Assembly: GCF_000242635.2 (NCBI RefSeq)
Contig: NC_017770.1
Coordinates: forward strand, 992,001 to 1,056,000
Reading direction: 5' to 3'
From: Solitalea canadensis DSM 3403
GTDB lineage: Bacteria; Bacteroidota; Bacteroidia; Sphingobacteriales; Sphingobacteriaceae
Length of the DNA: 64,000 bases
Below the pieces are notes generated by a model. It was given only the letters and a program-made list of their open reading frames with translations, was not told the DNA's origin and searched no databases. The position numbers and the translations under genes are program-made. This document shows positions 1-64,000 of the stretch, piece after piece (the stretch's first letter is position 1; every line of letters starts with the position of its first letter).

Positions 1-116
1 TGGTAATGGGATCAAACGATCCGGGAAACAAAGCTGTTTTCATGCTGGATTTTAAAGTTCATCAAATAATGCAGCACAAAAAAGGAGAAAATTATCCAAA
101 TAAAAAACTTCTGTAA
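1..116 (+). CDS. 3' end of an unidentified protein gene (partial)
   Basis: The window opens inside a plus-strand reading frame that begins at nucleotide 3 and ends with TAA at 114-116. About 37 residues are visible, ending in a Lys/Asn-rich tail. The 5' part lies outside the window, so no family can be assigned. It converges on rsmD, which is read from the other strand. Confidence 0.4.
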   Translation, partial: VMGSNDPGNKAVFMLDFKVHQIMQHKKGENYPNKKLL

Positions 117-164
117 CTAAAAGGTTGAGATTTCCGGAATCGAAAATTCACCATAAGGATTCAC

Positions 165-701
165 TTACGCCTTCTCAAAAAAACTAAAAGTCGACTGACC
201 ATACTTTCTATTCGAAGAAAAATGAGGCTGGTTTTCCATTTGAATCATGGAGGCGTGTTCAATTACAAGCAGGCCATCTTCTTTAAGCAGGTTGCGTTCA
301 AACACACTTTTAGCAATTAGCTCTGGATTGGGCATATCATAAGGAGGATCTGCAAAGATGAGATCATACTGTACATTTTCTAATGCAAGGTATTTGAATA
401 CATCAGCTTTAACGGATTTAATGGTAGTAAGGTGATGCAATGCCGCTGTTTTCTTAATATAATCAACACAACCTGGAAAACGGTCCACCGACACAACAGA
501 AGGGCAGCCTCTTGATGCCAGTTCAAAGGAGATATTACCTGTTCCTGCGAAAAGATCTAAGGCTGTTATTTCGTCAAAATTGAATCGATTGTACAAAATA
601 TTGAATAATGACTCTTTAGAAATATCAGTGGTTGGTCGTACTGGTAAATTCTTTGGAGCTTGTAATCGTATACCCTTTAATCTACCGCCAATTATGCGCA
701 T
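165..701 (-). CDS. rsmD: 16S rRNA (guanine966-N2)-methyltransferase RsmD
   Basis: This 178-residue protein matches the RsmD family at full length. RsmD methylates N2 of G966 in 16S rRNA of the small subunit, using S-adenosylmethionine. The N-terminus carries the typical MRIIGG(R/K)xKG start. The SAM-binding LFAGTGN loop is at about residues 50-56, and the catalytic DPPY motif of N-methyltransferases is at about 118-121. The start codon overlaps the end of the upstream DUF3822 gene by ten bases, so the two are probably co-transcribed. This pairing recurs in Bacteroidota. Confidence 0.93.
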   Translation of the reverse strand: MRIIGGRLKGIRLQAPKNLPVRPTTDISKESLFNILYNRFNFDEITALDLFAGTGNISFELASRGCPSVVSVDRFPGCVDYIKKTAALHHLTTIKSVKADVFKYLALENVQYDLIFADPPYDMPNPELIAKSVFERNLLKEDGLLVIEHASMIQMENQPHFSSNRKYGQSTFSFFEKA

Positions 702-1531
702 AATTCAATGTTTAATAATGAATAAAAGCGATGCTGAGGAATCTGTGTCATAGCCGCGCTAAATCCAAGTCTGGTTGATAATTCGCCAAAATGCACTTTT
801 CTGAAATGCTGGTGAATTAAATTGTAAGCCACATCGCCTGGACGAATAGCGCCTAACATGAATACATGCAAATCTTTAGGATTTAAATCCAGTTGTTTGC
901 ATACAAACAAAGGGAAATAAATAAATTCATCATCTGTTTTGTACTCAAACCGATTGTAAAATTGAAGTTTACCATTACTAAATACAACTAATTGTATGGC
1001 TCCCTTGACTACATGAATGTACAGTAATTGTTTCTCAGTGTGACTGCTCTGGTTAATCAAGCCTTCTAATAGCGGGGTTCCTTCAAAATAGATTAACGCT
1101 CCTTCAAAGAAATGTGTAACAGTTCTTTGTAATCTTTCATCCAAAGTGAAAATCTGCTTTGCATTTAAAGATGGAACATCATTAACAAACACTTTGTTGC
1201 TTCTGTTTCTGAAGTGGAGTGAAGCATAGTCGTTAACACTTTTTAAGTCGAAGTATTCATTAGGAATAAGGGTATACTCCTGCGAAGGGACAATAATTCG
1301 AAGTTTGCCATAAAACTGAGTAAGCAGCTCATCGTTTACAATCAAATTATCATATTGATAAGAGTCTAAATTTTCATAATTAGCCAATGCAACGAATCGT
1401 CTTTTCGACGGATCGTAAACACAATAATTAAGGGCTGTTTCGGTAAACTTTACCGTTAGATAATATTTAGAAGCTTGTTTTATTTTAAACGCTTTATCAA
1501 CGATTTTGAACTGCTGTAGGTTTTGCTGCAT
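692..1531 (-). CDS. DUF3822 family protein
   Basis: This soluble protein of about 279 residues resembles the Bacteroidota DUF3822 family, which is often encoded beside rsmD. The family looks like an actin/FtsA-type fold, but its function is not established. No signal peptide or membrane segment is visible. I chose the ATG at 1531 (MQQNLQQF) over a start ten codons upstream, because the upstream extension is short, Cys-rich and unlike the rest. The gene overlaps rsmD and is divergent from the helicase gene at 1710, leaving about 180 bp for promoters. Confidence 0.72.
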   Translation of the reverse strand: MQQNLQQFKIVDKAFKIKQASKYYLTVKFTETALNYCVYDPSKRRFVALANYENLDSYQYDNLIVNDELLTQFYGKLRIIVPSQEYTLIPNEYFDLKSVNDYASLHFRNRSNKVFVNDVPSLNAKQIFTLDERLQRTVTHFFEGALIYFEGTPLLEGLINQSSHTEKQLLYIHVVKGAIQLVVFSNGKLQFYNRFEYKTDDEFIYFPLFVCKQLDLNPKDLHVFMLGAIRPGDVAYNLIHQHFRKVHFGELSTRLGFSAAMTQIPQHRFYSLLNIELCA

Positions 1532-1709
1532 AGTTTTTGGGCAATTCTCGCAAAAATACAATATAAAGTAACACTTTGGAAGTACAATATAGGTTTAGAT
1601 TGTTATAATCTTATGCTGAATTTGAAAATAAAAAAATAAGCTGATTAGAAACCCATATTATTGATCAGGTAAGTCTAAATTTGTAATTCAAAAAACAGCA
1701 GGTTAATTA

Positions 1710-3128
1710 ATGTTCAATACTTCCATACTCGAAAACGTTTTCCCACATCAACCTACTTTTCAGCAACAAGAGTTATTTAGACAATTACATGATTTTTTAA
1801 GGCAAAGAAGTAATAATGCAGTCTTTATTGTTCGTGGTTATGCTGGAACCGGGAAAACTACAGTGGTAAGTGCTTTAGTTAAGTTGTTGCCTTCTTATAA
1901 GTTAAAATCCGTATTACTGGCACCCACTGGACGTGCGGCAAAAGTGATTAGCTCCTACGCCGGCAAGGAGGCGTTTACAATTCATAAAAAAATTTATCGC
2001 AAGCGTGATGCAACGAGTCCTGTTTCTGGTTTTTCAAGATCAATAAATCCTCATACAGATACGGTATTTATTGTTGATGAGGCTTCTATGATCTCCAATC
2101 AGCAAGCGGATGGCGCCGATTTTTATGGCCAACAGCTATTGACTGATCTGTTGAATTATGTGTTCAATCAGAAAAATTGCAAGCTAATACTAGTAGGGGA
2201 TACCGCGCAGCTACCTCCAGTAGGTTTAAGTCATAGTCCGGCTCTGGACAAAGAATATTTAACTTCCCATTTTGACGTGGACGTAATGGAAGTAGAGTTA
2301 ACAGAGGTTTTACGTCAGCAACAACAATCAGGAATTCTGGAAAATGCAACCCGGATACGGGAATTGATCAGGGATGAGATAGAGACTTTTCCGCAGATAG
2401 TTACTAAAGGCTATCAAGATACATTCAGAATGAATGGAGAAAAAATGGTAGATGGACTTAATTATGCTTACGATAAATATGGTGTTGAAGATACATTGAT
2501 TATTACCCGTTCTAATAAAGGAGCCAATCAATTTAATCAACAGATTCGGGGGCGTATTTTATATCGGGAAGAAGAGATTTCAACTGGTGATTACCTGATG
2601 GTGGTAAAGAACAATTATTTCTGGTTACCCCAAGAATCTAATCACGCCTTTATTGCGAATGGTGATATTGCCCGGATTAAGCGAATAAAAGGGATTTCTG
2701 AATTGTATGGATTTCGGTTTGCCGAACTTACACTTGAATTTCCTGATTATCCGGATGAGCCAGAGTTAACCTGTAAGATTTTGGTTGATACATTAACTTC
2801 AGAAAGTCCGAATCTTAATTATGCTGATAGCAAGCGGTTGTATGAAGCAATAAGCGAAGATTATTCGCACATACCTAATAAACGCGAACGCGCACAAAAG
2901 CTAAAAGAAGATCCATATTACAATGCTTTGCAAGTGAAGTTTGCTTATGCAGTAACCTGTCATAAAGCTCAAGGCGGTCAATGGAAAGCGGTTTTTGTTG
3001 ATCAGGGTTACTTAACGGAGGAAATGGTTAATATGGATTTTCTTCGCTGGCTGTACACGGCTGTCAGTCGAACAACAACTGAACTTTTCTTTGTAAATTT
3101 TGGAGATCAGTTTTTTGAAGAGAATTAA
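1710..3128 (+). CDS. RecD/Dda-like SF1B DNA helicase (AAA family ATPase)
   Basis: This 472-residue protein has the ordered motifs of a superfamily 1B helicase. Walker A GYAGTGKTT is at about 43-51, Walker B VDEAS at about 122-126, and a GDTAQLPPV motif III at about 163-171. Near the C-terminus is a UvrD_C_2-type segment with TCHKAQGGQW followed by LYTAVSRTT. Relatives such as RecD2 and T4 Dda unwind DNA 5' to 3'. It lacks the long N-terminal region of RecD2, so it is closer to the short Dda-like Bacteroidota proteins. A TAAATTTG -7-like element lies at 1676-1683. No recB or recC is nearby, so a stand-alone repair or replication-restart role is likely. Confidence 0.8.
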   Translation: MFNTSILENVFPHQPTFQQQELFRQLHDFLRQRSNNAVFIVRGYAGTGKTTVVSALVKLLPSYKLKSVLLAPTGRAAKVISSYAGKEAFTIHKKIYRKRDATSPVSGFSRSINPHTDTVFIVDEASMISNQQADGADFYGQQLLTDLLNYVFNQKNCKLILVGDTAQLPPVGLSHSPALDKEYLTSHFDVDVMEVELTEVLRQQQQSGILENATRIRELIRDEIETFPQIVTKGYQDTFRMNGEKMVDGLNYAYDKYGVEDTLIITRSNKGANQFNQQIRGRILYREEEISTGDYLMVVKNNYFWLPQESNHAFIANGDIARIKRIKGISELYGFRFAELTLEFPDYPDEPELTCKILVDTLTSESPNLNYADSKRLYEAISEDYSHIPNKRERAQKLKEDPYYNALQVKFAYAVTCHKAQGGQWKAVFVDQGYLTEEMVNMDFLRWLYTAVSRTTTELFFVNFGDQFFEEN

Positions 3129-3149
3129 CTGAAGATCAATCTTCAGCAC

Positions 3150-3179
3150 TTGGGCGATTGTGTAATTCTTCTAACTTTG
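3150..3179 (+). promoter_or_regulatory. Bacteroidota-type promoter of the cyanophycinase gene
   Basis: A TTG (-33 element) at 3150-3152 and TAACTTTG (-7 element, consensus TAnnTTTG) at 3172-3179 are separated by 19 bp. The ATG follows at 3199, giving a very short leader. Confidence 0.6.
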
Positions 3180-3198
3180 AGAAACTATCTCGTTGTTT

Positions 3199-4050
3199 AT
3201 GAAGAAACTTGTATTATTTGGCGTTTTATTGTCGCTCCTTTCTACTCATTTAATTGCTCAACAGGTTCAATCGAAAGTTAAATTTCCTAAAGGGAAATTA
3301 TTCATTATAGGTGGTGGCGACCGTCCGGATGCACTTGTAAAACGGATGATAACTGAAGCTTCTCTTGAGGCGAATGATTATGTAGTTATTTTGCCCATGG
3401 CGAGTGAAGAACCCGACTCGGCTTATTTTTATGCTAAGAAACAGTTTGTGAACGCCGGTCTCAGAACGGTTAACTGTACAATTTCTACTAAACAATCACT
3501 TTCATCTTCTGCATTGGATTCATTGGCAAATGCTAAACTCATTTATATTTCCGGTGGGGATCAAACCCGTTTTATGAACTCCATTAATGGCTCGGCTGTG
3601 AGAGCTGTAATTGAGAAAGCGTACCTAAATGGGGCAATGATAGCAGGAACCAGTGCCGGTGCAGCCGTAATGAGTAAAGAAATGATCACCGGAAATGAAT
3701 TGCTGCACAAAGAATACCGGGCAACACCTCAGGTTATAGAAGATGGAAATATTGAAATAAAGGAAGGTTTGGGTTTACTGACTTCTGCTGTAATTGATCA
3801 GCATTTTCTAATACGCAGTAGGCACAACCGTTTATTAAGCATGGTGATAGAATACCCTTCAAAGAAAGCGATTGGAATAGACGAATCAACAGCTATTTTG
3901 ATCAAAAACGGATGGGCTGAAGTTGTGGGTATTTCGCAGGTAATTGTTTATCAAAATCCTACAAAATCAAAATCAGTAGGAAACAATAAACTTGGAGCAA
4001 AAGGACTGAAGGTTGATATCTATCTGCCAGGAGAAAAGTTTGCACTGTAA
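3199..4050 (+). CDS. secreted cyanophycinase-family serine peptidase (S51)
   Basis: This 283-residue protein starts with a classical signal peptide of about 20 residues (MKKLVLFGVLLSLLSTHLIA), so it acts outside the cytoplasm. The mature part has the peptidase S51 layout: an IIGGGDRPD start, an ISGGDQT segment at about 118-123, and the nucleophile elbow GTSAGAA with Ser at about 152. Cyanophycinases hydrolyse the beta-Asp-Arg polymer cyanophycin to dipeptides. In Bacteroidota the natural substrate may be another isopeptide-linked polymer. The ATG at 3199 was preferred to a TTG two codons upstream. It is convergent with the hexosaminidase gene. Confidence 0.85.
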   Translation: MKKLVLFGVLLSLLSTHLIAQQVQSKVKFPKGKLFIIGGGDRPDALVKRMITEASLEANDYVVILPMASEEPDSAYFYAKKQFVNAGLRTVNCTISTKQSLSSSALDSLANAKLIYISGGDQTRFMNSINGSAVRAVIEKAYLNGAMIAGTSAGAAVMSKEMITGNELLHKEYRATPQVIEDGNIEIKEGLGLLTSAVIDQHFLIRSRHNRLLSMVIEYPSKKAIGIDESTAILIKNGWAEVVGISQVIVYQNPTKSKSVGNNKLGAKGLKVDIYLPGEKFAL

Positions 4051-4491
4051 GGGGGTGCGGGTTGCGGGTTTCGAGTTACGGGTTTCTGGTTACGGGTTTC
4101 GAGTTTCGGGTTACGGATTTCGGGTTTCGAATTGTGTATTAGTTAGTTTATTAATTATTGGTTTTGGAATTGTTTAATTATTCACTCAAATTACTAGTTC
4201 AATAGGAAGATTGGTGAGAATATCTTGTTGATATTTATGTTCAAATCCCTTTTAAAGGTTGAACAATTTTTAGAGAGTTTTGCACCTGAAGGCGCAACGC
4301 TGTTGCGATCTTGTACTCCTACAACTTGAGTCAATCATTAAAAATTGATGAAAATAATTTATAAACAATTACTCTATAATTCGGAACCCTAAATCTACAA
4401 TCAATCCGTAACCCGAAATTCGTAATCCGTAACTCGCAACCCGAAACCCGAAATCCGTAACTCACAACCCGTAACCCGTGGCCCGCAACCC
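4051..4491. repeat. intergenic region with inverted arrays of degenerate GGGTTACGGGTTTCG repeats
   Basis: This 440-bp gap between convergent genes holds no gene. At its left edge (about 4051-4125) short degenerate units such as gggtttcgagtt and ggttacggatttc repeat head to tail. At its right edge (about 4375-4492) the complementary units (cccgtaacccg, cgaaatccgtaac) repeat. The two arrays are inverted, so transcripts could form a long imperfect hairpin that may serve as a bidirectional terminator. The middle (4140-4370) is AT-rich and shows nothing recognisable. The same repeat family recurs at 63706-63790. Confidence 0.7.
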
Positions 4492-6381
4492 TTAAGACGT
4501 TTGTCTCATTTTCTTATCAAGATCTTTAATTTTTAGCGTAACAATTTTCCCAATCTGTTTGCCATTTCTGTAAGTCACGGCTTTAAAAGTATCTGCACCT
4601 TTAGGAATCTCTAAAGGTTGTGAATAAAGTGGGTAGAAGCTATCTGGGTCAGGACCTTCAAACGAATAATAAATGTCAAGTCCGTTAACCTCGGCTGTTA
4701 CACTGATCAGGTAATTGCCAATATTGTTTTTATTAACTCTGATAATGGGATCGTAAGCACTTTTAGCGTAGTTAATCTCAGCTGCATCAAAGCGTTTAAA
4801 CTGAACTTCCATACGCTTGGTAAAATCATCCCAGTTGCGATTTTCCTGTGGTGTCCAAAAAACTTCAGAAAGGGCAAATGCACGGGGCCAAACCATGTAT
4901 TCGAGGTGACGATTATTTGGCACGTTTTCCGTCCACAAGTTTCCTTGACCGCCTAAAATAAACTTCTTATCAATTCCCTCCGGAACGGGGTTCAAACTAT
5001 AAGAAGTACTTAATCGATTCATTGAATAAGTTTTGTATTCACTGTCAGGATCACCCTGATATAAATCCAGGTAACAATATTTGTCGGGAGTCATAATTAC
5101 ATTGTGTCCCATGTTCGCGGCTTCAACGCCACCTTTTAAACCTCTCCACGACATTACCGTTGCTTCGGGCGCTAGGCCTCCTTCTAAAATTTCGTCCCAA
5201 CCGATCATTTGCTTACCCTTGCTGATGATCAATTGCTCCATGCGATGAATAAAATAGCTCTGTAATTGATCCAAAGATTGTAATGAATCAGTTTTCATAC
5301 GAGCCCGGCATTTTTGACATTTATCCCAATAGCCCTTATAACATTCGTCTCCTCCAATATGAATATATTTACCAGGAAACATGGATATCACTTCTGTTAA
5401 TACAGAATCCATTAGTTCAAAAGAACAATCATTTCCAATACATAGTGAGTTTTCCATTTTTTTATAGAATTTATCGCCAACGTTTGGTTTAAAATTTCCT
5501 CCGAAGCAAGATAATTCAGGATAAGCAGCTAAGGCCGCTAAACTATGTCCGGGTACATCAATTTCAGGCAAAATGGTAACGTTGCGGGCTGCAGCGTACT
5601 CTACAATTTCCTTAATATCTTCTTTGGTATAAAAACCTCCATAAGTAGTGAGTTCTCCATCATATTGCGGACTCTGGCTCCACCATTCGCCCATTCGAGG
5701 AGCTCTCCAGGCGCCAACTGATGTCAAGCGAGGGAAGCTTTTGATTTCGATCCGCCAACCCTGATCATCCGTTAAGTGCCAATGAAATACATTGTATTTG
5801 TATTTCACCATATTATCAATGTATTTTTTTACCAATTCTTTCGGAAAGAAATGCCGGCTTACATCAAGCATAAGTCCACGCCATGCAAAACGGGGATAAT
5901 CAGTAATCGTTACACAAGGAATAGTCCAAGATGCATAGGGTTGATTTTTTATACTATTGATTTTGGGAGGCAATAATTGAAGTACACTTTGCATGCCATA
6001 GAATAGTCCTCCGGTGGTATTTGCACTTATTTCAATGCAATTAGGGCTTACTTCTAAATGGTAGCCTTCGTTACCGATCACTGTGTCACGGATGCTTAGA
6101 ATATCGAACTTGATAAACTTGCCTTTACCCAAAAACTGATTTTCGTGAGCTATATCATTATTGAAACCGGTGGGAACCGCAATTGATTGTTTGAAAAGTT
6201 GCGCAATGTGTTTTCCGCTGTCAACATTATAAACTAAAATAGCATCTGGTGTTAAAGTGAAAGTACCGGATAATACTTTGGCTGAAACAGGTTTTGGAAC
6301 GATTGTGATTAGAGAATCCTGAGCATTGCTGACAGTACATATCAATCCCAGGGAAATTATAAACAGTAGTCTTTTAAACAT
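4492..6381 (-). CDS. beta-N-acetylhexosaminidase, glycoside hydrolase family 20
   Basis: This secreted 629-residue enzyme has a signal peptide ending about residue 20. An N-terminal GH20b-type domain runs to about 155. The catalytic TIM barrel begins around RGLMLDVSRHFFP (about 168). The substrate-binding WHLTDDQGWR lies at about 201-210. The catalytic pair HIGGDE gives Asp345 and Glu346. Family 20 enzymes release terminal GlcNAc or GalNAc from chitooligosaccharides or glycans through substrate-assisted catalysis. A C-terminal beta-sandwich extension of about 90 residues follows. It stands alone, with no SusC/SusD pair nearby, so it is not part of an obvious utilisation locus. Confidence 0.92.
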   Translation of the reverse strand: MFKRLLFIISLGLICTVSNAQDSLITIVPKPVSAKVLSGTFTLTPDAILVYNVDSGKHIAQLFKQSIAVPTGFNNDIAHENQFLGKGKFIKFDILSIRDTVIGNEGYHLEVSPNCIEISANTTGGLFYGMQSVLQLLPPKINSIKNQPYASWTIPCVTITDYPRFAWRGLMLDVSRHFFPKELVKKYIDNMVKYKYNVFHWHLTDDQGWRIEIKSFPRLTSVGAWRAPRMGEWWSQSPQYDGELTTYGGFYTKEDIKEIVEYAAARNVTILPEIDVPGHSLAALAAYPELSCFGGNFKPNVGDKFYKKMENSLCIGNDCSFELMDSVLTEVISMFPGKYIHIGGDECYKGYWDKCQKCRARMKTDSLQSLDQLQSYFIHRMEQLIISKGKQMIGWDEILEGGLAPEATVMSWRGLKGGVEAANMGHNVIMTPDKYCYLDLYQGDPDSEYKTYSMNRLSTSYSLNPVPEGIDKKFILGGQGNLWTENVPNNRHLEYMVWPRAFALSEVFWTPQENRNWDDFTKRMEVQFKRFDAAEINYAKSAYDPIIRVNKNNIGNYLISVTAEVNGLDIYYSFEGPDPDSFYPLYSQPLEIPKGADTFKAVTYRNGKQIGKIVTLKIKDLDKKMRQTS

Positions 6382-6504
6382 CCGAAAAAATAATCTTTTG
6401 ATTTAAGTTAGTCCGAAAATAGGCAAATTTAATAGTTTTCCTTGTTTGGAGCGTTGATAAAAGTCAATCTACAGCAAAAAATAAAACTAAAGTAAATAGT
6501 ATTG

Positions 6505-6535
6505 TTGCTAATTTAATTAGTATTTTGTAACTTTG
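6505..6535 (+). promoter_or_regulatory. promoter of the Y-family polymerase gene
   Basis: TTG at 6505-6507 and TAACTTTG at 6528-6535 with a 20-bp spacer match the Bacteroidota -33/-7 consensus. The start codon is at 6557. No LexA-like operator was recognised. Confidence 0.6.
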
Positions 6536-6556
6536 TTTCAACAAAACAGATGAGGC

Positions 6557-7837
6557 ATGAACCAGAATCGTATCAGTAAAGACGGACAAGCGTTAGTATT
6601 GTTTATTGATATGAACAGCTTTTTTGCAAGTTGCGAGCAGCAGGATAATTATTGGTTACGTGGTCGACCTATTGGTGTATGTGTTTACACAGGGCAATAT
6701 GGTTGCATTATAGCTCCATCGATAGAGGCTAAAAAAAGAGGTATTAAAACCGGAATGCGTTTGAATGAGGCTATTAGGATTTGTCCTGAATTGGTCCCTC
6801 TGGAAACTAATCCTGACAGATATCGGGGGTATCATGTAAAAATCATAAAAATACTAAAGCGTTACGCTGAGGATGTAATACCAAAAAGTATTGACGAAGC
6901 AGTTGTAAATCTTACTAATTATAAATTGATCTATGATGATGTGTCGGAACTGGCTAAAAAGATCAAAAAAGATATAAACCGTGAAGTTGGTGATTGGCTG
7001 AAATGTTCAATTGGTATCGCTCCCAATGCTTTTTTGGCCAAGCTCGCTTCCGGTATCAAAAAGCCAGACGGCTTAACTATTATTAATGAACAGAATATTG
7101 ATGAAGTGCTGGGTCGATTACAACTTGTTGATTTACCCGGAATCAGCAGTAACATGGCTTGGCGTTTACAAAAACATGGCATCAATAATCCTATTCAACT
7201 ACGGTATGCACAACCAGAAAAAGTGAAAAATGCTTGTCAGAGTGTGGTGGGTTTATATTGGCATTATCGCTTGAATTTTTCAGAGGTTGACCTTTCTACT
7301 CATGATTATAAAAGCATGCAGGCCATGCGGCAGATATCAGCATCACAACGGGAAAATGTAGAACAGGTAGAAGCCATATTGCTAACACTTTGTACGACGC
7401 TCGAAAAAAGAATGGTGCGACAGAATGTTCTGGCTAATGACATTTCAGTATCGATAAGGTATGAAGATGGGAGATGGGGAGATATGATCAAGCCAGGAGC
7501 TCCAATTCAGGAAGCTACTGAAATACTCCGGTTGATAAAGTTAAAAATGAAACAATCAGCGTTAAGAAGCGGCAGTGAATCGCTGTTGAATAATAAGATA
7601 ACTTCACTTGGGGTTGGTGTATTCAATTTTGTAGATGGTGATTTGGCTCAGTTTAATATGTTCGAAAATACTCTTCGGAAAGATAATTTACGGAAACTGG
7701 TGTATGATATTAAAAGCAAGTTCGGGAATGATAAATTGGTTAAGGCGGTTGAATTAACCAATGGAAAAGTACTGAAGGATGTGATCGGATTTGGGTCGGT
7801 AAAAGATCTAGATGAGGATTATATTATGCAACTGTAA
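6557..7837 (+). CDS. Y-family translesion DNA polymerase (UmuC/DinB-like)
   Basis: This 426-residue protein carries the Y-family catalytic signature. It has FIDMNSFFASCEQ at about 16-28, with Asp18 and the UmuC-type SCE, and SIDEA at about 111-115, with Asp113 and Glu114. A helix-hairpin-helix thumb region (LPGISSNMAWRLQKHGI) and a little-finger domain follow. These polymerases insert bases opposite damaged template. The SCEQ signature and the length favour the UmuC/ImpB subgroup over DinB. No umuD partner is adjacent, which is unusual for UmuC. It is preceded by a good Bacteroidota promoter. Confidence 0.87.
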   Translation: MNQNRISKDGQALVLFIDMNSFFASCEQQDNYWLRGRPIGVCVYTGQYGCIIAPSIEAKKRGIKTGMRLNEAIRICPELVPLETNPDRYRGYHVKIIKILKRYAEDVIPKSIDEAVVNLTNYKLIYDDVSELAKKIKKDINREVGDWLKCSIGIAPNAFLAKLASGIKKPDGLTIINEQNIDEVLGRLQLVDLPGISSNMAWRLQKHGINNPIQLRYAQPEKVKNACQSVVGLYWHYRLNFSEVDLSTHDYKSMQAMRQISASQRENVEQVEAILLTLCTTLEKRMVRQNVLANDISVSIRYEDGRWGDMIKPGAPIQEATEILRLIKLKMKQSALRSGSESLLNNKITSLGVGVFNFVDGDLAQFNMFENTLRKDNLRKLVYDIKSKFGNDKLVKAVELTNGKVLKDVIGFGSVKDLDEDYIMQL

Positions 7838-7931
7838 TTTATTTGTTATAGGTATAGTATTAATAATTACGTATTTATACTTAAAGATAAAATGTGTAAC
7901 TTAAATACTTTTGGATTACTAACCATTGCAC

Positions 7932-8360
7932 ATGAAACCTTTAAAACATCTTTTTTATATTTTTATAGTATATTTTAGCATAAGTTTTTGGGCTTGTAAC
8001 AGAGAAGGTGCACGTAATGTAGTATTGCCGTCAGCAGTTTATATTACTTACGCTGATGCCAAAGGAAATAATAATTATATTTTAAGTGATATTAAATGGG
8101 ATAACTACTCTCCTAATAAATATGTGCTCAATATTGATCTTCAAAATCTACCTATAAAACTTAATTATAATAAACTGGAAAATGCTTATCTGATGAAAAA
8201 AGTAAATGGTACTACTTTTTCAAAGATAAAGCTGGATGCTAAAAACTTTGATATAGAGTTTAAGAGTGATCAGTTAACTGTCTTTTATAATAATAATGAT
8301 AATAATATAGATGAACAGTTAGCCGCATTCGACGTAATCAGTTTTGAAGTTAGTCCTTAA
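7932..8360 (+). CDS. small lipoprotein of unknown function
   Basis: This protein of about 142 residues has a lipoprotein signal (hydrophobic run, then a WAC lipobox with Cys at about 22), so it should be membrane-anchored and periplasmic or outer-membrane. The mature part is Asn- and Lys-rich with alternating hydrophobics, suggesting a beta-sandwich, and matches no family I recognise. The ATG at 7932 was chosen over a TTG two codons earlier. The region is very AT-rich compared with its neighbours. Confidence 0.6.
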   Translation: MKPLKHLFYIFIVYFSISFWACNREGARNVVLPSAVYITYADAKGNNNYILSDIKWDNYSPNKYVLNIDLQNLPIKLNYNKLENAYLMKKVNGTTFSKIKLDAKNFDIEFKSDQLTVFYNNNDNNIDEQLAAFDVISFEVSP

Positions 8361-8470
8361 GCGTTCATTTTGCTAAAAGATTGATTCAATTTTTATGGAG
8401 AAATGCTATTTATTGATGCATGAAAATTGAAATAGTATAGCTAAATTCATTGAATTAAAATCGATAAACT

Positions 8471-9013
8471 ATGCTCGATAATCTTTTAGATCTCGTAAAG
8501 CAATATGCAGGAGATGCTATTGTAAATAACCCTGATATTCCGAACGATCAGAATGATGCTGCTATTGAAGCAACATCAAGTTCGATATTTAGCAGCCTGC
8601 AGAGTCAGGCAAGCGGCGGCGGGTTAGGAAATATTCTGAACATGTTTACAGGTAACGCTGGTAGTGGAGGAGCAAGTGCTGGTGCTATCGCCGGTGTAGC
8701 AGGTTCATTAATGGAAAAATTTGGGTTGGATTCAACTAAAGCACAAGGTATTGCTGCAACTTTAGTACCTCAGGTATTAAATAACCTGGTAAGCAAGACC
8801 AATGATCCTAATGATTCAAGCTTTAATCTGAACGGTATTTTAGGTTCGTTGACCGGAGGTAAAACTGATGGTTTGGACTTAACTAATGTGGTTACTCAGC
8901 TAAAGGGGAGTGACGGACAATTTTCCCTGGACGATATTACCAATTTATTTAATCAGCAAGGCGGTGATCAAGGAGGTGGTGGATTGATGGATAAACTTAA
9001 AGGCTTGTATTAG
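8471..9013 (+). CDS. Gly-rich helical protein, possibly DUF937-like
   Basis: This 180-residue acidic protein has no signal peptide. A helical N-terminus (LLDLVKQYAGDAI) is followed by Gly/Ser-rich linkers and a segment (AGVAGSLMEKFGLDSTKAQGIA) that resembles DUF937/YidB-type proteins. It ends in a Gly-rich tail and LMDKLKGLY. The function of such proteins is not established. It stands alone and shares a hairpin terminator with the convergent DUF4230 gene. Confidence 0.6.
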   Translation: MLDNLLDLVKQYAGDAIVNNPDIPNDQNDAAIEATSSSIFSSLQSQASGGGLGNILNMFTGNAGSGGASAGAIAGVAGSLMEKFGLDSTKAQGIAATLVPQVLNNLVSKTNDPNDSSFNLNGILGSLTGGKTDGLDLTNVVTQLKGSDGQFSLDDITNLFNQQGGDQGGGGLMDKLKGLY

Positions 9014-9019
9014 CGAAAA

Positions 9020-9051
9020 AAGAAGGGTTGTTTATTTAAGCAGCCCTTCTT
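9020..9051. terminator. bidirectional terminator
   Basis: The arms aagaagggttg (9020-9030) and cagcccttctt (9041-9051) form an 11-bp stem with one wobble. It is flanked by A-rich and T-rich runs and sits between the convergent gene ending at 9013 and the DUF4230 gene. Confidence 0.75.
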
Positions 9052-9637
9052 ATTTAAATTCGTAGATCACTTTTTTATAACCAAAAGCTGCAAAGAACGG
9101 GGTTAACACTTTTTCTGCGCTTACTTTTGTTTGTTCCAATATTCCAGCTTTTAACGCATTTTTTCCTAACTCTTCTTCAGCCTTTTTATAAGCCTCGTCA
9201 ACAAGTTGAGCTTCCACTAAAAAGGCATAATTGGTTTGATATACTTTAGAATTCTTATGGTCAATTTTATAATAACATAATTCAGGGTTAGGAAGACGGA
9301 TTGTTAAAATGGTATCAACAACAGTGATATCTTCTTTTTTTACCTTGCCTAAATCAATACAGCCAACTGCTTCTCCACTAACAATTAATAAAGCTTTAGG
9401 GTCGGGTAGCCATTGACTGATCATTTCATGCTCAACAATGTCCTTAAATTTGTAGCGCACCAACTCCAATTTTCCCAGTGACTCAACTTTTTCAAGTATT
9501 ACATTGTGAACAGTAGTAGACTTCACCTCATTCTTGCCGCAATTTCTCATCGTAACTAATCCTAATATCAATACAACGAGCCATGGGAAAATACGTACAA
9601 AGTCTGATCGGTTTTTTTTCTTTTCAGCGTAACTCAT
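9050..9637 (-). CDS. DUF4230 family membrane-anchored protein
   Basis: This 195-residue protein has a short basic N-terminus, one membrane segment (about 15-30, FPWLVVLILGLVTM), and then a DUF4230-like domain. That domain includes the SLGKLELVRYKF and AVGCIDLGKVKKEDI segments typical of the family. The C-terminal helix (LVDEAYKKAEEELGKNAL) may be a coiled coil. DUF4230 proteins are common in Bacteroidota and Firmicutes but have no established role. It is monocistronic. Confidence 0.78.
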   Translation of the reverse strand: MSYAEKKKNRSDFVRIFPWLVVLILGLVTMRNCGKNEVKSTTVHNVILEKVESLGKLELVRYKFKDIVEHEMISQWLPDPKALLIVSGEAVGCIDLGKVKKEDITVVDTILTIRLPNPELCYYKIDHKNSKVYQTNYAFLVEAQLVDEAYKKAEEELGKNALKAGILEQTKVSAEKVLTPFFAAFGYKKVIYEFK

Positions 9638-9852
9638 ACCTAAATTTAAAAACTTGAACTTGTTAAATGATATTTTATTTGATGTTTTTTAATGATTAAT
9701 TAACTTTTTTCTGAGTGAAAAGATGTTTAAAGTGTTAATGATTTGAGGTACAGATAATTGTTTGTTTTTATGTGCTGAAATGCAAAAAATAAGTGTTGAA
9801 TGCTTAAAAATGTTCCTGAAATATGATGGAGTTTATATATTTGCAGCCTCAA

Positions 9853-9935
9853 GCGCGGGTGGCGAAATTGGTAGACGCACCATCTTGAGGGGGAGGCGCC
9901 CGCAGGGCGTGTGAGTTCGAATCTCATTCCGCGCA
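9853..9935 (+). tRNA. tRNA-Leu (anticodon GAG)
   Basis: A class II tRNA with a 7-bp acceptor stem (GCGCGGG pairing with TCCGCGC, one wobble), a D-arm GGCGAAATTGGTAGACGC, a 7-nt anticodon loop TTGAGGG reading GAG, a long variable arm and a GTTCGAATC T-loop. One A-A mismatch is present in the anticodon stem. CCA is not encoded. Confidence 0.92.
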
Positions 9936-9940
9936 CAAAA

Positions 9941-9967
9941 AAACAGCTCCAATAGGGCTGTTTTTCT
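9941..9967 (+). terminator. tRNA-Leu(GAG) terminator
   Basis: The arms aaacagc (9941-9947) and gctgttt (9957-9963) are followed by T-rich sequence just after the tRNA. Confidence 0.7.
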
Positions 9968-10000
9968 TGTTTTTAGTCAAACGGGCAAAAAAACGGGCAA

Positions 10001-10425
10001 ATGTGCTTACAACATGAAAAAACTTTTATACTAACTGCATTGTTCTCGGCTAGTCTTTTTGCATGTAAATCGGATAATGATTTAAGGCCAGAAGAAAAAA
10101 GAAAATATGAAATTAAGTATGAAATTATATTTGATCCTTTAACTAGCCCTGCTACAGTACAACATTTCTTGAATTAACTGTTTGTATAAACAATACATGT
10201 AACCCCGTAAGAATTACATCGATGCCTTATAAATCCGGAACAATAGCACTATACGAAAATGATACATTGATGATTAGAAAGGGTTTTCACGAACATTACT
10301 ACTTACTTTCCTTATTCGTAGATGGCGAAAATAAATTAGAAAGTAATGATCTTGATAACTTCATAGGATATGTTAAAGATGGTAAGTTTATCAAGGGATA
10401 CGGAAATGTTTATACTTTAAAATAA
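10001..10425 (+). pseudogene. frameshifted lipoprotein gene
   Basis: A frame opening at ATG 10001 encodes 58 residues with a clear lipoprotein signal (TALFSASLFAC) and stops at 10175-10177. A second frame, open from about 10147 to 10425, continues with a compatible sequence (FLELTVCINN...) and ends in a Lys/Gly/Tyr-rich C-terminus. Read together with one frameshift between 10147 and 10175 they give one lipoprotein of about 140 residues. It may be a broken gene or a sequencing error. It sits between two tRNA-Leu genes. A tandem acgggcaaa repeat at about 9981-10000 precedes the start and may be scar sequence from an older insertion. Confidence 0.55.
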
Positions 10426-10551
10426 TTCTTACACAAGCTGGCTAATTAAGGGTGAAAAATGGGTGATAACAAAACTTGATAACAATTGTAAAAAATATTT
10501 TTGTCGGTTACAGATAGAAGAAGAGGAAATTCTTTTTAAACATACTATTCA

Positions 10552-11223
10552 ATGAAAAAAACACTACTTATTTTATTTTTCTTATTTACGGCTAGCTATT
10601 CATTCGGACAGAACAAATGGAGCATTCAGTTAAGCACGCTTACAGGTGGGTTTAGTGATAATTGGAACAGGACACAGTATTCTCAGGCAACATTATCTTA
10701 TAGTGTACAACTATCAGGATATTATAATTTACATAAGGGACTTAAAATAGGTGCAGGTGTTGGTTATTTAATGAATAGATCAGGGTACAAATTTACAGTA
10801 ACTCCCATAGATGAGTTAGATCCGGTATGGCCTAATGAGATTACGGTTAAAATCAAGTACGCTTACTTAACTGTACCTTTGAAAGTAAAGTACGATTTTA
10901 ATCTATCAGATAAATTCTATATTCCTGCCGAGGTAAATGGAATCTTTAATTTTAATATTAGTAATAAGTCAGCAAGCTCGACAAATAACAGTTGGAGAAG
11001 TTTTGATATGGATACATATCATCCTGTAATTACGAGCGGACTTTCCACTGGTTTAGGATATCGTTTAAATGAGAAAATGAAATTGGAGGTTGCATTGGAT
11101 TATTCCATTTACTTGACACCCATAGGCAAAGGATATTATAGCAAAGCCTCTAATTATTATATTCCTGCATTAAAAGGAAAAAACACAGTATGGGGTGGTC
11201 TAAATCTTAGTTATAATTTTTAA
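10552..11223 (+). CDS. outer-membrane beta-barrel protein
   Basis: This 223-residue protein has a signal peptide ending at SFGQ (about residue 20). The rest is rich in alternating aromatic and polar residues, with segments such as GYYNLHKGLKIGAGVGYL and LGYRLNEKMKLEVALDYSI. It ends in a terminal aromatic strand (NLSYNF), the pattern of PorT/OmpX-like 8-strand barrels. It should reside in the outer membrane. Its cargo or ligand is unknown. It lies directly upstream of the tRNA-Leu used as the prophage integration site. Confidence 0.75.
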   Translation: MKKTLLILFFLFTASYSFGQNKWSIQLSTLTGGFSDNWNRTQYSQATLSYSVQLSGYYNLHKGLKIGAGVGYLMNRSGYKFTVTPIDELDPVWPNEITVKIKYAYLTVPLKVKYDFNLSDKFYIPAEVNGIFNFNISNKSASSTNNSWRSFDMDTYHPVITSGLSTGLGYRLNEKMKLEVALDYSIYLTPIGKGYYSKASNYYIPALKGKNTVWGGLNLSYNF

Positions 11224-11271
11224 ATTTTTTATCCAAAAATTACCGGAAGATAATATTTTTGCATTCCGCTT

Positions 11272-11353
11272 GCCCAGGTGGCGAAATTGGTAAACGTTGC
11301 GGTCTCAGAAGCCGTTGGGAATACCCTTGGGGGTTCGAGTCCCCCCCTGGGCA
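11272..11353 (+). tRNA. tRNA-Leu (anticodon CAG), prophage integration site
   Basis: The acceptor arms GCCCAGG and CCTGGGC pair fully. The D-arm is GGCGAAATTGGTAAACGT, the anticodon loop CTCAGAA reads CAG, and a long variable arm is present. The last 15 bases are part of attL, so integration rebuilds the 3' end and the tRNA stays intact. Its original terminator is now at 52173-52197, beyond attR. Confidence 0.93.
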
Positions 11354-11356
11354 CAA
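11339..11356 (+). other. attL
   Basis: Left copy of the 18-bp att core, overlapping the T-arm and acceptor stem of tRNA-Leu(CAG). A 6-bp hairpin (ggcaca-attc-tgtgcc, 11350-11365) spans its right edge and may be part of the integrase core site. Confidence 0.9.
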
Positions 11357-11402
11357 TTCTGTGCCAAATCACAGTTAATACTACTTTAAACCGCGTTTTG
11401 TT

Positions 11403-11486
11403 GTTTACCAGATGTTTTCCAGAAAAACGGCTCTACAGCCTTGGGAATACATCTGTGTAAACTGGTTTTTCCAATAGTTTACCAGA
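11403..11486. other. candidate integrase arm-type sites
   Basis: GTTTACCAGA occurs at 11403-11412 and again at 11477-11486. A near-inverted copy (tctgtgtaaac) lies between them at about 11450-11460. Repeats of this kind between the core site and the integrase gene fit arm-binding sites of tyrosine integrases. This is inference from pattern and position only. Confidence 0.4.
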
Positions 11487-11496
11487 ACATTTCGCG

Positions 11497-12663
11497 ATGC
11501 ATCAGTACTCTCAGAAGCTTTTAATCCGTAAAGACTATATTAATAAGGAAGGCAAATCAGCCCTTTATTTTCAGGTTATTATAAATAGGAAGATCATTAA
11601 GGTTAATCCGCGTGTTTCATGGGATGTAACCAGGTATGATTTTGTAAAGAATGAACTTATCCCAAGAGGAAAGAAAGACCAGGAATGGATAGATGCCAAG
11701 ATTATTATCGATAAGGTTCGATCTGATATCAATGACATATTCATTAAATACCGTACCTCTGATAAACTACTTACTGAAAATTTATTTTACAAAGAACTTA
11801 ATGCTGCAGGTTCAAAAAAGGATTTTATCCATTACATGGAATCTAAGGTTAAGTACCGGTTTAGGGGAGGATTAATTGATGAAAGCACCTATAAAAAACA
11901 TATTGGAACAGTTGACCGGCTTAAAGAGTTCAAAAACGAAATTGCTTTTTCTGAGCTGTCCGCAAGGATTTTTGAGGATTTTAATGTTTTCTTAAAGAAG
12001 GTGAAAAAAAACAGTGAAAATACACGCTGGGGAAGGTTTAAGAACATTTCAACATATCTGAATATTGCAAAAGATGAAGGAATTGTTTTTGAAAATCCAT
12101 TCCTGAATATGAATGATAAACCGAAGCAGGTACCAGGTACTATTGAGTACTTAACTAAGCAAGAGGTGAAAAAACTTAAACAGCTGTATGAAAAAAATGA
12201 TCTTCCAGGACATTTAATGAGAGAGTTGAAAAGTTACTTGTTTTCATGCCATACTGGCGTTCGTATTTCAGATATTGCTCATCTCTCCAATGAAAACATT
12301 ATTGGTGATGAACTGGTCTTTATACCTCATAAAACAAGACGCTTTAATCGGCCCGTAAGGATTCCCTTACTATCTTATGCAAAAAAGTTAATCGAAGGGA
12401 AAAAGGGGTTATTACTGGAGAAAGTTGCGGATCAGAAAATGAATGAGAATTTGAAGCTTATTGCGGAGAAGGCCAAAATAAGCAAGGAATTAAGCTTTCA
12501 TACTGCCAGACATACTTTTGCTACCTTGTTTTTAGCTGCAGGTGGAAATATTGCAGTACTTAAAGAACTTATGGGACATGCAGCTATAAAAACTACAATG
12601 GTATATGTACACATTGATGCAGAACAGAGAAAACAACAAATGTCTTTGATGGAAAGTCTATAA
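11497..12663 (+). CDS. int: phage tyrosine recombinase (integrase)
   Basis: This 388-residue integrase has an N-terminal arm-binding region and a SAM-like core-binding domain (about 100-200). The catalytic domain residues are all present: Arg256 (HTGVR), Lys279 (HKTRR), His335 and Arg338 (HTARH), His361 (MGH) and Tyr370 (VYVHI). It should catalyse recombination between attP and the tRNA-Leu attB. It starts 140 bp from attL and reads away from it. A strong hairpin terminator follows. After excision and circularisation it would lie just downstream of the two HTH genes now at 51.4-52.1 kb. Confidence 0.95.
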   Translation: MHQYSQKLLIRKDYINKEGKSALYFQVIINRKIIKVNPRVSWDVTRYDFVKNELIPRGKKDQEWIDAKIIIDKVRSDINDIFIKYRTSDKLLTENLFYKELNAAGSKKDFIHYMESKVKYRFRGGLIDESTYKKHIGTVDRLKEFKNEIAFSELSARIFEDFNVFLKKVKKNSENTRWGRFKNISTYLNIAKDEGIVFENPFLNMNDKPKQVPGTIEYLTKQEVKKLKQLYEKNDLPGHLMRELKSYLFSCHTGVRISDIAHLSNENIIGDELVFIPHKTRRFNRPVRIPLLSYAKKLIEGKKGLLLEKVADQKMNENLKLIAEKAKISKELSFHTARHTFATLFLAAGGNIAVLKELMGHAAIKTTMVYVHIDAEQRKQQMSLMESL

Positions 12664-12664
12664 A

Positions 12665-12693
12665 TAAAAGCCCTTTGATGAGGGCTTTTATTT
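12665..12693. terminator. integrase terminator
   Basis: The arms aaaagccc (12666-12673) and gggctttt (12682-12689) are followed by attttatt. The hairpin also overlaps the end of the convergent gene at 12693. Confidence 0.75.
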
Positions 12694-13031
12694 TATTGAA
12701 CCCAGTTGTTTTGGGTGACAATTTCTAATAACTCCTCGTGATCTTGCCGCTCCAACCGGTATAAAAAGCGATAGAGCATGTACATTTCAAATATTTCCGA
12801 CTCATCCAGTTCAGGAAAATGAGTTTCGTTAGTAAGGTTTTGGAAGAACAGTTCTAACAGACTGTTCATGGCTTTGCCGGCATCAGCACCGGTGGTGTAC
12901 CATTGTACAAAGCAATTGAGCTTAGCTTGGCTTAACAAGTTAGGGTGTGCCTCAACAGTTAATGTAACCGTTTTTGGGATGCCGGCTGGTGCTCCTTGAG
13001 CATTGGCGGCTTTTTTCGAGTGTTTCTGCAT
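12693..13031 (-). CDS. unknown cargo protein, tandem paralog A
   Basis: This protein of about 112 residues matches no family I recognise. It has a variable Lys/Ala-rich N-terminus, a short beta-prone segment (TVTLTVEAHPNLL), then a helical C-terminal half (LNCFVQWYTTGADAGKAMNSLLELFF). It ends in an acidic tail with DESEIFEMYMLYRFLYRLERQDHEE. There is no signal peptide. It is about 65-70 per cent identical by eye to the next gene in the same orientation, so the pair is a tandem duplication. I chose the ATG at 13031 because alignment with the paralog starts there (MQK versus MQN). This start lies inside a conserved pseudoknot-like element. Confidence 0.6.
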   Translation of the reverse strand: MQKHSKKAANAQGAPAGIPKTVTLTVEAHPNLLSQAKLNCFVQWYTTGADAGKAMNSLLELFFQNLTNETHFPELDESEIFEMYMLYRFLYRLERQDHEELLEIVTQNNWVQ

Positions 13032-13180
13032 ACTGTAAAAAAGTCCCGTGTGCTGCAGAAACACTCATACCTGTTTGCACAAGCGAAGGAATGCCGCTCC
13101 AAACGGCTCACACGGGATTATCTTAAGTTTTGTTGATTTATACTTTGATGTACAAACAACGGGTATTAGTATTTCTGCAT
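13018..13180 (-). ncRNA. structured leader/intervening RNA element A (pseudoknot at start codon)
   Basis: On the gene strand the order is as follows. Strand U (13179-13168). Stem P1 5' arm (13117-13109). A small GCCG/CGGC hairpin (13107-13093). A hairpin CTTGT-GCAA-ACAGG (13083-13070). Strand G (13066-13054). P1 3' arm (13052-13044). Strand D covering the start codon (13030-13018). P1 pairs over 9 bp and G pairs with D over 13 bp, which makes a pseudoknot. U can pair with G instead over 12 bp with one wobble. The same layout with different bases occurs in element B. The wobble pairs are only valid in RNA of the gene strand. Confidence 0.6.
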
Positions 13181-13254
13181 CACAAACATGCAAAAGAATT
13201 TTAATTTCATCGGTTTACAATTGTATAAATCTAGTTGACATTTGTAGGTAAATA
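13175..13254 (-). promoter_or_regulatory. conserved upstream block A with mini-ORF
   Basis: About 80 bp here is clearly similar to 13772-13852 upstream of the paralog, while the sequence between differs more. It contains a -7-like TACAATTG on the gene strand, a GCAT-7nt-ATGC hairpin and a mini-ORF whose last codons (ATGCAGAAATACTAA) mimic the true gene start. It is probably the promoter and leader of gene A. Confidence 0.5.
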
Positions 13255-13306
13255 TAAGCAAGTTGTAATGCTTGTGCTATACTATAAATGTGGGATTCCA
13301 ATCGGT

Positions 13307-13627
13307 TTATTGATGACTTACTTCTTTTGCCTCTTCATGATCCTGGTATTCTAACCGGTATAAAAAACGGTAGAGCATGTACACCTCAAATATCTCCGAC
13401 TCATTCAGTACAGGAAAATGAGTCTCATTAGTTACATTTTGGAAGAAAAGTTCTAACAGACTGTTCATTGCTTTACGAGCATCAGCCCCTCTGGTGTACC
13501 AGTTTACAAAGCAATTTAGTTGAGCTTGGCTTAATAGGTTAGGATGTACCTTCACGGTTAAGGTTGCCATTTGAGAGGTAGTCTCTGCTCCTTGAGCGTC
13601 AACGGATTTTTTCGGTTTGTTCTGCAT
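13307..13627 (-). CDS. unknown cargo protein, tandem paralog B
   Basis: This protein of about 106 residues is homologous to the gene at 12693-13031 over its whole length. The shared core includes HPNLLSQAQLNCFVNWYTRGAD and AMNSLLELFFQNVTNETHFP. The N-terminal eight codons differ, because they form one arm of the covarying pseudoknot. No family recognised; the C-terminal half should be helical. The ATG at 13627 was chosen because similarity to the paralog begins there. A longer in-frame extension would read through the pseudoknot and is not conserved as protein. Both genes lie with DUF4468 at the distal end of the late operon, a typical cargo position. Confidence 0.6.
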   Translation of the reverse strand: MQNKPKKSVDAQGAETTSQMATLTVKVHPNLLSQAQLNCFVNWYTRGADARKAMNSLLELFFQNVTNETHFPVLNESEIFEVYMLYRFLYRLEYQDHEEAKEVSHQ

Positions 13628-13778
13628 GGTATAAATAGCCCCGAGTGCTGCAGAACAAATCTTACGTGGTAAAAACACGAAGAAGGGTTGCCGGCCTAAC
13701 CGGCTCACTCGGGATTTATCTTAAAATGTTGGTGATTGTAAACCTTTAATGATTTACCATCATAAAATCGTCCTGCAT
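13616..13778 (-). ncRNA. structured leader/intervening RNA element B (pseudoknot at start codon)
   Basis: The layout matches element A. Strand U is at 13777-13768. The P1 5' arm CCCGAGTG is at 13713-13706. A GCCGG/CCGGC hairpin is at 13704-13690 and a CGTG/CACG hairpin at 13679-13665. Strand G is at 13659-13649, the P1 3' arm at 13647-13640 and strand D at 13626-13616. P1 differs from element A by a compensatory T-A to A-T change. G and D are different in sequence yet still pair over 11 bp. U pairs with G over 10 bp with two G-U wobbles. Confidence 0.6.
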
Positions 13779-13852
13779 TGCAAACATGCGAAACAATTTT
13801 AATTTAGTAGGCTTACAAGGCTATAAATCTAATTGCCATTTGTAACAAATGT
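13772..13852 (-). promoter_or_regulatory. conserved upstream block B
   Basis: Counterpart of the block at 13175-13254. It shares the TTTATA-nn-TTGTAA segment, a TAAATTAAAATT run and the GCATGTTTGnnATGCAG motif that starts a mini-ORF (MFAMQ...). It probably contains the promoter of gene B. Confidence 0.5.
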
Positions 13853-13859
13853 AAGGCGG

Positions 13860-14507
13860 TTACCAATCGTTTTTACCATTTGAAGGTTTTTCAACCGCTA
13901 TTTTTAATTCATCAATTATAATCTTAGCGCTTTCGTCCACATTTCTTAAAATGTCTGCCCAAAGTCTAAGCATTGATTTATTTACCCAGTAGTCACGTTT
14001 TTGCTCACAACAGTATTTATGATAAGATTGATATGTATTTTCAACTAGAGTTTCATCTGGATGAGGGATTTCTTTTGATGGGGCAAGCATTACCCGAAAG
14101 TTATTCAACTCATATTTATATTTGTTGTCCTTAAAAGTTAAGTTAAGTGTAAAATAAAGCGAGTAGGTAGTAATATTTTCCATCCCTAATGATTTGCTAG
14201 AAATATTTACTTTGTCAATGGCTTTAATGATTAGTTTGCCAGCCTCCTTATCATCCATTTGAATAACATCTTGTGCCGAATTAAATGTTAAAGCTGTCCA
14301 TTCTTTAGCTCTAACAAATAGTTCTTTCATCTTTACACTGTCAACAATTACAACACCAGTGTAGGCAATTCGCCCATTATCAAAAGGAAGTCTAATTTCA
14401 GGAAAGGTTTCTTTGGCTGATTTCGGCTTAAGTTTATCAAAGTACATGTCATCTTGCGCCAATGCCAAGATTGGCAACATCATAAGTAGTAGAAATATTT
14501 TTTTCAT
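13860..14507 (-). CDS. secreted DUF4468 domain protein (prophage cargo)
   Basis: This 215-residue protein has a signal peptide (MKKIFLLLMMLPILALAQ). A DUF4468 domain follows, recognisable by LFVRAKEWTALTFNSAQDVI and QMDDKEAGKLIIK at about 64-95. DUF4468 is a TBP-like-fold domain common in Bacteroidota envelope proteins, with no established function. It lies downstream of the tape measure gene, beyond a terminator, and so is probably expressed separately as a lysogenic-conversion gene. The AT content is higher than in the neighbouring tail genes. Confidence 0.75.
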   Translation of the reverse strand: MKKIFLLLMMLPILALAQDDMYFDKLKPKSAKETFPEIRLPFDNGRIAYTGVVIVDSVKMKELFVRAKEWTALTFNSAQDVIQMDDKEAGKLIIKAIDKVNISSKSLGMENITTYSLYFTLNLTFKDNKYKYELNNFRVMLAPSKEIPHPDETLVENTYQSYHKYCCEQKRDYWVNKSMLRLWADILRNVDESAKIIIDELKIAVEKPSNGKNDW

Positions 14508-14537
14508 TTTTCGCGGTTTTTGATTTTGCGAAAATAG

Positions 14538-14572
14538 AAAAGTCCTGGAACATATAGTCCAGGACTTTTTTA
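14538..14572 (-). terminator. terminator of the tail operon
   Basis: A 12-bp perfect stem (aaaagtcctgga, 14538-14549, with tccaggactttt, 14558-14569) lies right at the stop codon of the tape measure gene. It has T-runs on both strands. Confidence 0.85.
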
Positions 14573-17539
14573 TCTAGCCCCTGCATCTTTCCGGATCATA
14601 TCAACCGTATTCAAGGATTCTGCAATCTTAAAGTAACTGATCACTACAGGCCGGTCTTTTTCTTCTCTCACTGCAGCAAGCACCTGGTTCATTACTTCCA
14701 GTAACCGATCATCATTTTTAATTACTACTTCAGAATTTGTTCCACCTGAGGAGTTTGAAGCTGCAGCAGTTGCTGCCAACTGCCAGGCATCTAAGCTTTC
14801 CGAAACACCACCATTTCGATAAGTTGAAACCGCTTTATCGATTGCCTGGTAATTGGGTAAAACAGGTGCACCGTTTTTATACATACTGTTATACAGCAGC
14901 TGGTCAATAAGACGCTTATTATTACCATAAACCTTTTTACTAAGCACCATTAGGGGCTCACCGCCTTCCATATTCAGAATATGCTTTCCTGTTTTTCTGT
15001 CGAACAGATCGATCCCACCATCTTCATGGCTACTACCTTCCGGTACAGCACCGATTAAAGCACCATCACGTGCCTTTGGTGTTGATGATCTTGTTTGATT
15101 GCCGGATCCGGAGTCAGCATCATCACCACTCATGGAAGCTGCTTTGGCAATCTTGGCGATACTTAAACCGGCACGGGCCACTGCAATACCGGTCAAGGCA
15201 CCAGCGATCACCTGGCCTCCAGGAATACCGGAGTAAAGTTTCCAATACCCTTGAATTTCCGATTGAGTACGCATAATAACCTCTGCAGTACTCATTGCTG
15301 CTTCAACCACTAGAGCAGCTTTATAAGCTGCTGATTTTTCCCCGAACAGCGTCTTTACGGTGTCGACACCCTCTTTTACCAGGGAAATTGAAGCTTCCTG
15401 TATAGCTTTTTGGCCCTCTTTATAACGGGTTTCATCTGCAATTTTCTTCTTATAAACCCGTTCTGATTCCTTAATCCGGTTATCAGCTATTTTTTTATCT
15501 ATCTGAGAGGTGTCTTCACCAAACGTTTCATGCAGAATCTTTAAAGCTACTAACCGTTCATATTCCAGTTCATATTCGCTGAGAGCAAAAGCTTGTTGCA
15601 GCTCCAGTTCCTTTTCGAGACGTTCTTCCAGAGGAACTTCATTTAAATCATCATAGGCATCAGCTTTCTGATTCTGAAGATTGGTTTCTTTATCATTAAA
15701 CCGGTTTTCAAGCTGATTTTTGGAAAGTTCAAAATAGGCTTTTGCGTCTTCAGCGTTTTGCTTTTCCTGTTCTTTTTCCCGTTCCTCAGCTTGCTTTTTC
15801 TTTAGGAGATCCAGTTCTTTCTTTTCTTCGATATTGATAGTAAGGATATCATTTGCATGCCCCTTTGCCCTCTCTCGCAGCTTCTTATATTTTTGTTCAA
15901 CTTCGAATACTTCCTGCTGATCCTTTTCTAAAGTTAGCTTATGGTTATCGTCCTTTACTTTTTGGATATCCTGTTGCAGCTCTTTATACTTATTTAATGC
16001 TTTTTCTTTAGCCTTTTCCTCTTCCTCGGTATTCCCATTCCCATTTGTTTGGGGCTTATCAACTTTTATCTCTGGGATAGTGAGATTTCCTCCTTTGAGC
16101 TCGTTGATAATACCTGTTCGACCCTTGATTCTTTCATTCAATGCTGCAATATTTTCATCCAGAACTCTTAATTCCTCATCAGTAAGTTTTCTTACATAAG
16201 AACTTGACATACCAGGGCCCGTTGTAGCCGTTTCCCAGGCTGTTCCGGACTTTCTTCTGATTGCAAGTTCGGTAAGTCGCTTTTGATCGGATTTTAAGGC
16301 ATCCTCATTTTCCGTAATAGCATCAGCATTTTTAACCTTTAACATGGCTTTTTGAGTCTCAATAAACTCACGAGCTTTAGTGGTATTGATTGAAACGATG
16401 TTGCCATACTTATCAAACTCAGCTGCAGCACTGGGAATAACTTGAGAAACTCGTTGAATGATGTTTTTTAACTCATTCTGTTCAATGGCTGTTAATTTGG
16501 TTTTGGTTTTAAGGGTGTCATATCGATCCAGTAACGGTGCAATGTCCCCTGTAAGGGATTTAACAACCTTTTGTTGTTCCTTAAAGTCATCTATTGAATT
16601 ATCTGCAGCTGATTTAAACATCCTTGTAATAGCTGAAGTGCCATCATTAGCCAGTTTGATAATACTCATGATACTTTCACTGAAGCTTGTTCCAATAGTA
16701 GCCGCAAGTTTATCCAGGTTATCCTTTAGATTTGAAGCCTGTCCTTCAATGGTTTTAGATACAGCGGCCATACTGCCAGCTATACCATCCATTTTTGCGA
16801 AATTCAATAATGCTTTCTGAATCCCTTGTTCATCGAATTTGTTGACTGATAATGTCATTCCCTTAAAGGTCAAGCTTACTGTATCTCCAACAGTTTTCGC
16901 TCTCAAGCCTAACTCCTTCATTCGCTCCCACTCTCCAGTCATTCCATCAAGCATCGCTTCGATGTACTGATCAAGCGTTTTGCCTTGAGAAGCGGCCAAA
17001 TCACCCATTTGAGTTAACTCTGCTTTTGTTGGGATTATACCACGGTTAACTAGCTTTATATACCCCTGGGTAGCCTCTTCTAATGAAAACGGTGTTTCAG
17101 CTGCCCATTCACGTAACATATCCAATGCTGCTTTGGCTCCGCTTTTACTGCCTAGGGAGTTTTCTAGTATTGCAGTGAACTTTTGTGTTTGCGCTGCAGC
17201 CTGGTAAATTCCTCCAATGAAACGCTCAACTGCAGCAACAGCCAGTTCAAAACCTTTTATCAGTGCGCCACCTACAAACGTTCCTGCAGCAATTTGCTTA
17301 AACTTCCCGAACGAGGTAGTTGTGCCATTAACGGCTTCTTTCATTTCGTTCTGAGCATCCTTTAAGGCTTTTCGTTGCCTAATCAGCTCTGCATACTGTG
17401 CCGGATTATCGGCCTCTCTCATTTTATTTATCGATGAGGTTAATGCTCTTACTGCACTGTTTACCTCATTGATAGTTGTCATGCTGTTTTGACCGTTTAA
17501 TACCAGGTCTATAACAGCCTTTTCATTTTCCATCGCCAT
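14570..17539 (-). CDS. phage tail tape measure protein
   Basis: This 989-residue protein has the layout of tape measure proteins. An N-terminal helical region leads into hydrophobic segments (about 90-125, with AAGTFVGGALIKGFELAVAA). A conserved block follows (ENSLGSKSGAKAALDMLREWAAETPF, here quoted in part as FSLEEATQGYIKLVNRGI). Long Lys/Glu-rich coiled coil occupies about 480-700, and a Gly/Ala-rich hydrophobic stretch about 720-800. Its length sets tail length, and it occupies the tube until DNA ejection. The size predicts a long tail of siphovirus type. It is the last tail gene, which is unusual; in most siphophages tail tip and fibre genes follow it. Confidence 0.88.
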   Translation of the reverse strand: MAMENEKAVIDLVLNGQNSMTTINEVNSAVRALTSSINKMREADNPAQYAELIRQRKALKDAQNEMKEAVNGTTTSFGKFKQIAAGTFVGGALIKGFELAVAAVERFIGGIYQAAAQTQKFTAILENSLGSKSGAKAALDMLREWAAETPFSLEEATQGYIKLVNRGIIPTKAELTQMGDLAASQGKTLDQYIEAMLDGMTGEWERMKELGLRAKTVGDTVSLTFKGMTLSVNKFDEQGIQKALLNFAKMDGIAGSMAAVSKTIEGQASNLKDNLDKLAATIGTSFSESIMSIIKLANDGTSAITRMFKSAADNSIDDFKEQQKVVKSLTGDIAPLLDRYDTLKTKTKLTAIEQNELKNIIQRVSQVIPSAAAEFDKYGNIVSINTTKAREFIETQKAMLKVKNADAITENEDALKSDQKRLTELAIRRKSGTAWETATTGPGMSSSYVRKLTDEELRVLDENIAALNERIKGRTGIINELKGGNLTIPEIKVDKPQTNGNGNTEEEEKAKEKALNKYKELQQDIQKVKDDNHKLTLEKDQQEVFEVEQKYKKLRERAKGHANDILTINIEEKKELDLLKKKQAEEREKEQEKQNAEDAKAYFELSKNQLENRFNDKETNLQNQKADAYDDLNEVPLEERLEKELELQQAFALSEYELEYERLVALKILHETFGEDTSQIDKKIADNRIKESERVYKKKIADETRYKEGQKAIQEASISLVKEGVDTVKTLFGEKSAAYKAALVVEAAMSTAEVIMRTQSEIQGYWKLYSGIPGGQVIAGALTGIAVARAGLSIAKIAKAASMSGDDADSGSGNQTRSSTPKARDGALIGAVPEGSSHEDGGIDLFDRKTGKHILNMEGGEPLMVLSKKVYGNNKRLIDQLLYNSMYKNGAPVLPNYQAIDKAVSTYRNGGVSESLDAWQLAATAAASNSSGGTNSEVVIKNDDRLLEVMNQVLAAVREEKDRPVVISYFKIAESLNTVDMIRKDAGAR

Positions 17540-17564
17540 CTATATCACCCTCACTTTAATTTGC

Positions 17565-18011
17565 TTATACGTGTATGCTCACATTGCCAATTTGCGCTAT
17601 ACCATCCTTCACTTCTTTCATTGCACTTATTGCAAACCGGATCTCCAATATTCTCCGGAGCTTTCCGATTTCCCGTCGCTTGGTTTTGCTGTACCATGGT
17701 TTGGCTTTACGAGCCATATGGTGAAGCCTACCGGATTCGCCTCTGCTTCTGGAGTATGCATCATCCCCTAATGCTTTCCTACTCCCTAAGGGAACACCCC
17801 GTCCGACACCCATATCGACAAACCGACCGTAATTATTGAATTTTATAAGTACCCGCTCGACATCTCCACCGTTTGACTGCAGTTCGGTTGCAAACGAATG
17901 ATACAACCGATCATCTCCAATAATCATGTACCGATCCATGGCTTCCTGGAACCTTTTGACGGTTCTGGAGAGCCATTTATCAAGCAATTGCTCTAATTCC
18001 TTCTGCTGCAT
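17565..18011 (-). CDS. putative tail completion/neck protein
   Basis: This 148-residue basic protein has a helical N-terminus, then a compact region with YGRFVDMGVGRGVP (about 63-76) and an Arg/Lys-rich stretch. Similar FVDMGVG-containing proteins occur in Bacteroidota prophages between tail genes, often loosely annotated as morphogenesis proteins. The exact function is not known to me. It starts 11 bp after the end of the 703-residue tail protein. Confidence 0.45.
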   Translation of the reverse strand: MQQKELEQLLDKWLSRTVKRFQEAMDRYMIIGDDRLYHSFATELQSNGGDVERVLIKFNNYGRFVDMGVGRGVPLGSRKALGDDAYSRSRGESGRLHHMARKAKPWYSKTKRREIGKLRRILEIRFAISAMKEVKDGIAQIGNVSIHV

Positions 18012-18021
18012 GTTCTCTCAC

Positions 18022-20133
18022 TTAATATCTTGGACGTGGACCGATGTTTGGAGCCGATGGATTACTTCTGGTTGTAATGATGTTATAGCCCACTGAAGGC
18101 AGTAAGGAAAAATAATCCTGGTATTTAGTGTACCTGTAAGCCATTAGGAAGGTGTAATTAGAAAATAACACCACTTTACTACCATTACAGATAACCTGTC
18201 GGTTTTCACTGAAACTCATATAAGAATTGATCCTGTTAACATGATCCATTTTATACTTCACATTCAGGTTATTTGCAATGAATGGTTTTGTGCCGGCCCT
18301 GTCAGAATAAAACCTGATCACGATATCGCCGGATATTTTATACCGGTTATCAAATAAACCACCTTCGTTATACCGGCGGTGGTTCTCAATTTCAAGGATT
18401 GCATAGATAATAATTGGATTAACTGGTACAGATCCATCCACCGGAGGAATATACTCTGGAGGGTTTACCGGAACTGCAGATCTGGAAGGAGTAGCTGATT
18501 GAGTGTAGACTTCCATTTCAGCACTGGCATAAGTCGGAAACTCATAGCTCAGACGGCTTAGAATACACCTCATTTTTACACCTTCGTCCGTTAATATGAT
18601 CTTAGGTAGTTTTAATAGTTTTTTGGTGAATTCACTACCATTTAGGTTCATATTAAACACAGCAACTTTGGCATTTTTTTGAAATTCAAACCACGGTTCC
18701 AGCCACCTCTTAAAAAGGCCGAATTCCCCTTCATAGATCATTGCATATTCACCAACTCTGATGTTATTGTAATTGGTGACACCACTGCTTGCAAATGGGT
18801 AATAATAGCCCAATGAATCAGGCTGCATACCATAGTAGGTGAAAAAACGAAGGCTGAATTTATGCTTAGTTTCATCTGCCATATCTCCAGCAGCTACTAA
18901 TGGATCTCTGATCAGGCAGCTTTGATTTACTACCGGCAAAAGCAGGGTTCTTTCATCAGCTCTATCCCGGTCAGTTCTGAAAGTACCCATTAAAATAGGA
19001 CCGGTGCCTAGCTCATACGTTTCACCTCCTCCGTTAAAATTGTATTCACGAACAATCGGATCTCTGGGATCACCAGTTACGTCGATAGGAGGAGGGGAGT
19101 CACTCCACATTTTATCATCTGAGTCAAATGTTGGTTTTATGGTTAAGCCACTGTACTCATTAGAATTCAGATCTTTCATGTGTCCAGTTTTGGTAGTAAA
19201 ATCTTCAACCGACGTACTTACCAAAGCTTCTTTCAAGGGCGTGAAATCTGCAGTAAGCGTTTCCGGATCCAACAGGATCTGAATGCCAAACGAATTCTTC
19301 AGTGCGTTAAAGAATTTTCCGATAGATATCTGAGGTAAGTGGTCTCCAGCAGTAATTTTTAAGGTTCCGATAGTGCTAACTATTAAAGGAAGTGCCACGT
19401 TGTTGAATATCAGGATCCGATCTAACCATGGATCAGAAAACCATGAGCCCTTCGCCTGGTAACCCAAAAGTTTGCAGCATTCAATAACTACATACTTCAG
19501 ACTGAAAAAAGGAAACTGCATGTAAGCAGATTTTGTTGGAGGTTCGGCCAGGCCATACCTCATTTCATAGCTATTGGTTTCTGCAGATAAATAGACCGGA
19601 TTCATGGAGCTCACAACTGGTGTGATTACAACTCCGTTTTCATCTCGTTCAGGACTATTTGCGATGTAGTTAACTACGTACGGGAACACATACGGAACTT
19701 TAGGAAAGTTTATCCAGGTTGCTGCAATGTTATTTTTGATTTCTGAGGCATTATTGCCCAATTGAAAAGTAGTATCCTTAAAAAGGTCATTTAATGTAGT
19801 CTTACTTAGAATATTGGCTACACCACTATTATCAGCCAGGATATAACCCTCAATTGTGCCATTACTAATTTTAAACTTGAAAATACCTTTCTTATGAAAG
19901 GTATCTCCATTGTAAAGCTCACATTCAAACCCTTTTTCAAGGTCGCCTATGCGTTCAGGTCGATGTAAATGGTTAATTAACCGTTTGTTTTTAGGAGTCA
20001 GCTTAGCCTTAATCGGATAGCTGTACGTCCCGACTAACTCCCGGGAGTTAAAAGCCGGATGGCTAACTTCTAATTGTAATTTTGTTCCTGGTTCTAAGTC
20101 TAAGCTTTCACCATTAATTCTAATTGACAGCAT
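18022..20133 (-). CDS. tail-associated structural protein (distal tail/hub-like)
   Basis: This protein of about 703 residues is beta-rich with no signal peptide. The N-terminus (MLSIRINGESLDLEPGTKLQ) and the following GTYSYPIKAKLTPKNKR segment are typical of Bacteroidota phage proteins that sit at the tail tip. The position between fibre and tape measure genes supports a distal tail or baseplate hub role. A Pro-rich linker near 560-590 separates a C-terminal beta domain. I chose the ATG at 20133 because the upstream extension (MCAREFE) is short and overlaps a terminator region. Confidence 0.55.
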   Translation of the reverse strand: MLSIRINGESLDLEPGTKLQLEVSHPAFNSRELVGTYSYPIKAKLTPKNKRLINHLHRPERIGDLEKGFECELYNGDTFHKKGIFKFKISNGTIEGYILADNSGVANILSKTTLNDLFKDTTFQLGNNASEIKNNIAATWINFPKVPYVFPYVVNYIANSPERDENGVVITPVVSSMNPVYLSAETNSYEMRYGLAEPPTKSAYMQFPFFSLKYVVIECCKLLGYQAKGSWFSDPWLDRILIFNNVALPLIVSTIGTLKITAGDHLPQISIGKFFNALKNSFGIQILLDPETLTADFTPLKEALVSTSVEDFTTKTGHMKDLNSNEYSGLTIKPTFDSDDKMWSDSPPPIDVTGDPRDPIVREYNFNGGGETYELGTGPILMGTFRTDRDRADERTLLLPVVNQSCLIRDPLVAAGDMADETKHKFSLRFFTYYGMQPDSLGYYYPFASSGVTNYNNIRVGEYAMIYEGEFGLFKRWLEPWFEFQKNAKVAVFNMNLNGSEFTKKLLKLPKIILTDEGVKMRCILSRLSYEFPTYASAEMEVYTQSATPSRSAVPVNPPEYIPPVDGSVPVNPIIIYAILEIENHRRYNEGGLFDNRYKISGDIVIRFYSDRAGTKPFIANNLNVKYKMDHVNRINSYMSFSENRQVICNGSKVVLFSNYTFLMAYRYTKYQDYFSLLPSVGYNIITTRSNPSAPNIGPRPRY

Positions 20134-20159
20134 CTCAAATTCCCTCGCACACAAATGAT

Positions 20160-20186
20160 GAAAAGCGGTATCGATAAATACCGCTA
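20160..20186 (-). terminator. hairpin, possible internal terminator
   Basis: agcggtat (20164-20171) and ataccgct (20178-20185) form an 8-bp stem followed on the minus strand by TTTTC. It lies between tail genes and may attenuate transcription. Confidence 0.45.
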
Positions 20187-20205
20187 AAAAATCTTATCAG
20201 AACCG

Positions 20206-20664
20206 TTAATTGACAATCTCCGGAGTTTTTAATTCTACTTTGAGATCTGGATCAATCACGAAAGGTTTAAATACTTCAATCCAGCTTTCGTGAAGTCCTT
20301 TAGGCAGCTCTAATGCTAAATAAGGTTCAAATTCAATTGATTTATCTTCAAATGCGAGGTCTTTTGCAGCATCAGAAGCCTTAATTCCTTCTTTATCAAA
20401 TTGGTAATTACGTTTACCGGTTTTATCATCGATCGTAAAGAAAACCCTGCCGGTGTCAGCATCCGTTAGCGCGTGATCGAGTTCAATATCACTTAGCTTT
20501 TCCATCCATTGCTTGTGAAATTCATTCACCTGGTTAGCAACTTTTGTAATTGCATACTTCAGTTTCGTTTCCTCCGGAAAGAGCTTTAAGTACTCGTTGG
20601 CTGCTTTGATAAAAGAATAAATCTGCTTATAGGAAACTTTAGCCTTATTGATTTTAGCGTTCAT
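20206..20664 (-). CDS. hypothetical phage protein
   Basis: This 152-residue acidic protein is helical at its N-terminus (YKQIYSFIKAANEYLKLFP) and mixed afterwards, with no signal peptide and no family I recognise. It contains a DDKTGKRNYQFDKEGIKA segment resembling small phage assembly chaperones, but that is not decisive. Given its place in the tail gene cluster it is probably a minor structural or chaperone protein. Confidence 0.55.
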   Translation of the reverse strand: MNAKINKAKVSYKQIYSFIKAANEYLKLFPEETKLKYAITKVANQVNEFHKQWMEKLSDIELDHALTDADTGRVFFTIDDKTGKRNYQFDKEGIKASDAAKDLAFEDKSIEFEPYLALELPKGLHESWIEVFKPFVIDPDLKVELKTPEIVN

Positions 20665-20685
20665 ATTGTAATGTGTGTAATAGGG

Positions 20686-21009
20686 TTATTGAATTAATTG
20701 AGCATTGTGATTTACGTTAACTTCTAAGATCGACTGATAAACTTCCTGTTTGGTTATCTGACCCTGGCTAAGCTGCTTTGAAATACTCAGCGTAACATCA
20801 AACGGAGTAAAACAAGCTTCTCTATTTTCGTAATCTGAAACTGAGCGATAAATTGAAGCACTTGCAGACAAGGTATATTGTTCTACCTCTTGTCCATTTT
20901 CATCCCGGCTATAGGATGTTTGGATGGTGTGCTGCATTAGTTTAATAATAGCCTCGTTGGTTGAAAAACCGCCTTGCGCTTTTACGCTTGAATTGATGAG
21001 AATGTGCAT
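20686..21009 (-). CDS. hypothetical phage protein
   Basis: This 107-residue protein lies between tail genes, separated by five bases from the next. The sequence has an N-terminal beta segment and a TSYSRDENGQEVEQYTLSAS stretch. It is not recognised, has no signal peptide, and is a candidate small tail component or fibre chaperone. Confidence 0.5.
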   Translation of the reverse strand: MHILINSSVKAQGGFSTNEAIIKLMQHTIQTSYSRDENGQEVEQYTLSASASIYRSVSDYENREACFTPFDVTLSISKQLSQGQITKQEVYQSILEVNVNHNAQLIQ

Positions 21010-21013
21010 GATG

Positions 21014-21649
21014 TTAAATACTTAAAATTTCGATATAGAATTGTACGCGGTTACCGCTTGTTCCTAACCCAATGTTAACCACCCCAACGCTAACTGTAAA
21101 GGACTTTGATTTTGAGGTGTCGATATCTGCAGTAATTTCAAAGGTTGACACATTATTTGTTCGCTGAACAGTAGGAAATACAGATCCTTGTCCGAAGTCA
21201 TAGGTTGCTGACACGTTAAATAGAATATCTGCAGTATTGGTGCCCACCTGCGTAAAACGGATTTTAACGCTTTGACTTGTTTCCACTATTGCTGCGTTCA
21301 CCATACCACTAGCCGAATTATTGCCACTGCTTTGACTATATACATGAAATGCGATATTGTTGCCGTTTAATCCCTGAGCACCGAGTTCCGATATATAGCT
21401 AATGACTCCACTACCTCCGGTGACGTGATACCTGGAGTAAAAGTTCCCCGTTCTTTTTATAAAATAACTCCCGTCAACAGCTGGACCTACTCCAAGAGGA
21501 TCAGCAAAAATTTTATCATTTAAAGCTGCGGGTAACTTTACCATGTAACAGGTACTTACCGGAGCAGTACCAGGCGTGCTAAAGTCCACTTTAAAAAGGC
21601 CGGTTACAGGCATTAATTGACTGGTTCCCCAGAATGCAAGTCCTATCAT
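21014..21649 (-). CDS. putative tail fibre/appendage protein
   Basis: This 211-residue beta-rich protein has many Ser, Thr, Gly and Asn residues and no charged coiled coil. Stretches such as FHVYSQSSGNNSASGMV and alternating hydrophobics suggest a beta-sandwich head. It lies directly downstream of the giant fibre gene (one base apart), so it may be a receptor-binding tip or accessory fibre. This is inference from composition and location. Confidence 0.5.
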   Translation of the reverse strand: MIGLAFWGTSQLMPVTGLFKVDFSTPGTAPVSTCYMVKLPAALNDKIFADPLGVGPAVDGSYFIKRTGNFYSRYHVTGGSGVISYISELGAQGLNGNNIAFHVYSQSSGNNSASGMVNAAIVETSQSVKIRFTQVGTNTADILFNVSATYDFGQGSVFPTVQRTNNVSTFEITADIDTSKSKSFTVSVGVVNIGLGTSGNRVQFYIEILSI

Positions 21650-21650
21650 A

Positions 21651-24600
21651 TTAGTAATCGGTTATGATCGCTCCGTACACTGTACTGTTAATTTGAATTA
21701 GGGAAATAATTGCTGCCTTGTTGGCCGATATCGTAAGGTTTGCAATGCTTGGAAACTTAACACCGGTAATAGCAATGGTAATCGCAAACGTTGCCGTGTT
21801 TTTGATTTCTATCGTTACGTTTTTCCGGTCTGCAGCATTGGAAAGCGTAAATGTGGTATTTGCTGAAATCGATTTGTACTGATTGCCTCCTATGTTAAAA
21901 TCAATCACAGTTCCAGGAATAGCCGCCTGTGTCAGTAGAATTGCAGAGGCTAATACATTTCCATAAATAGTGGTTTCACCATCTCCAAAAGAAGCATAGG
22001 TTTTTGTGGTAGTGCCGTTATGTCCGTAGATGCCAAGAGGTCTAAAGGCCGCATTTGTCCCAATAGAACCCGCTAATATCCCAATAGTAGTGCCTGAAGT
22101 GTTCCAAATGACATCTATAAACTCAGCATTTGCATTACCATTAACTGTCCCTCCTTTAAAGACAAACATCTCGCTATTAGCGGAAATCCTTCCTTGCACA
22201 TCTAATGTATAGGCTGGAGCATTGGTGCCGATCCCCAAATACCCTGTATCTCGTTTAATTACAAGGGCATTAAGAATTCCTGTACCGGTATCATTATAAC
22301 GAAGTACTGCAAAATCATAGCCGACGTTGTTTGAACCAGTTTGCGTATTGATACCATAAAGGTTCCACATAGTTACACCAGATCCGTTCCTCATTACAAA
22401 TGAGCCGGAGCCTGGTGCCCGATCGCTTATAACGGCTCTGGCTAACCAATCAACAGTAGAAAGATTACTATTTCCGGAATGCCAGAACTTAGACCAGGTT
22501 GAATATGCTGTACCATTATAGTAGCGATAATACATATCTCCACTACCTCCAACCTGAGGGAATGCTAATTGATGACTCCAGGAATTTGCTGCTACTGGCT
22601 GACCAAGGCTATTATAATTATATGGGATGTTTATTAACGCACCTGCATTGGCAGTTGGGGCATTAGTGGCAGATCCTAAATTCCAGGCATAAGTACCGAT
22701 TCCATTACCATTATTTAAGTCAGCCAAGAAAGTAGATCCATTGGTTCTATCTTTAAACAACAAGCCGTCATTGCCGTTGTGATAAAACTTGTACCATCCT
22801 GACCAAGTGTTAGGAGCAGTAAGCTTTTTAAATTGGAAATCAGTATCAGCGGCAGCTGAAGTCCAAAGCTTAAATGAACCGATCGCTGAAGTACTCGAAT
22901 AATCAGCTACCCGGTCATAAGCAAAACCTCCTCCTGCAGTGTATGGAAAATTCGTAGAACCGCTAGAATTAATAATTGAATATGAGTTTGACAGAGACGT
23001 TCCAGCTACAAAAGCTATAGGTGCATTAGCATCCGGAAGATTAACGCTTCTATACCATAATGCATTTATCCCTCCTGAAACTATTAAATGGCTGATACTA
23101 TCATCCGTAGCTCCGTTAACTAATAGCTTTTTAGCCTTCCAATCAACAGTAGCAAGGTTACTATTCCCACTATCCCAAAACTTTCTCCAGTTTCCCCAAA
23201 CACCTGTTTGTTGGGATCTTGTATACCAGTCTTTACTATTATTGTCAACACCAATAATATTGCTAAAAGTATTGTTGTTATCCGATCTAATATTAAAGGC
23301 TGTAAAAAATCCTGCTGCAGGGCCATTTATAGCAGTGTTGGTTCCATGCATTAACCCTTCATAAGGCAATGTATTCCAATCGGTAATTGTTCCGGTAGGA
23401 GTGTTTGCAAATGCATATTGTTTGATATCTACAGCATCAAATCTGAAGGCTGCAGCATTCCATCGTGCGAACCCTCCGGATAACGGAGTATCTTCCCTGG
23501 TAGCAACCTTTTGCAGATTGCCGATTTCACCAATTTTAAACGCGTCATCGAATTCATCAAATACAAACTGGTAATTGATTGCCGTACCTCGTTCAACTTC
23601 AATACCTCCATAACGAGCGGTAACACCTGGGCCAACTTCATTTTTATTAATCAATAATAAATTGTCCTCAATGTTCACCTGTTCTGCATTTGATTCATAA
23701 ACAGATCCATTGTGAATGATGTTGCCATTGATCACCAGGTCTCCAATGGTTAAACTACGCGTGGTTGTGTTTCCTGCAGCTAGAATTGCATCAATAGTAT
23801 GCGTATGGCCAAGTTGAGAATAACGACCATCAGCAAATACCTGATCAATTGAAGCCTCCCATTTAACTATTCGTGGATCTGTTAACTGTAGATATCGTGT
23901 GTCTCCCTGGGCAAAGGTGATATAAGGAATGTTTACTCCCGCAATTACACGGCCTTCCTCAGTTACTGTTACCTGGTTGTAAGTTCCTGCAGCAATTCCG
24001 GTTTTATAGTCCTGATCTGGAGACATAACTCCAACCAGCTCATTAAACCAGTGTTGATGTTCAAAAGCAGCAAAGCGGTCATCACTTTCCGTTTTTCGGT
24101 AATACAGGTTATCATGATTATGATCCGGATTATTTCCTCCAGATCTTGAACTACCAAACTGATCTGGAATATAATAATCAGAATCTGGTTGAGCAGTCTC
24201 ATTGTACCCAAGATCTTCGGAGCTATCTTCAGAGTACAGCCGATCAACATAGGCACTGGAGTACTCAAACTTAATGGCCGGTAAATTATCCCGGTCTTTA
24301 TATTTTTTAATATTTCGGGATGTTACCGAAATCGGGATACACTCTTTATTGATGTACCGGTACTTGTAATTCGATACAAAGAAATCCGCCAAAGCGTGTA
24401 TTTCAGTTCTTTTTTTAAAGCCGGTTGCAACCTGCTCCACTCTTTTAAGCTCAATATTAAAATCGATCTTTTGAGCCTGACTAAGCTTATAGTTGAATGG
24501 AAGCTTCTGATCTGCACTTTCAGTTAACAGATCAAATTCACTGCTTTGCTCGCCAACACATGTAAGGGTTTTAAAGCCTCCCACGCTATCGGCAAATACA

Positions 24601-25802
24601 AAGTATCTGGAGTATCTTTTGAACGATCGGTCAACAAGAAAGTGTTTTATTGCGCTTAATCCGGCATTCAGTTCATCTACCACCTGGACAGAATAACCAA
24701 TTACCGTTTTTTCCGGATCCAGGCTTTCAAGGTTCAGCTGAGTGTAACCACAATTGATGTAGATTTTATCAAACTGGTTTAGTAGAATACCTGGTTTTAC
24801 AATCTCAGCTACTGATTCATCCGAATAATTTACGGTAAGCTTAATACCGATGGTATGAGCCATTTCATGCAGATAAAGGTAGGTGAGGATTACCGGCTCG
24901 TTTGCTCTTACCTTAGCTGTATCTATTGTAGCTGATTCTAAAAACAAATGCAGTTGTGGATCCTGCGTAAGTTTCTCTCCCAAAGAGTCAGGATTTGTAC
25001 TTACTCGAGAGTTTGCAACATGATCCAAACCGCCCAGTAAGGCATACTTAATTTCCGATGAGTAAGTTTTTCTTACAATGGCGTTTGGAGTTCCCCAGGC
25101 TTCAGCATATCGGTAGTAATACTTCACAATACTTTTTTTGCATCGCTGGAGTAAAATGCCTTGTGCATATTCAGGAAGATCTGGTTCCAGATAACTTCTC
25201 AGGGTGTCACTAAAATCTACAGAGCTTACATCATTGTGAATATCCACCATTGCCTCATACTTACTTTCAAATACATCAGGAGATGTTTCAATGAACAGTT
25301 CTACAAAATGCTTAAAGTTTGGTTTTCGGTTGTCCGGAGTACCATGACGAACAACGAGGGTTTCGTATGAGTTAACGTTATTAAATACTTGCTGGTAATG
25401 TTCACCGACGTTTTTAAAGTCGTAAATGTTACCTGTTTTTTTGGCTGTAAACCTCAATGAATTGCCGACAACTTCAACTGTAAAGCTTTCATCAATTAAG
25501 AAATTGGATTGAAAATAGGGGAGTATGGTATTCAGATATACTGGGATATCCGATCCTAATTCACCACCAACCGGAAACTGTAAACCACTATCATCCGGAG
25601 CGTCCTTAGCCGTCATGCGAACAATGGTATCGCCCCATTCAAGGGTTATGGAAAAACCATCGCGCCAGCCGTAGCCACGATGTTTGACCTCATTAATAGA
25701 AGTTACGCCTGGAGTAACTACTCCGGTGCTTTTCAAAAACAATGCAGTACTGTTACCAGCAAAGCTTAATATACCTGGTTCCCTTTCAACACTTATCGCC
25801 AT
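21651..25802 (-). CDS. giant tail fibre protein with pyocin-knob-like repeats
   Basis: This 1383-residue protein appears modular. The first 550 residues are mixed alpha/beta and look like a baseplate or tail-tip module. A His/Asn-rich link follows (GGNNPDHNHDNLYYRK, about 553-570). Then comes a fibre with three knob-like repeats, each ending in W..WxKF(W/Y)(D/H)SGN (about 875, 1010 and 1105). Near 1180-1200 is the motif GIGTNAPAYTLDVQGRISA, common in Bacteroidota fibres, and a beta-rich C-terminal tip follows. No peptidase S74 chaperone domain was seen. It should recognise the host surface. It is the largest phage gene. Confidence 0.82.
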   Translation of the reverse strand: MAISVEREPGILSFAGNSTALFLKSTGVVTPGVTSINEVKHRGYGWRDGFSITLEWGDTIVRMTAKDAPDDSGLQFPVGGELGSDIPVYLNTILPYFQSNFLIDESFTVEVVGNSLRFTAKKTGNIYDFKNVGEHYQQVFNNVNSYETLVVRHGTPDNRKPNFKHFVELFIETSPDVFESKYEAMVDIHNDVSSVDFSDTLRSYLEPDLPEYAQGILLQRCKKSIVKYYYRYAEAWGTPNAIVRKTYSSEIKYALLGGLDHVANSRVSTNPDSLGEKLTQDPQLHLFLESATIDTAKVRANEPVILTYLYLHEMAHTIGIKLTVNYSDESVAEIVKPGILLNQFDKIYINCGYTQLNLESLDPEKTVIGYSVQVVDELNAGLSAIKHFLVDRSFKRYSRYFVFADSVGGFKTLTCVGEQSSEFDLLTESADQKLPFNYKLSQAQKIDFNIELKRVEQVATGFKKRTEIHALADFFVSNYKYRYINKECIPISVTSRNIKKYKDRDNLPAIKFEYSSAYVDRLYSEDSSEDLGYNETAQPDSDYYIPDQFGSSRSGGNNPDHNHDNLYYRKTESDDRFAAFEHQHWFNELVGVMSPDQDYKTGIAAGTYNQVTVTEEGRVIAGVNIPYITFAQGDTRYLQLTDPRIVKWEASIDQVFADGRYSQLGHTHTIDAILAAGNTTTRSLTIGDLVINGNIIHNGSVYESNAEQVNIEDNLLLINKNEVGPGVTARYGGIEVERGTAINYQFVFDEFDDAFKIGEIGNLQKVATREDTPLSGGFARWNAAAFRFDAVDIKQYAFANTPTGTITDWNTLPYEGLMHGTNTAINGPAAGFFTAFNIRSDNNNTFSNIIGVDNNSKDWYTRSQQTGVWGNWRKFWDSGNSNLATVDWKAKKLLVNGATDDSISHLIVSGGINALWYRSVNLPDANAPIAFVAGTSLSNSYSIINSSGSTNFPYTAGGGFAYDRVADYSSTSAIGSFKLWTSAAADTDFQFKKLTAPNTWSGWYKFYHNGNDGLLFKDRTNGSTFLADLNNGNGIGTYAWNLGSATNAPTANAGALINIPYNYNSLGQPVAANSWSHQLAFPQVGGSGDMYYRYYNGTAYSTWSKFWHSGNSNLSTVDWLARAVISDRAPGSGSFVMRNGSGVTMWNLYGINTQTGSNNVGYDFAVLRYNDTGTGILNALVIKRDTGYLGIGTNAPAYTLDVQGRISANSEMFVFKGGTVNGNANAEFIDVIWNTSGTTIGILAGSIGTNAAFRPLGIYGHNGTTTKTYASFGDGETTIYGNVLASAILLTQAAIPGTVIDFNIGGNQYKSISANTTFTLSNAADRKNVTIEIKNTATFAITIAITGVKFPSIANLTISANKAAIISLIQINSTVYGAIITDY

Positions 25803-25803
25803 A

Positions 25804-26319
25804 CTATAACCAATCGTCTTCTTTAAAAACTACATCAACACTCGATAGCAACTCAAACTGAAAGAGTTTACCGTAGTACTGATCACCCATCGGGCCAACA
25901 CTTGTCACATTAACTTTAAACTTAAATTCCTTAAATGGAAAGGCAGATGCATTACCGCTGCGCTTAGCTCTGGAGTCTTTACGAAGCTTCGCAATTACCT
26001 TGTTGCCAATAATTGCACAACGGGATCTCGTTGCTTTAATAGATGTCAGATCTCTGGAATCAGACCTTTCAATGATGTAAAAGGCAGCATTAATTACTTC
26101 GATATTATTATCACCCGATGCTTCGCTTAAATCACTCTCATAGGCATCCAGCAGCATTACAGTTTCTTTAGCTGAAGAACGTATCGCCTCATCCATTTCG
26201 GCCAGGTCGTAGCGGTTCGGCAAGTGAAAGAAACAAGGCTTTTCAGGTGAATGCTGTAGCTCTTTAAGTTTAACTGCAGCATTTTCGAAATAATTAATGT
26301 AAACCGATTCGTTATCCAT
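25804..26319 (-). CDS. hypothetical phage structural protein
   Basis: This 171-residue protein has a helical N-terminus (YINYFENAAVKLKELQ) and a beta-rich C-terminus (FKVNVTSVGPMGDQYYGKLF). It starts five bases after the preceding gene and ends one base before the fibre gene. No family recognised. The position suggests a tail terminator or neck component. Confidence 0.5.
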   Translation of the reverse strand: MDNESVYINYFENAAVKLKELQHSPEKPCFFHLPNRYDLAEMDEAIRSSAKETVMLLDAYESDLSEASGDNNIEVINAAFYIIERSDSRDLTSIKATRSRCAIIGNKVIAKLRKDSRAKRSGNASAFPFKEFKFKVNVTSVGPMGDQYYGKLFQFELLSSVDVVFKEDDWL

Positions 26320-26323
26320 CTGA

Positions 26324-27076
26324 CTACTTTTTAGTAGCTGCTATGGTATTATCCAGGTCGCGCAAAAGCAACCAAATGTTTTGCGTGATGGTTTTGTCGT
26401 AGTCGCCGAATTTTGTACCACTGATGTTTAGCAGCACATCTGTCCAGGTCTTTTTCTCATTACTTTCGCCTCCGGAGAAAACATGCGGATGGCTTTTAAT
26501 AATTAAGCTACGATTGCCTAAATAGCATAGCAACACTGCATAATTAATGTAATCAGGTAAGCGACAAAAGGACACAGATCGACGATTAGAGTTTTTGATA
26601 TTAAACTTTTGCCGTTCTGCAGTATCCTGTTTTGTAAAGGAAAATGATACTGCAGGCCGGTACAATATTGCAGTAAGATCAGCCAGGTCATTTACATTCT
26701 TACTATTCCAATACTTAGCCAGTACCGCTTCGCAATACCGAAATTCATCTCCGGATAGATCCTGAAGTTTATCTGCAGGACCGTAATATACTTTTGACCC
26801 TTGGCGAATAGTGGTTAAAGGCCATTTTGTTAAATTATTGTCCAGTCCAACCCAATCAAAGAGTAATGATAAATGAACTTTTTGAGCAGGGTTCAATTGC
26901 GAAAAAAGCTTTTCGGGTATTCCGAAAAGCTCTCTAGCTAACTGAATTCTTGCCTCTGTGGACTTTCCTTCTTCATGACACAGCGATTTTGCAACAGCTA
27001 AAACACCCTTGTCATTTAATTCATTCCAGCTGGAAGGAGCCACGAATTTTTTATTGTTCAGTGTAGCTTCATTCAT
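26324..27076 (-). CDS. hypothetical phage protein
   Basis: This 250-residue soluble protein is not recognised. The N-terminus reads WNELNDKGVLAVAKSLCHEE and there is a LREL-type helical region, then TRP-rich segments. Its start overlaps the u-spanin gene by eight bases, so the lysis and tail genes form one transcription unit. It may be a structural or assembly factor. Confidence 0.5.
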   Translation of the reverse strand: MNEATLNNKKFVAPSSWNELNDKGVLAVAKSLCHEEGKSTEARIQLARELFGIPEKLFSQLNPAQKVHLSLLFDWVGLDNNLTKWPLTTIRQGSKVYYGPADKLQDLSGDEFRYCEAVLAKYWNSKNVNDLADLTAILYRPAVSFSFTKQDTAERQKFNIKNSNRRSVSFCRLPDYINYAVLLCYLGNRSLIIKSHPHVFSGGESNEKKTWTDVLLNISGTKFGDYDKTITQNIWLLLRDLDNTIAATKK

Positions 27077-27617
27077 TTTTTAAAAACTTATAAAGAAACC
27101 ATGTGCAACCAATGAACAGACAGATATTAACTGCAGTGTCAAAAAACATTGACCATAATGGCTTTTTCTGCTTTTCAATCGTAGCTGTGTTTCCCTGAAT
27201 GACCTTGGTCAAACTGTCGTTCTGTAATTTCAGGGCTGATAGTTTATACTGCAGACTATCAATCCTATGTTCAACCCACTGATTCACATTGACAGTGCTG
27301 TCGATGATTGCCCCTAAAGTGAGTATGTTGTTCTGGAGCGAATAGATTAGCCTAGCATTTCCTAAATCAATATTGCCGGACTTTGCTATCCCAGGACAGG
27401 GGAGCGTGTCAGTGATCCGGACAACTCTAGTCGGAACAACAGTTTTAGTAACTGATGTTTTAAGGCTTTCCTTAACTTTAGCGACCACGCTATCCTTCTG
27501 ATCATGCCTGATGTTAACCTTTTCGGTTTCCTTTCTGCTTGCAGAGGTGTCAACTTTTTGTGTTGTGCAGCTTACCATTAGTAAACAGCACAACCATAAC
27601 AATAATAACGGTCTCAT
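27069..27617 (-). CDS. candidate unimolecular spanin (outer-membrane lipoprotein with C-terminal TM)
   Basis: This 182-residue protein has a lipoprotein signal (hydrophobic run, then VSC lipobox with Cys17) and a charged, coiled-coil-prone periplasmic segment (about 20-145). It ends in a C-terminal transmembrane helix (about 158-178, FFDTAVNICLFIGCTWFLYK) with a short basic tail. A single protein spanning both membranes in this way is the architecture of u-spanins such as T1 gp11, which fuse inner and outer membranes in the last lysis step. It directly follows the M15 endolysin, completing a lysis cassette. The assignment rests on topology and context, not sequence similarity. Confidence 0.7.
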   Translation of the reverse strand: MRPLLLLWLCCLLMVSCTTQKVDTSASRKETEKVNIRHDQKDSVVAKVKESLKTSVTKTVVPTRVVRITDTLPCPGIAKSGNIDLGNARLIYSLQNNILTLGAIIDSTVNVNQWVEHRIDSLQYKLSALKLQNDSLTKVIQGNTATIEKQKKPLWSMFFDTAVNICLFIGCTWFLYKFLKNE

Positions 27618-27626
27618 TTTCTTTCT

Positions 27627-28025
27627 TTACTTCCAATCTTTCAGTTCAAAATGAGGGTAATCTTTAAAGCTGGTAAACGTGCCACCCCACCTAACATCGT
27701 TTCGCTTGTTCGCCAGTAATGTTGCGAACTTTTTAAAAAGCTCCGGATTCCAATCCAATAAATTACCTGGTTTAACGAATGCGATATCGAAGGCTCGTGC
27801 CGGCAAAAAGTTATGCGGGCTTTGACCGGCTTTGGCATTCGTAACGATTTTACCAGGCTTTGTTCTTCCTTGTGCGTACAAATCATTTTGTTCTTCATTT
27901 GATCTGTGCGTACAGGTTAAGATTGGTTGCGGATCGTTTGGATAATGCTTTTTAAAATCCTCTGCAGCATTGGTAAATGCAATCTGCAGGCGTACATCTA
28001 AATCCTTAATGTTTTTCCCCATCAC
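27627..28025 (-). CDS. endolysin, M15 family L,D/D,D-peptidase
   Basis: This 132-residue protein matches M15 (VanY/phage Ply-type) peptidases that cut peptidoglycan cross-bridges. Zinc ligands are visible in SPHNFLPARAFDIAF (His and Asp) and in the C-terminal DYPHFEL (His). It lacks a signal peptide, so release would need a holin. Its start overlaps the upstream gene by 20 bp. Flanked by a one-TM protein and a u-spanin, it forms the lysis cassette. Confidence 0.83.
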   Translation of the reverse strand: MMGKNIKDLDVRLQIAFTNAAEDFKKHYPNDPQPILTCTHRSNEEQNDLYAQGRTKPGKIVTNAKAGQSPHNFLPARAFDIAFVKPGNLLDWNPELFKKFATLLANKRNDVRWGGTFTSFKDYPHFELKDWK

Positions 28026-28395
28026 TAAACCCTTTCACTATTTTCTCTTTAAGTATTTTGTTTTCTTTTTCCAGGTATGAGATTCGATCAGATAAACTCT
28101 TACGTTCTTCCAGGAACAAAGTGATCTGTTTCAGATATTCCTTTTCTCGTTCCAGAACGTCTTTCAATTGATCTTCAAGGCTTTTAATACGCTCATCCGA
28201 AAGCTTTTTATCTTCTTCACGCTGTTTTTGCAGATCGATGACGAATTTTTGATAGTTTTCAATAACCACCCCATCGGCTTCAGCACTGGCTTTTCTGGCA
28301 TCGGCTTTATTTTTCTGCTGATAGAAGATTGCGGTAAAAATTGAACTGATTGTCCCACCACCAAAAATCCCAACTACTAATTCAATCCAATTCAT
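28006..28395 (-). CDS. small membrane protein, candidate holin
   Basis: This 129-residue protein has one N-terminal transmembrane segment (about 4-26, ELVVGIFGGGTISSIFTAIFY). A highly charged helical region with heptad-like spacing (about 45-120) follows. It is immediately upstream of the endolysin. A holin role fits the location, but one TM with a long coiled coil is atypical. It could instead anchor a tail or head complex. Confidence 0.5.
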   Translation of the reverse strand: MNWIELVVGIFGGGTISSIFTAIFYQQKNKADARKASAEADGVVIENYQKFVIDLQKQREEDKKLSDERIKSLEDQLKDVLEREKEYLKQITLFLEERKSLSDRISYLEKENKILKEKIVKGFSDGEKH

Positions 28396-28398
28396 TGT

Positions 28399-29340
28399 TT
28401 ATACTAAATAAAACCCGCTGTCGCTGTTAATTGAGCTGTCGGTGGTCACCGAAGCCGGTTTGATAAGTTCCAATATTTCATCCATTACTTCGTCCGCCTT
28501 TGCCGTATAGGTTGCCTGGAATTCTTCCAGTACCGAAGGATCCGGACGGTAAGCACGAATAGTACTTTCACTGGAGGTAAATTCATTAATTAAAATGGAG
28601 TCATTGCGTAGTTCCACGGACAGCACCTGAGCAGCGTCTGCAGTAGTCATAAAGGCAACGGCCCGTTTTATTTTTGGGAGCAGCTTTTTATCTGCATCCG
28701 TTAAGGCATTATTATTTCGACGCTCCAGCAAAGCAGCTTTTACATCGGCTCCGATTCTTTTGGTTAACCAGGTTTCTTCCACTGAACCCATTACCGGCAA
28801 TAATGCCATAAAGGTTATTCTGGATGATCGGATATTAACGAACCTGGTAAACTCTTTGGCTGAGGTAATAAAGAATGAAATGGTTTCCTTCCTGGCTTCA
28901 CTGTTTTTGTATTCAGGAAATTCATCCAGGTTAGCTTCCAAAAACTCCATGGTTTTTTCAATGAAGTTAAATCCACTATCAGAAAGCTGCTGCGAGATCT
29001 TGTGAAGTTTTGCATCGCTGATCGGCTTCCTGTCGCCGGTTGAAATCACATAAACACCGCTATCCGAAATATGGATTGCTCCAAAGGGCAGGTACTTCAT
29101 TACAGCCAGATAAGCTACCGCCTTTTGAGAAAGAGAAAGTAGGCTTTTTTGTAGAGGAGTTGCTGCAGCACCAGACTCATAGATCGTATTTAACGTGTCA
29201 ACTAACTCGAAACCCAAAACCGAAGTAAGAATATCGGTTTCAACTTCATTGATTAGCGAGCTAATTGAATCAAATTTGAGTGTTTTATCTAAGCCTGGAA
29301 CCAACGATCTAAGCTCATCACTTGTTTTTATTATAGGCAT
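28399..29340 (-). CDS. head-tail connector-like protein (DUF6712-like)
   Basis: This 313-residue, mainly helical protein opens with IKTSDELRSLVPGLDKTLKF and SLINEVETDIL, the pattern I associate with DUF6712-type proteins of Bacteroidota prophages. It directly follows the portal gene. In this position a head-completion adaptor is expected. No catalytic motif is visible. The family name is from memory and should be treated as tentative. Confidence 0.5.
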   Translation of the reverse strand: MPIIKTSDELRSLVPGLDKTLKFDSISSLINEVETDILTSVLGFELVDTLNTIYESGAAATPLQKSLLSLSQKAVAYLAVMKYLPFGAIHISDSGVYVISTGDRKPISDAKLHKISQQLSDSGFNFIEKTMEFLEANLDEFPEYKNSEARKETISFFITSAKEFTRFVNIRSSRITFMALLPVMGSVEETWLTKRIGADVKAALLERRNNNALTDADKKLLPKIKRAVAFMTTADAAQVLSVELRNDSILINEFTSSESTIRAYRPDPSVLEEFQATYTAKADEVMDEILELIKPASVTTDSSINSDSGFYLV

Positions 29341-29346
29341 AATGTT

Positions 29347-30705
29347 CTAATTAATTTGTTCAACAGCAGTTCCCTGTCCCTTATCCAATGTTTCCAGTTT
29401 CGCCTCACGGAAACGCCATGTTAGCCCTTCAATGCGTTCGGTCCATCCGTTGTAATCACTGATGAAATTCAAAGGCTCAAGTATTACATCTCTATAAGGT
29501 TGCAGCAATGCAACGTAGATGTTAAAGGCAATCCGTTTATCTGATCCGCTGCCGGCTCCCATATTCCTTCCTGGACCGGCACCAACCAACGTAGCATCTA
29601 ATCCCATTGCCCGCATTAGGTGAGCACTGGCTTCCTGGCTATCTTCGATGTAGGCGCCTTCCTTCAATTTATCTTCGATCGGAATGATCTCCCAACCATG
29701 CATTTTTTCTCCGCTTGCACTAGTGGCATACTCACTCATAAAAGCTTTACCTGCATTTTCAACATTGGTAAGAAACTTATTCATCTCATCAAGCTTTTGC
29801 TTTTTGAGAGCCTTGCGTTCTTCCATGGTCAGATTATTCCAATCTTTACCCATTAGTTTTGCATATATCGGCCAGAAAGAAGCAGGAATCCGAATGTGAT
29901 ATCCGATTGCTACCTGATGCTTCATTAAAGCCACTTTAAACTTTGGAATGGCTGCCGTTACTGCATACCACTCGCTTGCAATGAAGCCGTGCCAATGGAC
30001 TATCTGATAAAATGACTTGCCTGGTGTAGGATAGCTGATAGGATAGATTGCTGATTTATCGGTAGATTCTTTAAAGTTTTCAACCCGGTCAAAATCATAA
30101 GGATCTATTGCGGTAAACTTAAGCGTCTCTTTGTCTGAAGCTTTTGCACCTTTACCGAACTGAGCATTTACATAAACGTTTGGGCAGATCCCTTTTTCAT
30201 TCATTTTGCTCCAGCGGCTATAAGACGCTTCCTGAACAGCTATCTGAACGATTTTATCACCTTTGACATTTTTGATTATTTGGGGAAATACATTGAAGAA
30301 CCAATAAAAATCCACTAACGCCTCAAGTAAATAGCGATTAAGGTTGGATTTGCACATGAACGTTCTAATCTCCGGATCATTGACAGGAGCAAGTACTTCA
30401 TTTCCATTCTTATCATATCCAGTTATCTGACAAGGGTAAACGCCACGCGCATAAGTAGCCCTGACTTTAAAGTCAATAAGACTGGCTATTTCGGTGTTTT
30501 TTTCAGCTGCTTCAATTACCTGTTGAGGAAAATCGTTATTCTCTCCCCATGGAGCAATTTCTTCGCTGCTGTTAGTATCTTTTACTTTTGGAGAGGAGGA
30601 ACGCTGCGTGGGGCGGACAGCTTCATCACTCTCCATGAATACTGTCATTTTGGCCCCAGCTAAATACGCAACGTCACCCTCAATCAACACTTTATCACTC
30701 ATCAC
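29347..30705 (-). CDS. phage portal protein
   Basis: This 452-residue protein is built like a portal subunit. It has an acidic N-terminus, a long mixed alpha/beta wing (about 60-270) and a helical stem. The C-terminal region contains DATLVGAGPGRNMGAGSGSD and a clip-like segment (VALLQPYRDVILEPLNF). Portals form the dodecameric DNA gate at one capsid vertex. It lies after terminase and before the connector. The start overlaps the upstream small gene by 4 bp (ATGA), typical of coupled translation. Confidence 0.75.
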   Translation of the reverse strand: MMSDKVLIEGDVAYLAGAKMTVFMESDEAVRPTQRSSSPKVKDTNSSEEIAPWGENNDFPQQVIEAAEKNTEIASLIDFKVRATYARGVYPCQITGYDKNGNEVLAPVNDPEIRTFMCKSNLNRYLLEALVDFYWFFNVFPQIIKNVKGDKIVQIAVQEASYSRWSKMNEKGICPNVYVNAQFGKGAKASDKETLKFTAIDPYDFDRVENFKESTDKSAIYPISYPTPGKSFYQIVHWHGFIASEWYAVTAAIPKFKVALMKHQVAIGYHIRIPASFWPIYAKLMGKDWNNLTMEERKALKKQKLDEMNKFLTNVENAGKAFMSEYATSASGEKMHGWEIIPIEDKLKEGAYIEDSQEASAHLMRAMGLDATLVGAGPGRNMGAGSGSDKRIAFNIYVALLQPYRDVILEPLNFISDYNGWTERIEGLTWRFREAKLETLDKGQGTAVEQIN

Positions 30706-30992
30706 AAAATCACCCTCTCTCCATTAAATTCAAAAATCAGCAAGGCGTGAACCTTACGTATTTCATTAGTGCCAAGCACTTTTATATTCCTGGTAAAGTT
30801 TCCCCAGTGATTGGGGTTTTTAACAGAAGAATGCGAGCTGCTTCCTCCCACAATCACAGCGTTATCCATCCACACACGTTCGCCACCGGTTCCTTTCCTC
30901 ATATCACAAGTAACAAACCCAACTGAAAACGGCACCGAATTTCCCATCTCATCACGCGTATCCATCGCACTTAAAACATCCGCAACTCGCAT
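30702..30992 (-). CDS. small phage protein between terminase and portal
   Basis: This 96-residue protein starts MRVADVLSAMDTRDEMGN and contains a beta-rich segment with GGSSSHSSVKNPNHWGNFTRN. It is coupled to the portal gene by an ATGA overlap. No family recognised; a small structural or assembly role is likely. Upstream is a 276-bp non-coding gap with a conserved GTCCTTTTT motif. Confidence 0.55.
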   Translation of the reverse strand: MRVADVLSAMDTRDEMGNSVPFSVGFVTCDMRKGTGGERVWMDNAVIVGGSSSHSSVKNPNHWGNFTRNIKVLGTNEIRKVHALLIFEFNGERVIL

Positions 30993-31268
30993 AAAACGAA
31001 GATGCTACAACATGTTAAAATCAAAAAGGACACAGAAAAGGAGTAAAGAACGATGTTACAGCTTGTTCAAAAAATATTTAGCTAACGTTTTATTAGTTAG
31101 CGGGTTAATGCTGTTAAATTAAAAAAATGCTTTCCTGGTCTGACAGTTACCCACGCCACGCACTATCCGAAAAAGGCAATTGCCATTCAGGATTTTGCGA
31201 TATATGAAAAAGCCCGACCGGTTTGTAACAGTCAGGCCATCTTGCTAAACTTTAATTAACTTTTACGA
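30993..31268 (-). promoter_or_regulatory. intergenic region before the portal operon, candidate late promoter
   Basis: No gene is seen here. The minus strand carries TGTGTCCTTTTTGATTTTAA (complement of about 31014-31033) some 20-40 bp upstream of the start at 30992. Similar GTCCTTTT motifs precede the genes starting at 37572 and 38129. A 6-bp inverted repeat (gctaac/gttagc, 31081-31101) lies nearby. The left-out part 31103-31200 shows nothing further. Confidence 0.4.
31206..31238 (-). terminator. terminator after terminase large subunit gene
   Basis: On the minus strand, gcctgactg and ccggtcgggc pair around ttacaaa and are followed by TTTTTC. This separates the terminase operon from the portal operon. 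Confidence 0.7.
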
Positions 31269-32918
31269 TCAGATCATCATTGCATCCAGTTCCGGATCCT
31301 TAATGCCCAGATGCTCTGCGAACTTACCAATGTAGAGTGTGTCACCTGCATCACTACCATGGGTAGTTTCAGCCTGGTCAATGTAAGTCTTTCCCTCATC
31401 ACGTTTATCTTTCTCAAAGCCTTTGCTTCCCTGTCGTAGCTTTGCCTGTTGCATAGATATCAGCAAGAACTTGCAATTGCTTTTATTGTACCTTACCCGT
31501 TTAATGGTCGGATCATCTTCCATGTGTAGGCGGCCAAATAGTTCATACTTCCATTGGTGTCCCGGAGCCTGCCCAATGTAATACTCATTAACCGTCCATC
31601 CATACTCAGTTAATTCATCAATCCACACCTGAGCATAGTTGAAGTTATCTGTTGCGTTAGTGCCGACTGCAGTATGATCAAAGTAGTAGTTAACCACTTT
31701 ACACCGATGGTATTTATAGTACTCGTTAAAATCCTTGGCCAAATCCCTTAAACGCTTTGGATGCTTTACAAATAGTGCATTTAGGTATTTGTACACATAC
31801 GGGTGATCCTGACCGATCACGCACCAGTTAATACTTGAACCATAATCCAGGGCAACATCAATCGGTTTGTTTTTAAGCAGGTCAGCATCTTTCCTGCAGT
31901 CATTAATAATTCCCTTTGGGAGGTATAGTTCAAGGCCGTCTACATAATCATAATCAATACTTTCATAAGTATGAACATCGACATCCAAATGAGGATAGAA
32001 ACCGTTATCAACCGTAATGATCCGCTTGTTTAAGATTGCAGTATCAAATACCAGTTTTGGTAAAGTCCGCTTCATTTGGCGAATGAACTTTACACCCAAT
32101 GCTTCAATGTTGTCCAGGGTGGATGCATCAGAAAAATACACCGATTCAAAGCGCACTTCAGTGAGTAGCTTTTCATACTTGCGGATCTGATCAACCAGGC
32201 GTTTACTGGTGTTGCCCTGCTCTTTTAATTTTTTCTTCAGGTTAATGATCTCTACCTGCAGCGAAAGCATCAGGCTGATCTGCTCCTGATCAACTTCATT
32301 CTCTTTATCCAGAATCCATTTTGCCTCAACTGAGGTAGGCATGTCGGTACAAAACAATAAGGAGTGATGCTCGGGAAGGTTACCAAAGTGTTGCGTATTA
32401 CCGCGGTTAGTAGGTAAGAGCTCCTCATCCAATTTTTTCTTATTCAGCAGTTTTGCCTCATCACCTATGATCCAGTCAATAGACAAACCGTTTGAACTCC
32501 CAGGACGATCCTGCGAAACCAAACGGATCACGGTGCCATTATACCAATAGATACAATATTCCGGAGTTTGCGGTTCATATAGGGGAGTAGGAACACCTTT
32601 AGGAGGTCTTTTTCGAACCCAGTAATGCACACCGTGTATGTAACCCATTCGGGCCCAACCGGCCATCACTGCAGGCAATGTTCTGTCCAGGATCTGCAGA
32701 TAGGTAGCACCTACAAATATACCTGAACTACGAGGCATTGTATGAATGTTATGCACGGATCTAGGTGCAATCAGCCCCTCACTTTTTCCTGTTCCACGTC
32801 CCCAGACTGCATATTCTTCATGTGCCCGGATTAAGTATGATCGTAGTTGTGGTTTGTTGAAATGCAGCTGCTTTTTAAACAGACCTGAGTTATGATCAAA
32901 TAATTCCTGTTTCTCCAT
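31269..32918 (-). CDS. terminase large subunit
   Basis: This protein of about 549 residues powers DNA packaging. It has Walker A GRGTGKS (about 40-46), Walker B with Asp153-Glu154 in IDWIIGDEA, and a C-terminal RNase H-like nuclease domain. That domain carries acidic residues in VALDYGSS (about 355), NYYFDHTAVG (about 407) and a final SDAGDTLYI. The Lys/Glu-rich coiled stretch at about 195-240 is an insertion. ATG at 32918 (MEKQELF) was preferred over a GTG five codons earlier. It overlaps the preceding gene by 23 bp. Confidence 0.85.
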   Translation of the reverse strand: MEKQELFDHNSGLFKKQLHFNKPQLRSYLIRAHEEYAVWGRGTGKSEGLIAPRSVHNIHTMPRSSGIFVGATYLQILDRTLPAVMAGWARMGYIHGVHYWVRKRPPKGVPTPLYEPQTPEYCIYWYNGTVIRLVSQDRPGSSNGLSIDWIIGDEAKLLNKKKLDEELLPTNRGNTQHFGNLPEHHSLLFCTDMPTSVEAKWILDKENEVDQEQISLMLSLQVEIINLKKKLKEQGNTSKRLVDQIRKYEKLLTEVRFESVYFSDASTLDNIEALGVKFIRQMKRTLPKLVFDTAILNKRIITVDNGFYPHLDVDVHTYESIDYDYVDGLELYLPKGIINDCRKDADLLKNKPIDVALDYGSSINWCVIGQDHPYVYKYLNALFVKHPKRLRDLAKDFNEYYKYHRCKVVNYYFDHTAVGTNATDNFNYAQVWIDELTEYGWTVNEYYIGQAPGHQWKYELFGRLHMEDDPTIKRVRYNKSNCKFLLISMQQAKLRQGSKGFEKDKRDEGKTYIDQAETTHGSDAGDTLYIGKFAEHLGIKDPELDAMMI

Positions 32919-33528
32919 CTGTATCACCCTCACCGATCACGTCCACATCTTCAGCTAATTCATCAATTGCTTTTTTCTTTGCTTTCTCTTTCAGGAATGA
33001 AGCAACAACTTTTTCCAGGTTTTCGATTTTTGGAACATTTAAAGAATCCGGTATGTAACCGATCTCAATAACATGCTGCTGCAGATCTTCATAGTTAGGA
33101 ATATCGCTGTCATCCTTATCCATTCCCTGTATTAAAGCTGCAACCTTTAACACTTTTCCAACTGTCTCCGGATCATTATTGGTAAATGCCATGGCAACCG
33201 CTTTATGGAGCCATTCCAGGTATACACCCCTGTAATATTCTTTGGTATCTCGATTTTGTAAACCAAAGAATCGTTTAGTATTCATTAGATCCAGGCGCGC
33301 TGTACTTTTAGAAATACGGTACTGAGTTACCAGGTGATCAATAACATCCTTATCCGACTTGTAAGAATGCCGGATCAAATCATTTGCCTGTTCCCATCGT
33401 TCCAGTATTTCACGTTTTGTTTCTGATAAACGATCAACAGTACCACTTAAATAGTGCACCATTAATTCGTCAAATTCCGTTTGAGGTTTAATTTGCCTCA
33501 ATAGCGTTTTGTTGACCCTGATATCCAT
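32896..33528 (-). CDS. putative terminase small subunit
   Basis: This 210-residue acidic protein lies directly before the large terminase gene and overlaps it. It contains an HTH-like segment (VIDHLVTQYRISKSTARLDL, about 60-80), as expected for small terminase subunits that recognise packaging sites. An acidic tail ends the protein. The role is assigned from location plus the HTH. Confidence 0.6.
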   Translation of the reverse strand: MDIRVNKTLLRQIKPQTEFDELMVHYLSGTVDRLSETKREILERWEQANDLIRHSYKSDKDVIDHLVTQYRISKSTARLDLMNTKRFFGLQNRDTKEYYRGVYLEWLHKAVAMAFTNNDPETVGKVLKVAALIQGMDKDDSDIPNYEDLQQHVIEIGYIPDSLNVPKIENLEKVVASFLKEKAKKKAIDELAEDVDVIGEGDTDGETGII

Positions 33529-34168
33529 CTAACTCTCCTTTACTCAATAGTTGATCAATACGCTCCAATTCCTTTATATTTTTATCTAAAGCAGCCTGAA
33601 CTCTCTTTTTTGCTTTTTCATCTTTAGCCTTTTGCAGCTTCGATTTTTGCTTTGAAATATTCGATCGTAGATTCAGCTGTTTAGCTTTTAATTCGACTTT
33701 ACTGATACTAATCAATTCTTTGCCCTGGCCCTCATCCGGAAATTCCCCGTTTTCATCGAAGTAATCCAGTTCAGTCCAAATGGCCTGTTTTTCCCTGTTT
33801 AGTAAAAGGATTCGTTCTGCTACATTCTTTAACTGATCACCTTCCGCCAGTATTTCCAGATAAGGTTTTAACTGCGCCATTTCACTCCAGATCTTTTTGC
33901 GTTTATTGAGTAGCTCCAGGTACTTTAATGGTTTTCCTGTAGGATCCTTTTCTTTCTGATCAGGTGTTTCAATTAAATGATCGGTCTTTGCTTCAGGCTC
34001 TGCTTCAGCAAGCTTTTGAAGTTCATCTATCAGTCGTTGACTGTTGTAATGATCAATGCCTGCAGCAAACATTTTCTTCAGGAAATTATTTGCTCCATGC
34101 TTTTCATAAAGCTGAACACCTGTAGCGTAATCCCGATCACTATTCAACCATGTTTTTATCGGTGACAT
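33488..34168 (-). CDS. hypothetical phage protein, Lys/Glu-rich
   Basis: This 226-residue protein has a folded N-terminus (VQLYEKHGANNFLKKMFAAGIDHYN) and long charged helices (about 80-215) that are probably coiled coils. It overlaps the small terminase gene by 41 bp. Similar proteins precede terminases in Bacteroidota prophages, but no function is established. Confidence 0.55.
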   Translation of the reverse strand: MSPIKTWLNSDRDYATGVQLYEKHGANNFLKKMFAAGIDHYNSQRLIDELQKLAEAEPEAKTDHLIETPDQKEKDPTGKPLKYLELLNKRKKIWSEMAQLKPYLEILAEGDQLKNVAERILLLNREKQAIWTELDYFDENGEFPDEGQGKELISISKVELKAKQLNLRSNISKQKSKLQKAKDEKAKKRVQAALDKNIKELERIDQLLSKGELDGYQGQQNAIEAN

Positions 34169-34181
34169 AATCCTTTCTTAC

Positions 34182-34215
34182 AAAAACAGCGTGCGGATAT
34201 GTTCGCACGCTGTTT
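34182..34215. terminator. strong bidirectional terminator
   Basis: A 13-bp perfect stem (aaaacagcgtgcg, 34182-34194, and cgcacgctgtttt, 34203-34215) separates the capsid operon from the terminase operon. Confidence 0.85.
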
Positions 34216-34240
34216 TACAAATACATCAATCAACTAACCT

Positions 34241-34444
34241 TTATTCACTTTTGCCGGCAACTTTCACTGCTTTAACTTCCACTCGTTTTAAATGAGCGAA
34301 GTTGGCGTTTACTAATTGTTCGGCATCGTATTCGGTAAGTTCGTTAAGGTTCACCTGGCCCACGCCTGGTACAAAGTACCGGTTGGTGGTGGCTCCCTCA
34401 ATTCTGAACTTTTCCTTTAAAGGTTCCGGTAATTCAATTTTCAT
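34241..34444 (-). CDS. small phage structural protein
   Basis: This 67-residue protein (MKIELPEPLKEKFRIEG...) contains a beta-rich segment with TNRYFVPGVGQVNLNEL, then a helix and a basic tail. It is the last gene before a strong terminator in the capsid operon. No family recognised. It is probably a small decoration or joining protein. Confidence 0.5.
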   Translation of the reverse strand: MKIELPEPLKEKFRIEGATTNRYFVPGVGQVNLNELTEYDAEQLVNANFAHLKRVEVKAVKVAGKSE

Positions 34445-34456
34445 TGTTTAGTCCTC

Positions 34457-35005
34457 CTATGGTGCTGGTGTTAATGGAACTGCTGCAGTGTAGATCGGTG
34501 CAGGCGTTCTGCTATTGCAGCTGAACTCAAATGCAGCATGTTTTAATGATTCAATCGTTTCTCCGGTATCAGAACTACCACTGTTCAGTTTTGCAGGAAA
34601 CTCTTTGGATCCTACAATACGAACGTTACCGTCTGTTTCAGGCACCAGGAACACCATGTTTCTGTTAGCTGTCAAACGCTGAAACGCTAAGATCTCCGCA
34701 CGGTTAGTAGGGTGGGTGAACTTAAGGGTTACCTTAAAGCTTTTACCATCCCTTTCGCCAACAGCTTCGGATTTCACACCGTTCTTATCAACCGTACAAT
34801 ACAGGGTTCTGAACGCTTTGGTAGGCTTCATTACGATTGCAGTTGCAATCGTTACAAGATCCTCCATATTAGCAGCCAGGTCCAGGCTTTTGACGGTTGG
34901 CAATGTTAAAATATCAGCCAGTGGAGCATAATAAATATGTTGCTGAACACCACCGGCATTATCAGCACCATCGGGATGCAATACATCCGTTAATTCAATT
35001 GCCAT
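34457..35005 (-). CDS. putative major tail tube protein
   Basis: This 182-residue beta-rich protein has Ala/Thr-rich ends. The central segment (FKVTLKFTHPTNRAEILAFQRL) and the ASKEFPAKLN-like stretch fit tail tube or head decoration proteins. It lies four genes before the terminase in the head operon. No other tube candidate is obvious in the phage. Confidence is limited because no signature motif exists. Confidence 0.45.
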   Translation of the reverse strand: MAIELTDVLHPDGADNAGGVQQHIYYAPLADILTLPTVKSLDLAANMEDLVTIATAIVMKPTKAFRTLYCTVDKNGVKSEAVGERDGKSFKVTLKFTHPTNRAEILAFQRLTANRNMVFLVPETDGNVRIVGSKEFPAKLNSGSSDTGETIESLKHAAFEFSCNSRTPAPIYTAAVPLTPAP

Positions 35006-35019
35006 CGCACAAATCCTCC

Positions 35020-35337
35020 TTACTCAACAGGCTCCAATACGCCTGCTTCCATTTTTACCAATTCAGCAACCAGTTTACTATTGGTAGTAAGATCTGCAGC
35101 CGTGTATTTTTTACCTTCTACTTCAAAACAAGGGATTACAACCTTGTATTTCTTTTTATCAAAAGAAACGGTCGGCAATGAAGATGCTGCAGCAGCTACT
35201 TCTACATTCTTGTTTTTTAGGTCTGCAATCACATCTGCAGCACCGTCCAACTCTCCCTGCTTAGCAGAAAGATCGCCTTCAAGCTCTTTAATACGAGCCT
35301 GAAGTTGTTCAAATTGTTCGTTTGTTAATTCTCCCAC
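35020..35337 (-). CDS. hypothetical head-region protein with coiled coil
   Basis: This 105-residue protein has an N-terminal coiled coil (about 5-45, EQFEQLQARIKELEGDLSAK) followed by a beta segment. It directly follows the capsid gene. It may be a head fibre stem or decoration protein. No family recognised. Confidence 0.5.
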   Translation of the reverse strand: MGELTNEQFEQLQARIKELEGDLSAKQGELDGAADVIADLKNKNVEVAAAASSLPTVSFDKKKYKVVIPCFEVEGKKYTAADLTTNSKLVAELVKMEAGVLEPVE

Positions 35338-35352
35338 AATAAATCCTCCTCA

Positions 35353-36273
35353 CTAAACTTGATCGTTTACTTTAATTGCCTCCAGGTCACGGATCTGAAA
35401 ACCGATTCCAAAAGCAATACCTACTTGCATTGTCCACAAGGCAGGAACCGTGTTGATTTTGTTTAAATCACTTAACAGGTCACAACCTAAAAGCAGGTTC
35501 TCTTTTGGTGTAGTGATCAAACGCGATGAAGTGTTCATCCAGGTAACCGGTTTAAGTACTCCTTTACGAGATGATCCATCAATGTAACCATAGCCACCAT
35601 CCGGAACTTCCATGTATTTACCGTACTTTTCGCGGTAGTCTTCCTGGTACTTGTCGTACGAGTTGAACGAACAGTATAGGTTCGCGCCGGCCTTACGGTA
35701 GGTTACTGGAAGCGATTTCCACATTTGCTCAAATTTCGATACAGCGTTGGTGTTGGTGATCGCACCGGTTACCACTGGAACCAAATTAGTAGCTGTAATT
35801 TCATCAGCGATCAGTTTAGCAAAACCGGTTGCAATATCAGCTGCAGTAGCTCCAGCTGCATTGTACACACCATTGTAAGCTGTACTGTCGTTGATCTCAG
35901 CTGCAAGTTCAAGCATTACCTGGTTCCAAACGTATTCCGCAAACGGAATATCTTCAGGATTAACGCCTGGCTTCATTACCTCACTCATCCAGCTTTGGCG
36001 GTATTTGGTTGGCGAAATCAATAATTCGCGTTTACCCATTCTTACCACCAAATCACGTCCGCTGTATTCCAGGGCATCACCTGCAGCTTCAAAAACGTCG
36101 GTAAAAGGTTTAGCACCCGCTAAAACTTTCAACTTGGTTAATTTCAAGGTATTTTTAATACCAGGATAAACAGTGATATCGTTTGCGATATCCAGGCTGT
36201 TTATTAATGTTGAGAAAAGCTTTTTCTCATACTTTCCGGCATAGGCGGAAAGCTTGGTTAAATTTGGATCCAT
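35353..36273 (-). CDS. major capsid protein
   Basis: This 306-residue protein directly follows the protease/scaffold gene, as most capsid genes do. It has an N-terminal helix, a mixed core with GRDLVVRMGKRELLISPTKY and FAEYVWNQVMLELAAEINDS, and a C-terminal beta-rich region. These fit an HK97-like fold, though that fold cannot be proven from sequence by eye. Codon usage and purine content resemble the rest of the late genes. Confidence 0.7.
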   Translation of the reverse strand: MDPNLTKLSAYAGKYEKKLFSTLINSLDIANDITVYPGIKNTLKLTKLKVLAGAKPFTDVFEAAGDALEYSGRDLVVRMGKRELLISPTKYRQSWMSEVMKPGVNPEDIPFAEYVWNQVMLELAAEINDSTAYNGVYNAAGATAADIATGFAKLIADEITATNLVPVVTGAITNTNAVSKFEQMWKSLPVTYRKAGANLYCSFNSYDKYQEDYREKYGKYMEVPDGGYGYIDGSSRKGVLKPVTWMNTSSRLITTPKENLLLGCDLLSDLNKINTVPALWTMQVGIAFGIGFQIRDLEAIKVNDQV

Positions 36274-36306
36274 CCCTTCTTATCTCCCTCACTTAATAAT
36301 TAATAT

Positions 36307-37572
36307 TTATTTACCTTTTAAGGCTTGAATCTCCAGATCGTACTCGGTGACAAAATCATCCTTAGTTTCAGGAGTGGTAATTTCACTTTTGGAATCCTTA
36401 GGAGTTCCCCCTACAGGCTCTGCAGGTTTATTCTCAAGCTCTTTAATTCGAACATTTGCTGCAGCGAGCTTTTCAGTAAGATCCTTTGTTTTATCATCTG
36501 ACTCTTTACCCGCTTTGCTATATTCTTCATAGGCAGTGGCACTGATTAAAACAGCGTTAATACCTTCTTCCTGCAGCTCTGCATTTGCTTCCTGCAGCTG
36601 CTCTTCCAGGACCTGTTCAGCCTTAATGTTTTTAAGAGCTGAGATTTTTTTAAAACCACTCATATTTTCGTTTGAATTAGAAATTTGTTTGTTTTTCAGT
36701 TCATCCAGGCGATCAACAACAGCCTCGATAGTAGAGATGCCATCAATCAAACCCACTTTTATAGCTTCTTCAGCTACATACATTTTGCCGGTAAATGGAT
36801 TGTCATGTTTAAGGTTCAGTTTTCCGGATCTGTTCTCCTTAATCACCGAAATAAACTGATCGGCAATGAAGTTCAGATCATCCTTAACAGCTTCGTATTT
36901 ACCTTTCAGTGCATCCCTATGATCTTTGTTTTTGTCCGGAGACCTGTCCGAGTAAATCTCATGAAGAACAATTCCCCTGGCTTCATAGGATTTTGTGAAA
37001 TCGGCCAACGTGGTGTATACTCCAATGCTGCCTGCTGTGTCGGTTTTCTGCATTGCATAGATTTCATCAGCTGCAGAACCAATCCACATTGCGGCACTAG
37101 CCATCATACCGTCATCAATAACAGCGATTACAGGCTTTGAAGCATTTTTAATGGCATCAGCAAGTGTTGCCGTACCATCAACCTGGCCACCAGGAGAATC
37201 AATTTTTAGTAGAATGCTTGAAATATTAGGAGATGCATTCGCTCGATTGATCATATCAGCATAATCGACAGATCCTAATGAGCAATTGCCGTACTTAGTG
37301 ATCGGACCGGCAATACTGATCATTGAGATAGATCCTTCCGGTACGTCATTAAAGTTGGTATACGATCTTGTTTTTACGACAGTTCTGCCGGCCACATTGA
37401 TAAGTACTGTTTTAGGAGCTTCGTCCACGCCACCAGCATAACGATCATCCAGCAATACCGGCTTACCTTCCAGTAAAGCGTCAACTAGTAGTAAATGCGA
37501 ATTTGCCCAGGCTTCATCTATTAACCATTTGCCTCGTAATAAGGCCGATATTAGTTTAAAACCATTATTCAT
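36307..37572 (-). CDS. S49 family prohead protease fused to scaffold-like C-terminus
   Basis: This 421-residue protein has an S49 (SppA-like) protease domain at about 75-260. Within it are LLKIDSPGGQVDG (about 121-133), the candidate nucleophile Ser159 in GMMASAAMWIGSAA and TAGSIGVY (about 179-186). The C-terminal 130 residues are Lys/Glu/Ala-rich and coiled-coil-like, as expected of a scaffolding segment. It should cleave scaffold during capsid maturation. Located just before the major capsid gene. Confidence 0.82.
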   Translation of the reverse strand: MNNGFKLISALLRGKWLIDEAWANSHLLLVDALLEGKPVLLDDRYAGGVDEAPKTVLINVAGRTVVKTRSYTNFNDVPEGSISMISIAGPITKYGNCSLGSVDYADMINRANASPNISSILLKIDSPGGQVDGTATLADAIKNASKPVIAVIDDGMMASAAMWIGSAADEIYAMQKTDTAGSIGVYTTLADFTKSYEARGIVLHEIYSDRSPDKNKDHRDALKGKYEAVKDDLNFIADQFISVIKENRSGKLNLKHDNPFTGKMYVAEEAIKVGLIDGISTIEAVVDRLDELKNKQISNSNENMSGFKKISALKNIKAEQVLEEQLQEANAELQEEGINAVLISATAYEEYSKAGKESDDKTKDLTEKLAAANVRIKELENKPAEPVGGTPKDSKSEITTPETKDDFVTEYDLEIQALKGK

Positions 37573-37644
37573 CCCTCTCCTCCATAAATCCCATCGTTTA
37601 ATCCAATATTTAAGAACTCAATATTAAATAGCTTAAAATCACGT

Positions 37645-37654
37645 AAAAAGGACG
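37645..37654 (-). promoter_or_regulatory. GTCCTTTTT motif upstream of the protease gene
   Basis: The minus strand reads CGTCCTTTTTACGTGATTTTAAG here (positions from 37654 downward). It resembles the motif at about 31033 and at 38170. It could be a phage-specific late promoter element. Confidence 0.35.
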
Positions 37655-37655
37655 T

Positions 37656-38129
37656 TTATAAACCGGCCAGGTAATGCCGGCTTTTGTAAATACAATCTCC
37701 GTTGAAGGATATCCTGGTATTGTTAAGGTCATCAGCCTGATCACCGGTATCAGCATTGATCACAAGCCTCATTGGTTGATGTGGCAGACCTACAATTTTT
37801 TGACGGTTATTGGCTGTAGTAACTTTCAGGATAACAGCTTTGCTGAGTAGATCTTCAACTACGGTTTCAGTATCCGGATCATCACCTGGCACTCGTCCGT
37901 AAACAGTAATATCAAAGTATTCTCCCTGCTCATTTTCCTTGTAATCTTCTTTTAAGCGCATGGATCCTTGAGTGCATTCAAAAGGTAGCCACGTTTTTCC
38001 GGCTTTAAGTCCTATGGAGGTGCTGATGACTTGCCCTGCAGGAATGAAAGTTACATCCTCTGCATACACATATTCGATACTGAGTAATCCGCCCAGGTTT
38101 TCACTTTCTTTCAATTTCACTCCGCTCAT
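37656..38129 (-). CDS. hypothetical phage protein
   Basis: This protein of about 157 residues starts at MSGVKLKESENLGG and has a beta-rich composition with an acidic EYKENEQGEY stretch. It ends in a SFNGDCIYKSRHYLAGL tail. The first ATG at 38129 was preferred to an upstream one because the 28-residue extension is Cys/Phe-rich and lies over a terminator. It is the first gene of the structural cluster. No family recognised; probably a minor structural protein. Confidence 0.55.
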   Translation of the reverse strand: MSGVKLKESENLGGLLSIEYVYAEDVTFIPAGQVISTSIGLKAGKTWLPFECTQGSMRLKEDYKENEQGEYFDITVYGRVPGDDPDTETVVEDLLSKAVILKVTTANNRQKIVGLPHQPMRLVINADTGDQADDLNNTRISFNGDCIYKSRHYLAGL

Positions 38130-38170
38130 AAAACAAATGACGTTTAATGAGCTGAAAGTGAAAAGGACAC

Positions 38171-38200
38171 AAAAAAAACCGCAAAAGGGACATTTTGCGG
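38171..38200 (-). terminator. terminator before the structural genes
   Basis: ccgcaaaa (38179-38186) and ttttgcgg (38193-38200) pair around gggaca. On the minus strand the stem is followed by eight T. It should end transcripts from the gene at 38232-38687. A second, imperfect copy of the gggacatttt(g/a)cgg unit follows at about 38208-38221. Confidence 0.75.
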
Positions 38201-38231
38201 ATTTTCGGGACATTTTACGGACTAATTTTTT

Positions 38232-38687
38232 CTAACTGATAATCAATCTTTTATATCTGTGTTCGTGCCGTTGATGGTATTTTTTCAAATTATCGAAGCT
38301 TAAATCCTTATCAAAGCGATATAATTCTCTGAAAAGCTGGATAGAATCAGTGTAGGTACAACCTTTGGCTCCGCACACATGGATCATCATTTCATGTTTG
38401 ATCTGCTCATCCATAGCATCATTAAATAATACCATATTTTCCGGAGTGATGTGCTGACCAAAGTTTCTCAAATACCAGGTTGGAATAACTACACTTAGGA
38501 AAGCTGGATATCCGGCAGGAGGTTCTTCTTTTTTGTGTACCATGGAAACTTTGGGGTAATGCCGGAGCATACTTAGCAGCATGGCAGTCACATAATTTTT
38601 AGTAGACACTACAACCAAATTTCCGCACTGGTGCTCAACGAATTTTTTAACGTGAGGCTTAACCCAAATCTTTACAGTAACCGACAT
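38232..38687 (-). CDS. hypothetical phage protein
   Basis: This 151-residue basic protein begins MSVTVKIWVKPHVKKFVEHQ and contains a Cys pair (HVCGAKGCTYTD, about 106-117) and a helical C-terminus (LKKYHQRHEHRYKRLIIS). It sits alone between the iteron-like array and the structural genes. It resembles small DNA-binding or replication-linked proteins of Bacteroidota phages, but that is a guess. It could be the regulator that binds the adjacent repeats. Confidence 0.5.
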   Translation of the reverse strand: MSVTVKIWVKPHVKKFVEHQCGNLVVVSTKNYVTAMLLSMLRHYPKVSMVHKKEEPPAGYPAFLSVVIPTWYLRNFGQHITPENMVLFNDAMDEQIKHEMMIHVCGAKGCTYTDSIQLFRELYRFDKDLSFDNLKKYHQRHEHRYKRLIIS

Positions 38688-38830
38688 AACTTGTTTAACT
38701 AATGATAGATTTTGTTAAACGAAAATAGGTTTCATTTTCCTTCAAAACAAGTATACAATATCATAAGTGGGAGATTTTAATAATTACGCAATAACCTGAG
38801 TTGTAAAAAACGCTCGAATTTTTTGTGTTT

Positions 38831-39048
38831 TTGTAACCGTGTATCAATTGTTTGATAGTCAGTAATTTATTGGTTACAACTTGTGAAAAATAGTTTGTAA
38901 CTGGGTTATAAAAAGTTTGTAACCACTGAGGATATATAATTTAGGTTACAAATATTTTGTAACCTTTAGAATAAGGTTACAAAAAGTATAAATAATTGTA
39001 ACCGCTGATTCTCAGTAGTATTAAAGTCGTTTTCTTCCTTGGTTACAG
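38831..39048. repeat. array of GGTTACAA/TTGTAACC boxes, possible origin or operator
   Basis: Seven exact copies occur at 38831, 38872, 38917, 38944, 38957, 38975 and 38996. Two variants lie at 38895 and 39041. The copies at 38944 and 38957 form a near-perfect palindrome (38943-38965). The surroundings are AT-rich. Such clustered short repeats in a gene-free region fit replication iterons or an operator for a phage regulator. Confidence 0.7.
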
Positions 39049-39331
39049 AATTACAAAATTTTCGAGTAAAAATAGGTTGAGGGGTTAGGGGAGGAAGAGC
39101 CCCCTACGCGAATTTTATTAAGGCATCCCTCGTAACCTCGGGATTGTTGAATTTTTCAGTACGACGAATAGGGGGGCGGCCATAATGATCAGGGTTTTTG
39201 TACTACAGAAACATACCTTGCTGATGGGTGTTTTTAGCTGATTTAAGGCAATGAAAAAAGCTCTACGATCGCAAGGCTTTAAATACTGTTTGAGTATGTA
39301 GAAGCTTGTTCAAATGGCTAACCGGTAATAA

Positions 39332-39360
39332 AAAAAAGCTGCAGTAGTGCAGCTCTTTAT
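39332..39360. terminator. bidirectional terminator
   Basis: agctgca (39338-39344) and tgcagct (39348-39354) around gtag, with an A-run before it and tttatttt after it. Confidence 0.75.
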
Positions 39361-39503
39361 TTTGTGATCGACCGTTCCTCATACCAAGAGTTTATACAGG
39401 GCTTCTCTGTCTCATATCCGCAAGGGCCTTTGAAGTTTTGGCGCTCAACACCGGCACATACAATCTTACTGATCAGTGGCGGTCAACCGGCAAGCTGAGT
39501 CAT
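39357..39503 (-). pseudogene. small Cys-rich reading frame with in-frame stop
   Basis: The minus-strand frame ending at TAA 39357 encodes VCAGVERQNFKGPCGYETE and PCINSWYEERSITK, with Cys spacing suggestive of a small zinc-binding protein. The only in-frame ATG (39503) is followed six codons later by TGA at 39483-39485. Either the gene is broken or it uses a non-standard start around 39476. Confidence 0.4.
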
Positions 39504-39628
39504 TGGTAAATTACTTGGAGTTATATCACGTTCAAAAGTAATTCTTTATGTGTAAAGCCCTGGGACTAGTCGTTACGCTTTCGATTAGAAGACTTGAAAT
39601 AAAAGCCGATCTGAGTTATCTGATTTTT

Positions 39629-40552
39629 TTAGTAGCCTATGTTTTTAATACGTTCAAGCTCAAAGGTGTTTTTTGCAATAATTGTTTTCATTGAAACATT
39701 GGCTGAATAATCATTAATTTTTTTTGTAAAATATTCATCGATAAATCGTGGAGTTATTTCTTTTAACATGTACAAATTTTCGTCTGGTATACTATTGGTT
39801 ATAAAAAGGCAACATTGAGGCGTAATTGGGAAATAATACTCAAACAACCCTCCAAGTCCACCAAAATTAATAATTTGATTATCCTCAGTGATAGTAAAGC
39901 CAGGATTGTCTGAAGTAATAAATTCACGTCCTATAGGTGCATAAAGAACAAATATTTTACTTGAATATAAAGTTCTAACTACATTTTTTATTGAATCAGT
40001 ATCAATAAAACCAGTAAGATAAAGATCATGGATTCCTCTAGGATCTTGTCTAAATCGCTCCATAAATTCATTAATATAATCTGTAAAAGATGCAGACTGG
40101 AGGTAATCTTCTGGTGCACCGAAGCTCCGGAACATTGATTTAAAAACTTCTATACGATCAACGTCATTATATGAGTCAAGTACATGTTGCTTTAATATAT
40201 TGCCGAAAGAAGGATTCCTTCTTTTGATTGTTGCAATTGTTTCCAAAATTAACTTAATCGTTGATTCTCCAATCTTAAAGCTATTAAGAGAGAACTTTGT
40301 TAATTCGCTTAAAAATTTTGGGTACTTATTTTCTTGAATTTTGAATGATTCTTTCTCAATATGATCTTCATGAACTCCATATTCACTTAAAGCAAACGGA
40401 GTTGTCAAAGTGTACAAATTTGGAGTATAGCAAATCTGAGCACAAGATCTTGAGATGATTTTTTTTCCTTGCTTCGAAAGCGTAAAAACATTCTTTTGAA
40501 TATTATTGAAGCTTTTTAAATAGCACTGAGGTACGTAATGATGATCTGCCAT
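39629..40552 (-). CDS. DUF4238 domain protein (prophage cargo)
   Basis: This protein of about 307 residues starts MADHHYVPQCYLKSFNN, which is the DUF4238 hallmark (HHYVPxxYLxxF). It is otherwise mixed alpha/beta, with GREFITSDNPGFTI at about 225. DUF4238 proteins are widespread in mobile elements and genomic islands. They are suspected nucleases or defence factors, with no proven activity. I chose ATG at 40552 because the upstream extension is not conserved-like. It is expressed separately, flanked by terminators, in a cargo-like position. Confidence 0.75.
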   Translation of the reverse strand: MADHHYVPQCYLKSFNNIQKNVFTLSKQGKKIISRSCAQICYTPNLYTLTTPFALSEYGVHEDHIEKESFKIQENKYPKFLSELTKFSLNSFKIGESTIKLILETIATIKRRNPSFGNILKQHVLDSYNDVDRIEVFKSMFRSFGAPEDYLQSASFTDYINEFMERFRQDPRGIHDLYLTGFIDTDSIKNVVRTLYSSKIFVLYAPIGREFITSDNPGFTITEDNQIINFGGLGGLFEYYFPITPQCCLFITNSIPDENLYMLKEITPRFIDEYFTKKINDYSANVSMKTIIAKNTFELERIKNIGY

Positions 40553-40594
40553 ATGTTGATGTTTTTCAATAGTTGAATGATTTTTGCCAAAATA

Positions 40595-40633
40595 CAAAAA
40601 AGCCAGTCTCCACAAAGAAACTGGCTTTTTTTG
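40595..40633. terminator. bidirectional terminator
   Basis: aaaaaagccagt (40595-40606) and actggctttttt (40620-40631) form a 12-bp stem between the DUF4238 gene and the lipoprotein gene. Confidence 0.8.
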
Positions 40634-40648
40634 ACCAATGAGAATGAC

Positions 40649-41050
40649 TTACTTATTAGGCTTTACCGGTGTTTGATTGACAAATATGGGGACCTTATTT
40701 TCAGTAGGAATGTAGAACACCGCATTTGGATTCTTTTCAATATTATCGATCCACAGCCATTCCAAATAAGCTTTATTGTTCTCCAGAGAACTTCCAATAA
40801 TCTTGTTTGCTGCAGCAATTCCCTCAGCCCTGATCTGATCAGCTTGAGCGTTAAGTTTTGCAGCTTCCAGGTTAGCCCGGGCTTCTTCAGTTTTTACTTT
40901 TTTAGAGTTCTCACTTTCCAGGAATGCTGCTTCTCCTTTATTTTTTGCATCTAATAAGTTCTGTTCTCGACCATAGTCATTGAGCCAACCACATGAACTG
41001 AGCGAAACTGTAATTAAGCCGATAATTAATAACAAAATTGTTTTTTTCAT
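40649..41050 (-). CDS. lipoprotein with SPFH-tail-like helix
   Basis: This 133-residue protein has a lipoprotein signal (LSSC, Cys20) and an Ala/Glu/Lys-rich helix (about 35-85). The segment ARANLEAAKLNAQADQIRAE and the following GIAAANKIIGSSLENNKAYL closely resemble the C-terminal tail of SPFH/prohibitin-type proteins, without the SPFH domain itself. It ends in a Pro-rich stretch. It may interact with a host membrane protease or SPFH assembly; this is inference. Confidence 0.6.
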   Translation of the reverse strand: MKKTILLLIIGLITVSLSSCGWLNDYGREQNLLDAKNKGEAAFLESENSKKVKTEEARANLEAAKLNAQADQIRAEGIAAANKIIGSSLENNKAYLEWLWIDNIEKNPNAVFYIPTENKVPIFVNQTPVKPNK

Positions 41051-41123
41051 AATTGCTTTTTGTTTAAGAATGAACTAAAAATACTGTGGGTTGAAAATGG
41101 TAGGAAGGACAGTAAGAGTAAAA

Positions 41124-41153
41124 AAGCCCGATCAATAATTAAACTGATCGGGC
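41124..41153 (-). terminator. terminator after the zinc-ribbon gene
   Basis: gcccgatca (41126-41134) and tgatcgggc (41144-41152) form a 9-bp stem, followed on the minus strand by TTTTTTAC. It would end transcription from the early genes at 41.25-51 kb. Confidence 0.75.
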
Positions 41154-41250
41154 CACATCTACCTATGATTTAGAGGTTGGGAACCTCGTTATAATGCTTG
41201 TTTTATTATTTAACGTTTTAAGCCAGTCTTTTGTTACAAATAATCTTTAA

Positions 41251-41376
41251 TTACTCTTGGGGGCAATTACACTCCGGACAACAATAACCGTATATTCTAG
41301 CATCAAACCTACAACTACAGCTTTCACATAACACCCATACTTCATGATTGGTAACTTGGTTAGTTGCTGAAATCAT
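41251..41376 (-). CDS. small zinc-ribbon-like protein
   Basis: This 41-residue frame runs from ATG 41376 to TAA 41251. It has seven Cys, in the order VLCESCSCRFDARIYGYCCP followed by ECNC, which suits one or two small zinc sites. It starts three bases from the stop of the next upstream gene, as expected in the tightly packed early operon. Small Cys-rich proteins of this kind are common early phage proteins; the function is unknown. It is too short for standard gene callers. Confidence 0.65.
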   Translation of the reverse strand: MISATNQVTNHEVWVLCESCSCRFDARIYGYCCPECNCPQE

Positions 41377-41378
41377 CT

Positions 41379-41630
41379 TTAATTATGTTTGCCTGATTCA
41401 TTAAGCCAGAAGTTACCCACTTGGTTAAGAAGATTGTCCATTGCCTCAATGGCTTTGTTGTCATCTTCTATAGCTCCGATATCATCTCTCATCAGTAAAA
41501 GCATTTGACCACAAGCGCCAAAAAAAGCTCGTTTTGTTTCTATCCTTTGAATAGGAGACATATGTACCTCTTTTAATCCCACTCGCTGTAGGTATAGTTT
41601 ATATTGCTCATTTAAATCAAATTGTTCCAT
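41379..41630 (-). CDS. small phage protein
   Basis: This protein of about 83 residues starts MEQFDLNEQYKLYLQRVGL, using ATG 41630. An internal helix (RAFFGACGQMLLLMRDDIGA) and an acidic stretch follow. Proteins with this pattern are frequent in Bacteroidota prophage early regions, without known function. Confidence 0.55.
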   Translation of the reverse strand: MEQFDLNEQYKLYLQRVGLKEVHMSPIQRIETKRAFFGACGQMLLLMRDDIGAIEDDNKAIEAMDNLLNQVGNFWLNESGKHN

Positions 41631-41738
41631 TTTCGTTCCTTTTATCGTTATTATGTTCATGTTATTTGTGTAAACAACAACCCGCAGTTGAACAACCTAA
41701 TCACAGTTAATTAATACTGCCGGTGTTATATGTTTTAA

Positions 41739-42059
41739 TTACTGATTTTTATGTTTACCAACCCACATAGACAACCTAACTATATTTCCGTTGCATATTA
41801 CATCATCAATACAATTCCATTCTTCAAACTCTTGTAGTTTTGTTGCCATTTCATGTCTCAATTGTTTATGAATCTCCTCAATTTTAGCTTTGGGATCTTG
41901 GAGCCCACATATCTCATATCTTGCGATTAGCAGTTCACAGGAAATTCTTTTAAACCGAACATCATTACTTAATACTACCGGTTTAGAGATAAAGCTTTTT
42001 GTAGGTAGGTAACCTAGTTTTTTGAATAATAGATCAATTAGTTGTTTCAGTTTTTTCAT
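41739..42059 (-). CDS. hypothetical phage protein
   Basis: This 106-residue basic protein begins MKKLKQLIDLLFKKLGYLP and continues with alternating helical segments. It overlaps the upstream membrane protein gene by 26 bp. No family recognised. Confidence 0.5.
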   Translation of the reverse strand: MKKLKQLIDLLFKKLGYLPTKSFISKPVVLSNDVRFKRISCELLIARYEICGLQDPKAKIEEIHKQLRHEMATKLQEFEEWNCIDDVICNGNIVRLSMWVGKHKNQ

Positions 42060-42696
42060 TCTGCAGTTTATTTAAATACACATTAGACATAAGTGCAAAG
42101 AAGGCCAGGATAAACCCGGCACCCCAGGCAAATGTTAATTGTTCTAATCTCATTGTCTGTATAATATTATCTAGTGACCGACTTTGTGCTATTACAATCA
42201 CATTACAAAGCATTTCAATACAAAACGCAATAGCTTGAATTACTACGCGGAGGGTTAAGTTCCCGTCAGTGAAAATGACAGCAATAGGAGTAAGGGTAAT
42301 GGCAAATGCAACGCAATAACCGGTTGCCGGCGCAATGGAAAACACCTTTCTACTTACTTCTTGTATGGTAAAGAAGCTTGCCGATAGCAACAGCAGCACT
42401 AGAATCACCAAAATGATCTTTGCTATATAGCTTACGCTTATCTTTCTCTTTCTTTCCGTCTTGCTTTCCGAGGAAAGTTCAAAGCTGCTATTGCTTTCCT
42501 GATCGCATTGAGGAATACGTTCTCTTTCTATAGGAGGAACAACCGGAATGTTTATTGCCTCTTCCATGTGCTGCCTGGCATCTCTACGGTAATTTGTCCA
42601 CGTACGAGTTGAGAAATTAGGAAAGCGTAATTTTAGTTCGGCTTCAGGTACACCCGCAACCAAAGCTGATACAATTTGTTGTCTGGTAGTTTGCAT
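42034..42696 (-). CDS. membrane protein with N-terminal HTH-like segment
   Basis: This 220-residue protein has an N-terminal segment (about 5-40, IVSALVAGVPEAELKLRFPN) that looks like a DNA- or RNA-binding helix pair. Then a Ser/Glu-rich linker and about four transmembrane segments follow (for example AKIILVILVLLLLSASFF and LTFAWGAGFILAFFALM). The combination is odd for a phage early gene. It could be a superinfection-exclusion or signalling protein. No family recognised. Confidence 0.5.
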   Translation of the reverse strand: MQTTRQQIVSALVAGVPEAELKLRFPNFSTRTWTNYRRDARQHMEEAINIPVVPPIERERIPQCDQESNSSFELSSESKTERKRKISVSYIAKIILVILVLLLLSASFFTIQEVSRKVFSIAPATGYCVAFAITLTPIAVIFTDGNLTLRVVIQAIAFCIEMLCNVIVIAQSRSLDNIIQTMRLEQLTFAWGAGFILAFFALMSNVYLNKLQNEKTETTN

Positions 42697-42701
42697 ACTA
42701 G

Positions 42702-43559
42702 TTAATTGGTTGCATATTTTGCCTTAATGGCGTTGGTATCTGTACCAGGTCGAACCCATATTTCCAACTTAGGATTGATTCTGACTTTTATTTTATTCGC
42801 TTCTGGAGCTTTTGGTTGTTTTGCTATTGCTTCTTTTTCTTCCTGCTTACGTACCCGGTCAATTAATTCCAGATTGTACTTATTGTCCATCCAGCTTGCG
42901 GAAATACGATTTACAGTTTGTCGTCTTTCCTTACTTAATTTCCCTTTTCTCAGAAGTTCAAGATTGGATATATCACAGTTAAGAGGATTGTTGTCAATAA
43001 ATGCCACAGTAGAAGCAGGCGGCAACTTTCCATAATGTTGTTCCCATAGGAAAACTGATTTCTTTCTCCAGGAACCATTAACCTTGATATGCCATGATGC
43101 TATCCCATTGCGAGCACATACCTTCTCCTCTCCATTTTTCGCGCCGTTTACCTTTCCTGGATACCGTTTGTTTTCCTTATGGCGTTCTACTATTGCCCGG
43201 AGCATATCAGTTGTTCGCTTTAACCCCAGGAATTTTATTTTCTTCTGAATGGACTTAGAATCAAATATTCTTTTGGTGAGCTTCATTGCATTTAAGTCAG
43301 TAGCAAGTTCCAGATTGCCTTTAATACCGATGTTTTCTATAAGGTACTTTTCTTGCTCACTTGTCCAATGAATGATCCTGAATTTCTTCAAGTTCATCCG
43401 GTTGAGTTGATGCCTTAATTCCTGGTAAGTTGCCGGATCCTTTCGCATGGTGTTAACCTGAGCAAGGAGTTCTGCAAGCGTTAGCCTGTGGAAATACTCA
43501 CGCAAAAACTTTTTTTGCGTGGTATTCCATATCGTTTTGTTTGGCGCATAGTTAGGCAT
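42702..43559 (-). CDS. HNH endonuclease with DNA-binding N-terminus
   Basis: This 285-residue protein has an N-terminal SANT/Myb-like segment (about 8-30) and a second helical WTSEQEKYL unit (about 64). In the middle is an HNH_3-like module: FLWEQHYGKLPPASTVAFID (about 175-194), then NNPLNCDISNLEL. HNH_3 proteins are typically homing endonucleases. It lacks a group I intron context, so it is probably free-standing. A basic C-terminus may bind DNA. Confidence 0.72.
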   Translation of the reverse strand: MPNYAPNKTIWNTTQKKFLREYFHRLTLAELLAQVNTMRKDPATYQELRHQLNRMNLKKFRIIHWTSEQEKYLIENIGIKGNLELATDLNAMKLTKRIFDSKSIQKKIKFLGLKRTTDMLRAIVERHKENKRYPGKVNGAKNGEEKVCARNGIASWHIKVNGSWRKKSVFLWEQHYGKLPPASTVAFIDNNPLNCDISNLELLRKGKLSKERRQTVNRISASWMDNKYNLELIDRVRKQEEKEAIAKQPKAPEANKIKVRINPKLEIWVRPGTDTNAIKAKYATN

Positions 43560-44226
43560 GTTCTAAGCTTTCGGGTTTACCAGTTGTACTTAATACCTTA
43601 AACTTTATTACCCAAACCCACGGGTTGGAAATCCAGGACTCTTTTCCATTAATTTTAACCCAAAGTGATTTGAATGATAGAACAGGATTTGTATAATAAG
43701 TGTCTCCAAAATCACTAACTTCTGTTTTCGCCTCATAGTCCTTATATATATCGCCGTCGCAGTCTTTTTTTATTTCAATCCCTTCTGTAATTGCGTCATG
43801 TTCTGAAATATCATGTAAATGCTCAACTCGTAGATCTGTTATTTGTAACCAAATACGTGCTGCTTTTTTAGGCATGTGAATGGATGGCTTCCAGTTGTGT
43901 CCACAAGATCTTAAATCAGTAGCTCGATAAACAAACGGTACTTCTTTTGCACCCCAATTATTCCATGTTTCTCTTACCCAAAGAATATCGCCAACTTTGC
44001 CATAAGGACATTTCGGCACAAATTTCTCCAATCCAAAAATATCTTCAAACGTGTAGTTCGTCTTTCCTAATTCAAGGCTTGGTTTTATTACCCATCGATC
44101 AGGGGCATTGTTTATATATTCCAATCCCTTAGTTCTTCTGGTTTTAGTTTTTCTTTCATCCAAAATACCTAACACCATTTCGGTGCTGTATAATATTGGT
44201 CTTTCTGTTACATTTGTCGTGATCAT
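43552..44226 (-). CDS. ASCH-like phage protein
   Basis: This 224-residue protein starts MITTNVTERPILYSTEMVLG and has ILDERKTKTRR and GDILWVRETW, then IHMPKKAARIWLQITDLRVE and a final WVWVIKFKV. This order matches the ASCH-type proteins found in phage early regions. ASCH domains are thought to bind RNA, though their role in phages is unknown. It overlaps the HNH gene by 8 bp. Confidence 0.72.
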   Translation of the reverse strand: MITTNVTERPILYSTEMVLGILDERKTKTRRTKGLEYINNAPDRWVIKPSLELGKTNYTFEDIFGLEKFVPKCPYGKVGDILWVRETWNNWGAKEVPFVYRATDLRSCGHNWKPSIHMPKKAARIWLQITDLRVEHLHDISEHDAITEGIEIKKDCDGDIYKDYEAKTEVSDFGDTYYTNPVLSFKSLWVKINGKESWISNPWVWVIKFKVLSTTGKPESLEHA

Positions 44227-44284
44227 AACATTTAATGTTAAGGTTTATGCAACGGTTGAGGCAGCACCCTCAACCGTTTTGCGT

Positions 44285-44470
44285 TTATTGAATTTCTAGC
44301 TGTTTAGACTTCTTAATTAAGCTCAAAAGGTGATCTTTATTCATCAAATGTTGCTCTAAACGATCCTTGTCTTCAGGATTCTGATTGTATTTCACGGCTC
44401 TTTCAGTGTCTTTTAATGCCTCTAAGAGAACTTCCATTAGTGTCGTGTATTCTTCAATTGTAATTTTCAT
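44285..44470 (-). CDS. small helical phage protein
   Basis: This 61-residue, strongly helical protein (MKITIEEYTTLMEVLLEAL...) has heptad-like spacing. It may dimerise. No family recognised. Confidence 0.45.
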   Translation of the reverse strand: MKITIEEYTTLMEVLLEALKDTERAVKYNQNPEDKDRLEQHLMNKDHLLSLIKKSKQLEIQ

Positions 44471-44510
44471 CTTAGTATGTTATTAAGGGGTTAATTAAAA
44501 ATGTAAATGA

Positions 44511-44741
44511 TTATAATCGGCCATCATTGGTTTCTACTCGTGTTAATTCACCATTATCAATTTGCTGAATCAGAGTGTCCATGTTAACTTCTATTATAGT
44601 TTCCTTGTTTACTTCCAACAGATCAACCTGAGTTGTTTTATAATCCTTTCCCGCTCCGGATCCCCACTTAGTTAGAACTACAAACAATCGGTTGGTTTTG
44701 CTAATCCATCGGCTATACTTTGGTACAACTGTAGTTTTCAT
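44511..44741 (-). CDS. small phage protein
   Basis: This 76-residue protein contains a WISKTNRLFVVLTKWGSGAG segment and a basic N-terminus. It abuts the gene at 44742-44936 without a gap. No family recognised. Confidence 0.45.
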   Translation of the reverse strand: MKTTVVPKYSRWISKTNRLFVVLTKWGSGAGKDYKTTQVDLLEVNKETIIEVNMDTLIQQIDNGELTRVETNDGRL

Positions 44742-44936
44742 CTAGAACAATTTGAATTGAACATTATAGCCCTGTTTAATTAGCTGGCCAACGTAGTACC
44801 GGTCCGGCTGAGGTATTTGCTCAAAAGCCGTAAAAGGTAATTCAATAGTCCTTTTTGCTCCATTGATCTCATACTTTTCTTTCAGCCGGCGATTGAAGTA
44901 ATACCGCTTGTTACTTACATCCTTATTGCGCTTCAT
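44742..44936 (-). CDS. small basic phage protein
   Basis: This 64-residue, Lys/Arg/Tyr-rich protein (MKRNKDVSNKRYYFNRRLKE...) starts two bases after the primase-helicase stop. It may bind nucleic acid. No family recognised. Confidence 0.45.
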   Translation of the reverse strand: MKRNKDVSNKRYYFNRRLKEKYEINGAKRTIELPFTAFEQIPQPDRYYVGQLIKQGYNVQFKLF

Positions 44937-44938
44937 AG

Positions 44939-47824
44939 TTAAAAAGGTAATTTCTCGGGTAATGCTTCAGAGCTGATTTCCAGTTTAGTCTGTATGTAAA
45001 TCATTTCCTCTGTTTTATCATGAGGTTTTCGGACAATCCGGCCCTGGCCGTTCTGCAGATCTTTTGGATTATAGGTGAATCCATTGTATTTACACCAGGC
45101 TTTTAAAGCAGTTGTGAATTTTTGTGTAGTCCACTTGACATTATTATCCTTGATGTAGATTTCCATAGCATCTTTTTTAATGATGAGTTTGTCACGGTTG
45201 CTACTTTCTTCACTGAAAAATACATCAGCCCAGGCGTGAAAACTCAGGCCCATTTCCGTTTGTAAATTGCGTTTAGTTACATTGTCCATTGGAGGGTTTA
45301 TTTTATCGTGATTGAGGTAAAACTGCAGACACTGTGACATGAAATTGTAAAAGTGATTCCATTCATCTTCTGTGAAATCGGTAAACAAGCTTCTGCCAAA
45401 ATCATCTTTAGGACTACGACTTTCATTGTAATCACTTGTTTCTCCTTGCTCATGGTAATAATCGGAGAATACGGTGTATAGAAGCCGTCTCTCTGTTGAT
45501 GGATCAATATTTCTCAAAGTGAAATTTGATGTAATGGCAAATTTTCCAACCTTTTCAAATGGGATTGAGTACGGTTGAATGTTTTTAGGGTTTACTTTCA
45601 GTTCACCGGTAATGGCATCGAAAAAGAATTTGAAATTCAGGAATTCATCAGCATCATCAATTAACACATAACGATGGTGCTCCGTTAAACCATCATAAAT
45701 GTGTGGGTTATCTGTTATTTTAGGGTTACGGCCTCCCAAGTAAAAGTTTTTTCGCAAAACTTTTCGAACACCCTTTTCAAATGCAATTGACTTTCCGGAA
45801 CCTCCATAAGAACCACCATCATCATTGATCCTGTTATCCATTGCAAAGACACACCACGGACGACTTGGATCCTTATAGCGATGCAGAAGATACCCTAAAG
45901 AATAGATCTTATTTATAAGGTGCTCTTTTTGCTCCTTTTTTTCTTCAGCAGATAGCAGATCACCGGCAATGTTAAATTTATTCCTTACCAGGTAGTCTTC
46001 TCTGAAATCAGCCTTTCTTTTGTACAGTTCGATCTCCAGTTCTTTGCGCCAATGAACTCTGCTTGTTTGAATAAGATATCGGAAGAATAGGCAATTGTCA
46101 TTGTGAATTTCAATATCCTTTTCTCCGGTTTCAGGATCAGTCTTTACGATAAATAAAGGATCTATCTTTTTAATACGGAACGGAATGACCTCATCCTGCC
46201 AAATGAACTTATTGATTTCTCCCGGGCGAAACTCCTCAATACTATTTGCAGTAACCTTCCAGGTTTTGTTTTGGAAGAACAGAAACTGACTTTCACGATC
46301 ATAATCGGTAAAATCAATCTCCGTCATTGGAAGGTTGCTTAAGGAGTTTTCGCTTAACTGAGTAGAGCGATAGAATGTATTTCGCAAGTCAGTATCCATC
46401 TTGCGATCTTCCAGGAATTTGTGAATAAAGTTTTTGATATCATTAGGCTCAACTTCAGTAATGGTATTTCCATCAATTTTTACATAGATGAAACCATTCT
46501 TTTTATTCTCTGATTTTAACCGGAAAAAGCCGTTCTTTCCAAAGAAGTTATAAGCATGAACGTTATTAAATGCATACCCCATCTTTTTAAAATTTCCAGA
46601 ACGATCATATTGAGGCTCAATGTCCCAAAAGCGGTAGGGGAGAGCTGTTTTTACTAAATCAGCAAAATCCTTTTTACCCCAATACCTAAAAAAGTCACGT
46701 ACATCTTTACATGAGTTTCCACGTAAATCACGCTTCTCTCTAAGAGCTGCCGGTAAAATAATTGTACGGATATCCAGGTATGTTATTGCAAGTTCATGAG
46801 CAGTTCTCAAACCGGTTGCATCGATATCCGGAAGATTATAAACCTCATTAGCAATGCGAGTAAGTTGGGCAAATTGATGGCCCAGTAGCTTGGCACTTTC
46901 AGAGTTAAGCCAAATTACATTATAACCCAATGCAGCTACGTTCAGGGCATCAGATCCACCCGTTACCAGGATAATTTCCGAAAGTTTTTTAGCTTTTCGT
47001 TTTTCCTCTTTTTTGTCTTCAGATTCTTCCTGGTACTGAGCAACGGCCTGCTCATCAATTTTCTGCAGAGCTTCATAGGCTTTCAAACACTGTGATAATC
47101 CGTGGATAAAATCCTTTTCCTTCTTCCCATGGTAAATGAATCTCCTACTCTTATCCGGATTGCGAGGTTGATAAATCTTTTTAAAACCTCCTTCATCAAT
47201 TAGGAAAATGGGGTACTGATCAGTAGACTTAACGATAGTTGCTTTACGGTTTTTTATTACCGTATAAGAGTTTAAGGAATGAAAACGCAGCTTTTTACAA
47301 ACTGCTGCTAACCGGGAGTATACCCGATCATCATCTACTTTTTCATCTTTTTTCTCTTCAGCTCTGATCGCATCGATTATTTTATCGGCAAAAAGAGCTT
47401 TTAAATCAAAATCAGTGAAGCTTCCTTTTGTGTCAAAACTCCATATACCATCTTCTTCTTCAGCTGTTGCATCCCTGTGTTCGATCACTGGCATTAATAC
47501 AGTTGCAGCCTGGTCAGTTGGGATTACACCAAATCGTTCAGCCAGGATGTTTAGGGCTGTTTTAAAATCGCAATTTTCCTCTAGCATTGCGATCATAATT
47601 CCATTACGTGGAATCTGATCATTACCGAAGTCTGTTACCACCCAGTTACCATCAGGCTGTTTTCTTAAGCTGCAGCTTTCGGTTTTTTCCGAATCTCTGA
47701 CTTTGAATTTCTCCCCTTGTTTCTTTACTGCTTTTTCAGCCTGAGGGTAATAGGAGAGAATAATATTTAAACCACCGCCGGTTGCTTCCAGTATATCTTT
47801 TGGATCTATAAATCGCATGCTCAT
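44939..47824 (-). CDS. large Toprim primase/SF3-like helicase
   Basis: This 961-residue replication protein has an N-terminal region without the usual CHC2 zinc-finger cysteines. A Toprim-like segment (IILVTGGSDALNVAALG, about 288-304) follows, then a long linker. A helicase-type ATPase has Walker A GGSYGGSGKSIAFE (about 673-686) and Walker B YVLIDDADEFLNF, followed by GKFAITSNFTLRNIDP. Phage proteins with this primase-helicase layout start and unwind replication forks. It is the only recognisable replisome component here, so the phage must borrow the host polymerase. Confidence 0.75.
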   Translation of the reverse strand: MSMRFIDPKDILEATGGGLNIILSYYPQAEKAVKKQGEKFKVRDSEKTESCSLRKQPDGNWVVTDFGNDQIPRNGIMIAMLEENCDFKTALNILAERFGVIPTDQAATVLMPVIEHRDATAEEEDGIWSFDTKGSFTDFDLKALFADKIIDAIRAEEKKDEKVDDDRVYSRLAAVCKKLRFHSLNSYTVIKNRKATIVKSTDQYPIFLIDEGGFKKIYQPRNPDKSRRFIYHGKKEKDFIHGLSQCLKAYEALQKIDEQAVAQYQEESEDKKEEKRKAKKLSEIILVTGGSDALNVAALGYNVIWLNSESAKLLGHQFAQLTRIANEVYNLPDIDATGLRTAHELAITYLDIRTIILPAALREKRDLRGNSCKDVRDFFRYWGKKDFADLVKTALPYRFWDIEPQYDRSGNFKKMGYAFNNVHAYNFFGKNGFFRLKSENKKNGFIYVKIDGNTITEVEPNDIKNFIHKFLEDRKMDTDLRNTFYRSTQLSENSLSNLPMTEIDFTDYDRESQFLFFQNKTWKVTANSIEEFRPGEINKFIWQDEVIPFRIKKIDPLFIVKTDPETGEKDIEIHNDNCLFFRYLIQTSRVHWRKELEIELYKRKADFREDYLVRNKFNIAGDLLSAEEKKEQKEHLINKIYSLGYLLHRYKDPSRPWCVFAMDNRINDDGGSYGGSGKSIAFEKGVRKVLRKNFYLGGRNPKITDNPHIYDGLTEHHRYVLIDDADEFLNFKFFFDAITGELKVNPKNIQPYSIPFEKVGKFAITSNFTLRNIDPSTERRLLYTVFSDYYHEQGETSDYNESRSPKDDFGRSLFTDFTEDEWNHFYNFMSQCLQFYLNHDKINPPMDNVTKRNLQTEMGLSFHAWADVFFSEESSNRDKLIIKKDAMEIYIKDNNVKWTTQKFTTALKAWCKYNGFTYNPKDLQNGQGRIVRKPHDKTEEMIYIQTKLEISSEALPEKLPF

Positions 47825-47848
47825 TAGGGTCTCAATGTTGTTTAAGTA

Positions 47849-48025
47849 TTAGTTCGCTGTTAAATGGCAAAGCAAGTAAGCCACAGCGATTACAAAAAAG
47901 ACAAGGGAAATACCCGGTCGCTTGATAATTATTTGCACGCCTTTTCTGCTTGCATTACCAAAAAAGAGAGCCGTAAATGTTATCGGTATAAGGCATACAA
48001 TAAATGCCAGAATTTTAATGATCAT
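47849..48025 (-). CDS. small two-TM membrane protein
   Basis: ATG 48025 to TAA 47849 encodes 58 residues with two hydrophobic segments (MIIKILAFIVCLIPITFTAL and GISLVFFVIAVAYLLC) linked by a basic loop. It overlaps the upstream gene by 11 bp and lies in the early operon between genes without other coding potential. It is absent from a simple longest-frame search because a longer frame exists on the opposite strand. It may be an early membrane effector or antiholin. Confidence 0.6.
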   Translation of the reverse strand: MIIKILAFIVCLIPITFTALFFGNASRKGVQIIIKRPGISLVFFVIAVAYLLCHLTAN

Positions 48026-48233
48026 TATGATGTGATATTAATTGGAAGTATTGATTGGTTACCTTTTTTATTAGTTTCTTGCAGCCTTCTATTTCCTCGC
48101 ACAAATTTTCTAGTAGTTCATAAGCATAACGATCGTTTTCCTGAACCTCTAGTCTTAATCGCCTTAGGTTTTTTAAACGATTGCCCACTGCTATTTTGAT
48201 CCGTAAAAGATCTCCTAGATCGAATTCCGTCAT
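48015..48233 (-). CDS. small helical phage protein
   Basis: This 72-residue protein (MTEFDLGDLLRIKIAVGN...) is largely helical and charged. It overlaps genes on both sides. No family recognised. Confidence 0.45.
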   Translation of the reverse strand: MTEFDLGDLLRIKIAVGNRLKNLRRLRLEVQENDRYAYELLENLCEEIEGCKKLIKKVTNQYFQLISHHNDH

Positions 48234-48649
48234 GATTGCACCTCCTTTATAGTTTTGCTGAAATCGATATAAATTTGGATGGATGTATTGGGGCCGTTTA
48301 AATCAATAATTGTAAACGTTTTCAGAACATCTATCGATAATTCAGTTAATGAAATGCCAGTATTTATAATAAATATTGGGTTTAGTTGAACGGTTCCTTT
48401 AAATAATTGATCAACCCGAACCCCGACTTTTATTAATGTCAAAACCTCGTTTATTGCATAAGCTGAAGCATCTTCTACCAGGATTGTCTTAGTATCTTTT
48501 TCAATTTGGGAGTGGAAGAGTGCATCAGTCAAGTTGAATTTTGGGCAAACCTTCATGCCCAAAAAAGTAGCCATTTTACCTTTTGCCAATAATTTTGAAA
48601 GCCTGGTTTTACCTGAGCCGGCAGGGCCAATGATTAAAACATGTTTCAT
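48230..48649 (-). CDS. small P-loop ATPase, tandem copy 2
   Basis: This 139-residue protein has a perfect P-loop (MKHVLIIGPAGSGKTRLS) and a Walker B-like acidic residue after TILVED (about 58-63). It is homologous to the adjacent upstream gene over its first 40 residues and more weakly beyond. Its compact size resembles a mini-terminase or adenylate-kinase-like module, but no function can be assigned. The 4-bp overlap with its paralog suggests co-translation. Confidence 0.6.
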   Translation of the reverse strand: MKHVLIIGPAGSGKTRLSKLLAKGKMATFLGMKVCPKFNLTDALFHSQIEKDTKTILVEDASAYAINEVLTLIKVGVRVDQLFKGTVQLNPIFIINTGISLTELSIDVLKTFTIIDLNGPNTSIQIYIDFSKTIKEVQS

Positions 48650-49077
48650 ACGTTAGTCTCCTTTCTTTCTTGATAGGCTTCAGTAAGGGCAATTACTACT
48701 TCAAGAGCCGGCTTGCGCCCATTCATATCAATAACTTTAAAAGTTTGATCTATCCATTTAGGTAATAATTCAGCTGGAATGCCACACGTAATTATTAACT
48801 GGGGAGAAACGGTAAAGGGCTTTTCGCCTTTTTTATTGACATTAAATCCATATGAAGCAAATCGCCTCATTTCAGGTAAAAGAGTTAGCGGCAGCTCGTC
48901 AAAAACTACAGTTTCTGTGTCTTTACGGAGAAATTCGAAGTTTCTGAATTCAAGGTTAGTAAAAGTCATATGCAACAATCTGCCACTAACGATTTCTCCC
49001 TTTTTCTCCTTTATCAATAGATTTGAAAGCAATGTCTTTCCCGAAGCCTGAGGCCCGATTATTAGTACGTGTTTCAT
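48646..49077 (-). CDS. small P-loop ATPase, tandem copy 1
   Basis: This protein of about 143 residues starts MKHVLIIGPQASGKTLLSNL, nearly identical to its neighbour. Walker B is TVVFDELP (about 62-69). I used the internal ATG at 49077 because homology begins there and the upstream gene ends next to it. Having two consecutive paralogs suggests a heteromeric complex or divergence after duplication. Confidence 0.6.
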   Translation of the reverse strand: MKHVLIIGPQASGKTLLSNLLIKEKKGEIVSGRLLHMTFTNLEFRNFEFLRKDTETVVFDELPLTLLPEMRRFASYGFNVNKKGEKPFTVSPQLIITCGIPAELLPKWIDQTFKVIDMNGRKPALEVVIALTEAYQERKETNV

Positions 49078-49388
49078 AGGTTGGTTTCCTTTCGAAGTTC
49101 TTCCTGCAGAAGAGCAAACAACTGCCAAACAGACTTTAATTTGCTTTTTGAAGGACTTTTAAGGTGCTGATTGTTATAATTAATCGAAATTTTACTGCAG
49201 AAGTATTCCTCATTTAAGCCAGTCAAAAATTCTTTGAAATCATTGCCATATCTTCTCCAGGTATAGGAGTAATCACCCCAATCCCCGGTAATAAAAAGGT
49301 CTCCGATTTCATTGATAAAAAACACACTAAACGAATGGTTCGGATGACTAACATAATAGCTTTCAGCTTTTTGTTTTTCTACGCTCAT
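49074..49388 (-). CDS. hypothetical phage protein
   Basis: This protein of about 104 residues contains a conserved-looking FINEIGDLFITGDWGDYSYT core (about 26-45) and a charged helical tail. Similar short proteins occur in many Bacteroidota phages. Its 4-bp overlap with the P-loop gene puts it in the same operon. Confidence 0.5.
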   Translation of the reverse strand: MSVEKQKAESYYVSHPNHSFSVFFINEIGDLFITGDWGDYSYTWRRYGNDFKEFLTGLNEEYFCSKISINYNNQHLKSPSKSKLKSVWQLFALLQEELRKETNL

Positions 49389-49433
49389 ATTCAAGATTTT
49401 TAAGCCGGTTGATGGATCAACCGGCTATTAGAA

Positions 49434-49736
49434 TTAACAACTACTTATTGCTCCATTTTCTGTCAAGAATCTTTTCAGCATGATTAATTTGCCTTGTAGA
49501 ACTTTCACATCCTCTTTCATGCGTTCTTTTTCACGTTCCTTTTTCTTTGTTTCTTCAGCACGTCTGGCCCTTATTTTTTCAAGCTCAGCCTGGTCTCCTT
49601 TAGCTCTTGATTCAATTAATAACTCACTAATGATTTCTCCGGTTAGATATCTATTAGGAAGGTGCTCAAGACCATCAATCATTAATTGAAAGTCTTTTTC
49701 ATTTAAGTTTAGTGTTTGAATTGATGTAGTATCCAT
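49434..49736 (-). CDS. small charged coiled-coil protein
   Basis: This protein of about 100 residues has a short N-terminal domain and then a strongly charged helix (about 48-85, rich in Arg, Glu and Lys). It may form a coiled coil. No family recognised. ATG at 49736 chosen. Confidence 0.45.
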   Translation of the reverse strand: MDTTSIQTLNLNEKDFQLMIDGLEHLPNRYLTGEIISELLIESRAKGDQAELEKIRARRAEETKKKEREKERMKEDVKVLQGKLIMLKRFLTENGAISSC

Positions 49737-49848
49737 TTTAGTGTGATATAAGATTTTTGGAGGATCGATCACTTAGTGAAATCTGCCAAGACCGCGTGAA
49801 ATGGCCGATATAAAGAACGATGTGTCGATTCCAGTATTAATTGAACTA

Positions 49849-50115
49849 TTAATTTTTGACGCTGTTGAAATAGGTACGCATGAAGTATTGTTTCATGCGT
49901 TCTGCAGCCTGGAGAGCGGAGGCTTTAGAAGGGCGCGTATTGGTTAACTCTACTGTTTTATTGCAACTTGATTTGTCTGTTAACCTGAGGTTCACAAATG
50001 TTGCAGGGTTTGTTGAAGCTCGAACCGTCACTTTGTATAAATTATTTTCGGTTGGCTCAATATTTGTCTGTATCATTGTAAATGAATTAACTGGTGGTAA
50101 AATGTTAGTTCTCAT
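49849..50115 (-). CDS. hypothetical phage protein
   Basis: This protein of about 88 residues starts MRTNILPPVNSFTM (ATG 50115; a start 6 codons earlier is possible). It has beta-rich repeats of the kind VTVRASTNPATFVNLRLTDK and a basic C-terminal helix. No family recognised. Confidence 0.45.
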   Translation of the reverse strand: MRTNILPPVNSFTMIQTNIEPTENNLYKVTVRASTNPATFVNLRLTDKSSCNKTVELTNTRPSKASALQAAERMKQYFMRTYFNSVKN

Positions 50116-50213
50116 TCCTCGGGTTAACGCCAATTAAGCCGAGGATCCAAAGCTCCTCCTTGAGGGGCTTTTGTTATTTATGTAGGTTTCGATTTCATAA
50201 ATTATTTTAGAAG

Positions 50214-50429
50214 CTATTCTTCATTATTCCAATCATCTAAAGCTGATACAGCGTTTTCCAAATCGTCGATAATTCCTTCTAAATCTTGTGTTCTAAATTC
50301 AAATGACTCTCCGATTTCGCTTTGTTGCCACTTTTCTGATCGCTGAGAGAAGAGATTTCCTCGTTTTTCCTGAAGTTCTCTAAGGCGTTCTACATTGCCA
50401 TAAAGGGTTTTGGTGTTGAACTTGTTCAT
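50214..50429 (-). CDS. small acidic phage protein
   Basis: This 71-residue protein (MNKFNTKTLYGNVERLREL...) overlaps the LuxR-like regulator gene by 4 bp. It has an acidic helical C-terminus (EGIIDDLENAVSALDDWNNE). It could be an anti-repressor or partner of the regulator, which is inference only. Confidence 0.5.
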   Translation of the reverse strand: MNKFNTKTLYGNVERLRELQEKRGNLFSQRSEKWQQSEIGESFEFRTQDLEGIIDDLENAVSALDDWNNEE

Positions 50430-51022
50430 CGTTGTATAAGGTTTAATTCAAAGGCAATTCGGGTAAAATCAGTCTTTCTAACCATACCCGTTTTTTCTTG
50501 GATTCTTTTTTTGAATGAAGGAACTGTACCTATAGATATATTAAGTTTGTCAGCGACTTCTTTATCTAATAGACCATCTCCAAAAAGTTTTAAGATTTCA
50601 ATTTCGCGAGGTGTTAGGTAGCCGTTTTTCACTTTTATGGATGCGCAAAGTCGACCTTCCATTGGGCAATTACCGCGAAAACCACACTCCCAGTATTCTG
50701 TGTGCTCAATTTGATAGGATCGGGTAGGTGTCGAATTATTATATGTGATATCAGGTTTTCCATCAAAACCTCCGAATCGACAGCGGATGTATTGCCATAA
50801 CATCTCATCATCAGTTACCATTTCATGATCAATTAATGCCTCAATCGCTTCTGGATGGCTATACATATCTTCCTTTATAACATTTATCAATTCTTCAGGG
50901 AAATCCTTAAAAGCGTAAACTGTACCGCTATAAGTTGCAAACACATCCTCTCCGTGTGCAAATAGTTCGCAATTGCCATCGAGTAATCCTGCAGGAATAG
51001 TTTGGTTGATCGGTCTTTTCAT
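50426..51022 (-). CDS. LuxR-type HTH regulator
   Basis: This 198-residue protein has an unusual sensory N-terminus (FAHGEDVFATYSGTVYAFKD and Cys-rich WECGFRGNCPMEGRLCA) and a C-terminal LuxR HTH (LTPREIEILKLFGDGLLDKE at about 137-156, then KLNISIGTVPSFKKRIQEKT). It probably switches early or late phage genes. The four Cys in about 113-125 could bind zinc or a redox signal. It overlaps the Cro-like gene by 4 bp. Confidence 0.78.
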   Translation of the reverse strand: MKRPINQTIPAGLLDGNCELFAHGEDVFATYSGTVYAFKDFPEELINVIKEDMYSHPEAIEALIDHEMVTDDEMLWQYIRCRFGGFDGKPDITYNNSTPTRSYQIEHTEYWECGFRGNCPMEGRLCASIKVKNGYLTPREIEILKLFGDGLLDKEVADKLNISIGTVPSFKKRIQEKTGMVRKTDFTRIAFELNLIQR

Positions 51023-51252
51023 AAGTTTTTGATTAATTGATTAAGCTTATCGTTGCTTTCTTTCAGTTCTAGACTAACAGCGAGGGCTGCATTAATTACT
51101 GCTTCGCTTTTTCTTACACCACTTAGTACCATGCTTACATATTCAGGAGTGCATTCGGCTTTAACCGCCACTTGTTTGTAATGGCCAACAACTTTCTGTT
51201 TCAGTTTGTCCAAGCTCTTTTTTGAGAGTGTACCACTTTTATAGCCTTGCAT
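51019..51252 (-). CDS. Cro-like HTH protein
   Basis: This 77-residue protein has an HTH-like unit (about 23-45, HYKQVAVKAECTPEYVSMVL) and an acidic/helical tail. It is the first gene of the leftward lytic operon, directly opposite the plus-strand repressor genes. This is the standard place for Cro or an early switch protein. Confidence 0.65.
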   Translation of the reverse strand: MQGYKSGTLSKKSLDKLKQKVVGHYKQVAVKAECTPEYVSMVLSGVRKSEAVINAALAVSLELKESNDKLNQLIKNL

Positions 51253-51253
51253 C

Positions 51254-51286
51254 TGTTATTGCTTTGTTATTGTTTTGTTATTGACA
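51254..51286. promoter_or_regulatory. three 11-bp operator-like repeats
   Basis: TGTTATTGCTT, TGTTATTGTTT and TGTTATTGACA follow each other directly (51254, 51265, 51276). The 11-bp period places them on one face of the DNA helix. They sit between the start of the Cro-like gene and its promoter, as expected for repressor operators. Confidence 0.6.
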
Positions 51287-51316
51287 AATGTAGTTTCGTT
51301 GGATACAAAAAGCAAA
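51285..51316 (-). promoter_or_regulatory. leftward early promoter (PL/PR-like)
   Basis: On the minus strand TTTG (51316-51313) and TACATTTG (51292-51285) are 20 bp apart, the Bacteroidota -33/-7 pattern. It reads into the Cro-like gene and overlaps the operator repeats. Confidence 0.6.
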
Positions 51317-51356
51317 CAAATTTGAAACGTAAGTTGCCAAAATTTCTACTTATGTA

Positions 51357-51370
51357 GTCAAATAGTTGAC
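51357..51370. promoter_or_regulatory. inverted-repeat operator near the repressor gene
   Basis: gtcaa-atag-ttgac is a 5-bp inverted repeat, 25 bp before the repressor start. Its right half (TTGACAA) also occurs at 51281-51287 next to the early promoter, so the two may bind the same repressor. Confidence 0.5.
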
Positions 51371-51394
51371 AATCAGCGAAATATTTTTACATCT

Positions 51395-51772
51395 ATGATT
51401 GAAACATTAGGTCAAAAAGTACTTTTTGAGTTAGAAAAAAGAGGTGTGTCTCAAGCTTTTGCTGCTAAACAACTGGGGCTCACAAGGCAGTATGTCAACA
51501 AACTGGGTACAAAAAAAACATTTAGTCTCCAATTTCTTGAGCGACTACGTGATACATTGGGGATAGATTTTGTAGATCAGGCTGACCACAAAGAGGCTAA
51601 AATTGAAGCACAACCCAGAAATGAAGTGTACAATCCAGAAGAGTCAGGAGATATTTTCACTATCACAATGAATCTTGAGTTAAAAGCAAAACAGGCTAAT
51701 TACGCGCGAATTCCGGAATTAATAACAATTATAAAATCTGAGGCATTAAGACTGGGAATAACAATAAAATAA
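51395..51772 (+). CDS. HTH (XRE-like) phage repressor
   Basis: This 125-residue protein has an N-terminal XRE-like HTH (about 12-45, ELEKRGVSQAFAAKQLGLTR then QYVNKLGTKKTF). A linker and a C-terminal segment (EYNPEESGDIFTITMNLELK-like) follow. It is the most likely prophage repressor. It is divergent from the early operon across 140 bp with operator repeats. It lacks the S24 autocleavage domain, so induction would need another mechanism. Confidence 0.72.
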   Translation: MIETLGQKVLFELEKRGVSQAFAAKQLGLTRQYVNKLGTKKTFSLQFLERLRDTLGIDFVDQADHKEAKIEAQPRNEVYNPEESGDIFTITMNLELKAKQANYARIPELITIIKSEALRLGITIK

Positions 51773-51778
51773 TATCGA

Positions 51779-52093
51779 ATGCAAGCAAGACATTTAGGAA
51801 CATTAATTAAAAATACTCTTGAAGAAAACGGCATGATGCTTCAGGAATTTGCAGAAAGAATGTATTTAACAGTTGATGAAACCCATGCTTTATTGGATCA
51901 AAAGGATATATCAGTTTTTCAGCTTCAGCGAGCCTCGGAAATACTCAAAACTGATCTTTTTGATTATGTAAGCACCAACCGAACAATTATGAATTTTTCA
52001 ATTGCAATTCCGGGAGATAAAGCACGTCAAGCGATAGATCTGCATAATGAAATTGAAAAGTTAGTTGAACGATATGGCTTTAAATTAGATTAA
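51779..52093 (+). CDS. second HTH (XRE-like) regulator
   Basis: This 104-residue protein starts 7 bp after the repressor gene and has a similar HTH (about 8-45, LIKNTLEENGMMLQEFAERM then YLTVDETHALLDQ). Its C-terminus is a helical segment (ARQAIDLHNEIEKLVERYGF). It is homologous in layout to the first protein and may bind with it. It is the last gene before attR, so in the circular phage it would be followed by the integrase gene. Confidence 0.68.
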   Translation: MQARHLGTLIKNTLEENGMMLQEFAERMYLTVDETHALLDQKDISVFQLQRASEILKTDLFDYVSTNRTIMNFSIAIPGDKARQAIDLHNEIEKLVERYGFKLD

Positions 52094-52151
52094 AAATTAC
52101 AGCGGTTTACCAATTAGCAGTTAACTGGCTGAAAATCATATATTGATTCAG

Positions 52152-52169
52152 GTCCCCCCCTGGGCACAA
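52152..52169 (+). other. attR
   Basis: Right copy of the 18-bp att core (gtccccccctgggcacaa). No tRNA body precedes it, so the tRNA is rebuilt only at attL. Confidence 0.9.
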
Positions 52170-52172
52170 AAG

Positions 52173-52197
52173 AAAAACCATTATTAAGATGGTTTTT
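52173..52197 (+). terminator. displaced tRNA-Leu terminator
   Basis: aaaaaccat (52173-52181) and atggttttt (52189-52197) form a hairpin with a T-run, four bases after attR. The first tRNA-Leu has a terminator in the same place, so this probably served tRNA-Leu(CAG) before the prophage inserted. Confidence 0.75.
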
Positions 52198-52276
52198 CTT
52201 TTTGTAATACTGCTAAAACGATACAGCTTGCTTTTTATCACCTTATTTATTTAGTCTTTTTGATACTTTTGTTTCC

Positions 52277-53233
52277 ATGAGAGTATCATTTTTCCTACTA
52301 CTATTTTTCTTGCCGTTTAAGCAACTACTGGCACAATCAGAAATTACGGAGGCAGAAATTAAACAGCATATTGAGTTTTTAAGCTCAGATGAGAATAGAG
52401 GCCGTTTCCCTGGTACCAAGGAAACAAAGAAGGTTGTTGATTACCTGATTGAAAACTTTCGTAAAGCTGGAATTTCAAAACTAAATGGATCTTTTCGACA
52501 ACCATTTGTGGCTAAACTTAGAGTAATGCCAGGAGTGAAAGATACTCCTTATGTAAAGACCTGGAACGTTGTGGGAGTAATAGAAGGCAGCGATCCGGTG
52601 TTAAAGAAAGAGTACATTGTTTTAGGAGCTCATTATGATCATTTGGGAATGGGTGGTCCGTCTTCAAAGAAGAAAGATACAGTAGCCATACATCACGGAG
52701 CAGATGATAATGCCAGTGGTACAGCGGCATTGCTTGAGATTGGTGAGAAGTTAAGTGCCAATAGAAGTTTACTTAAACGAAGTATTATACTGATTTCTTT
52801 TGGGGCCGAGGAACAAGGGCTATTGGGTTCGAAGTATTTTACTGAGCATCCAACTGTACCTTTAAATAGTATTAAGCTAATGATTAATATGGATATGGTG
52901 GGGAGATTGAATGAAAGTGGACACATTTATATGGGTGGAGCAGGAACATTTGATGGGGGAGTGGAGTTAATGAAGGGACTGGGTAAGGAGTTTAATTTAA
53001 ATCCAATTGTTCATGCAGGTGATGTGGGAGGCTCTGATCATATTTCGTTTTATAAAAAACAAATCTCTGTACTTGGCCTTCATACCGGAGGACATCCACA
53101 GTATCACACTCCTGAAGATATTGCTTCGCTGATTAATATAAAAGGAGAAAAACAAGTATGTGAGTATATCTACCAAGCAATTGTTCACATGGCACAGCAA
53201 ACGACTCCTATTAATTTTATTTATCAAAATTAG
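52277..53233 (+). CDS. M28 family zinc aminopeptidase, secreted
   Basis: This 318-residue protein has a signal peptide (about 20 residues, ending LLAQ) and an M28 catalytic core. Metal ligands and base are visible in YIVLGAHYDHLG, HHGADDNASGTAALLE, FGAEEQGLLGS and MINMDMVGRL, with a final His in GHPQYHTPEDIASL. M28 enzymes cleave N-terminal amino acids or small dipeptides. A TACTTTTG -7 element at 52264-52271 lies only 5 bp before the ATG, so the mRNA may be leaderless or nearly so. Confidence 0.88.
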   Translation: MRVSFFLLLFFLPFKQLLAQSEITEAEIKQHIEFLSSDENRGRFPGTKETKKVVDYLIENFRKAGISKLNGSFRQPFVAKLRVMPGVKDTPYVKTWNVVGVIEGSDPVLKKEYIVLGAHYDHLGMGGPSSKKKDTVAIHHGADDNASGTAALLEIGEKLSANRSLLKRSIILISFGAEEQGLLGSKYFTEHPTVPLNSIKLMINMDMVGRLNESGHIYMGGAGTFDGGVELMKGLGKEFNLNPIVHAGDVGGSDHISFYKKQISVLGLHTGGHPQYHTPEDIASLINIKGEKQVCEYIYQAIVHMAQQTTPINFIYQN

Positions 53234-53297
53234 AGATTTTAATTCCTGTCAATATAGAAAGAGCTGGTCATTCCGGCTCTTTTAGTTTATAATATAC

Positions 53298-54383
53298 TTA
53301 GTTTACATCAAAAATGGCATAAACGGCAAATGATGCAAGCCAATGGTCTCCACCGTAATTGCCCGAAGTAACATGTGGAAGGGTATTTTTTAGGAATGAA
53401 TCTGCCGTTGATACAAATAGTTTTTTATATGGATGATTAGTCGGTAACATTTTGGCAATTCCTTTCATGCACCATGCACGGCTCAAACTCAATCCATCTA
53501 AGTGGACAATTTGATAGTCCGTTCGATCACTAACAACTGGTAACTGGGTAATATTAGTAACGCCTTCTTTACTATAAAAGCTATTAAACCACTTCACAAA
53601 TTCTTCTTTTGAAAGTACTCTGCTCATTAAATCTGCTATCTCAAGGCTGGGCGATAAAAAGTCTGTACCATCGGGTTCAAGATTTGCAGGTGTGTTTTTA
53701 TTCGCAAAATAATAATCCTTACTCCGTTTTTTGATCAGTTCAGCAAATTCTGTTTGTTTAAGTGTTTGGGCCCAGTCTAACGCGAATACTAGTCCAAATG
53801 CAGTATTCGGATGCACTCCAGTTCGGTTAGGGTAGGTTTGTTTAGGCAGATAAGTGGTCCAAAGTTCTTTAATTGTAGCTGTAAGGGGTTGCAGATTAGC
53901 ATACCACTGTTTTCCTATTGGATCATCCCAGGTGTATAACTCCTGATCTAGTTTTAATAACCAAGCCCAACCATAGGTGCGTTCATAAATTTTAGAGGTT
54001 TTGTATTTAGAGAAGTAGTCAGCCTCCGATTTTATCTTATCTAGTTGAAAATTGTTGTTTAACAGTGCAATGATTTTATCTCTATCGGGAAGATTAGGAT
54101 AGGTTTTTAATAATTTCACCAACATCCAATGCCCGTGCACACTCGAATGCCAGTCGAGACAACCATAAAAAACAGGGTGTAGTTCATGTGGTAATAATAC
54201 ATGATCTGATGCAGTATCTGAAGTATGGCTGGTTTTATTGGGCCATTCATTTGGGATACAATGAAGTGGCATTGCGGCTAGCTTACCAGCAATATCTTGG
54301 TTAAAAAGATCTTGTGTTTTAGTTTGCGCAAAGAGCAGTTGTGCAAAGAATAAGAAGATAAGGCTTAGGAGATTTTTTTTCAT
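53298..54383 (-). CDS. secreted DUF2891 family protein
   Basis: This protein of about 361 residues has a signal peptide (MKKNLLSLIFLFFAQLLFAQ) and a helical body. It contains LHPVFYGCLDWHSSVHGHWM (about 77-96) and DFLSPSLEIADLMSRVL, both characteristic of DUF2891. The family looks like an alpha/alpha toroid and may act on sugars, but no function is proven. ATG at 54383 chosen over one 8 codons upstream because the signal peptide begins there. Confidence 0.82.
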   Translation of the reverse strand: MKKNLLSLIFLFFAQLLFAQTKTQDLFNQDIAGKLAAMPLHCIPNEWPNKTSHTSDTASDHVLLPHELHPVFYGCLDWHSSVHGHWMLVKLLKTYPNLPDRDKIIALLNNNFQLDKIKSEADYFSKYKTSKIYERTYGWAWLLKLDQELYTWDDPIGKQWYANLQPLTATIKELWTTYLPKQTYPNRTGVHPNTAFGLVFALDWAQTLKQTEFAELIKKRSKDYYFANKNTPANLEPDGTDFLSPSLEIADLMSRVLSKEEFVKWFNSFYSKEGVTNITQLPVVSDRTDYQIVHLDGLSLSRAWCMKGIAKMLPTNHPYKKLFVSTADSFLKNTLPHVTSGNYGGDHWLASFAVYAIFDVN

Positions 54384-54463
54384 CCCTAAAAATATTGATT
54401 GTTTCAAAAAACGGAAGAAAAGTTATAGTTTTTGGATAGGTAAAAAGGAGCATAGGTATAAAT

Positions 54464-54492
54464 GCAGAGCGAAAGATATCCCTTCGCTCTGC
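54464..54492 (-). terminator. hairpin terminator of the CsbD-like gene
   Basis: gcagagcgaa (54464-54473) and ttcgctctgc (54483-54492) form a 10-bp stem just after the gene; the T-run is weak. Confidence 0.6.
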
Positions 54493-54506
54493 TTTGTGAA
54501 TGTTTA

Positions 54507-54692
54507 TTACAAACTTTTTATCCAGGAAATGAGTTCATCCCTGCTTTTTCCGAGTTTTTGTTGTAAGCGACCTAAAAGTTCATCCTGTTTACCTTCTTCA
54601 TATTTTAAATCATCATCCGTTAGGTCAGCATATGATTGCTTGATCTTACCTTTAATCTCATTCCATTTTCCTTTTAATTCTAAGGTATCCAT
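54507..54692 (-). CDS. CsbD-like stress protein
   Basis: This 61-residue protein starts [20 protein letters not shown] and has the charged helical pattern ([20 protein letters not shown]) of the CsbD family. CsbD proteins are general stress proteins of unknown mechanism, often induced by osmotic or starvation stress. It is monocistronic with a hairpin terminator. Confidence 0.85.
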
Positions 54693-54839
54693 AGTCTTAA
54701 AAATTAGTGTTAATAATTCAATTAATTAAAGTACAGATCTTTATCATACAGATTTACAATAAACAATGACAGAACAGATAGAAGAATCATGCCAACCCGG
54801 AAAAAGCAGCTGTTAATAACGAATAATAAAGGGAATGAG

Positions 54840-54868
54840 CACTTTCATTGCAATTGCAAATGAAAGTG
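54840..54868. other. perfect inverted repeat
   Basis: cactttcatt (54840-54849) and aatgaaagtg (54859-54868) flank a self-complementary centre (gcaattgca). No T-run follows. It may be a regulator-binding site or weak terminator between csbD-like and NUDIX genes. Confidence 0.5.
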
Positions 54869-54906
54869 TATAGGGTGTAACTTGAGGAATGTTTACCTCA
54901 TATTGA

Positions 54907-55509
54907 TTAGATAGTTGATATCAATTCCTTTATTGCAGGGTAAGTATTATCAATCACTTTATTGAATTGCTCTTTCGGTAGCCACTCAACTTCAGTTATA
55001 TCTTCTTCCGTTTGAGGGGTTAATTGTTGTTCACCCGTGTATTCCATCGAAAACCAATAAGTGCGCTTTAATACGATTTTTCCTTTAAGCTCGTACATGT
55101 GGTAAGTAGAAGGAAGCTCCTCAATGATTCTATTAATAGTGATTCCACATTCTTCTTCAACCTCTCTAATTGCACACTCCATTATCGATTCATTTTTTTC
55201 CAATTTACCTTTAGGCAGATCCCATTTGCCTAAGCGATGGATAAAAAGATACTCCTCCAGACTATTTTTAACTAATCCGCCGGCAGCCTCAATAAAGTGA
55301 AATTTTTTGCATAATTTATGTAAAGTATTGTCAGGTGAATTGCTTTCCAATAAAAGTGGTTCAGAGGCGTTATTGTGTAATATTTTCCTGACTATTTCAT
55401 CTATATTATGCTCATTAACAATGGTTAATGTTTTGCTATTTGAACTTTCTGCCGGAGGGCAGATAAAAAGGGGTGTATCCTTAATATAAATTCTATACCT
55501 TTGCGCCAT
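54907..55509 (-). CDS. NUDIX hydrolase
   Basis: This protein of about 200 residues has a complete Nudix box of the GX5EX7REVxEExGI type: GKLEKNESIMECAIREVEEE plus CGI at about 112-134. The N-terminal 75 residues form a separate, unassigned domain. Nudix enzymes hydrolyse nucleoside diphosphate-linked substrates; the exact one is unknown. I chose ATG at 55509 (MAQRYRIY) because a longer frame would cover the pyrE start region. The start codon overlaps that of pyrE on the other strand (CATG). Confidence 0.8.
   Translation of the reverse strand: MAQRYRIYIKDTPLFICPPAESSNSKTLTIVNEHNIDEIVRKILHNNASEPLLLESNSPDNTLHKLCKKFHFIEAAGGLVKNSLEEYLFIHRLGKWDLPKGKLEKNESIMECAIREVEEECGITINRIIEELPSTYHMYELKGKIVLKRTYWFSMEYTGEQQLTPQTEEDITEVEWLPKEQFNKVIDNTYPAIKELISTI
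55496..55503 (+). promoter_or_regulatory. pyrE -7 element
   Basis: TACCTTTG matches TAnnTTTG and ends four bases before the pyrE ATG, so the transcript probably starts at or very near the initiation codon. No clear -33 TTG at the usual distance. Confidence 0.55.
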
Positions 55510-56149
55510 GTCTTTTAAGAATGAATCTGCTGTTAAGATTGCAGAATTTTTGATGCAAATTAAAGCAATTAAATTGCAACCTGAGAATCCTTTCACATGG
55601 ACTTCAGGATGGAAGTCACCTATTTATTGTGATAATCGCGTTTCTCTGTCCCACCCATCGGTGCGTACGTACATTCGTCAACAATTGACTAATCTTATTA
55701 AAGAAGAGTTCGGTTCTGTTGGTGCAATTGCGGGCGTAGCTACTGCTGGTATCCCCCAGGGGGTATTAGTAGCCCAAGATTTAGGTTTACCATTTGCTTA
55801 CGTGCGCTCTGAAGCTAAAAAGCACGGAATGGGTAATCAAATTGAGGGAGAATTAATGCCTGGAGAACGTGTAGTTGTTGTGGAAGACCTGATTTCTACA
55901 GGTAAAAGCTCTTTGGCCGCGGTTGAAGCTTTACGCGCTGCCGGGCATGATGTAGCTGGTTTGGTTTCTATTTTTAACTATGGATTTAATCAAACAGAAG
56001 AAGCATTTAAAGAAGCTAAATGTGTATTTCATAGTTTGAGTGATTACAATGTGTTAGTAGAAACTGCACTGAAAAACGGCTTCATTTTAGAAGCTCAATT
56101 GCCTACCTTAAACGCATGGAGAGAAGATCCTGCTAAATGGGGTAAGTAA
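55508..56149 (+). CDS. pyrE: orotate phosphoribosyltransferase
   Basis: This 213-residue protein catalyses the PRPP-dependent conversion of orotate to OMP in pyrimidine biosynthesis. The PRPP motif is VVVEDLISTGKSSLAA (about 124-139), and the N-terminal SPIYCDNRVSLSHP loop (about 39-52) is typical. The length matches the family. Divergent from the NUDIX gene with overlapping start codons. A strong terminator follows. Confidence 0.95.
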   Translation: MSFKNESAVKIAEFLMQIKAIKLQPENPFTWTSGWKSPIYCDNRVSLSHPSVRTYIRQQLTNLIKEEFGSVGAIAGVATAGIPQGVLVAQDLGLPFAYVRSEAKKHGMGNQIEGELMPGERVVVVEDLISTGKSSLAAVEALRAAGHDVAGLVSIFNYGFNQTEEAFKEAKCVFHSLSDYNVLVETALKNGFILEAQLPTLNAWREDPAKWGK

Positions 56150-56178
56150 ATTCGTTAAAAACTTTTTTTTATAAAATT

Positions 56179-56220
56179 GAAAAGCCGTCCCGGATAAATC
56201 GGGACGGCTTTTCGTTTTTT
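56179..56220 (+). terminator. pyrE terminator
   Basis: gaaaagccgtcccg (56179-56192) and cgggacggcttttc (56200-56213) form a 14-bp stem, followed by a T-run. Confidence 0.88.
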
Positions 56221-56374
56221 ACTCCTGATAAGGCTGAAAAAATAGCAGATTTTAAAGGCGCGTGCCGTCAAATTGTCGTCCTGTTTTACCTTTTTCATGA
56301 AATTTTTTCTGATTATCTTTAATAATCACAGATTGGAAAATTCTTTGATAATTACCCGTTGAGGATATAAACTT

Positions 56375-58990
56375 ATGAATTTTAACAATTTCACAATTAA
56401 AGCACAGGAGGCTGTAAATAAGGCTTCGGAAATAGCAATGGGTTTTCAGCAACAATCCATTGAGCCCGCTCATTTATTGAAAGGGATTTTATCTGTCGAT
56501 GAAAATATTGCTACATATCTTCTTAAAAAACTGAATGTTAATGTCCAGCGTCTTGAGACGGGTCTGGATGAGCAAATACAATCGTTTCCAAAAGTAACAG
56601 GAAGCGGCATTTACTTATCAAATGATGCTACCAAAGCATTGCAAAAGGCTCAGTCGTACTTAAAAGAGTTTAACGACGAATTTGTTTCCATTGAACATAT
56701 TTTGCTCGGAGTTTTAAATGGAAGCGATAAAACAGCTTCGCTTTTGAAGGATTTGGGTGTAAACGAAAAGGATCTTAAAAAAGCAATCAATCAGTTAAGA
56801 GGAGGTAGCAGGGTTACAGATCAAAATGCGGAAGCAACATTTAACGCATTAAATAAATATGCGAAGAACCTGAATGAAATGGCTCAGCAAGGAAAGCTTG
56901 ACCCGGTTATTGGGCGTGATGAAGAGATAAGGCGGGTAATTCAAATCCTTTCCAGACGAACTAAAAACAATCCAATTCTAATAGGTGAACCCGGTGTAGG
57001 TAAAACCGCCATTGCTGAAGGTATAGCACATCGTATCGTTGATGGTGATGTGCCAGAAAACTTGAAAACCAAAACGATTTTTTCGCTAGATATGGGTGCT
57101 CTTATCGCTGGAGCTAAATATAAAGGTGAATTTGAAGAGCGCTTAAAAGCAGTCGTAAAGGAAGTCCAAGGTTCCGACGGTGAAATCATCATGTTTATTG
57201 ATGAGATTCATACCTTGGTTGGTGCCGGTGGTGGGGAAGGAGCGATGGATGCCGCAAATATTCTTAAGCCTGCTTTAGCCCGTGGTGAACTTCGTGCTGT
57301 TGGTGCTACCACATTAAATGAATATCAAAAGTATTTTGAGAAGGATAAAGCGCTGGAGCGTCGTTTTCAAAAAGTAATGGTTGAAGAACCAACCCGTGAA
57401 GATGCTATTTCCATTTTGAGGGGTATTAAAGACCGCTATGAATCGCATCATAAAGTAAGGATTAAGGATGAAGCTATTATAGCTTCGGTTGAGTTATCTC
57501 AACGTTATATTTCAGATCGTTTTTTGCCTGACAAAGCCATCGACCTGATGGATGAGGCTGCCGCAAAATTGCGTTTGGAGATGGATTCTAAGCCGGAAGC
57601 GTTGGATGAACTGGATCGTAAGATAATGCAGCTTGAGATTGAACGGGAGGCTATTAAACGTGAAAACGATGAAAAGAAATTGGCCCAGTTGAATGAGGAA
57701 ATTGCCAATTTGAGTGAACAGCGTAATGAAATAAAGGCGAAATGGCAGGGTGAGAAGGATGTGGTTGAAGAGTTGCAAAGTAAGAAGAAAGATTTGGAAA
57801 GCTTTAAGCTTGCTATTGAACAAGCAAAACGCAATGGTGATTTTGCTTACGCTTCAGAATTGCAATACGGTAAACTCCCTGAAACCGAACAGCAAATCGA
57901 AGAGCTTGGTAAAAAGCTGGACGAAATGCAGCACGGCCAAAAAATGCTTAAAGAGGAAGTTACTTACGAAGATATAGCAGGTGTTGTTTCGCGCTGGACA
58001 GGCGTTCCGGTTACTAAGCTGGTTGAAAGTGAGAAACAGAAATTACTACATCTTGAAGATGAGTTACATAAACGTGTAGCCGGACAAGATGAAGCAATTG
58101 AAGCTGTTGCTGATGCGATTCGTAGAAGCAGGGCCGGATTGCAGGATAAAAACAGACCAATTGGTTCGTTTATTTTTCTTGGAACGACTGGTGTTGGTAA
58201 AACGGAGTTAGCTAAAGCATTAGCAGAAATACTGTTCAATGATGAACACAATATGGTTCGCATTGATATGTCGGAGTATCAGGAACGTCATGCTGTATCT
58301 CGCTTGATCGGAGCGCCTCCCGGATATGTTGGTTATGATGAGGGAGGACAGTTAACAGAAGCAGTTCGACGCCACCCGTATTCTGTCATCTTATTGGATG
58401 AAATTGAAAAGGCTCACCCTGATGTATTTAATATCTTGTTGCAGGTACTGGATGATGGTAGATTAACGGATAATAAAGGACGTACGGTTGATTTTAAAAA
58501 TGCGATCATCATTATGACTTCAAATATTGGGTCACAACTAATTCAGGATAGCTTCCAGGAAATGGATGATTACAATAAAGAAGAAGTGTTAGCTCGTACA
58601 AAAAATGAAGTATTCGAGATTTTGAAAAAAAATGTACGACCCGAATTCTTGAATCGTATTGATGAAGTGGTAATGTTTAGTCCATTGAGCCGAGATCATA
58701 TTGGTGAAATTGTTCGCATTCAATTTGCAAGCGTTCAACGCACTTTACTTGAAATAGGTATTGAGATGGAAGCAACAGATGAAGCATTGGATTGGTTGGC
58801 GCAATTAGGCTATGATCCACAATTTGGAGCCCGTCCGTTGAAACGTGTAATGCAAAAACGGATTCTGAATGAACTATCTAAGCAAATTCTTAGTGGAAAA
58901 GTACAGAAAGATTCCAGGATCCAATTGGATATGTTCGATAAACAATTCGTATTCTATAATGTAAAAGAAGGCGAAAAGGAAGTGTCATAA
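56375..58990 (+). CDS. clpB: ATP-dependent chaperone ClpB
   Basis: This 871-residue disaggregase has the ClpB order. An N-terminal domain is followed by AAA-1 with [13 protein letters not shown] (about 204-216), a coiled-coil middle domain (about 405-525, absent from ClpA), and AAA-2 with [16 protein letters not shown] (about 602-617). It rescues aggregated proteins with DnaK. No heat-shock operator such as CIRCE was found upstream. Confidence 0.96.
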
Positions 58991-58991
58991 T

Positions 58992-59162
58992 ACCGCAAAG
59001 GCGCGAAGACGCTAAGAATTATTATATCAACGAAAAAGGCTTTAATCTTATAAGGATTAAAGCCTTCTTTGTATAAAAAAATCTTTGCGCCATCGCGCCT
59101 TTGCGATTTATTAATCGTTTAGTATAAAAAAACTTTGCGCCATCGCGTCTTTGCGGTTTTAT
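58992..59162. repeat. intergenic repeats between clpB and the next gene
   Basis: Two direct copies of a 40-bp unit (gtataaaaaaa(t)ctttgcgccatcgcg...) lie at about 59071-59112 and 59122-59162. An inverted relative (ccgcaaaggcgcgaag) is at 58993-59008. A terminator hairpin (aaggctttaatc/gattaaagcctt) occupies 59036-59066. The ctttgcg repeat belongs to a family common in Bacteroidota intergenic DNA. Confidence 0.7.
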
Positions 59163-60061
59163 TCAAATGCATTTAACCGTTGCGGTTCCTGTTGCATCAT
59201 ACTTTGAAAATTATCGAGTATATTTTGCATTTCATTCTGAAGTTTCTTTAGCCTCCATGTATGATATTGGTCTTTCGTTTGCTCTTTCTCCGCTTCCATA
59301 TCCACCATTTCATCACTGATTACTTTTCCGTTTTGCAGTAAGGTGGATTTTATTTTAAAGTCGTAAAAGCGATACTGATAGGATTTGCCTTTAACCTTAA
59401 CTTCCGTTTTATAGTCCATTTTAATAGAACTGATCCTGTTTTGCGAAAGAGTATCTTTCATTGCATAAGTTCCATGTCCAAGGTAATAACCGCGATCGCG
59501 ATTGATGCTATCAGCAACAGAGGCTTTGAATCCCTGATTACGCTCATTGGTTATAGAGAACCAATCGGTAAACCACTCTTCGGCATTCTTTTTCAACAAG
59601 CTTTCTCTAATATCAGTGGAGTCACTTCCCGAAATTTCAAACCAGCCTTTAGGAAGTTTTACCGTTGTAGCAGAATCAGCAGTTTTACCTGTTTTCTTTA
59701 CAGCAGCCTTTTTGGCAAGGGAATCTGCTGGCTTAACCGTTTTTTTTACACCTGCTTTTTTCATGAGCGAATCAGTAGGTTTAACCGTTTTCTTGGCACC
59801 TGCTTTCTTCACTAGTGAATCGGTAGGTTTAACGGTTTTCTTAACAGCTTTTTTCTTTACAGAGTCCTGAATAGTATTTTCAGTAAGCGTAACGATAGAG
59901 TCATAAATTACTTTTTTTACAGCAACCTTCTTTTTTTGTGCTGTATCAATAGGTTTAGCAGTTTTTTTAACGGGAGCTTTAGCCATTGATTTAGATGTTA
60001 TAGTTTGAGCTAAAACAGTAAATGGCATTAAGAGCGCTAAAAAAAAGAGCAGTTTTTTCAT
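59159..60061 (-). CDS. secreted protein with tandem Lys-rich repeats
   Basis: This 300-residue protein has a signal peptide (MKKLLFFLALLMPFTVLAQ) and a Lys-rich repeat region (about 55-130). A unit close to KKTVKPTDSLxKKAG repeats about four times there. The globular C-terminal part starts around WFEISGSDSTDI (about 142) and looks distantly like DUF4468. It should be exported. The basic repeats may bind cell-wall or nucleic-acid polyanions; that is inference. Confidence 0.65.
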   Translation of the reverse strand: MKKLLFFLALLMPFTVLAQTITSKSMAKAPVKKTAKPIDTAQKKKVAVKKVIYDSIVTLTENTIQDSVKKKAVKKTVKPTDSLVKKAGAKKTVKPTDSLMKKAGVKKTVKPADSLAKKAAVKKTGKTADSATTVKLPKGWFEISGSDSTDIRESLLKKNAEEWFTDWFSITNERNQGFKASVADSINRDRGYYLGHGTYAMKDTLSQNRISSIKMDYKTEVKVKGKSYQYRFYDFKIKSTLLQNGKVISDEMVDMEAEKEQTKDQYHTWRLKKLQNEMQNILDNFQSMMQQEPQRLNAFE

Positions 60062-60155
60062 TCTTTAGGATCAAATTATTCTGCAAATTAAAATAAAATA
60101 TCTTATTCTTAACCATGTATTCCCAAAGAGGTTTCGTGTAATGAAGCTAATTCGA

Positions 60156-60163
60156 TATTTTTG
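60156..60163 (+). promoter_or_regulatory. ccm operon -7 element
   Basis: TATTTTTG matches TAnnTTTG, 18 bp before the ccmB start. Confidence 0.5.
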
Positions 60164-60181
60164 CGACGTTTTACAACCGGC

Positions 60182-60841
60182 ATGACATTAGTTTCACAAG
60201 TACAATCACTCATAAAAAAAGAAATAGTTCTTGAATGGCGCTCAAAGTACGCTATTAACGGAATTTTTCTTTACATCGCGGCAACCGTCTTTATTTGTTA
60301 TCAATCCTTTAAAAAAGTTGATCCAATAACATGGAATGCACTGTTTTGGATCATTATGCTTTTTGCAGCAATTAATGCTGTTGCCAAAAGTTTTATGAAT
60401 GAGAGTAAAGAACGCCAGCTTTATTATTACACCTTAATAAGTCCGCAGGCCATTATCATTTCAAAAATCATTTATAATTTCTTATTGATGCTGTTGCTAT
60501 CTGTAATTGCACTGTTCTTTTACAATATAGTATTCAGTAATCCAATAGGTGATCTGTTTTTGTACTTGGTATGTGTTGTAATTGGCAGTTTAAGCTTTGC
60601 TACAGCTTTTACAATGATATCAGCTATTGCCTCAAAAGCCGGGAATAATGCTACTTTAATGGCTATTTTAAGTTTTCCTGTGGTGATTCCGGTATTAATG
60701 GCAATTATAAAACTATCCAAAAATGCCATGGACGGGCTGGATCGCTCGGTAAGTACTGACGAAATAATTCTGTTACTAGGCATCAATGTAATTATTACAG
60801 CAACTTCTTTACTGCTGTTTCCTTATCTTTGGCGCGAATAG
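60182..60841 (+). CDS. ccmB: heme exporter permease CcmB
   Basis: This 219-residue membrane protein starts MTLVSQVQSLIKKEIVLEWR and has about six transmembrane helices. CcmB is the permease of the CcmABC heme-handling complex used in cytochrome c maturation. No ccmA lies directly beside it in this window. ATG at 60182 was chosen over an upstream frame because the family start is MxLxxQxxxLIKKE-like. Confidence 0.85.
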   Translation: MTLVSQVQSLIKKEIVLEWRSKYAINGIFLYIAATVFICYQSFKKVDPITWNALFWIIMLFAAINAVAKSFMNESKERQLYYYTLISPQAIIISKIIYNFLLMLLLSVIALFFYNIVFSNPIGDLFLYLVCVVIGSLSFATAFTMISAIASKAGNNATLMAILSFPVVIPVLMAIIKLSKNAMDGLDRSVSTDEIILLLGINVIITATSLLLFPYLWRE

Positions 60842-60936
60842 AACAGGGTTAGATCATTGATAATGGTTCATCGTTAATTCGAATCAGTGTAATCAAATTG
60901 ATTAATCTGTGTAATCCAAAAAAATAAGTTATAATC

Positions 60937-61596
60937 ATGAAGAATTGGTGGAAGATATTAGCCGTTATCCTTACATTTTACTCCATTTTAGCCGGTCTGC
61001 TTTTCGAAGTTCCACATTTAGCCATTCTGCACGAAACCATTCGTAATCTTTATTTTCACGTACCAATGTGGTTTGCGATGATCATGTTATTCTTGTCGTC
61101 GGTAATCTACAGTGTGAAGTATTTACGTACAGGACATGAGAATGATGATCTGATTGCTGTAGAATCAGCAAATGTGGGAATTGTGTTTGGATTGTTAGGC
61201 TTGATCACAGGTTCACTATGGGCCAAATTTACCTGGGGAGCATGGTGGAACAGTGATCCGAAACAGAATTCGGCATTAATTGCGCTGTTAATTTACCTGG
61301 CTTACCTGGTGTTAAGAGGTTCTCTGGATGAAGAGCAAAAACGTGCCCGAATTGGTGCTATTTATAACATCTTTGCGTTTCCGGTGATGATCGTATTGAT
61401 TTTCGTTCTCCCCCGCATGACCGATTCATTGCACCCAGGCAATGGCGGAAATCCTGGTTTTAACAGCTATGACCTGGATTCTCGTATGCGTGGCATTTTT
61501 TATCCTGCATGTTTAGGTTGGATATTGATCAGCTTTTGGATCATGCAGATTCGCTTCCGCATGCGTAAATTGGAAAATCACTTTTTATCAAAATAA
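60937..61596 (+). CDS. ccmC: heme exporter/handling protein CcmC
   Basis: This 219-residue, six-TM protein has the heme-binding Trp-rich motif (KFTWGAWWNSDPKQN, about 90-104) typical of CcmC, which loads heme onto CcmE. The spacing to ccmB is about 95 bp and contains a dispersed repeat (aatctgtgtaatcc). Confidence 0.9.
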   Translation: MKNWWKILAVILTFYSILAGLLFEVPHLAILHETIRNLYFHVPMWFAMIMLFLSSVIYSVKYLRTGHENDDLIAVESANVGIVFGLLGLITGSLWAKFTWGAWWNSDPKQNSALIALLIYLAYLVLRGSLDEEQKRARIGAIYNIFAFPVMIVLIFVLPRMTDSLHPGNGGNPGFNSYDLDSRMRGIFYPACLGWILISFWIMQIRFRMRKLENHFLSK

Positions 61597-61674
61597 TTAA
61601 TAAAGGCAGATTAATCCGTTTAACACGACAAACGGTGTAATCATTAAAATCTGTGTAATCCCAACTAATAGAAA

Positions 61675-61899
61675 ATGAAAAAATATATATTGAGTATACT
61701 TTTAACATTGATGTCATTAGCCACTTTTGCTCAAAATGCAAACGGAATTGAAATGGCAGATACGCTTCGTAGTTCAGGTAAAATCTATATCGTAGTAGGT
61801 GTAATCGCGATAATTTTTATTGGTATCATTGTCTACCTGGTAAGTATCGATAAAAAATTGTCAAAGCTTGAAAAAGAACATCAGCATTTAAAGAAATAA
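61675..61899 (+). CDS. CcmD-like small membrane protein
   Basis: This 74-residue protein has an N-terminal signal-like segment, then a TM helix (about 36-57, IYIVVGVIAIIFIGIIVYLV) and a basic helical tail (DKKLSKLEKEHQ). It resembles CcmD, which aids release of heme-loaded CcmE. It is directly downstream of ccmC, supporting the assignment. Confidence 0.7.
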   Translation: MKKYILSILLTLMSLATFAQNANGIEMADTLRSSGKIYIVVGVIAIIFIGIIVYLVSIDKKLSKLEKEHQHLKK

Positions 61900-61930
61900 C
61901 AAACCTTACGGTTTTTAGCCCAAAATAAAA

Positions 61931-61972
61931 AAGCCAAATGCTTCATTATCTTATTGATGAAGTGTTTGGCTT
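61931..61972 (+). terminator. ccm terminator
   Basis: aagccaaatgcttcat (61931-61946) and atgaagtgtttggctt (61957-61972) form a 16-bp stem with one wobble and a T-rich tail. Confidence 0.8.
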
Positions 61973-62005
61973 TCTTTATTTTTAATAATACCAATCATTT
62001 AATCT

Positions 62006-63442
62006 ATGGCTAAGAAACCCTCAAAAGCCGCCGCCCATGAAATAAGTTTCTGGGACGACGTATGCGACTATTTTAATCACGCGGCCACATTTACCGATCA
62101 TCCGAAAGATATTCTTGAAATGATACGTGAGTGTAATAGTATTTATTCCTTTAAGTTTCCGATAAGAGCAAACGGCGGTTTTGAATTAATATCAGCCTGG
62201 CGTGTGGAGCATTCGCATCATAAGCTCCCAACAAAAGGCGGTATTCGTTACAGTGAGTTCGTTCATGAAGATGAGGTAAAAGCGCTGGCTGCACTAATGA
62301 CATATAAGTGTGCCATCGTAAATGTTCCCTATGGGGGTGCCAAAGGTGGTGTTAAGGTAAATCCCAAAAAATACAGTGAACGAGAGCTGGAGAATATTAC
62401 CCGTCGTTATACTTCAGAATTAATCAAGAAAAACTTTATTGGTCCGGGTACAGATGTCCCTGCTCCTGATTACGGAACTGGTGAACGTGAAATGTCGTGG
62501 ATTGTTGATACTTATCAGGCCTATAACCCCGGACAAATTGATTCAAATGCCTGTGTAACCGGTAAACCCTTGGCGCAACACGGTATTGCCGGCAGGAGAG
62601 AGGCAACCGGGAGAGGTGTTTTTTTTGCTGCCCGTGAATGTGTAAATGTTCCTGAAGACATGAAGAAAGTGAAGCTTTCTGTTGGCTTAGAAGGCAAACG
62701 GGTAATTGTACAGGGTTTAGGTAATGTGGGCTACTATTCAGCAAAGTTTATCCAGGAAGCCGGAGGAATAATTGTAGGTTTATGTGAGTATGAAGGCGCT
62801 ATTTATGATTCTAAAGGGTTGGATGTTGACGATGTGGTTCGTCACCGCAAAGAAACCGGATCCATATTGAATTACAAGAAAGCCAAAAACTTCAAAAACA
62901 GCAGCGAGGGATTGGAGCAAGAGTGTGACATATTTGTTCCTGCAGCATTGGAGAATCAGATTCATGACGGGAATATAGCTGCCATCAAAGCGAAAATAAT
63001 TGTAGAAGGAGCCAATGGACCGACAACTCCCGATGCAGCGACTGCTTTTATCAAGCGTGGAGGGATCATTGTTCCGGATATGTATGCCAATGCAGGTGGT
63101 GTGACAGTTTCCTATTTTGAATGGTTGAAGAATCTGTCGCATGTAGCTTTTGGGAGGATGAATAAACGCTTTGAAGAAAATGCCGCTCGTAATATGGTGG
63201 ATATGATTGAACGCATGACCGGGCAATCGATCACAGCTGATCAGCGAACAGTTATCGTAAAAGGAGCTTCCGAACTTGAATTGGTAAATTCTGGATTGGA
63301 AGAAACGATGGTGAGGGCTTACCATGAGATAAGAGACATTCAGTTAGCCAATAAGAAGATAACAGATCTGCGAATGGCTGCTTTCGTATGTGCAATTGAC
63401 AAAGTTGCTATATCTTATAAAAACCTTGGAATTTTTCCTTAA
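62006..63442 (+). CDS. NAD(P)-dependent glutamate dehydrogenase (Glu/Leu/Phe/Val family)
   Basis: This 478-residue protein has an N-terminal substrate domain with KGGIRYSE, the catalytic-Lys region PYGGAKGGVKVNP (about 112-124) and GTDVPAPDYGT. The nucleotide domain carries VIVQGLGNVGYYSA (about 233-246). It interconverts glutamate and 2-oxoglutarate with ammonia. It lies between ccmD-like and dodecin, unrelated to heme export. Confidence 0.9.
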   Translation: MAKKPSKAAAHEISFWDDVCDYFNHAATFTDHPKDILEMIRECNSIYSFKFPIRANGGFELISAWRVEHSHHKLPTKGGIRYSEFVHEDEVKALAALMTYKCAIVNVPYGGAKGGVKVNPKKYSERELENITRRYTSELIKKNFIGPGTDVPAPDYGTGEREMSWIVDTYQAYNPGQIDSNACVTGKPLAQHGIAGRREATGRGVFFAARECVNVPEDMKKVKLSVGLEGKRVIVQGLGNVGYYSAKFIQEAGGIIVGLCEYEGAIYDSKGLDVDDVVRHRKETGSILNYKKAKNFKNSSEGLEQECDIFVPAALENQIHDGNIAAIKAKIIVEGANGPTTPDAATAFIKRGGIIVPDMYANAGGVTVSYFEWLKNLSHVAFGRMNKRFEENAARNMVDMIERMTGQSITADQRTVIVKGASELELVNSGLEETMVRAYHEIRDIQLANKKITDLRMAAFVCAIDKVAISYKNLGIFP

Positions 63443-63475
63443 TTAATAAAACCAATTTATTTAAAATTTACGCTC

Positions 63476-63676
63476 ATGGGAATTGTAAAAGTGATCGAGG
63501 TGATTGCCACCTCCGACAAAAGTATTGACGACGCTGTGCGCAATGCTGTTACAGAAGTTTCAAAAACAGTTAGAAATATCGACTCTGTTTTTGTGAAAGA
63601 TATCAAAGCACACGTAAAGGATGGCCAGGTAACAACCTTTGGTGTTATTTGCCAGCTATCCTTCCGGGTTGATTAA
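63476..63676 (+). CDS. dodecin family flavoprotein
   Basis: This 66-residue protein starts MGIVKVIEVIATSDKSIDDA and has the family core (VKDIKAHVKDGQVTTFGVIC). Dodecins form 12-mers that bind flavin and buffer or store it. It starts 33 bp after glutamate dehydrogenase and may be co-transcribed. Confidence 0.92.
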   Translation: MGIVKVIEVIATSDKSIDDAVRNAVTEVSKTVRNIDSVFVKDIKAHVKDGQVTTFGVICQLSFRVD

Positions 63677-63705
63677 ATGCGCTCGCAAAGCCGCTCAGAT
63701 TTATT

Positions 63706-63790
63706 TCGGGTTGAGAGTTACGAATTACGTGTTATGGGTTGCGGATTAATCATAAATACGTAACTCGTAACCCTTAATTCGTAATAATCT
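63706..63790. repeat. inverted GGGTTACG-type repeats
   Basis: Degenerate units (ggttgagagttacgaattacg ... cgtaactcgtaaccctta, quoted in part) form an imperfect inverted repeat, the same family as at 4051-4492. Confidence 0.65.
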
Positions 63791-63903
63791 CACTTTGCGA
63801 GAATACCCATTCCTCTGTAACAAATCCAACAAACTCTTAAATACGTCGGTTAAGAAGCTAAAATTGCGTATCTTTGCGAAACTTTTTAAATCGTTGATTA
63901 TTA

Positions 63904-64000
63904 ATGAAAAAGACGCACATTGTAGGTATTGCAATCATTGCGGTTGCTATTGCGATCATCGTATCAACTTATGGGAACTCGAGCACTTATGCATCATTCG
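63904..64000 (+). CDS. ccmE: cytochrome c maturation protein CcmE (5' part, truncated by window end)
   Basis: The frame from ATG 63904 reads MKKTHIVGIAIIAVAIAIIV and then STYGNSSTYASF. This N-terminal membrane anchor followed by a TYG(N/D)xSTYASF segment is typical of Bacteroidota CcmE, the periplasmic heme chaperone. The frame continues past the window. A TATCTTTG -7-like element is at 63869-63876. Confidence 0.75.
   Translation, partial: MKKTHIVGIAIIAVAIAIIVSTYGNSSTYASF

Follow-up and report, generated by a model that had tools for sequence, protein, structure and literature searches.

A candidate self-coded antisense leader of Bacteroidota phages and other mobile genes, predicted to silence translation at the start codon

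Two paralogous genes in a prophage of Solitalea canadensis DSM 3403 are each preceded by a leader in which one strand (G), held in the loop of a stem (P1), is complementary both to a strand further upstream (E) and to the strand that carries the start codon of the gene (D). The same strands recur elsewhere in the Bacteroidota with the pairing kept and the bases changed, and the three-strand structure is near certain. Its function we infer from sequence: we propose, with a probability of roughly two in three, that it is a self-coded antisense leader of Bacteroidota phages and other mobile genes, which silences translation at the start codon.

Two leaders at the integrase end of a prophage

The window (the whole stretch of DNA analysed, 64,000 nt) lies in a genome of 5.2 Mb on a single contig and contains a prophage of ~40.8 kb bounded by an attL/attR pair (11339-11356 / 52152-52169). 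The integrase adjoins the tRNA, copies A and B both lie on the minus strand at this end of the prophage, and the gene of copy A is convergent with the integrase; one 40.7 kb viral record in IMG/VR carries both copies. Both paralogous genes described in the initial annotation, each behind a structured element, are present (A 13031-12693, B 13627-13307, minus strand). Its term 'cargo' suits them, given their place at the integrase end and the relatives of the element that precede antirepressor-like and toxin genes. The parts are:

11339..11356, attL, 18-bp direct repeat at the 3' end of tRNA-Leu(CAG), from shared 14-mers and tRNA prediction
11497..12663, plus strand, tyrosine integrase of the prophage (Pfam Phage_integrase 9.4e-20; PHROG integrase)
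12693..13031, minus strand, copy A orphan protein of 112 aa, no significant Pfam or PHROG match
13017..13031, minus strand, copy A strand D including the start codon (ATG 13031-13029)
13044..13052, minus strand, copy A P1 3' strand, followed by a T-run
13054..13067, minus strand, copy A strand G (antisense code)
13093..13107, minus strand, copy A hairpin h1
13109..13117, minus strand, copy A P1 5' strand, 9 bp stem
13168..13179, minus strand, copy A strand E, 12 bp with G including one G-U, helix continuing to about 13149
13183..13190, minus strand, copy A promoter box resembling a -7 box, CATGTTTG, from sequence, 2 nt before the purine that precedes E
13307..13627, minus strand, copy B orphan protein of 106 aa, 73% identical to A, no significant Pfam or PHROG match
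13616..13627, minus strand, copy B strand D including the start codon (ATG 13627-13625)
13639..13647, minus strand, copy B P1 3' strand
13649..13659, minus strand, copy B strand G
13690..13704, minus strand, copy B hairpin h1
13706..13714, minus strand, copy B P1 5' strand, 9 bp stem
13768..13777, minus strand, copy B strand E, 10 bp with G including two G-U, helix continuing to about 13753
13781..13788, minus strand, copy B promoter box resembling a -7 box, CATGTTTG
52152-52169, attR, second copy of the 18-bp tRNA-Leu(CAG) repeat

Strand E lies ~150 nt upstream of the start codon in A and B, just after a box resembling TAnnTTTG, which we take to be the Bacteroidota -7 consensus and by which the boxes before E were identified. 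A scan of the 64,000-nt window against Rfam at the gathering threshold returned two tRNAs and no other family. Integron attC sites were rejected, as the genes are convergent with the integrase and have promoter boxes of their own. A type III toxin-antitoxin system, in which tandem RNA pseudoknot repeats precede a toxin gene, was likewise rejected, there being one P1 unit before A, one before B, and no tandem repeats. Behind copies A and B lie a DUF4468 protein (13860-14507, also phrog_4002), which begins by eye like a signal peptide and is possibly lysogenic cargo, and a long gene that by eye looks like one for a tape measure.

Pairing in copies A and B

P1 comprises 9 bp in each copy with the compensatory change reported between them, and under a simple random-substitution model such pairing has a chance probability of 0.023–0.027 (A/B). 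G pairs with the start-codon strand D, as annotated, over 13–14 bp in A (13067-13054/13030-13017) and 11 bp in B (13659-13649/13626-13616), with chance probabilities under the same simple model of 0.02 from A to B and 0.00007 from B to A. Pairing G of A with D of B gives -9.5 kcal/mol, compared to -22.3 kcal/mol with its own D.

Strand E, absent from the initial annotation, pairs with the same G over 12 bp in A and 10 bp in B (P = 0.0009, simple substitution model), and G thus has two mutually exclusive partners. The pseudoknot formerly drawn from P1 and G:D is borne out in its topology by homologs, but not as a single static structure, since E also pairs with G. The E:G helix runs inward for more than 10 further pairs in both copies, through sequence that has almost wholly diverged. 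Predicted energies of the extended helix are -34.9 (A) and -30.1 (B) kcal/mol, and in 5000 shuffles of everything but E and G an equally good helix arose in 0.08% of cases for A and 0.16% for B. Plain folding of copy A formed E:G when E was included (z -3.1) and G:D when it was omitted (z -1.8); copy B formed P1 and some other pairs with or without E, and neither the full E:G helix nor G:D (z -2.4 with E, -1.9 without).

Relatives of the element

Searches with the A and B proteins matched only their own genome at family level (1 of 251 genomes) and order level (1 of 400), only their own record in IMG/VR, and nothing in genome_contigs, phages or plasmids. At phylum level 17 of 395 genomes gave a match at E up to 0.1; the best besides their own (L008 and L009, E 2e-4 each over 4,211 reading frames) are antisense to longer open frames and were rejected. 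A loose peptide pattern found 39 genome and 3 viral stretches, one of the viral ones being their own record, and scoring identified no relative among the other 41. The AlphaFold model of the B protein was poor (mean pLDDT 59, from 2 sequences) and a PDB fold search with it gave no match at E below 0.001, while Padloc on A returned AbiEii alone (E 0.016).

A covariance model of P1 and h1 built from just the two copies (R2) found relatives that these protein searches could not. It matched 10 of 150 family genomes at E up to 0.1, their own included, with four strong matches (E 5e-13 to 5e-7) in which P1 has 9–10 bp, G:D 9–18 bp and E:G 15–18 bp, the letters differing in each; two of the five weak matches (L073, L074) lacked the strands. 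DNA patterns run against IMG/VR returned 25, 30 and 8 stretches, from which R2 scoring gave L085 and L089. A descriptor scan marked 19 places in 955 kb, 13 of them judged members, compared to 4 in a single Markov resample of equal size. Patterns and descriptor together added L085, L089, L102, L110, L113, L115, L129 and L132, with the caveat that two of the viral patterns force the first 7–9 bp of G:D and that the descriptor also asks for G:D.

A third search used a model (R3) built from an alignment of 12 sequences (A5) with G and D left unpaired, so that its matches test G:D, consensus letters there still being favoured. R3 matched 22 of 251 family genomes, 35 of 145 genomes of one genus (g13), 3 of 20 of another group (g21) and 3 of 296 across the phylum including their own, in samples that overlap and at places that include non-members such as L159 and L160. 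The other two phylum-level loci were, by eye, a member (L137) and a non-member (L138). A larger alignment (A6) contains 39 of 50 R3 matches, training set included, from 36 of 74 sources plus L136, which stands for the window; a further one (A7) holds 44 matches from 41 loci, with L195 and L207 replaced by the longer L236 and L222.

Some members were kept out of alignments: L115 throughout, for a long P1 insert (its G:D has 15 bp), L132 from A5 after misalignment by MAFFT, and from A6 L141, L161 and L164 (core identical to one kept) and L147 and L148 (identical to each other; G:D 13, E:G 18). Also left out of A6 were L130, in which by eye E:G is intact and D damaged, L132 and L134, members by eye with the start codon at the 3' end of D, and L138, L159 and L160, which were unconvincing by eye. 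At L138 (1501-1579) a D-like start region, ATGCAGAACAACAAG, stands behind a different hairpin with a T-run, with no E or G found. In the open PMC literature, which mostly excludes subscription journals and preprints, no paper among the matches listed appeared to describe the element.

Covariation, strand polarity and geometry

In A5, 94.3% of cells over 28 pairs are paired and 22 pairs show two-sided changes; the covariation was matched by 0 of 500 shuffles, and pairing slid out of register reached at most 48.4%. In A6 (39 sequences; P1, h1 and G:D) 94.8% of cells are paired, 96.4% in G:D alone, with 225 two-sided cells and at most 42% for slid pairing. Its covariation score of 0.623 compares to 0.196 when shuffled and was reached by none of 500 shuffles, while its 21 two-sided pairs were reached by two of 500. 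P1 and G:D pairing is thus kept in homologs with changed bases, and the selection on structure that the initial annotation had suspected is strongly supported by covariation in P1, h1 and G:D. Of the two small hairpins it had placed inside P1, only the first (h1) looks general by eye. P1 and h1 also keep some fixed letters.

Elements could be parsed in 81 of 83 aligned matches, the best ATG or GTG in range being chosen for D. G:D is present at at least 9 of 12 positions in 77 of the 81 and at all 12 in 65, and E:G at at least 11 of 12 positions in 73. Those parsed without G:D are L158, L233, the first element of L222 and the second of L230, while L169 and the second element of L236 were unparsed. 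Three (L158, L169, L233) keep E:G and have lost D, so G:D is not indispensable everywhere. Within A6, E matches its own G at at least 11 of 12 positions in 33 of 39 sequences, compared to 14.6% when G is swapped and 2.4% when the upstream DNA is shuffled.

The two helices differ in their composition. Across the 77 elements with G:D, all of which also keep E:G, the 924 cells of G:D comprise 909 Watson-Crick pairs, 3 G-U pairs and 12 mismatches, and those of E:G 776, 126 and 22, respectively. Of the 126 wobbles, 115 place a U in E opposite G and 11 are G:U; these would be A-C mismatches on the opposite strand, and the pairing that is kept is therefore that of the sense RNA. There are 27 distinct G codes among 37 distinct triples of strands, and at 57 of the 75 positions where D and E differ in these triples the pair with G is kept (42 are C-to-T changes that keep U:G), the other 18 breaking it. 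Possibly the wobble in E keeps E and D from being perfect direct repeats in the DNA, or tunes the switch. Over 18-nt strands in 42 distinct members both G:D and E:G average -20.7 kcal/mol, as a two-state switch would have, with G:D stronger in 24 and swapped G:D at -9.1 kcal/mol; such predicted energies cannot tell which pairing wins during transcription.

The geometry is also constrained, with a gap of 1 nt between G and the P1 3' strand in 13 of 14 measured elements; in L089, where the stem is bulged, the script found only a 4-bp P1. A [TC]AnnTTTG box precedes E in 11 of 14 (at a distance of 3 nt in ten of them and of 4 nt in L110) and a purine stands directly before E in 33 of 37 distinct triples, which together suggest that E forms the 5' end of the RNA. 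A run of at least 4 T falls within the 14 nt after P1 in 29 of 39 sequences, and this run may simply reflect an A+T-rich, open 5' leader. An upstream open reading frame at E was rejected, as by eye the length of the frame following E varies among members from short to long.

Downstream genes and genomic settings

Among 21 downstream proteins scanned with Pfam (A, B, and sets of ten and nine), two pass the curated cut-off, namely KilA-N at L102 (6e-23; PHROG transcriptional regulator 1e-27, anti-repressor Ant 4e-4) and a SymE toxin at L137 (3.4e-11). At L110 Bro-N falls just under the cut-off (6e-5), with a PHROG anti-repressor match at 1.8e-6, and the remaining proteins scanned, A and B included, have no significant Pfam family. 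A role as a switch is for these a guess, since most of the proteins have no known family. The L183 element is flanked by an Ant-like gene (phrog_524, 1.7e-36) and, on its opposite side, by an integrase and a tape measure; L179 also has a tape measure. By eye, only L185 of nine g13 loci has phage-like genes, and the phage setting thus holds for part of the family.

In g13 the leader and an N-terminal KNxNTQLP stretch are common to two protein families (~178 and ~212 aa) whose bodies differ, and the same code is found with different protein bodies; a profile comparison of A/B with the 178-aa family found no relation (probability 0.2%). Six g13 copies (e.g. L191, L193, L140, L196) are alike for several dozen nt past the stop codon, in most cases as far as a CCCCTCC/GGAGGGG repeat, which looks as though a ~0.9-kb cassette were mobile on its own. 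Directly upstream of the copies in L070, L071, L188 and L190 is a low-complexity repeat (NYRLQRL or ILAVDSS in open frames). By eye, PIN-domain-like genes (L177, L178) and HTH- or excisionase-like genes (L177, L178, L188) lie divergent from the g13 copies, perhaps forming a type II toxin-antitoxin pair.

Antisense codes within genomes

The 68 elements in 34 g13 genomes use 14 codes (a few elements without D being counted), and 19 of the 20 genomes with several copies have no repeated code, the exception being G869. One same-code pair was observed compared to 6.68 expected (P = 0.004), a statistic that ignores relatedness and to which assemblies may contribute by merging near-identical copies. 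In a first, smaller set the corresponding values were 0.073 for all genomes, 0.006 for g13 and, for the two protein families taken separately, 0.097 and 0.82.

Codes are not simply markers of a locus, since of 13 pairs with a common downstream flank 12 differ in code; among same-code pairs 1 of 237 has such a flank in common. Upstream flanks are alike in 74 of 245 same-code pairs and 247 of 1834 different-code pairs, an excess among those of the same code. We ascribe this likeness to the low-complexity repeat seen by eye, which does not cover the same-code excess. One genome (G066) carries at L156 (1237-1613) two differently coded elements separated by 264 nt, of which the second falls within the first one's reading frame, and two further codes at L174 and L175.

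Proposed mechanism and alternative explanations

Under our proposal transcription would start at or next to E, making E the 5' end of the RNA, which would then fold P1 so as to hold G in its loop, ~1 nt from the P1 3' strand. G could pair with E or with D (the first ~9–18 nt of the gene from the start codon), one partner at a time, and when on D would block the ribosome at the start and keep the gene silent, with E competing against D for G. G might act from the same RNA or from a stable short RNA running from E to the P1 3' strand, made by processing or by a stop at the T-run. The silenced genes would be the switches or toxins of the element (antirepressor-like, SymE or orphan).

A resident antisense strand may also silence an incoming element of the same code, other codes escaping. 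In this more tentative part of the proposal, for which we hold the odds to be a little short of even, G carries an exchangeable code of ~12 nt or more that acts in trans and confers a code-specific immunity, so that codes would diversify and orthogonal copies coexist. In g13 the leader and first codons would have turned into a module that is combined with various protein bodies and has spread beyond phages.

Alternatively, the element could be a type I-like toxin-antitoxin leader, keeping toxins silent until it is cut or unfolded, with no immunity between elements. The SymE toxin at L137, the small orphan proteins downstream, and the PIN- and HTH-like genes seen by eye near some copies are consistent with this, but the antirepressor-like proteins at L102 and L110 are not what it predicts, and downstream proteins of 178–235 aa are of a size that we take to be atypical of type I toxins; we consider it rather doubtful.

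A purely cis-acting translational switch, in which G:D closes the start, E:G opens it, and a signal on the P1/h1 core chooses between them with no antisense in trans, would account for the equal mean energy of the two mutually exclusive helices, for the fixed letters among the conserved P1 and h1, and for G:D lying within one transcript. Such a switch needs no copy-specific codes, yet codes are unrepeated in nearly all multi-copy g13 genomes (19 of 20) and differ between nearly all pairs with a common downstream flank (12 of 13), and the variety of downstream genes makes one common ligand less likely. We therefore regard it as unlikely.

It is very improbable that E, G and D are operator or recombination site copies acting as DNA, their specificity drifting with the protein. 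E and D are direct repeats with G inverted, all three change together, and some relatives encode proteins of DNA-binding type (KilA-N, Bro-N-like), which is consistent with such sites. Against this, the E:G wobbles (126, in U:G and G:U form) far outnumber the 22 mismatches and would be A-C on the other strand, P1 and h1 are separate covarying stems, and one code occurs with different protein bodies. Finally, template switching, which matches short inverted repeats without selection, could produce apparent compensatory changes by copying G into D or E, but it would perfect E:G as much as G:D, when E is rich in wobbles and D is not, and P1, h1, G:D and E:G are kept jointly with the near-constant 1-nt gap (13 of 14), making such an artefact hardly credible.

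Comparison with known antisense systems

For what follows we take seqB to be the name of the antisense strand in phage P4 CI RNA, and we assume the mechanism and fold of C4 on which the comparison draws. The initial annotation knew of no described RNA with this layout, but there is a precedent: P4 CI RNA has the same order of parts, to judge from the portions of PMC4825925 available. According to these, a leader antisense RNA pairs with sites upstream and downstream in the same transcript, and P4 immunity acts by premature transcription termination (PMC4825925). The order E-[P1..G..P1']-D corresponds to seqA-seqB-seqC, within a mobile element in both cases, the layout rather than the sequence being compared. 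Unlike the premature termination described in those portions for P4, the downstream site of the present element is the start codon itself, and the element occurs in Bacteroidota, with many codes and different downstream genes.

In phage P1 the C4 antisense RNA controls the antirepressor Ant (PMC8201110, from the part available), and in the accessible part of PMC2864571 a table lists "c4-a1b1" as a motif of its own and C4 only in Proteobacteria and phages. The topology of C4 of P1/P7 with a1b1 appears similar to that of the present element, and the genes behind the L102 and L110 elements are antirepressor-like. Two traits of C4 and CI recur here: a leader antisense strand complementary to upstream and downstream sites, probably on a single transcript, and, for part of the family (the window prophage, L179, L183), a location in a phage or prophage. 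Rfam C4 (RF01695) had no match in the window at the gathering threshold, nor at E up to 10 in seven loci including A and B; the element would thus work like C4/CI without being filed in the C4 family. Over the elements of these seven loci Rfam gave two sub-threshold matches and no family at gathering score: mir-3473 over the L069 element (32.9 bits, cut-off 71.8, E 0.0015), which follows the G:D hairpin, and mir-492 on the opposite strand of the L070 element (E 5.9).

We take the Gifsy-1 gene anrP to encode an antirepressor. In that prophage the IsrK / STnc1160 leader transcript gives rise to small RNAs, with readthrough towards anrP (PMC4825925, same portions); it resembles our element as a prophage leader transcript, and those portions mention no self-complementary start-codon strand for IsrK.

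Little is known of RNA-based phage regulation in the Bacteroidota, to which the element would add a recurrent RNA of the P4-CI/P1-C4 kind. Bacteroidota rely little on Shine-Dalgarno pairing, and in such hosts the start codon is a sensible target for silencing. With ~27 natural antisense codes on one conserved scaffold and a competing strand, the design is directly testable and could yield programmable translation switches. It also marks candidate phage switches and toxins that protein searches miss.

The SymE-family gene behind the L137 element provides a link to SymE/SymR. SymR is encoded on the strand opposite SymE, unlike the antisense of the present element, which lies on the same strand, in the leader.
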